Positions 1 through 15,659 of a DNA stretch of 15,659 nt are shown piece by piece. Position 1 is the stretch's first letter. Each line of letters begins with the position of its first letter. Origin of the DNA: an uncultured Phascolarctobacterium sp. (GTDB taxonomy: Bacteria > Bacillota > Negativicutes > Acidaminococcales > Acidaminococcaceae); NCBI GenBank assembly GCA_946002345.1, contig CAMFZA010000010.1, positions 1 through 15,659 on the forward strand, written 5' to 3'. A program made the translations under genes and the position numbers. Below the pieces are notes generated by a model. That model was not told the DNA's origin, searched no databases, and saw nothing but the letters and a program-made list of their open reading frames with translations.

Positions 1-4
1 GCTT

Positions 5-388
5 ATGACTATCAAAGAGGCGAGTCAAGTAACAGGTGTGTCGGCAGATACGCTGCGGTATTACGAGCGCATTGGGCTTATTCCGGCAGTACCACGGAAC
101 GAAAGTGGCATTCGCAATTATGATGAAGCTAGCATTGGCTGGATAAATTTTATCAAATGCATGCGTGGAGCAGGACTACCCATAGAAGCACTTATCGAAT
201 ATGTCGCTCTTTGCAAGGAAGGTGATAAGACAGAAGCGAGTCGCAAGGCTATTCTCATAGAGCAAAGGGATATTTTGCAGCAGCGTATAGAGAGCTTGCA
301 AAATACTTTGGTTAAGCTAAATTACAAAATTGATAATTATGGGCATCTTAATCAAGAAGCCATTAAAAATATTAAATGGAATGAGTAA
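5..388 (+). CDS. MerR-family transcriptional regulator (AdhR/NmlR-like)
   Basis: A 127-residue MerR-family activator. The N-terminal winged helix-turn-helix (about residues 1-70) carries the family signature DTLRYYERIGLI at 15-26 and the wing R-N-Y at 37-39. A helical dimerisation stretch follows (about 78-112, rich in Q/L/I), and there is no long C-terminal effector domain, as in small MerR proteins. Cys52 (in FIKCMR) is at the position of the single conserved Cys of AdhR-type regulators, which sense aldehydes and other thiol-reactive electrophiles (family knowledge); a second Cys is at 70. The ATG at 5 has only four bases before it in this window, so its ribosome binding site cannot be seen and a slightly earlier start is possible. 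A MerR-type promoter begins 20 bp after the stop, and reads into the damaged hydrolase, its likely target. Family very sure; electrophile sensing inferred. Confidence 0.9.
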   Translation: MTIKEASQVTGVSADTLRYYERIGLIPAVPRNESGIRNYDEASIGWINFIKCMRGAGLPIEALIEYVALCKEGDKTEASRKAILIEQRDILQQRIESLQNTLVKLNYKIDNYGHLNQEAIKNIKWNE

Positions 389-408
389 GAAATATTTGCA
401 AGAAATGC

Positions 409-439
409 TTGACTTAGAGTTTACTCCAAGGATTAGTAT
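409..439 (+). promoter_or_regulatory. MerR-type promoter with 18-bp operator, upstream of the hydrolase
   Basis: The -35 is TTGACT (409-414) and the -10 is TAGTAT (434-439). The 19-bp spacer is typical of promoters that MerR proteins activate by untwisting. The spacer holds a near-perfect dyad, CTTAGAGT-TT-ACTCCAAG (413-430), with one mismatched pair, close to the operators known for AdhR/NmlR-type regulators. The MerR gene ends 20 bp upstream, so it is the natural candidate regulator. Confidence 0.8.
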
Positions 440-488
440 AAAAGCGTGGATATCAATGCTAAAAAAACTAATCAAAAAGGAGTACATT

Positions 489-1601
489 ATGAACAAGAAA
501 AAATTCATGCAATATTTAATGCTATCCTTGGCCTGCGGGACTTTTTTCGCTCTTGGTAATACTAATACCGCTTGGGCAGCATCAGCACAAATCACTGCCC
601 CGGCAGAAACGATTGTAGCGAGTCAATTAGATAATCGTTGGGATAAAAAGTTCCCGGTTAATGCTAATGTCAAGCAGCAAAAAATCACTTTCCATAATCG
701 CTTTGGCATTACCTTGGTTGCCGATATGTATGTGCCGAAAAATATGCACAAGGGCAGCAAGCTGCCTGCCATTGCTCTGGCAGGACCTTAACGGGCCGAA
801 CAGGAGCAGGCGTCCGGTCGCTATGCTCAGGAGTTGGCCAGTCGCGGCGTTGTAACCATTGCCTTTGACCCCTCCTTTACTGGTGAAAGCGCCGGCTTTC
901 CTCGCAATACTACCTCACCTGATATCAATACGGAAGACTTTTTAGCTGCAGTGGATTATTTGAGCAATAATGAGCTAGTTGATGCAGGTAAAATTGGTAT
1001 CTTAGGCATCTGCGGTTGGGGTGGATTTGCTTTGAATGCAGGTGCTCAGGACCCACGTATTAAAGGCATTGTGGCCTCCACCATGTATGATATGAGTCGC
1101 GTTATTGAAAATGGTTATTTTGATGAGGGCAAGGATCCTGAGGTATTAAAAAAGGAACGCATGGCTGCTCGCAAACAGCTGGCTGCTCAAAGAAGCTTGG
1201 ACTACAAGAATGGCTATTATGCCATGGCCGGAGGAGTGCCGTTACAGGTAACGGAAAAGGACCCACAGTTTGTGCGTGATTACCATAGCTATTATCAAAC
1301 CGAGCGTGGTCATCATGAGCGTTCCTTTGGCTCTACTACTGGTGCTACCTTGAGCTCCGTGTTGAACTTCATGAATGCACCTATTAATATGTTTATCGAT
1401 GAAATCGAAGCACCGGTACTGCTGGTACATGGGGAAAAGGCTCACTCTCGCTATTTTAGTGAGGCTGCTTATAAGAAATTAAAGGGCGACAATAAAGAGC
1501 TTTTCATTGTGCCCGGAGCGGTGCATACGGATTTGTACGATAAAATGGATGTTATTCCTTTTGACAAGATTGAGGACTTTTTTAAGAAAAGTTTAAGGTA
1601 A
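489..1601 (+). pseudogene. Secreted alpha/beta hydrolase (dienelactone-hydrolase-like), interrupted by in-frame TAA
   Basis: The reading frame is continuous from ATG 489 (Shine-Dalgarno AAAAGGAG about 7 bp upstream) to TAA 1599-1601, except for a TAA at codon 101 (789-791). The N-terminal piece has a Sec signal peptide (residues 1-30, ending TAWA) and the first strand of the fold, ending PAIALAGP. After the stop the same frame goes on with EQASGRYAQELASRG, FDPSFTGES, the nucleophile elbow GICGWGG (Cys about 175 in place of Ser, as in dienelactone hydrolases), VHGEKAHSRYF and GAVHTDLYD (likely catalytic His about 346). Family members usually have Phe-Gly-x-x-Lys after GP, so the stop replaces the Phe near the oxyanion hole. 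The spacing is kept, so this is a nonsense change rather than a net frameshift. TTG 834 is an unlikely restart. Expected length is about 370 residues. Substrate unknown. Confidence 0.85.
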
Positions 1602-1608
1602 AATAAAG

Positions 1609-1640
1609 ATGCTCACAGCTGAGGCGGTGGGCATTTTTTT
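1609..1640 (+). terminator. Rho-independent terminator after the hydrolase
   Basis: An 8-bp stem, ATGCTCAC (1609-1616) with GTGGGCAT (1627-1634), one T-G wobble, and a 10-nt loop, followed by a run of seven T. It separates the hydrolase unit from the LysR gene. Confidence 0.85.
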
Positions 1641-1680
1641 ATTGCTGCCTAGAAAGATATTCCTGAACCAGCTCGAGTTA

Positions 1681-1689
1681 TGGTATTAT
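1681..1689 (+). promoter_or_regulatory. Putative extended -10 promoter of the LysR gene
   Basis: TGG-TATTAT (1681-1689) is an extended -10 element 22 bp before the LysR start codon. No convincing -35 is seen at the expected distance. A Shine-Dalgarno-like GAGGGTGA precedes the ATG. Confidence 0.4.
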
Positions 1690-1711
1690 AGAAGGCAAAG
1701 AGGGTGATGTA

Positions 1712-2590
1712 ATGAACTTTCGTATTCTGCAATATTTTCTTACGGTGGCAAGGGAAGGCAATATAACCAAAGCGGCGGAGCTTTTGCATATTACTCAGCC
1801 CACCCTTAGCCGTCAGCTGATGCAGCTGGAAGAGGAAATGGGCGTGCAGCTTTTTGAGCGCAGCCAGCATCGGATTAAGCTGACTCAGGCGGGTGAGCTT
1901 TTGGTCCATCGAGGCAAGGATATCCAAGAAATGGTCGAAAAAACTGAGCTTGAACTCAAGGATACGGAGAGCAATCTGCATGGGAATATTGCCTTTGGTG
2001 CAGGTGAGCTTAATAATATTAATCTTTTGGGAGATATACTCCGTGACTTCCAAGCCCAATATCCCGAAGTAACCTTTGATATTTTTACTAATACAACGGA
2101 TATTATGCAGGAACGCATGGAAAGGGGGCTTTTAGATATTTCCTTGGCTGTGGAACCAATAGATGTGGAAAACTATGATTATATAGCTCTACCCCAAAAG
2201 GAGGTCATGGGAGTTTATATGCGGGCTGATTCACCCTTGGTAGCCAAGGCAAAAATAGCTGTGTCCGACTTAATAGGTAAGCCACTGCTTTTGCCATCCC
2301 GCTTGCAGGTGCGGAGCAAGATTTTGCATTGGCTTAGCGGCAGTATTGCCCAGATGCGCATTGTGGGAACCTGTAATCTGGTGGGTAATGCGGTGATGCT
2401 TACGGAGCGCAACGGGTATTATAGTGTGGGGGTTTGTTATATGCCTGTTTTAGAAAGCAGTGTGTGCTTTAGACCCTTAGAGCCTGCCATTGAACAAAGG
2501 GTAGTGCTGGCTTGGCGTAAGGGGGCCAAGCAAAGCAGAACTGTGCAGCGCTTTATCCAGTTTACAAAATGCTTTTTAGGCATGGAATAG
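1712..2590 (+). CDS. LysR-family transcriptional regulator
   Basis: A 292-residue, full-length LysR-type regulator. The N-terminal winged helix-turn-helix (residues 1-60) is typical: NFRILQYFLTVAREGNITKA, then AAELLHITQPTLSRQLMQLE and GVQLFERS. A linker helix (about 60-90) leads to a type-2 periplasmic-binding-protein-like effector domain (about 90-290), which normally binds a small co-inducer. The ATG follows AGAGGGTGATGTA, an acceptable ribosome binding site. The gene is just upstream of, and in the same direction as, the CMD/cupin/flavodoxin/Tat operon, and the gap between them holds a promoter inside a pair of direct repeats. It is therefore a plausible regulator of that operon (inference). 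The effector cannot be told from sequence. Many such regulators also control themselves. Confidence 0.93.
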   Translation: MNFRILQYFLTVAREGNITKAAELLHITQPTLSRQLMQLEEEMGVQLFERSQHRIKLTQAGELLVHRGKDIQEMVEKTELELKDTESNLHGNIAFGAGELNNINLLGDILRDFQAQYPEVTFDIFTNTTDIMQERMERGLLDISLAVEPIDVENYDYIALPQKEVMGVYMRADSPLVAKAKIAVSDLIGKPLLLPSRLQVRSKILHWLSGSIAQMRIVGTCNLVGNAVMLTERNGYYSVGVCYMPVLESSVCFRPLEPAIEQRVVLAWRKGAKQSRTVQRFIQFTKCFLGME

Positions 2591-2592
2591 TC

Positions 2593-2644
2593 CTATAATT
2601 TAAGTATTAGACATATTAAAAGCATAAAACTATAATTTAGGTAT
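2593..2644 (+). repeat. Pair of 15-bp direct repeats around the operon promoter
   Basis: CTATAATTTAAGTAT (2593-2607) and CTATAATTTAGGTAT (2630-2644) match at 14 of 15 positions and start 37 bp apart. The second copy contains the -10 hexamer of the promoter at 2608-2636, and the first copy ends at its -35. They are candidate binding sites for the LysR protein encoded just upstream, or may mark a promoter duplication. Confidence 0.55.
2608..2636 (+). promoter_or_regulatory. Sigma-70-type promoter of the CMD-cupin operon
   Basis: TAGACA (2608-2613, 5 of 6 to consensus), a 17-bp spacer and a perfect TATAAT (2631-2636). It predicts a transcript starting near 2643 with an untranslated leader of about 95 nt before the ATG at 2738. 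Confidence 0.7.
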
Positions 2645-2737
2645 GTAGAGCAACGGCTTTACATTCATGTTTTTTTGTTGTTGAAAGGTTGCTTGAGAGT
2701 GTCAAATTGAAAATTAGTATGAAGGAGGAAAAAGGAT

Positions 2738-3604
2738 ATGCAAAGTCAGATTAAACAATTATGCAAAATGACTGCCATATGCACATTATTAATGAGCACC
2801 TTAAGCTTTGGTGCTTTGATAGGAGGAAATAAGGTAATGGCTAGTAATCGTAATGATGCTGCTTGCAGGAGTATGGAACAGCTATACAACAATCCACAGC
2901 AGCGTATAGTGGCAGATGATAATGAATTGAACAGCATCATGAGCAAATTTATCTATGCTGATATCAATGAACAAAGCAAGCTGCCCGCATGGTCTAAGGA
3001 GTTGTTAAAGCTTGCTGTATTAACTGCCAATAATACGCCGGAGGAAATTCCTTTGCACGTGCAGGGTGCTTTGGAGGCAGGCGCAACGCCTACACAGATT
3101 CGGGAAACTATCATTCATACTTTGCCCTATGTGGGCATGAGCAGGGTGCAGCCAGCCTTGAAGGCCATGTATAAAGCCTTCGAGGAGAATGACGTAAAGC
3201 TGCCCTTGGCCAATAATGGTACCGTAACCGATGAGACTCGTCACGAAGCGGGCCTAGCAGTACAAAAGGAGATTTTTGGTTCTGCTATCGATAAAATGAA
3301 TGCTAGTGCCCCTGCTGACCAAAAGCATATCAATTACAATCTTTCTGCTAATTGCTTTGGGGATTTTTACACTCGTAAGGGCTTGAGCTTAAAGGAAAGG
3401 GAGTTAATCACCTTTACGGCAATCATTGCTATGGGCGGTTGTGACCCACAGGCCGAGGCTCACGTGACTGGCAATTTGGCGGTGGGCAATACTAGGCAGC
3501 AGCTTCTTGATGCGGTTACTATTGCCTTGCCATACATTGGCTATCCTATTACTTTAAATGCTATAGCAGCTATTAATTCTATTGTTCCTGCAAAGGAGCA
3601 ATAA
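2738..3604 (+). CDS. Secreted carboxymuconolactone-decarboxylase (CMD/AhpD-like) two-domain protein
   Basis: A 288-residue protein with an N-terminal signal peptide (hydrophobic stretch about 12-30, likely cleavage after V-M-A at 35) and two CMD-type helical domains, about 63-148 and 195-282. The second domain has the C-x6-H motif (Cys235, His242 in GGCDPQAEAH), the usual active-site arrangement of CMD/AhpD-like proteins. The first keeps a His (107) but has no Cys, so it is probably structural. CMD-family proteins act as decarboxylases, thiol-dependent peroxidases or redox partners. Which applies here is unknown, but the flavodoxin and iron-sulfur neighbours favour redox. The start has a very strong Shine-Dalgarno (AAGGAGGAAAAAGGAT). 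The stop is 3 bp before the cupin start, so the two are co-translated. A second Shine-Dalgarno and ATG lie inside the gene at 2821-2839, at the signal-peptide cleavage site. Confidence 0.88.
   Translation: MQSQIKQLCKMTAICTLLMSTLSFGALIGGNKVMASNRNDAACRSMEQLYNNPQQRIVADDNELNSIMSKFIYADINEQSKLPAWSKELLKLAVLTANNTPEEIPLHVQGALEAGATPTQIRETIIHTLPYVGMSRVQPALKAMYKAFEENDVKLPLANNGTVTDETRHEAGLAVQKEIFGSAIDKMNASAPADQKHINYNLSANCFGDFYTRKGLSLKERELITFTAIIAMGGCDPQAEAHVTGNLAVGNTRQQLLDAVTIALPYIGYPITLNAIAAINSIVPAKEQ
2821..2839 (+). promoter_or_regulatory. Internal Shine-Dalgarno and alternative in-frame start in the CMD gene
   Basis: AGGAGG (2821-2826) precedes an in-frame ATG (2837-2839, Met34) by 10 nt, with a further AAGG nearer to it. 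Met34 lies at the predicted cleavage site V-M-A. Initiation here would give an unexported protein nearly identical to the mature one. Confidence 0.45.
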
Positions 3605-3607
3605 AGC

Positions 3608-4114
3608 ATGAAAAAAGTATTTGCTTTGCTGATGTTAGCTATTAGTTTATTGATGCCTTCTGCCTATGCTGCAGAAGAGAATACTACTAAGGAGGAGAAA
3701 CAAATGCATCAGGAATTTACTACCGTTTTTGCAAGAGGAGTTAAAAATGACGCTTATGCCAAATATTTCGTAGGACAGAGCTATTTAAATATGCTTTCCC
3801 TAGAGCAGGTAGTGATTGGCAATGTAACCTTTGAGCCGGGCTGCCGCAATAATTGGCATATCCATCATGCTGATAAGGGTGGTGGACAAATTCTTTTGGT
3901 GACCGGTGGACGTGGCTATTATCAGGAATGGGGCAAGGAAGCAAGAGAGCTGTTGCCAGGTGACGTGGTGAATATTCCTGCTGGAGTGAAGCATTGGCAT
4001 GGTGCTGCTCCCAATAGCTGGTTTGCCCATTTGGATATTGAGGTGCCTGGTGAAAATACACGCAATGAATGGTGTGAACCAGTGGCTGAAAAGGAGTATA
4101 GATCCTTGAAATAA
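3608..4114 (+). CDS. Secreted cupin-domain protein
   Basis: 168 residues. A Sec signal peptide (1-21, cleavage after A-Y-A) is followed by a single small cupin barrel (about 65-150). Cupin motif 1 has His84 and His86 (WHIHH) with Gln94 in the place of the usual Glu. Motif 2 is GDVVNIPAGVKHWHGAAPNS, with His129 as the expected third ligand and His131 close by. A mononuclear metal site is therefore likely. Cupins of this kind are often encoded beside, or fused to, CMD proteins (family knowledge), so the two probably act on the same substrate. AAGGAG (3593-3598) inside the end of the CMD gene serves the ATG at 3608. A stronger AAGGAGG (3689-3695) lies 8 nt before an in-frame ATG at 3704 (Met33), just after the signal peptide, so a non-exported form may also be made. 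The reaction is not known. Confidence 0.88.
   Translation: MKKVFALLMLAISLLMPSAYAAEENTTKEEKQMHQEFTTVFARGVKNDAYAKYFVGQSYLNMLSLEQVVIGNVTFEPGCRNNWHIHHADKGGGQILLVTGGRGYYQEWGKEARELLPGDVVNIPAGVKHWHGAAPNSWFAHLDIEVPGENTRNEWCEPVAEKEYRSLK
3689..3706 (+). promoter_or_regulatory. Internal Shine-Dalgarno and alternative start in the cupin gene
   Basis: AAGGAGG (3689-3695), 8 nt, then ATG (3704-3706, Met33) in frame. The spacing is close to ideal and the site is as strong as that of the annotated start. It would give a 136-residue cupin without a signal peptide but with the whole barrel. Confidence 0.55.
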
Positions 4115-4157
4115 TATAATGTAGTTCAGGAGTGGTAAGGCTTCACAAATTAGTCAC

Positions 4158-4188
4158 TTGACTTATAGCAAACTTGAAGAAGTATGCT
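4158..4188 (+). promoter_or_regulatory. Second MerR-type promoter, upstream of the flavodoxin
   Basis: TTGACT (4158-4163) and TATGCT (4183-4188) are separated by 19 bp. The dyad half-sites CTTATAGC and ACTTGAAG (4162-4179) resemble the operator at 413-430: both promoters share TTGACTTA, then AG, ACT and AAG at the same spacing. The dyad is weaker (5 of 8 pairs). It may give the flavodoxin-Tat genes their own control by the MerR protein. Confidence 0.5.
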
Positions 4189-4243
4189 GGAGTTGTCCTT
4201 ATGGATGGCTATATATTAATATGACAAGTGAGGAGGAAAACTA

Positions 4244-4873
4244 ATGAACAGACGCGATTTTTTGAAGACTACCGGCATTTCCTTGGCTGCATTGGCCGCT
4301 ATGTGCATGGGCTGCGGTTCTAGCAGTGCCACATCTGGCCAAACATCTGCAACAACTGTAAATGAAGGATCAAAACAAGTTATGGACACTAATAATGGTA
4401 AGAAAATTTTAATTGCCTATTATTCTTATAGTGGCAATACTAAGGCTTTGGCCGAAGAGATTCACAGACAGGCTGGTGGTGATTTAATCCCCATCGTACC
4501 TGAAACGCCTTACTCTGAAACCTATGATGTAACTGTGGCTAGAGCTAAGCAGGAGCAGCAAAGTAATGCACGTCCTGCCATTAAAACTGCAATTCCTAAT
4601 ATGGAGCAATATGATATGGTGTTTTTAGGTTATCCCAATTGGTGGGGCAGCTATCCTATGCTGATTGCTACCTTTGCAGAAAAATTCAATTTGGAGGGCA
4701 AAAAAATTGCTCCCTTCTTTACCCATGGCGGTGGAGGTGAACAGCGTTGTGCTAGTGATTTACGCAGACTGTTGCCTAAGTCCGACATTCAAGAAAGCTT
4801 GTGCTTGTCCGGTAATAGTGCACGCAGTGCTCAAGGAGAGGTAAGCACATGGCTGAAAAAGCTTGGCATGTAA
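4244..4873 (+). CDS. Tat-exported flavodoxin
   Basis: 209 residues. The N-terminus MNRRDFLKTTGISLAALAA is a twin-arginine (Tat) signal. C-M-G-C at 21-24 could be a weak lipobox, so the protein might be lipid-anchored. A low-complexity Ser/Thr linker (25-45) leads to a flavodoxin-like domain (about 53-209) with the FMN phosphate loop YYSYSGNTK (59-67), the flavin-stacking region GYPNWWGSYP (129-138) and THGGGG (160-165). Tat transport moves folded proteins, so FMN is probably loaded in the cytoplasm and carried out (inference). It would act as, or with, a one- or two-electron carrier outside the membrane. Met47 precedes the flavodoxin core. The 3' end overlaps the NapH-like gene by 25 bp, and tatA/tatC lie downstream in the same operon. 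The ATG has GAGGAGGAAAACTA before it. Confidence 0.92.
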   Translation: MNRRDFLKTTGISLAALAAMCMGCGSSSATSGQTSATTVNEGSKQVMDTNNGKKILIAYYSYSGNTKALAEEIHRQAGGDLIPIVPETPYSETYDVTVARAKQEQQSNARPAIKTAIPNMEQYDMVFLGYPNWWGSYPMLIATFAEKFNLEGKKIAPFFTHGGGGEQRCASDLRRLLPKSDIQESLCLSGNSARSAQGEVSTWLKKLGM

Positions 4874-5694
4874 TTGGCTATTTACTTGGCTTTCTATTAT
4901 TCTACGAGCCCTTTATGTTTTTCCAAAGGATTACTGGTAGTTTTCTTGTGGAAACAGGCTTCACCTCCATTCATGTGCCCTGCGCTCGCATTCCCTTGGC
5001 TAATATCCTGACTGGGCAGTGGCAGTATAGCGGGCCAACATCACTATTCTTTTGTCTATTGCTAATTGTGGTTTCCCTATGGTTCGGTCCGCTTTTTTGC
5101 GGCTGGCTCTGCCCTGCGGGAGCCTTTAGTGAATATTTGAGCAGGCTGCTACCTGATAAATATAAAATTAATTGGGCACAGTTAGTGCCGCTTGTGCCCC
5201 TGCGGTATGGCTTTTTCCTAGGCTTTCTTGGCTCGATCATTTTAGGCTTAGGCATTCCCTGTAGCTATTGCAATTATTATGCTTTAGAGATCTTCGTGGG
5301 CTATGTGCATACCGGGCAGCTATTAAGTGGCTCCCTTTCTCTGCTTATGACCTTTGTGGTGAGCAATATATTTTTGGGCCTTTTTACTAAGGGTGGTCGT
5401 GGCTACTGCAATTTGCTTTGTCCGGTGGGGACAATGTGTTCTCTCATGCATGTGCTGGGGCAGCTTGTTCCGGGGGCCTTTGGGATGCAGGTTGATAAAA
5501 AGTTATGCGTGGGCTGTGGCTTGTGCAGCAAAAAATGTCCTATGCAAGCAGTTTCGATAAATCAAGGCAAAGCACAGATAAATCGCCATCACTGCATCGT
5601 TTGTGGTCAGTGCAGGCAAGCATGTCCTCGCAAGGCGATTGCCTATACTAATGGTCTGCACAGGGAGGTGGCTAAGCACGATGTTCAAGAATAA
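4849..5694 (+). CDS. NapH/NosR-like membrane 4Fe-4S electron-transfer protein
   Basis: 281 residues with about four or five membrane segments (roughly 8-28, 64-82, 118-136, 160-180) and a C-terminal ferredoxin domain. It has the two C-x3-C-P motifs of the NapH/NosR/CcoG group (Cys84/Cys88 and Cys187/Cys191), an extra CSYC (138-141), and two 4Fe-4S binding motifs (Cys220, 223, 226, 230 and Cys249, 252, 255, 259). Such proteins move electrons between the quinone pool or cytoplasmic donors and periplasmic redox partners. The exported flavodoxin, whose gene overlaps this one by 25 bp, is the likely partner (inference). The start ATG at 4849 lies within the flavodoxin gene behind AAGGAGAGG. The 3' end overlaps the next small gene by 14 bp, so translation is coupled. 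Confidence 0.9.
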   Translation: MAEKAWHVIGYLLGFLLFYEPFMFFQRITGSFLVETGFTSIHVPCARIPLANILTGQWQYSGPTSLFFCLLLIVVSLWFGPLFCGWLCPAGAFSEYLSRLLPDKYKINWAQLVPLVPLRYGFFLGFLGSIILGLGIPCSYCNYYALEIFVGYVHTGQLLSGSLSLLMTFVVSNIFLGLFTKGGRGYCNLLCPVGTMCSLMHVLGQLVPGAFGMQVDKKLCVGCGLCSKKCPMQAVSINQGKAQINRHHCIVCGQCRQACPRKAIAYTNGLHREVAKHDVQE

Positions 5695-5917
5695 TTTGCG
5701 AAATTTTTATATGACGGCTGGAGCTGCTGGCTCAGTTCTCATTCCTCAAGCTATGGTCAACACTTGGCCCAATTTTTTCGCCACTGTTGCTCCCTTGACT
5801 AGCAATGCTTTGCCGGCCTGCACTGGTAGCTGTGGGGCTTGCGGTGGTACTTGTGTGACTAGCATAATTATGCTGCTGTGGTTAGGCAGCTGTAAATATA
5901 TTAATAAGAAAAGTTAG
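5681..5917 (+). CDS. Small Cys-rich membrane protein, unrecognised
   Basis: A 78-residue protein that I do not recognise. The ATG at 5681 sits behind GGGAGGTGG inside the end of the NapH-like gene, overlapping it by 14 bp. It has a moderately hydrophobic N-terminal half (about 12-38), a tight Cys/Gly cluster C47-x3-C51-x2-C54-x3-C58 (ACTGSCGACGGTC), and a hydrophobic segment (59-70) followed by Cys71 and a basic end (K72, K76, K77). Four cysteines so spaced could hold an iron-sulfur cluster or metal, or form redox disulfides. Being locked between the NapH-like gene and tatA by overlap and a 12-bp gap argues for a real gene and a role in the same electron-transfer or export unit. Function not assigned. 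Confidence 0.75.
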   Translation: MFKNNLRNFYMTAGAAGSVLIPQAMVNTWPNFFATVAPLTSNALPACTGSCGACGGTCVTSIIMLLWLGSCKYINKKS

Positions 5918-5929
5918 GAGGTATTGAAG

Positions 5930-6118
5930 ATGTTTGGATTAGGTTTACCGGAGCTGCTTTTGATTCTGGTGATAGGCTTGGTGTTCTTTGGGCCGGGCAA
6001 GCTGCCCGATGTGGGTAAGGCCATTGGTAAGAGCATGCGTGAATTCAAAACAGCTCTCAACGATGTGAAGCCGGAAATTACGGAAGAAAAAGCTGTGGAA
6101 ACGGGCAAGGAAAAATAA
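5930..6118 (+). CDS. tatA: Sec-independent (twin-arginine) translocase subunit TatA
   Basis: 62 residues. A short N-terminal membrane helix (about 6-20, with Glu8) is followed by the FGPGKLP hinge (20-26), an amphipathic helix (VGKAIGKSMREFK, 28-40) and a charged tail: the standard TatA build. The ATG at 5930 is 8 nt after a perfect AGGAGG (5916-5921). The TTG at 5924 would be only 2 nt from it and is not the start. TatA oligomerises to form the passage for folded proteins with a Tat signal. No TatB-like gene is seen, so this is a minimal TatA-TatC system in which TatA may also do TatB's work. tatC starts 12 bp downstream. Confidence 0.95.
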   Translation: MFGLGLPELLLILVIGLVFFGPGKLPDVGKAIGKSMREFKTALNDVKPEITEEKAVETGKEK

Positions 6119-6130
6119 GGGTGTAGGCAA

Positions 6131-6877
6131 ATGGATGGCATGGAGGTTAAGCTAACAGCAGAGCCGTGGAGAGATAATATTGATAGGGACATGAGCTTGG
6201 CAGAGCATTTGACGGAGCTGCGAAGCTGTTTATTCAAGGCTGGAGCTGCTTTAATAGCAGGAACTGCTGTGAGCTTTTATTATCTAGAGTATATCATTAA
6301 GACTTTGACTGCTCCCGTAGGTCAATTATATTATTTGCGTCCGGCAGAGGCCTTTATGGTCTACTTAAAAATCGCTTTACTAGCTGGCTTGATATTAGCT
6401 TCGCCCATGGTGCTTTACCAGCTGTATAGCTTTGTAAGACCGGCGTTAACCCTGCGGGAAAAGCATTATGCTCTCTGCACCATTCCTATAATTATAGTGC
6501 TTTTTCTTGGGGGGATGCTCTTTTCTTACTATTTTGTGTTTCCTAGGGCTGTGGAATTCTTTTTAGGCTTTGGTGCTGAGCATGTCAGTCCTTTGATTTC
6601 CATGGAAAGCTACTTGGATTTTATGTTGATGCTGGTAGTGCCCTTTGGCTTTGTTTTTAATATACCGGTTGTGCTATTGTTCTTGGTGTATGTAAAGCTT
6701 GTGCCTGTGCAGGCGTTAAGTAAATATCAAAAGCATGTGATTTTGGCGGCCTTTATTGTGGCAGCTTTGATTACGCCCACACCAGATATTATCACGCAAA
6801 GCCTTTTGGCTCTGCCCATGGTTGTGCTTTATGAGGTGAGCTTGGTGATGTGCAGGTTTTTGCTTGCTAAGAATTAA
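6131..6877 (+). CDS. tatC: Sec-independent (twin-arginine) translocase subunit TatC
   Basis: 248 residues and six membrane segments (about 34-53, 70-92, 109-130, 158-178, 190-208, 213-236). The N-terminal motif HLTELR (26-31) and the conserved first-periplasmic-loop/second-helix region with P-A-L-T-L-R-E-K (about 104-111) are diagnostic. TatC recognises the RR signal peptide and recruits TatA. It is the last gene of the operon that encodes a Tat substrate (the flavodoxin), so it may be a dedicated translocase, although other Tat genes elsewhere in the genome cannot be excluded. The ribosome binding site AAGGGTG/TAGG is modest; a second in-frame ATG 9 bp later (6140) is possible. A strong terminator follows after about 50 bp. 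Confidence 0.95.
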   Translation: MDGMEVKLTAEPWRDNIDRDMSLAEHLTELRSCLFKAGAALIAGTAVSFYYLEYIIKTLTAPVGQLYYLRPAEAFMVYLKIALLAGLILASPMVLYQLYSFVRPALTLREKHYALCTIPIIIVLFLGGMLFSYYFVFPRAVEFFLGFGAEHVSPLISMESYLDFMLMLVVPFGFVFNIPVVLLFLVYVKLVPVQALSKYQKHVILAAFIVAALITPTPDIITQSLLALPMVVLYEVSLVMCRFLLAKN

Positions 6878-6926
6878 AAATGGGCGAAGCTAGATGTGCC
6901 ATAATTTCTGCGAATTAATAAGTCAG

Positions 6927-6964
6927 AAAAAGAGCTGAAGCAATGTGTGCAGCAGCTCTTTTTT
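6927..6964 (+). terminator. Terminator after tatC
   Basis: The stem GAGCTG (6932-6937) / CAGCTC (6953-6958) is extended by an A-run (6927-6931) opposite the T-run (6959-6964). The loop is 15 nt. It closes the redox/Tat operon. Confidence 0.8.
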
Positions 6965-6968
6965 GCTG

Positions 6969-6974
6969 TATAAT
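6969..6974 (+). promoter_or_regulatory. Putative -10 of the metallophosphoesterase gene
   Basis: A perfect TATAAT lies 5 bp after the terminator T-run and 39 bp before the next start codon. The -35 at a 17-bp distance is poor (TGTGCA, 3 of 6, and inside the terminator stem-loop). Confidence 0.4.
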
Positions 6975-7013
6975 AGTTTATAGGTACGAAACTAGTAAAT
7001 TGATAGGTGCATA

Positions 7014-8327
7014 ATGAATAAAAAAATTATTTTTCTAATTATAAGCTGCATGGCCCTGTTTTTAGCAGGTTGTGGCAGTGTGCAGCAGGGTACAAGGGGC
7101 AGTGACAACTCCGTTGGCGTGAGCTTCGTGCGTCAGCTGGTGGCAGAGGATAATTCTACTTGCCGGACCATTATGTGGCAGAGCCAGGTGCGTCAAGGCT
7201 ACAGCGTGGAGTACCGCCTGAAGAGTAGTGGGAATACTGGAGCTAATCAGGGTGCTGCGCAACAAGCTAGTGTTGGAACGGGAGCAGTGTTGACCCAAGC
7301 AGCAACGGAATGCTCCTTTAAGGAAGCGAAGACTGATTATCTGCAATATCAGGTGCAGCTACAGGATTTACAACCTAGTAGCATCTATGAATATCGCATT
7401 GTAACTGCAAAAAGCAAGGGTGCTTGGCACAGCCTCAAAACCAATAATGATAAGGGCTTCACTGCCTTAATTTTCCCCGATTCCCAAAGCAGCGACTACA
7501 GCGGCTGGCAGCAGCTGGCACGAGCTGCGCAGCAAAGGCATAAGGAGTCGGAGCTTTACATCAACATGGGCGACCTTGTGGATAATGGGCAGGACGGCAG
7601 CCAATGGCGAGCATGGCTGGGCAGCGTGGAGCCATTCAGCGCTGATACGGCCTTTGCCCCTGTCATTGGCAACCATGAGGCCTATAGCTTGGATTGGAAA
7701 ATGACCCCGCCTAAGGCATACATCAATCTTTTTGCAGTGCCGGAAAATGGTTTACCCGAGTACAAGCGCCAATTTTATAGCTTTGATTATGGCCCCGTGC
7801 ATTTTACGGTGCTGGATACCAATTTTCATGAAGCACAGGGCTGGCAGCCCCAGCTTTTGGCAGATGAATTGCGTTGGCTGGGGCAGGACTTGGCTAAGAG
7901 CAAGGCGCGTTGGAAAATAGTGCTGCAGCATAGGGATATCTTTATGTATGCCTTTAGCAAGGAGTCTGGCAGGCCGGAGCGGGCCACCTTTTTCCTTGAT
8001 TTCAGTCGCCAGCTTATGCCGCTGTACGAAAAATATAAGGTTGATGCGGTACTGAGTGCTCATCTGCACACCTATCGTCGGCGGATGCCTTTGCGTAATT
8101 TTGCTCCCTCTGAGGATGGCATCACCTATATCCTGACAGGGGTAGCCGGCAATGTGCGCTATCCCAAGCTGTGGGGCGATTTTGCTTGGGACGCAGCCCG
8201 TGCACCCCAGCCTGAAACTGCCAATTACATGACGCTGGATGTGTCCCAGGAAAAGCTGCTCTTTAGGGCCTTTTTGCCCGATGGCAAGCAATTTGACGAG
8301 GTGGAAGTGAAAAAACAAAATATCTAA
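7014..8327 (+). CDS. Lipoprotein metallophosphoesterase with purple-acid-phosphatase-type N-terminal domain
   Basis: 437 residues. The lipoprotein signal ends in the lipobox LAGC (17-20). A fibronectin-like domain (about 35-145), of the type found before purple acid phosphatases, ends with LQPSSIYEYRI. The calcineurin-like catalytic domain (about 148-395) has the metal-ligand blocks PDSQ (Asp156; Gln in place of the usual His), GDLVDNG (Asp187, Asp190), GNHE (219-222), QHRD (His306) and AHLH (His350, His352), so the di-metal site looks almost intact. It should hydrolyse phosphate esters or diesters outside the cytoplasmic membrane; the substrate is unknown. Residues 74-98 (Gly/Ala/Gln-rich) look like an insertion loop. 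The Shine-Dalgarno (GATAGG) before ATG 7014 is weak. It stands alone as a transcription unit between two terminators. Confidence 0.9.
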   Translation: MNKKIIFLIISCMALFLAGCGSVQQGTRGSDNSVGVSFVRQLVAEDNSTCRTIMWQSQVRQGYSVEYRLKSSGNTGANQGAAQQASVGTGAVLTQAATECSFKEAKTDYLQYQVQLQDLQPSSIYEYRIVTAKSKGAWHSLKTNNDKGFTALIFPDSQSSDYSGWQQLARAAQQRHKESELYINMGDLVDNGQDGSQWRAWLGSVEPFSADTAFAPVIGNHEAYSLDWKMTPPKAYINLFAVPENGLPEYKRQFYSFDYGPVHFTVLDTNFHEAQGWQPQLLADELRWLGQDLAKSKARWKIVLQHRDIFMYAFSKESGRPERATFFLDFSRQLMPLYEKYKVDAVLSAHLHTYRRRMPLRNFAPSEDGITYILTGVAGNVRYPKLWGDFAWDAARAPQPETANYMTLDVSQEKLLFRAFLPDGKQFDEVEVKKQNI

Positions 8328-8370
8328 TCTAGATTTGTATAATCATGATTAGATATTTTTCGGGATTAGA

Positions 8371-8419
8371 AAAAGCTGTATTCCTTAGTCTTATACTTCG
8401 GAATACAGCTTTTACTTTT
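8371..8419. terminator. Bidirectional terminator, hairpin family A copy 1
   Basis: A perfect 14-bp stem, AAAAGCTGTATTCC (8371-8384) / GGAATACAGCTTTT (8400-8413), with a 15-nt loop and T-rich ends on both strands. It lies between the converging metallophosphoesterase and TauE genes. The outer 13 bp of the stem recur in the hairpin at 9397-9440. Confidence 0.9.
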
Positions 8420-8430
8420 TAGGGCATATT

Positions 8431-9192
8431 TTAAAATGCGCTCATTAAAAATTTAATGCCTGTGATACATACTAGCACGCTGGAAAATTTTAGCAGATAG
8501 GAGGATTTCAGCCTTTGGGCTATTTGCACGCCCATTTGAGCACCAATAAAGGCGCCTACACCAATGCCCAATCCTGTAGTCCAGGCGATATGACCTAAGT
8601 AAGCATGGCTCAGCATGCCCGATAAGGAGGACACCGCTAAAATGCAGGTGGAGGTGGCAATGGCCACGTGGACAGGAAACTGCAGGATATAGGCCATGAA
8701 GGGCACATGCACGATACCACCGCCAATGCCCAAAATGCTGGCCAAAAAGCCTACAAAAACACTGCACAGTACGCCCAGCTGCCAATTATAGTGTTCTGGT
8801 ACCTTGGCATTAGCACCGGTAGAACTGTCCTTTTTCTTTGCTTTAGTAAACATATTATAGGCAAGTCAGACAAATATCAGGCAAAAAACTCCGAAAAAAA
8901 GCCGACCTTGTAAAAATTCTGCTGCAAAGCTGCCCAAAAAGGCCCCTGGGACAGTAGCCAGAGCAAATTTGATGGCAGCATCCACGCAGACCTGCTTTTG
9001 GCGCATATAACCCAAGGTGCCGGAAATAGAATTTAACAAGACAACTAGAACTGAAGTTCCAATTGCAACCTGTGGCTCATAGCCCCAATAAAAAACTAGC
9101 AGGGGCACAATCACCACTCCGCCACCAATGCCTAGCAGTGAGCCTAAAATGCCTACAAAAATGCCAACGATTAAAAATAAGATTAACTCCAT
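8431..9192 (-). pseudogene. TauE/SafE-family anion permease, interrupted by in-frame TGA
   Basis: One minus-strand frame runs from ATG 9192 (AGAGG about 10 bp upstream) to TAA at 8431, 254 codons, which is the usual length of TauE/SafE permeases. It is broken only by TGA at codon 109 (8868-8866). Each half holds one of the two family repeats: GIFVGILGSLLGIGGG (10-25) before the stop, and FVGFLASILGIGGG after it. The stop falls at the end of a membrane helix (LFFGVFCLIFV), just before the basic mid-protein loop (MFTKAKKK). The ATG after the stop (8853) has no Shine-Dalgarno, so separate translation of the second half is unlikely. TauE/SafE proteins export sulfite, sulfonates or related organic anions. 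A GTG/TTG start farther upstream (9213) is less likely. Confidence 0.85.
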
Positions 9193-9231
9193 TCGTATTC
9201 CTCTATCACTCAATCTCTCTCACAAATGGAA

Positions 9232-9303
9232 GTAAAGCTTTTCTTGCTACTTCATGTAAACTATTATATCATAGTTATTTCAGGATACAAGTAAAAGCTT
9301 TAC
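9232..9303. repeat. 11-bp inverted repeat flanking the tauE promoter
   Basis: GTAAAGCTTTT (9232-9242) and its exact reverse complement AAAAGCTTTAC (9293-9303) lie on either side of the minus-strand promoter at 9263-9290. One arm is just upstream of the -35 and the other in the leader. They are candidate operator sites for a regulator not encoded here. Confidence 0.45.
9263..9290 (-). promoter_or_regulatory. Promoter of the tauE-like gene
   Basis: On the minus strand TTGTAT (9290-9285), a 16-bp spacer and TATAAT (9268-9263) preceded by TGA, an extended -10. The start codon is at 9192, giving a leader of about 65 nt. Confidence 0.6.
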
Positions 9304-9325
9304 ATTTATGCATGCACAAATAAAC

Positions 9326-9363
9326 AAAGCCTACTCTTGCAATGTTCTGCGAGAGTAGGCTTT
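9326..9363 (-). terminator. Terminator-like hairpin, family B copy 1
   Basis: A 15-bp stem, 9326-9340 with 9349-9363, one imperfect pair and an 8-nt loop. On the minus strand it is followed by TTTGTTTATTTG. It lies between yigZ and the tauE promoter. The same 36-nt unit, in the opposite orientation and with 4 differences, is at 13011-13046. Confidence 0.7.
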
Positions 9364-9396
9364 GCTGCTTTAGCTAATTCTTCTTGGCTCTTCGTC

Positions 9397-9441
9397 AAAA
9401 GCTGTATTCTAAGGCAGTAACCCCTCAGAATACAGCTTTTT
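9397..9441 (-). terminator. Terminator after yigZ, hairpin family A copy 2
   Basis: The 14-bp stem AAAAGCTGTATTCT (9397-9410) / AGAATACAGCTTTT (9427-9440) with a 16-nt loop lies 12 bp downstream of the yigZ stop on the minus strand. The outer 13 bp are the same as in the hairpin at 8371. Confidence 0.85.
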
Positions 9442-9452
9442 GCACAATAAAT

Positions 9453-10100
9453 TTATTTCACCAGCACTTCAGCGTACTCGCTGCCCTCCAGCTCTAACTC
9501 AATGGGCATATTTAAATGCTCGGTCAGCCAGGCTTCAGCTTCACTCTTTTGGACATCCTGCATTTTGAGGATGATTTTCGCTCGTAAATTATACTCTACA
9601 TCTGCAATTTCAAACAGATCCTGCTGGTAAAGGATATTCAAGATGCGGCCAACGCTGTTCACATCATATAAAAAGCTAAAACGGCTCATGAGGATTTTTT
9701 CTGCAATGCCGCACTCCTTCAGGGCACCGGCCACACTGCCGCTATAGGCACGGACTAAGCCCCCTGCTCCTAGCTTGATGCCGCCAAAATAACGTGTTAC
9801 TACTGCCGCAGTGCCCACCAGCTTATTCTTGCGCAGCACCTCCAGCATGGGTATGCCTGCCGTGCCGCTGGGCTCACCATCATCACTGGAGCGCTGAGCT
9901 AAATCATCCACAATATAGGCAGAGCAGTTATGGGTTGCGTCCCAAAACTCCTTTTTGATGGCTTTGATAAATTCTTGAGCTTCGGCTTCATTAGCCACCT
10001 TTTTTAAGGTACAGATAAAACGTGATTTTTCGATAACTATTTCGTTACGATAATCCCTGGTGATCCTATACAAGCTGTGTACCGCCGGCTGTTTTTTCAT
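9453..10100 (-). CDS. yigZ: YigZ/IMPACT-family protein
   Basis: 215 residues, the normal length. The N-terminal UPF0029/IMPACT domain (about 15-125) carries the signature SSDDGEPSGTAG (71-82) and the VTRYFGGIKLGAGGLVRAY block (101-119). The C-terminal ferredoxin-like DUF1949 domain (about 135-210) follows. Bacterial members (YigZ, YvyE) resemble eukaryotic IMPACT, a translation/stress regulator, but their role in bacteria is not settled. The ATG at 10100 has no clear Shine-Dalgarno, and an excellent promoter ends only about 15 bp upstream, so the transcript would have a very short leader. Two tandem hairpins end the unit. Family assignment is secure. Confidence 0.93.
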   Translation of the reverse strand: MKKQPAVHSLYRITRDYRNEIVIEKSRFICTLKKVANEAEAQEFIKAIKKEFWDATHNCSAYIVDDLAQRSSDDGEPSGTAGIPMLEVLRKNKLVGTAAVVTRYFGGIKLGAGGLVRAYSGSVAGALKECGIAEKILMSRFSFLYDVNSVGRILNILYQQDLFEIADVEYNLRAKIILKMQDVQKSEAEAWLTEHLNMPIELELEGSEYAEVLVK

Positions 10101-10114
10101 CTATTGCTAATACT

Positions 10115-10142
10115 ATTATAACACATATTAGCGTTTTAACAA
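10115..10142 (-). promoter_or_regulatory. Promoter of yigZ
   Basis: On the minus strand TTGTTA (10142-10137), a 16-bp spacer and TATAAT (10120-10115) with an extended TGT. The predicted start is within about 10 nt of the ATG, so the mRNA is almost leaderless. Confidence 0.65.
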
Positions 10143-10190
10143 TTTCTTGCTTAGATTTTGCCTTTACCCCTTTATTTCTTAGAGCAATTT

Positions 10191-10199
10191 TGTTATAAT
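10191..10199 (+). promoter_or_regulatory. Extended -10 promoter of the BASS transporter
   Basis: TGT-TATAAT (10191-10199), divergent from the yigZ promoter. The -35 region is weak (TTTATT at a 17-bp distance). It predicts a leader of about 98 nt before ATG 10304. Confidence 0.6.
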
Positions 10200-10220
10200 A
10201 GTGAACGTTTAAAATATAAA

Positions 10221-10270
10221 GGAAGGGGCCTGCCCTTAGCAAGGATTCTTCCAATGGGTAAACACCCGCC
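10221..10270 (+). promoter_or_regulatory. Structured leader of the BASS transporter mRNA
   Basis: Two nested or adjacent stems can form. GGAAG (10221-10225) pairs with CTTCC (10248-10252) around a GGG/CCC stem, and GGGT-AAAC-ACCC (10256-10267) is a small hairpin. The first would bury the Shine-Dalgarno of the short ORF at 10254. No known riboswitch class is recognised. Confidence 0.3.
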
Positions 10271-10286
10271 ATTATTTTTATTTTAG
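10254..10286 (+). CDS. Possible 10-residue leader peptide (uORF)
   Basis: ATG at 10254 follows AAGGA (10241-10245) by 8 nt and encodes MGKHPPLFLF, ending at TAG (10284-10286), 17 nt before the transporter start. The Pro-Pro pair and the Leu/Phe-only tail could slow ribosomes and so tie translation of the transporter to that of the leader. Such a short ORF can arise by chance; confidence is low. Confidence 0.25.
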   Translation: MGKHPPLFLF

Positions 10287-10303
10287 GGAAAGAGGTAATT
10301 CCA

Positions 10304-11287
10304 ATGAAACAAATCTGTGCAATGATTGGTAAGTTTTTTGGCATCATCGCCATTGTCTTCCTGATCCTCGGTATGACCATGCCCCAAAATTTCCTGTGGG
10401 TATTGGGTAAGGTTGGTGGCGTCAGCGTGCTTAGCTGCTTGCTTGGCGTGGTAATGTTCGGTATGGGTACCACCCTGAACCTGAAGGACTTCGCTTTAGT
10501 TTTAAAGCGTCCGCTTGATGTTCTGGTTGGCGCCTGCGCCCAATTCTTGATTATGCCTGGCTTGGCTTATCTTTTATCTACTGCCTTCGGCTTGGACCCT
10601 GCTTTGACTGCAGGCGTGGTTTTGGTCGGCACCTGCCCTGGCGGCACATCCTCCAACGTTATTACTTTCATGTCCAAGGGTGATGTGGCTCTGTCCGTAA
10701 CCATGACCAGCGTTTCCACCGTGCTGAGCCCGATTTTGACCCCCTTCATCACCTACTTGATCATCGGTCAAAAAATCGCTTTTGACCCCGTAGGCATGTT
10801 CTTCTCCATCGTGCAAATCGTCATCCTGCCCATTTGCTTAGGCTTGGCTGTAAAATCCTTCCTGCCGCGCTTGGCCGAAACTGCTGTGGATTATCTGCCC
10901 GCAGTTTCTTCTATCGCTATTTCCTTGATTATCGCCGGTGTTATCGGTGCAAGCCGCGATTTGATTTTGAAGACCTCCGGCCTGATTATTCTGGTTGTAA
11001 TCCTGCATAACTGCTGTGGTTATGCCTTGGGCTTTGGCCTTGCTCGCCTGTGCGGCATGAGCTGGAAAAAGGCTGTTGCCCTTTCCGTTGAGGTTGGTAT
11101 GCAAAATTCCGGCCTGGCAACTGGCTTGGCCAAGGCTCACTTCGCAGCTATGCCTGCTGCCACCGTTCCCGGTGCAGTATTCTCCGCTTGGCACAATATT
11201 TCCGGTGCTGTACTGGCTTGGCTCTTCCAAAACTATCTGAATCCCAAATTCGACCCTGAATATGGTAAGGATGAAGTCAAGGCGTAA
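10304..11287 (+). CDS. Bile acid:sodium symporter (BASS) family transporter
   Basis: 327 residues, about nine or ten membrane helices, no signal peptide. BASS hallmarks are present: GTTLNLKDF (55-63), the discontinuous-helix region GTCPGGTSSNVITF (109-122) and the second crossover EVGMQNSGLA (263-271), which together form the sodium and substrate sites. BASS proteins move organic anions (bile acids, pantoate, keto acids, pyruvate) with sodium; the substrate here cannot be told. The Shine-Dalgarno AGAGG precedes ATG 10304. Codon use differs from the neighbours, with many ATC, CTG, ACC, TCC and GGC codons, which points to high expression or a different origin. The leader is about 98 nt and may hold a short uORF. 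A strong terminator follows directly. Confidence 0.93.
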   Translation: MKQICAMIGKFFGIIAIVFLILGMTMPQNFLWVLGKVGGVSVLSCLLGVVMFGMGTTLNLKDFALVLKRPLDVLVGACAQFLIMPGLAYLLSTAFGLDPALTAGVVLVGTCPGGTSSNVITFMSKGDVALSVTMTSVSTVLSPILTPFITYLIIGQKIAFDPVGMFFSIVQIVILPICLGLAVKSFLPRLAETAVDYLPAVSSIAISLIIAGVIGASRDLILKTSGLIILVVILHNCCGYALGFGLARLCGMSWKKAVALSVEVGMQNSGLATGLAKAHFAAMPAATVPGAVFSAWHNISGAVLAWLFQNYLNPKFDPEYGKDEVKA

Positions 11288-11311
11288 GTAACTATATCTT
11301 TTGTTTGTGTG

Positions 11312-11347
11312 CTCCCCTGATATGGAATCGGGGGAGTTTTTCTTTTT
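11312..11347 (+). terminator. Terminator after the BASS transporter
   Basis: The 10-bp stem CTCCCCTGAT (11312-11321) / ATCGGGGGAG (11327-11336), with one wobble and a 5-nt loop, is followed by TTTTTCTTTTT. Confidence 0.95.
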
Positions 11348-11352
11348 GGATG

Positions 11353-11382
11353 ATGATATTACCGTGGCTTTTGTGCTATAAT
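11353..11382 (+). promoter_or_regulatory. Promoter of the ClC antiporter gene
   Basis: ATGATA (11353-11358, 4 of 6), an 18-bp spacer and TATAAT (11377-11382) with an extended TGC. The start codon is 48 bp downstream, behind GGGGAG. Confidence 0.6.
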
Positions 11383-11430
11383 GGTGGTGGATTTTTATGA
11401 AAAATTCCTAAGTGGGATGGGGAGAAGATT

Positions 11431-12996
11431 ATGAACGATAGAAGACAAATTATGGGTACCTATAAGTCCATCAGCGATTGGCATCATTTTCGCTTGCGCC
11501 TGTTTTTGGAAGGTATTTTGACAGGTATCTTTGCAGGCTTGGTCATTAGCCTCTTTCGTTGGGGCTTGACAGTGGCTGAAGAATGGCGCGTGGAGTTCTA
11601 TAAGGAGTTGGTTGAGCGGGATTGGAGCAGCACGGCAATGTGGTTTGTGGCTTTGCTGTTTATTGGAGTCGTGCTTTATAAGCTGACGCGCTTTGAGCCT
11701 ATGGCAGCAGGCAGTGGCATTCCCCAGGTTAAAGGAGCTCTTTTGGGTCTCATTAAAATGCGTTGGTTTCACGTTATGTGGGTTAAGCTTACTGCTGGTA
11801 TTATCGGTATTGGTGCAGGCTTGTCCCTAGGCCGTGAGGGACCCTCCATCCAGCTGGGTGCTGTGGCAGCCCAGGGGGTGAGCCGACTTTTGGGGCGCAC
11901 TCGTATGGAGGAGCGTTATTTGGTGACCAGTGGTGCCAGCGCAGGTCTTGCTGCAGCCTTCAATGCTCCCTTGGCAGGTGTTATTTTTGCTCTGGAGGAG
12001 CTGCATCGAAATTTTTCCATTATGGTGCTACTGCCATCCATGGCTGCGGCCATGACGGCAACAGTAATTTCTAGGGCCCTTTTTGGTAGGGATACTGTTT
12101 TTGATATCCCTGATTTGCAGCTTTTGCCCCTGCAGCATTATGGCATTGTCATTTTGGTGGCCTTAGTGGCCGGCCTGGCAGGTGTGGTTTTCAACAAGGG
12201 CTTGCTCAACATTGGCCGTTTTTATGGCTTACCAATTTTCAAAACCCAGCTGCACAAAATCAGCTTTGCCCTACTTTTAGCAGGCGTTTTAGGCTTTTTC
12301 CTGCCGGAGGTTTTGGGCGGTGCCAATAATTTGAATAATCAATTGGCAAAAACCCCTGTAACCTTGCAGATGCTCCTGCTCTTTTTAGCAGGAAAATACC
12401 TTTTTACCATAATCAGCTATGGCTGCGGCGTGCCCGGTGGTTTTTTCTTACCCATGCTGGTTATCGGGGCGCTTACCGGCAGCATTTGTGCTAATTTACT
12501 GGTGAGCCTGGGGTTTATCGAGGCCGTGTATGCTGCTAATATAGTAGTAATCGCTATGACGGCGCTCTTTTCCTCCTCCGTGCGTGCGCCTATTACAGGC
12601 ACGGTGCTGATTATGGAAATGACAGCTTCTTACCAACAGCTTTTGACCTTAGCTATCGCTGCTATGGTAGCCTTTGTCATTGCGGAGCTTTTTCATTCCA
12701 AGCCCATTTATGAGGAGCTTTTAAATCGCATGCTGCAAAAGGATAGGCCTGCCCATAAAACCTTAGAGCAGCGCAATGTGGTGGAAATATCCCTTTGCAG
12801 TGGCAGCCCCATTGCCAATAAGCTTATCAAGGACATTAAATGGCCTCATAATACCCTTTTGGTAGATATCAAGCGTGGTGAAGAGCAGATAACTCCTACC
12901 GGCGATACACGCTTGCTGGCTGGTGATTTTATTTATGTCTTCACCGAAAATGAGTATATCGAGGAGCTGCAGGCCATGGCTAGTGGTGAAGAATAA
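11431..12996 (+). CDS. ClC-family Cl-/H+ antiporter with C-terminal RCK_C (TrkA_C) domain
   Basis: 521 residues. The ClC domain (about 20-425) shows all anion-pathway signatures: GSGIP (94-98), GREGP (134-138, with gating Glu136) and GGFFLP (336-341). The internal proton-path glutamate is in LEEL (188-191), in the same context as ClC-ec1 (AFNAPLAGVIFALEE), so a coupled Cl-/H+ antiporter is more likely than a channel. The CLC-F fluoride-exporter variant is not supported, because GREGP and GSGIP are canonical. A C-terminal RCK_C-like domain (about 446-515, with D-T-R-L-L-A-G-D-F-I-Y-V-F) may bind a regulatory ligand. Likely roles are acid resistance or ion balance. ATG 11431 follows GGGGAGAAGATT; a second in-frame ATG is at codon 8. 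Monocistronic, between two terminators. Confidence 0.94.
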   Translation: MNDRRQIMGTYKSISDWHHFRLRLFLEGILTGIFAGLVISLFRWGLTVAEEWRVEFYKELVERDWSSTAMWFVALLFIGVVLYKLTRFEPMAAGSGIPQVKGALLGLIKMRWFHVMWVKLTAGIIGIGAGLSLGREGPSIQLGAVAAQGVSRLLGRTRMEERYLVTSGASAGLAAAFNAPLAGVIFALEELHRNFSIMVLLPSMAAAMTATVISRALFGRDTVFDIPDLQLLPLQHYGIVILVALVAGLAGVVFNKGLLNIGRFYGLPIFKTQLHKISFALLLAGVLGFFLPEVLGGANNLNNQLAKTPVTLQMLLLFLAGKYLFTIISYGCGVPGGFFLPMLVIGALTGSICANLLVSLGFIEAVYAANIVVIAMTALFSSSVRAPITGTVLIMEMTASYQQLLTLAIAAMVAFVIAELFHSKPIYEELLNRMLQKDRPAHKTLEQRNVVEISLCSGSPIANKLIKDIKWPHNTLLVDIKRGEEQITPTGDTRLLAGDFIYVFTENEYIEELQAMASGEE

Positions 12997-13010
12997 GCTG
13001 ATAAAGCAGC

Positions 13011-13050
13011 AAGCCTACTCTCGTAAAATAGTGCAAGAGTAGGCTTGTTT
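13011..13050. terminator. Bidirectional terminator-like hairpin, family B copy 2
   Basis: AAGCCTACTCTCG (13011-13023) pairs with CAAGAGTAGGCTT (13034-13046), one mismatch, then GTTTTGTATTT. It lies between the converging ClC and PdxR-like genes. It is a 36-nt match (4 differences) to the minus strand of the hairpin at 9326-9363. Confidence 0.8.
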
Positions 13051-13098
13051 TGTATTTAAGGGCCTTTGATTTAGAGATAAGGTCGCTATGGTCAATGC

Positions 13099-14511
13099 TT
13101 ATATATTTAAGTAAGGCAGCAGTGCCTCAAACAGCTTGTCCAGTGCTGGGTAGAGACGGGCATCCTCAATGCCGGTGTAATTCATGAGCATGGTATGACT
13201 GTTGTCGCCAAGCTTGTTGTGATAATAGTCCGAGAGGAATTTTATTTGGAGGCCTGCTTTAAGGGCCACTTCTCGCAGCTGGCTATCGCTGGCGTTGGTC
13301 GCTAAATGCAGTAAAAAATGCAGGCCGCTATCTTCGCCCTCAACCTTGAGAGCTTTGGCAGCAGGACACTGGGCCAGATATTGGAGCAGATGATCTCGTT
13401 TGTTACGATAATAGGTGCGCATGCGGTTGATGTGACGTTCAAAATAGCCGTCTTCAATAAATTTGGCCAGGGTAAATTGTTCGAAATTGGATACTGTGCA
13501 GGAATAAAAGCCCAGTTTGGCATAAAAAAGTGAGGACAGATGGGGCGGCAAAACAATATAGCTAATGCGGAAGAGGGGAGCGAGTGTATTAGATAAGGAG
13601 TTGATGGAAATTACATTTTCCGACCTATCAATGCTTTGCAGGGGTGGGATGGGCTTGCCGAAAAGACGGAATTCGCAGTCGTAGTCATCTTCGATGATGT
13701 AACGACTGCTTTTTTGACTGGCCCAATGCAAAAGCTCGTAGCGGCGGCTTACCGGTGTAGTGATGCCTGTGGGGAATTGATGGGAGGGGGTGATGTGCAG
13801 GATATCTGCACCACTGCTTTCCAAAACTTCAGTCTGAACGCCCTGCTCATCCATGGGTAAATAGCGGCAAAAAACGTCATTGGTGCGATAAATGGCAGCA
13901 AGCTGAGGGTAGCCGGGGTCCTCTAAGGCATAAATGTGACTGCGTCCTAAAAGCTGCACGATGAGATTATAGAGGGTTTGGGTACCAGAGCCGATGATGA
14001 TTTGTTCCGGGGCAACATTTAAGCCGCGAAATTGGTATAAATGCTTGACCAGGGCCTGGCGTAGAGGCAGAACACCTCCTGTGGCCGTATCACTAATCAG
14101 CGCATGTTCATCAGCACTGGTCAGGGTGTTGCGCAAAAGACGGGCCCAGGTGTTGTAGGGAAAGGTGTCCGGAGGCACACTGCTTTTAGCAAAGCTCAAA
14201 ATGGGAGGTGCGTCCTGAGCGGCAGGCTGCGGCGTTTGCTGGGGCTTGGGCGCAGGGATCTGTGCCTGCTGCAGAGTGGAGACAAAATAACCGCGGCGTG
14301 GCTCGGAAAAGATATAGCCCTCCACCGCCAGCTGGGCATAGGCATTTTCCACAGTAATGAGACTGATGCCTAGATTTTTAGCTAGCATACGTTTAGAGGG
14401 GAGTTTTTCCTGAGCTTTGAGGGTACCCTCTAAAATATCTTGGCGAATGCATTTGTATAAATGCATGTAGATGCATTCTCCTTGTAGGTTGGCAAAGCTA
14501 TAGGTGAGCAT
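13099..14511 (-). CDS. pdxR: MocR/PdxR-type GntR regulator with aminotransferase-like domain, PLP lysine replaced by Asn
   Basis: 470 residues when started at ATG 14511, 6 nt after a strong GGAGG; the frame stays open upstream but has no better start. The N-terminal GntR winged helix (about 10-80) includes KLPSKRMLAKNLGIS (37-51) and EGYIFSEPRRGYF (64-76). A Pro/Gln/Ala linker (84-102) leads to a fold-type I aminotransferase-like domain (103-470) with GSGTQTL (174-180), PSHQFPTG (242-249) and IIEDDYDCEF (272-281). The block that should read SxSK, whose Lys forms the Schiff base with PLP, reads SLSNTLAP: Asn308, codon AAT at 13588-13590 on the + strand as ATT. Divergence from a pdxS fragment, with shared repeats between, fits PdxR, activator of PLP synthesis. 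Without the Lys it may no longer sense PLP in the usual way. Confidence 0.88.
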   Translation of the reverse strand: MLTYSFANLQGECIYMHLYKCIRQDILEGTLKAQEKLPSKRMLAKNLGISLITVENAYAQLAVEGYIFSEPRRGYFVSTLQQAQIPAPKPQQTPQPAAQDAPPILSFAKSSVPPDTFPYNTWARLLRNTLTSADEHALISDTATGGVLPLRQALVKHLYQFRGLNVAPEQIIIGSGTQTLYNLIVQLLGRSHIYALEDPGYPQLAAIYRTNDVFCRYLPMDEQGVQTEVLESSGADILHITPSHQFPTGITTPVSRRYELLHWASQKSSRYIIEDDYDCEFRLFGKPIPPLQSIDRSENVISINSLSNTLAPLFRISYIVLPPHLSSLFYAKLGFYSCTVSNFEQFTLAKFIEDGYFERHINRMRTYYRNKRDHLLQYLAQCPAAKALKVEGEDSGLHFLLHLATNASDSQLREVALKAGLQIKFLSDYYHNKLGDNSHTMLMNYTGIEDARLYPALDKLFEALLPYLNI

Positions 14512-14525
14512 GTTTATCCTCCATC

Positions 14526-14643
14526 TGGTATTATAATCTTTATAAAAAATGAGTATATGTATATATTCAGATGGTATTATAATACTACCTAATGGCGGCA
14601 GAGTAAAGCAAAAAACATGTAAAACTGCTGCAAGTATTATAAT
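14526..14643. repeat. Three direct repeats in the pdxR-pdxS intergenic region (putative PdxR sites)
   Basis: TGGTATTATAAT occurs at 14526-14537 and 14572-14583 (exact, 46 bp apart), and its GTATTATAAT core again at 14634-14643, next to the pdxS ribosome binding site. Each copy contains TATAAT on the + strand and ATTATA, so -10 elements for both divergent genes are embedded: 14535-14530 for pdxR and 14578-14583 for pdxS. MocR regulators bind direct repeats in such divergent regions (family knowledge). Confidence 0.6.
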
Positions 14644-14656
14644 GGAGGGATTTTCG

Positions 14657-14878
14657 ATGAATGAAAGATATACATTAAATGCACAGCTGGCCCAAATGCT
14701 CAAGGGCGGGGTAATTATGGATGTAACCAATCCTGAGCAGGCACGCATTGCTGAAGCTGCAGGTGCTTGTGCTGTTATGGCCTTGGAAAAGATTCCGGCG
14801 GATATTCGTGCGGCCGGAGGTGTGGCCCGCATTGCAAACATTCTTTTTGGTATATTTTCAGGTAGAATAAAATTTTAG
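14657..14878 (+). pseudogene. pdxS: Truncated pdxS (PLP synthase lyase subunit), N-terminal fragment
   Basis: The first 60 residues are a clear PdxS N-terminus: [40 protein letters not shown] and [18 protein letters not shown] (43-60), including the family's conserved Asp22 and the [10 protein letters not shown] block. From residue 61 on, the sequence ([13 protein letters not shown]) has no likeness to PdxS and stops at 73, against about 290 residues in the full TIM-barrel enzyme. It cannot make PLP from ribose 5-phosphate, glyceraldehyde 3-phosphate and ammonia. The ribosome binding site GGAGGG (14644-14649, 7 nt before ATG) and promoter region are intact. No pdxT follows in the window. The break near 14837 is probably a deletion or rearrangement joint. 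Confidence 0.9.
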
Positions 14879-14930
14879 TACTTTTGTCCTTGGCTGCTAA
14901 ACAGGGACAGGCCCGATTTAAAGAGAATAA

Positions 14931-14970
14931 TAGCCCACATATACTACGATTCAAGTAGGTATGTGGGCTA
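14931..14970 (-). terminator. Terminator after the nuclease remnant
   Basis: The 11-bp perfect stem TAGCCCACATA (14931-14941) / TATGTGGGCTA (14960-14970), extendable by ACTAC/GTAG, lies 3 bp beyond the minus-strand stop at 14974. On that strand it is followed by the T-rich TTATTCTCTTT. The gap 14879-14930 shows nothing else. Confidence 0.75.
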
Positions 14971-14973
14971 ATT

Positions 14974-15174
14974 TCATTGTATGCGGTGCCTGTATAACCA
15001 TGGCCGCTCCTGCAATCTGCTGTCGGACCACACGCCAAGCCTGTTTTCTTGGGCGTAATCCTGGGCTTTCACGCAGATGCCGTTGTAATTGCCTGCTTGG
15101 GCAAAGCAGTAGGCGAAGGTGGCAAAAAAGAGGGTCAGGATGGTGAGCGTCATGGCGTAAAGCTTATTTTTCAT
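14974..15174 (-). pseudogene. Remnant of a secreted thermonuclease-like (SNase) protein lacking its core
   Basis: A 66-residue ORF. Residues 1-28 form a clear Sec signal peptide (MKNKLYAMTLTILTLFF, cleavage near CFAQA). It is joined directly to what looks like only the extreme C-terminus of a staphylococcal-nuclease-type protein: A-Q-D-Y-A-Q-E-N-R-L-G-V-W-S-D (37-51) and RPWLYRHR (57-64), compare the family's A-x-x-x-x-R-G-L-W-x-D ... P-W-x-x-R ending. The OB-fold core with the catalytic Arg/Asp/Glu residues, about 100 residues, is missing, apparently by an in-frame internal deletion. The start overlaps the upstream 42-codon ORF by 11 bp. The likeness rests on a short tail, so the assignment is moderate; it could also be a short secreted peptide in its own right. 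Confidence 0.55.
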
Positions 15175-15292
15175 AGTTATCAGTCTCTTTTGCTTTTGTA
15201 GCGCCTTGCTTACTATTTTGTTTATTGTTCTTCCAAAACATCACTTTCCTAGCGATGAAGGTTAAGAATTCTAAGATTTGTACTATTTTCAT
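15164..15292 (-). CDS. Small 42-residue hypothetical protein
   Basis: ATG 15292 is preceded by AAAGGAGGAAATC, a near-perfect ribosome binding site that overlaps the stop of the upstream gene (15304-15306). The product, MKIVQILEFLTFIARKVMFW then a Lys/Asn/Gln-rich tail ending DNYEK, has a hydrophobic or amphipathic N-terminal helix (3-20) and a charged C-terminus. It could sit on the membrane. It ends at 15164, 11 bp inside the nuclease remnant's ORF, so the three minus-strand ORFs form a tightly coupled operon. I do not recognise it; the translation signals are the main support. Confidence 0.6.
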   Translation of the reverse strand: MKIVQILEFLTFIARKVMFWKNNKQNSKQGATKAKETDNYEK

Positions 15293-15303
15293 GATTTCCT
15301 CCT

Positions 15304-15659
15304 TTATTCAATACTCTCTAGTTCACTAGCTTCTACAATGCTTTCCAGCTCATCGGCAGCATCTTCGATGGGACCGAGGTCGTCAGTCGTATCATTAATA
15401 GCTTCTAGCTCATCATCTTCTTGCAGGGTGGTTGCGACTTCCTGGGCCTCTGCATCCAGTGCATTGAGCTCTTCTGCCGTGAGCTGGGGCTTAAAGTCCT
15501 CTGCGAAGAGGTTTGTTTCGGACTGTAATTTGAGCTCCTCTTCGGTGATGGCGGCCAGTGCTTCAGCGTCCTTGGTTTCCAAAAACTTGCTGATAAAGTA
15601 GCGCTGCCCCTTGCCCGTGACCATGGGGGTGCGGCTGATGATTTCGCTGCCATCCTTGG
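15304..15659 (-). CDS. C-terminal part of an unrecognised protein with a long acidic tail (5' end outside window)
   Basis: The frame is open from the right edge of the window to TAA at 15304-15306, about 117 codons; the internal ATG at 15624 is probably not the start. The visible part begins KDGSEIISRTPMVTGKGQRY and FISKFLETKDAEALAAITEE, then becomes strongly acidic and helical (E/D/A/L-rich, about 70 residues, ending ELESIE). Basic residues are nearly absent after the first half. I do not recognise the family. Acidic tails of this kind occur on phage and conjugation proteins, so a mobile-element origin is possible but not shown. The stop overlaps the ribosome binding site of the 42-residue ORF. 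Confidence 0.6.
   Translation of the reverse strand, partial: KDGSEIISRTPMVTGKGQRYFISKFLETKDAEALAAITEEELKLQSETNLFAEDFKPQLTAEELNALDAEAQEVATTLQEDDELEAINDTTDDLGPIEDAADELESIVEASELESIE

Follow-up and report, generated by a model that had tools for sequence, protein, structure and literature searches.

A Tat-signal flavodoxin gene clustered with genes for a membrane iron-sulphur protein, a cysteine-rich peptide and TatAC in an uncultured Phascolarctobacterium

The gene cluster and its source

The window, meaning here the whole 15,659-nucleotide stretch of DNA that was analysed, is contig C10 of the metagenome-assembled genome G000, which comprises 1.75 Mb in 263 contigs and is 84.9% complete. Open reading frames and family profiles confirmed that positions 4244 to 6877 hold a set of five genes, as a first-pass annotation had described, namely a flavodoxin (FLD), a membrane iron-sulphur protein (FES), a cysteine-rich membrane peptide (CYS), TatA and TatC, all on the + strand. 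The features of this cluster and its surroundings are as follows.

1712..2590, + strand: LysR-type regulator (family profiles); a close relative adjoins the cluster in G002, G016 and G028
2738..3604, + strand: CMD-family protein (two CMD domains, hydrophobic N-terminus), presumably exported
3608..4114, + strand: cupin protein with a hydrophobic N-terminus, presumably exported
4244..4873, + strand: FLD, a Flavodoxin_4 protein with the Tat signal MNRRDFLKTTG...CMGC (open reading frame, family profiles)
4849..5694, + strand: FES, a membrane 4Fe-4S protein with Fer4_5 and two Fer4 motifs (family profiles, alignment)
5681..5917, + strand: CYS, a 78-aa membrane peptide with the pattern C-x3-C-x2-C-x3-C (open reading frame, alignment)
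5930..6118, + strand: TatA, with a probable ATG start at 5930 (family profiles)
6131..6877, + strand: TatC, the sole copy found in the genome of the window (family profiles, genome search)
about 6921..6967, + strand: terminator-like hairpin 3′ of TatC (-20.2 kcal/mol, z -3.44)

The coordinates also bore out the frame overlaps noted in the first pass, 25 bp between FLD and FES and 14 bp between FES and CYS, while the TatA start given there, TTG at 5924, gives way to the likelier ATG at 5930, which leaves 12 bp from the end of CYS to TatA; a further 12 bp separate TatA from TatC. As read from the bases, a Shine-Dalgarno-like stretch lies ahead of every gene start in the cluster and is weak for TatC. 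FLD, whose N-terminal sequence is MNRRDFLKTTGISLAALAAMCMGCGSS, scored 114.7 bits against Flavodoxin_4 (PF12682, gathering cut-off 24), and a family profile search matched both Fer4_5 and Fer4 in FES. TatA reached 67.5 bits against TatA_B_E (cut-off 21) and TatC 211.4 bits against PF00902 (cut-off 25.1), and both also exceeded the cut-offs of the models for a minimal TatAC (TatA NF011430, 69.9 bits versus 62; TatC TIGR00945, 187.4 versus 132.7). The TatB model stayed below its cut-off in the window (48.5 bits versus 56.5), leaving TatA and TatC without TatB. CYS matched no Pfam or NCBIfam profile, nor did any of its relatives that were scanned, and its assignment to a known family of small Cys proteins was rejected for want of a profile match.

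The flavodoxin signal and its origin

FLD carries an RRDFLK Tat signal that scores above the curated cut-off of TIGR01409, so that a Tat signal on this flavodoxin, as first proposed, is well supported and the protein, judged by its signal, is not a cytoplasmic flavodoxin. What had been taken for the oddity, that a flavodoxin should be exported at all, proved to be common in the family. A rough pattern rule was applied to the 48 flavodoxins at the loci examined, 44 of them from the family, with three of the 48 calls corrected by hand; by this rule, 35 of the 44 family flavodoxins carry an export signal, 30 being Sec-type (22 Sec-lipoprotein-like and eight Sec-anchored) and five Tat, and nine have no signal. 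It is the Tat signal that is unusual. A single clade (97/77) contains all five Tat FLDs and joins a Sec-lipoprotein sequence of G011 (99/96), and because the Tat clade nests with this sequence, Tat most likely replaced Sec on a flavodoxin that was already exported, which would make the Tat type a derived clade.

Homologues of FLD numbered 1021, and the 120 listed were examined. An RR motif is present near the N-terminus in 112 of these 120, the other eight being one sequence without an N-terminus, one (P0061) with RR further in, and six with RK, RH or RC. P0061 was considered as a true CYS-FLD fusion and rejected, since its Tat signal is intact in the middle of the protein, which makes read-through from a neighbouring gene likelier. 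An RR-motif homologue named from P. succinatutens is among those listed. A PROSITE-like lipobox pattern is passed by 76 of the 120 listed homologues and failed by the window FLD signal (Cys at -3); FLD is probably lipid-anchored.

Conservation of the cluster in the family

The neighbourhood was compared across 59 family genomes (Phascolarctobacterium and kin), many of them incomplete. Relatives of FES at E ≤ 1e-35 occupy 22 loci in 21 genomes, and the neighbours of all 22 were inspected, the G071 locus being viewed through the position-matched record L142 and those of G026 and G004 ending at contig edges. A flavodoxin adjoins FES at 12 of the 22, in G000, G003, G002, G016, G028 and G011 and in the g2 genomes G007, G024, G033, G067, G068 and G069. 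TatC lies within 8 kb at 11 of these 12 FES-FLD loci and on the contig at none of the ten FES loci without a flavodoxin (Fisher p = 3.4e-5, for genomes that are relatives and not independent). The lone FES-FLD locus without a nearby TatC is that of G011, a genome for which no TatC match was found. The same five genes are together also in G003, where TatC is cut at the contig end, in G002, G016 and G028. Two layouts are seen. In one, FES, CYS, TatA, TatC and a Tat-signal FLD run in one direction (G000, G003, G016 and G028, with G002 spreading the set over 7 kb), and in the other, seen in the six g2 genomes, FES-CYS-FLD includes a Sec-lipoprotein FLD and TatC is on the opposite strand. Linkage of the five genes beyond chance is well supported. 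The g2 FLDs are a separate clade, and a constraint joining them with the Tat FLDs was rejected (AU p = 0.0007), whereas the corresponding grouping of FES was not (p = 0.135), a pattern from which FES-CYS may have met a flavodoxin once, with later exchange of the flavodoxin.

The same neighbourhoods bear on a different reading, in which FLD works outside the cytoplasm as a flavoenzyme that reduces quinones or oxidants and belongs to a LysR-controlled envelope stress set, rather than as a simple carrier, and FES-CYS serves FLD loosely or has other partners. LysR, CMD, cupin and hydrolase genes do lie nearby as a set, CMD-family proteins of other bacteria are reported to respond to HOCl, and FES-CYS pairs stand without a flavodoxin at 10 of the 22 family loci. 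However, FES stays linked to FLD at 12 loci and does so with two FLD clades whose union the data reject, and in the window the two reading frames overlap; on balance we consider a flavoenzyme of this kind quite unlikely and keep to FLD as the redox partner of FES-CYS. The earlier suggestion that the CMD and cupin proteins are its end users came out weak: both are near 6 of the 12 FES-FLD loci, compared with 9 of 12 for a Tat-signal DUF362 protein (truncated in G069, where the contig ends; an alignment covered seven of the nine and two other family sequences). In the window, G003 and G011, no such protein was seen close to the cluster.

The Tat translocase

The TatC of the window is the only TatC found in its 84.9%-complete genome. 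FLD is the sole TIGR01409 match there at E ≤ 1, in an assembly where weak signals or missing contigs could hide others, and PF10518 also ranked FLD first (E 0.0023, below cut-off), with one weak second match (E 0.94). Across the family, TatC is present in 38 of 59 genomes, and Tat-signal matches (E ≤ 0.05) occur in 33 of these 38 and in none of the 21 genomes without TatC. Given also that 32 of the 49 family Tat-signal matches lie within 10 kb of a TatC, Tat in this family seems to be maintained for a single substrate or a small number of them, often encoded nearby.

The TatAC of the cluster had been proposed to be private to the flavodoxin, and with a lone TatC and one Tat-signal match above cut-off it does look private in the genome of the window. 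A second complete Tat locus, which would speak against this, was not found in that genome at its present completeness, but G028 has, in addition to the cluster TatC, a second TatAC of another lineage. In a TatC tree that carries long-branch warnings, the second TatC of G028 is sister to the lone TatC of G001, and the window TatC and its kin group with the TatCs of the g2 genomes (95/92). G003, the closest relative, contains a truncated TatC-like frame, 67% identical to the G001 TatC over residues 91-172, and possibly an older TatC was lost to decay here, with the copy in the cluster retained.

The alternative is that TatAC is a general Tat machine sited here by chance, which other substrates, such as the Tat-exported DUF362 protein, use as well. 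As the only TatC found in the genome, it must serve any other Tat substrate present, and relatives usually have a Tat-signal DUF362 protein nearby (9 of 12 FES-FLD loci); the genome is incomplete, and 17 of the 49 family Tat-signal matches lie farther than 10 kb from a TatC. Against a general machine stand the one above-cut-off Tat-signal match in the genome of the window, the retention of the cluster TatC in G028 beside a TatC of another lineage, and G003, in which the cluster copy is kept and the remnant resembling the G001 TatC is truncated. We judge a general translocase to be unlikely, though worth serious consideration, and retain a dedicated TatAC as the preferred reading.

The membrane iron-sulphur protein and the cysteine-rich peptide

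The description of FES as NapH-like holds in a loose sense, but FES is not NapH proper, since it scored 58.1 bits against the NapH/MauN model TIGR02163, whose curated cut-off is 213.05. Its cysteines point the same way: C45, C138 and C141 are invariant in FES (25 of 25 rows), while C138 and C141 are absent from all five of the other NapH-like proteins that aligned, out of nine loci tried, two of which have C45. An AlphaFold model of FES, made with 25 sequences, has membrane helices and a ferredoxin domain at a mean pLDDT of 82.6 (61-75 in the first 40 residues). In a Foldseek structure search with this model, a single match reached E ≤ 0.001 (E 9.9e-4, TMq 0.20), and the well-fitting matches covered a ferredoxin domain; it returned no solved structure for the membrane part, and a PDB sequence search gave ferredoxins. 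Four membrane crossings would place both ends of FES inside, with C84/C88, C187/C191 and the ferredoxin domain on the cytoplasmic side of the model and C45 and C138-x2-C141 facing outward. A hydropathy scan also marks residues 189-207, and a fifth crossing there would turn the ferredoxin domain outward. We prefer four crossings by analogy with NapH.

In CYS, one alignment shows all four Cys in each of its 18 rows, and one of 26 rows in another lacks C51; the structure model of the peptide is poor (pLDDT 58.5), too poor for a fold search. A survey of 50 loci with a loose pattern placed a CYS-type peptide just downstream of FES at 30, with 18 loci lacking one and the FES frame unrecognised in two. 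These 30 FES-CYS loci include members of Bacillota, Synergistota, Actinomycetota, Chloroflexota and archaea. FES-CYS suggests a path for electrons through the membrane, in which the CYS component is unnamed in both Pfam and NCBIfam. The outward cysteines of FES and CYS could instead be disulphides rather than clusters, in which case FES-CYS would be a DsbD- or ScsB-like thiol-disulphide relay and FLD a separate passenger; but no thioredoxin-fold partner is present among the cluster families scanned and a flavodoxin recurs beside FES, and we hold a thiol relay to be very improbable compared with electron transfer to FLD. As a separate observation, FES-CYS at other loci often has as its neighbour an exported-looking protein (about 160-210 aa), with a Pfam match in none of the three tested, and sometimes a TonB receptor.

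Probable flavin binding and ApbE

Among solved flavoproteins, 4ici and 3klb match FLD, which retains the flavin-binding loops SYSGNT (SxSGNT), NWWG and THGGGG and probably binds FMN. Covalent flavinylation of certain members of Flavodoxin_4 and FMN_red was shown by Huang et al. 2024 (PMC11334425), who also state that flavodoxins outside the cytosol bear signs of it and connect this with preventing flavin loss. A flavinylation-like motif, searched for by pattern, was found in none of our 48 flavodoxins, FLD included, and FLD has no insert at SYSGNT between the first strand and helix. ApbE (PF02424) was not found in the 84.9%-complete G000, nor in any of the five Tat-FLD genomes, and is present in 25 of the 59 family genomes. 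Within the genus of the window it is missing from every one of the seven genomes, including those without a Tat-FLD, and it is also missing from three of the six Sec-FLD (g2) genomes, which pair FES-CYS with a Sec-lipoprotein FLD.

A second flavoprotein family shows a similar arrangement. FMN_red proteins with a Tat signal occur in 13 genomes (five of the 13 typed by Pfam and the rest by similarity), with TatC on the same contig and within 10 kb in 11 of the 13, and a flavinylation-like motif was found in none of the 13. ApbE is present in 3 of the 16 genomes with Tat-exported flavoproteins versus 22 of the 43 others (Fisher p = 0.038, with congeneric genomes not being independent). Export through Tat with the flavin already bound could plausibly take the place of flavinylation, though it is not the only alternative, because motif-free Sec-type flavodoxins exist.

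Proposed mechanism

We propose, with roughly even confidence, that the dedicated TatAC exports FLD folded and probably loaded with FMN, and that FES-CYS reduces FLD across the membrane. FLD would fold and probably bind FMN in the cytoplasm, be carried out by the adjacent TatAC, and stay, probably lipid-anchored, on the outside of the inner membrane. Ferredoxin or quinol would give electrons to FES on the inside via the two Fer4 clusters, C84/C88 and C187/C191 and then C45 and C138-x2-C141 would relay them through the membrane to CYS, and CYS, with its four Cys facing outward, would hand them to FLD for delivery to a putative acceptor outside. The donor, each transfer step and the presumed direction of flow are modelled on what is known of NapH and NosR.

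Tat export of the loaded FLD would do here the job that covalent flavinylation does elsewhere, since FLD is without the motif and no ApbE was found. In six relatives FES-CYS is paired with a flavodoxin of the Sec-lipoprotein type, and three of the six are without ApbE; Tat is therefore not needed for a motif-free exported flavodoxin. A wider reading, to which we give somewhat less than even weight, is that exporting a loaded, non-covalent flavoprotein through its own TatAC offers an alternative to ApbE flavinylation, taken here by the two families (Flavodoxin_4 and FMN_red) that became ApbE substrates elsewhere, and that FES-CYS is an undescribed cross-phylum membrane wire with an exchangeable outer partner.

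Comparison with known systems

A literature search, with subscription papers largely outside its scope, returned no paper that names this gene set or an exported flavodoxin with its own Tat genes. The cluster is real, conserved and unusual; around a non-covalent flavodoxin it would combine two known arrangements, TatAC linked to its substrate and electron transfer across the membrane of the NapH-like kind. One published solution to keeping a loosely bound flavin at work outside the cytosol is to attach it covalently through ApbE; Tat export of a flavodoxin that does without ApbE and brings its own translocase and membrane partner would, if true, be a second.

Three known systems come closest. 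Tat genes adjoin the genes of their substrates in Bacillus subtilis (phoD-tatAdCd, ywbN-tatAyCy) and Staphylococcus (fepABC-tat), and the cluster resembles these minimal systems in placing TatAC beside a substrate gene, but its substrate here, a flavodoxin, has a membrane Fe-S partner of its own. With the NapH-like flavinylation systems, NosR and PceC (Meheust et al. 2021, PMC8238504), it shares a Fer4_5 membrane protein proposed to move electrons to a flavin outside; in contrast, a separate flavodoxin replaces the FMN-binding domain, and C138/C141 and a four-Cys peptide are added. The ApbE-flavinylated Flavodoxin_4 and FMN_red proteins (Huang et al. 2024, PMC11334425) are the same two families outside the cytoplasm, whereas those described here lack the motif (0 of 48 flavodoxins, 0 of 13 Tat FMN_red), come without ApbE in the Tat-FLD genomes, and have Tat signals with TatAC alongside.

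Frames of the window outside the cluster

Outside the cluster, the window also holds the following frames, of which the last two are named from a reading of the sequence.

490-1601 (+), alpha/beta hydrolase, N-terminus signal-like, broken by an in-frame TAA at 789-791
14549-14878 (+), frame with a PdxS-like beginning that appears to break off
13099-14841, opposite the PdxS-like frame, regulator-aminotransferase-like frame

Further FES-CYS pairs and flavodoxins

The window's genome carries a second pair of the membrane 4Fe-4S protein (FES) and the Cys4 membrane peptide (CYS) on its contig C14 (L101:890-1898; coordinates are local to each locus record, L), with no adjoining flavodoxin, and a second flavodoxin on contig C154 (L102:2462-3097), predicted to be membrane-anchored. 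In P0061, a 302-aa homologue of the Tat-signal flavodoxin, a CYS peptide runs on into a Tat-signal flavodoxin. FES and CYS also adjoin an exported-looking protein of 160-210 aa that falls in no known family, in these records:

L115:6039-7557
L116:5959-7473, with a TonB receptor upstream
L118:6163-7676
L161:4437-6165

Other Tat loci

A truncated TatC-like frame is present in the closest relative, G003, on contig C15 (L217:1312-1872). Loci of further types pair TatA and TatC with other Tat-signal proteins:

Tat-signal FMN_red adjoining TatA and TatC, other genera: L104:5683-8122, L189:6849-9288, L190:1103-3542, L201:127-2528, L109:6023-7833
Third type, Tat-signal protein of ~361 aa a few kb ahead of TatA and TatC: L112:3529-7444, L125:3643-7334 and similar loci

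Many of these Tat-signal FMN_red proteins carry an LSGC lipobox. In L112, the locus covered by a family check, the ~361-aa protein of the third type has a metallo-beta-lactamase fold.
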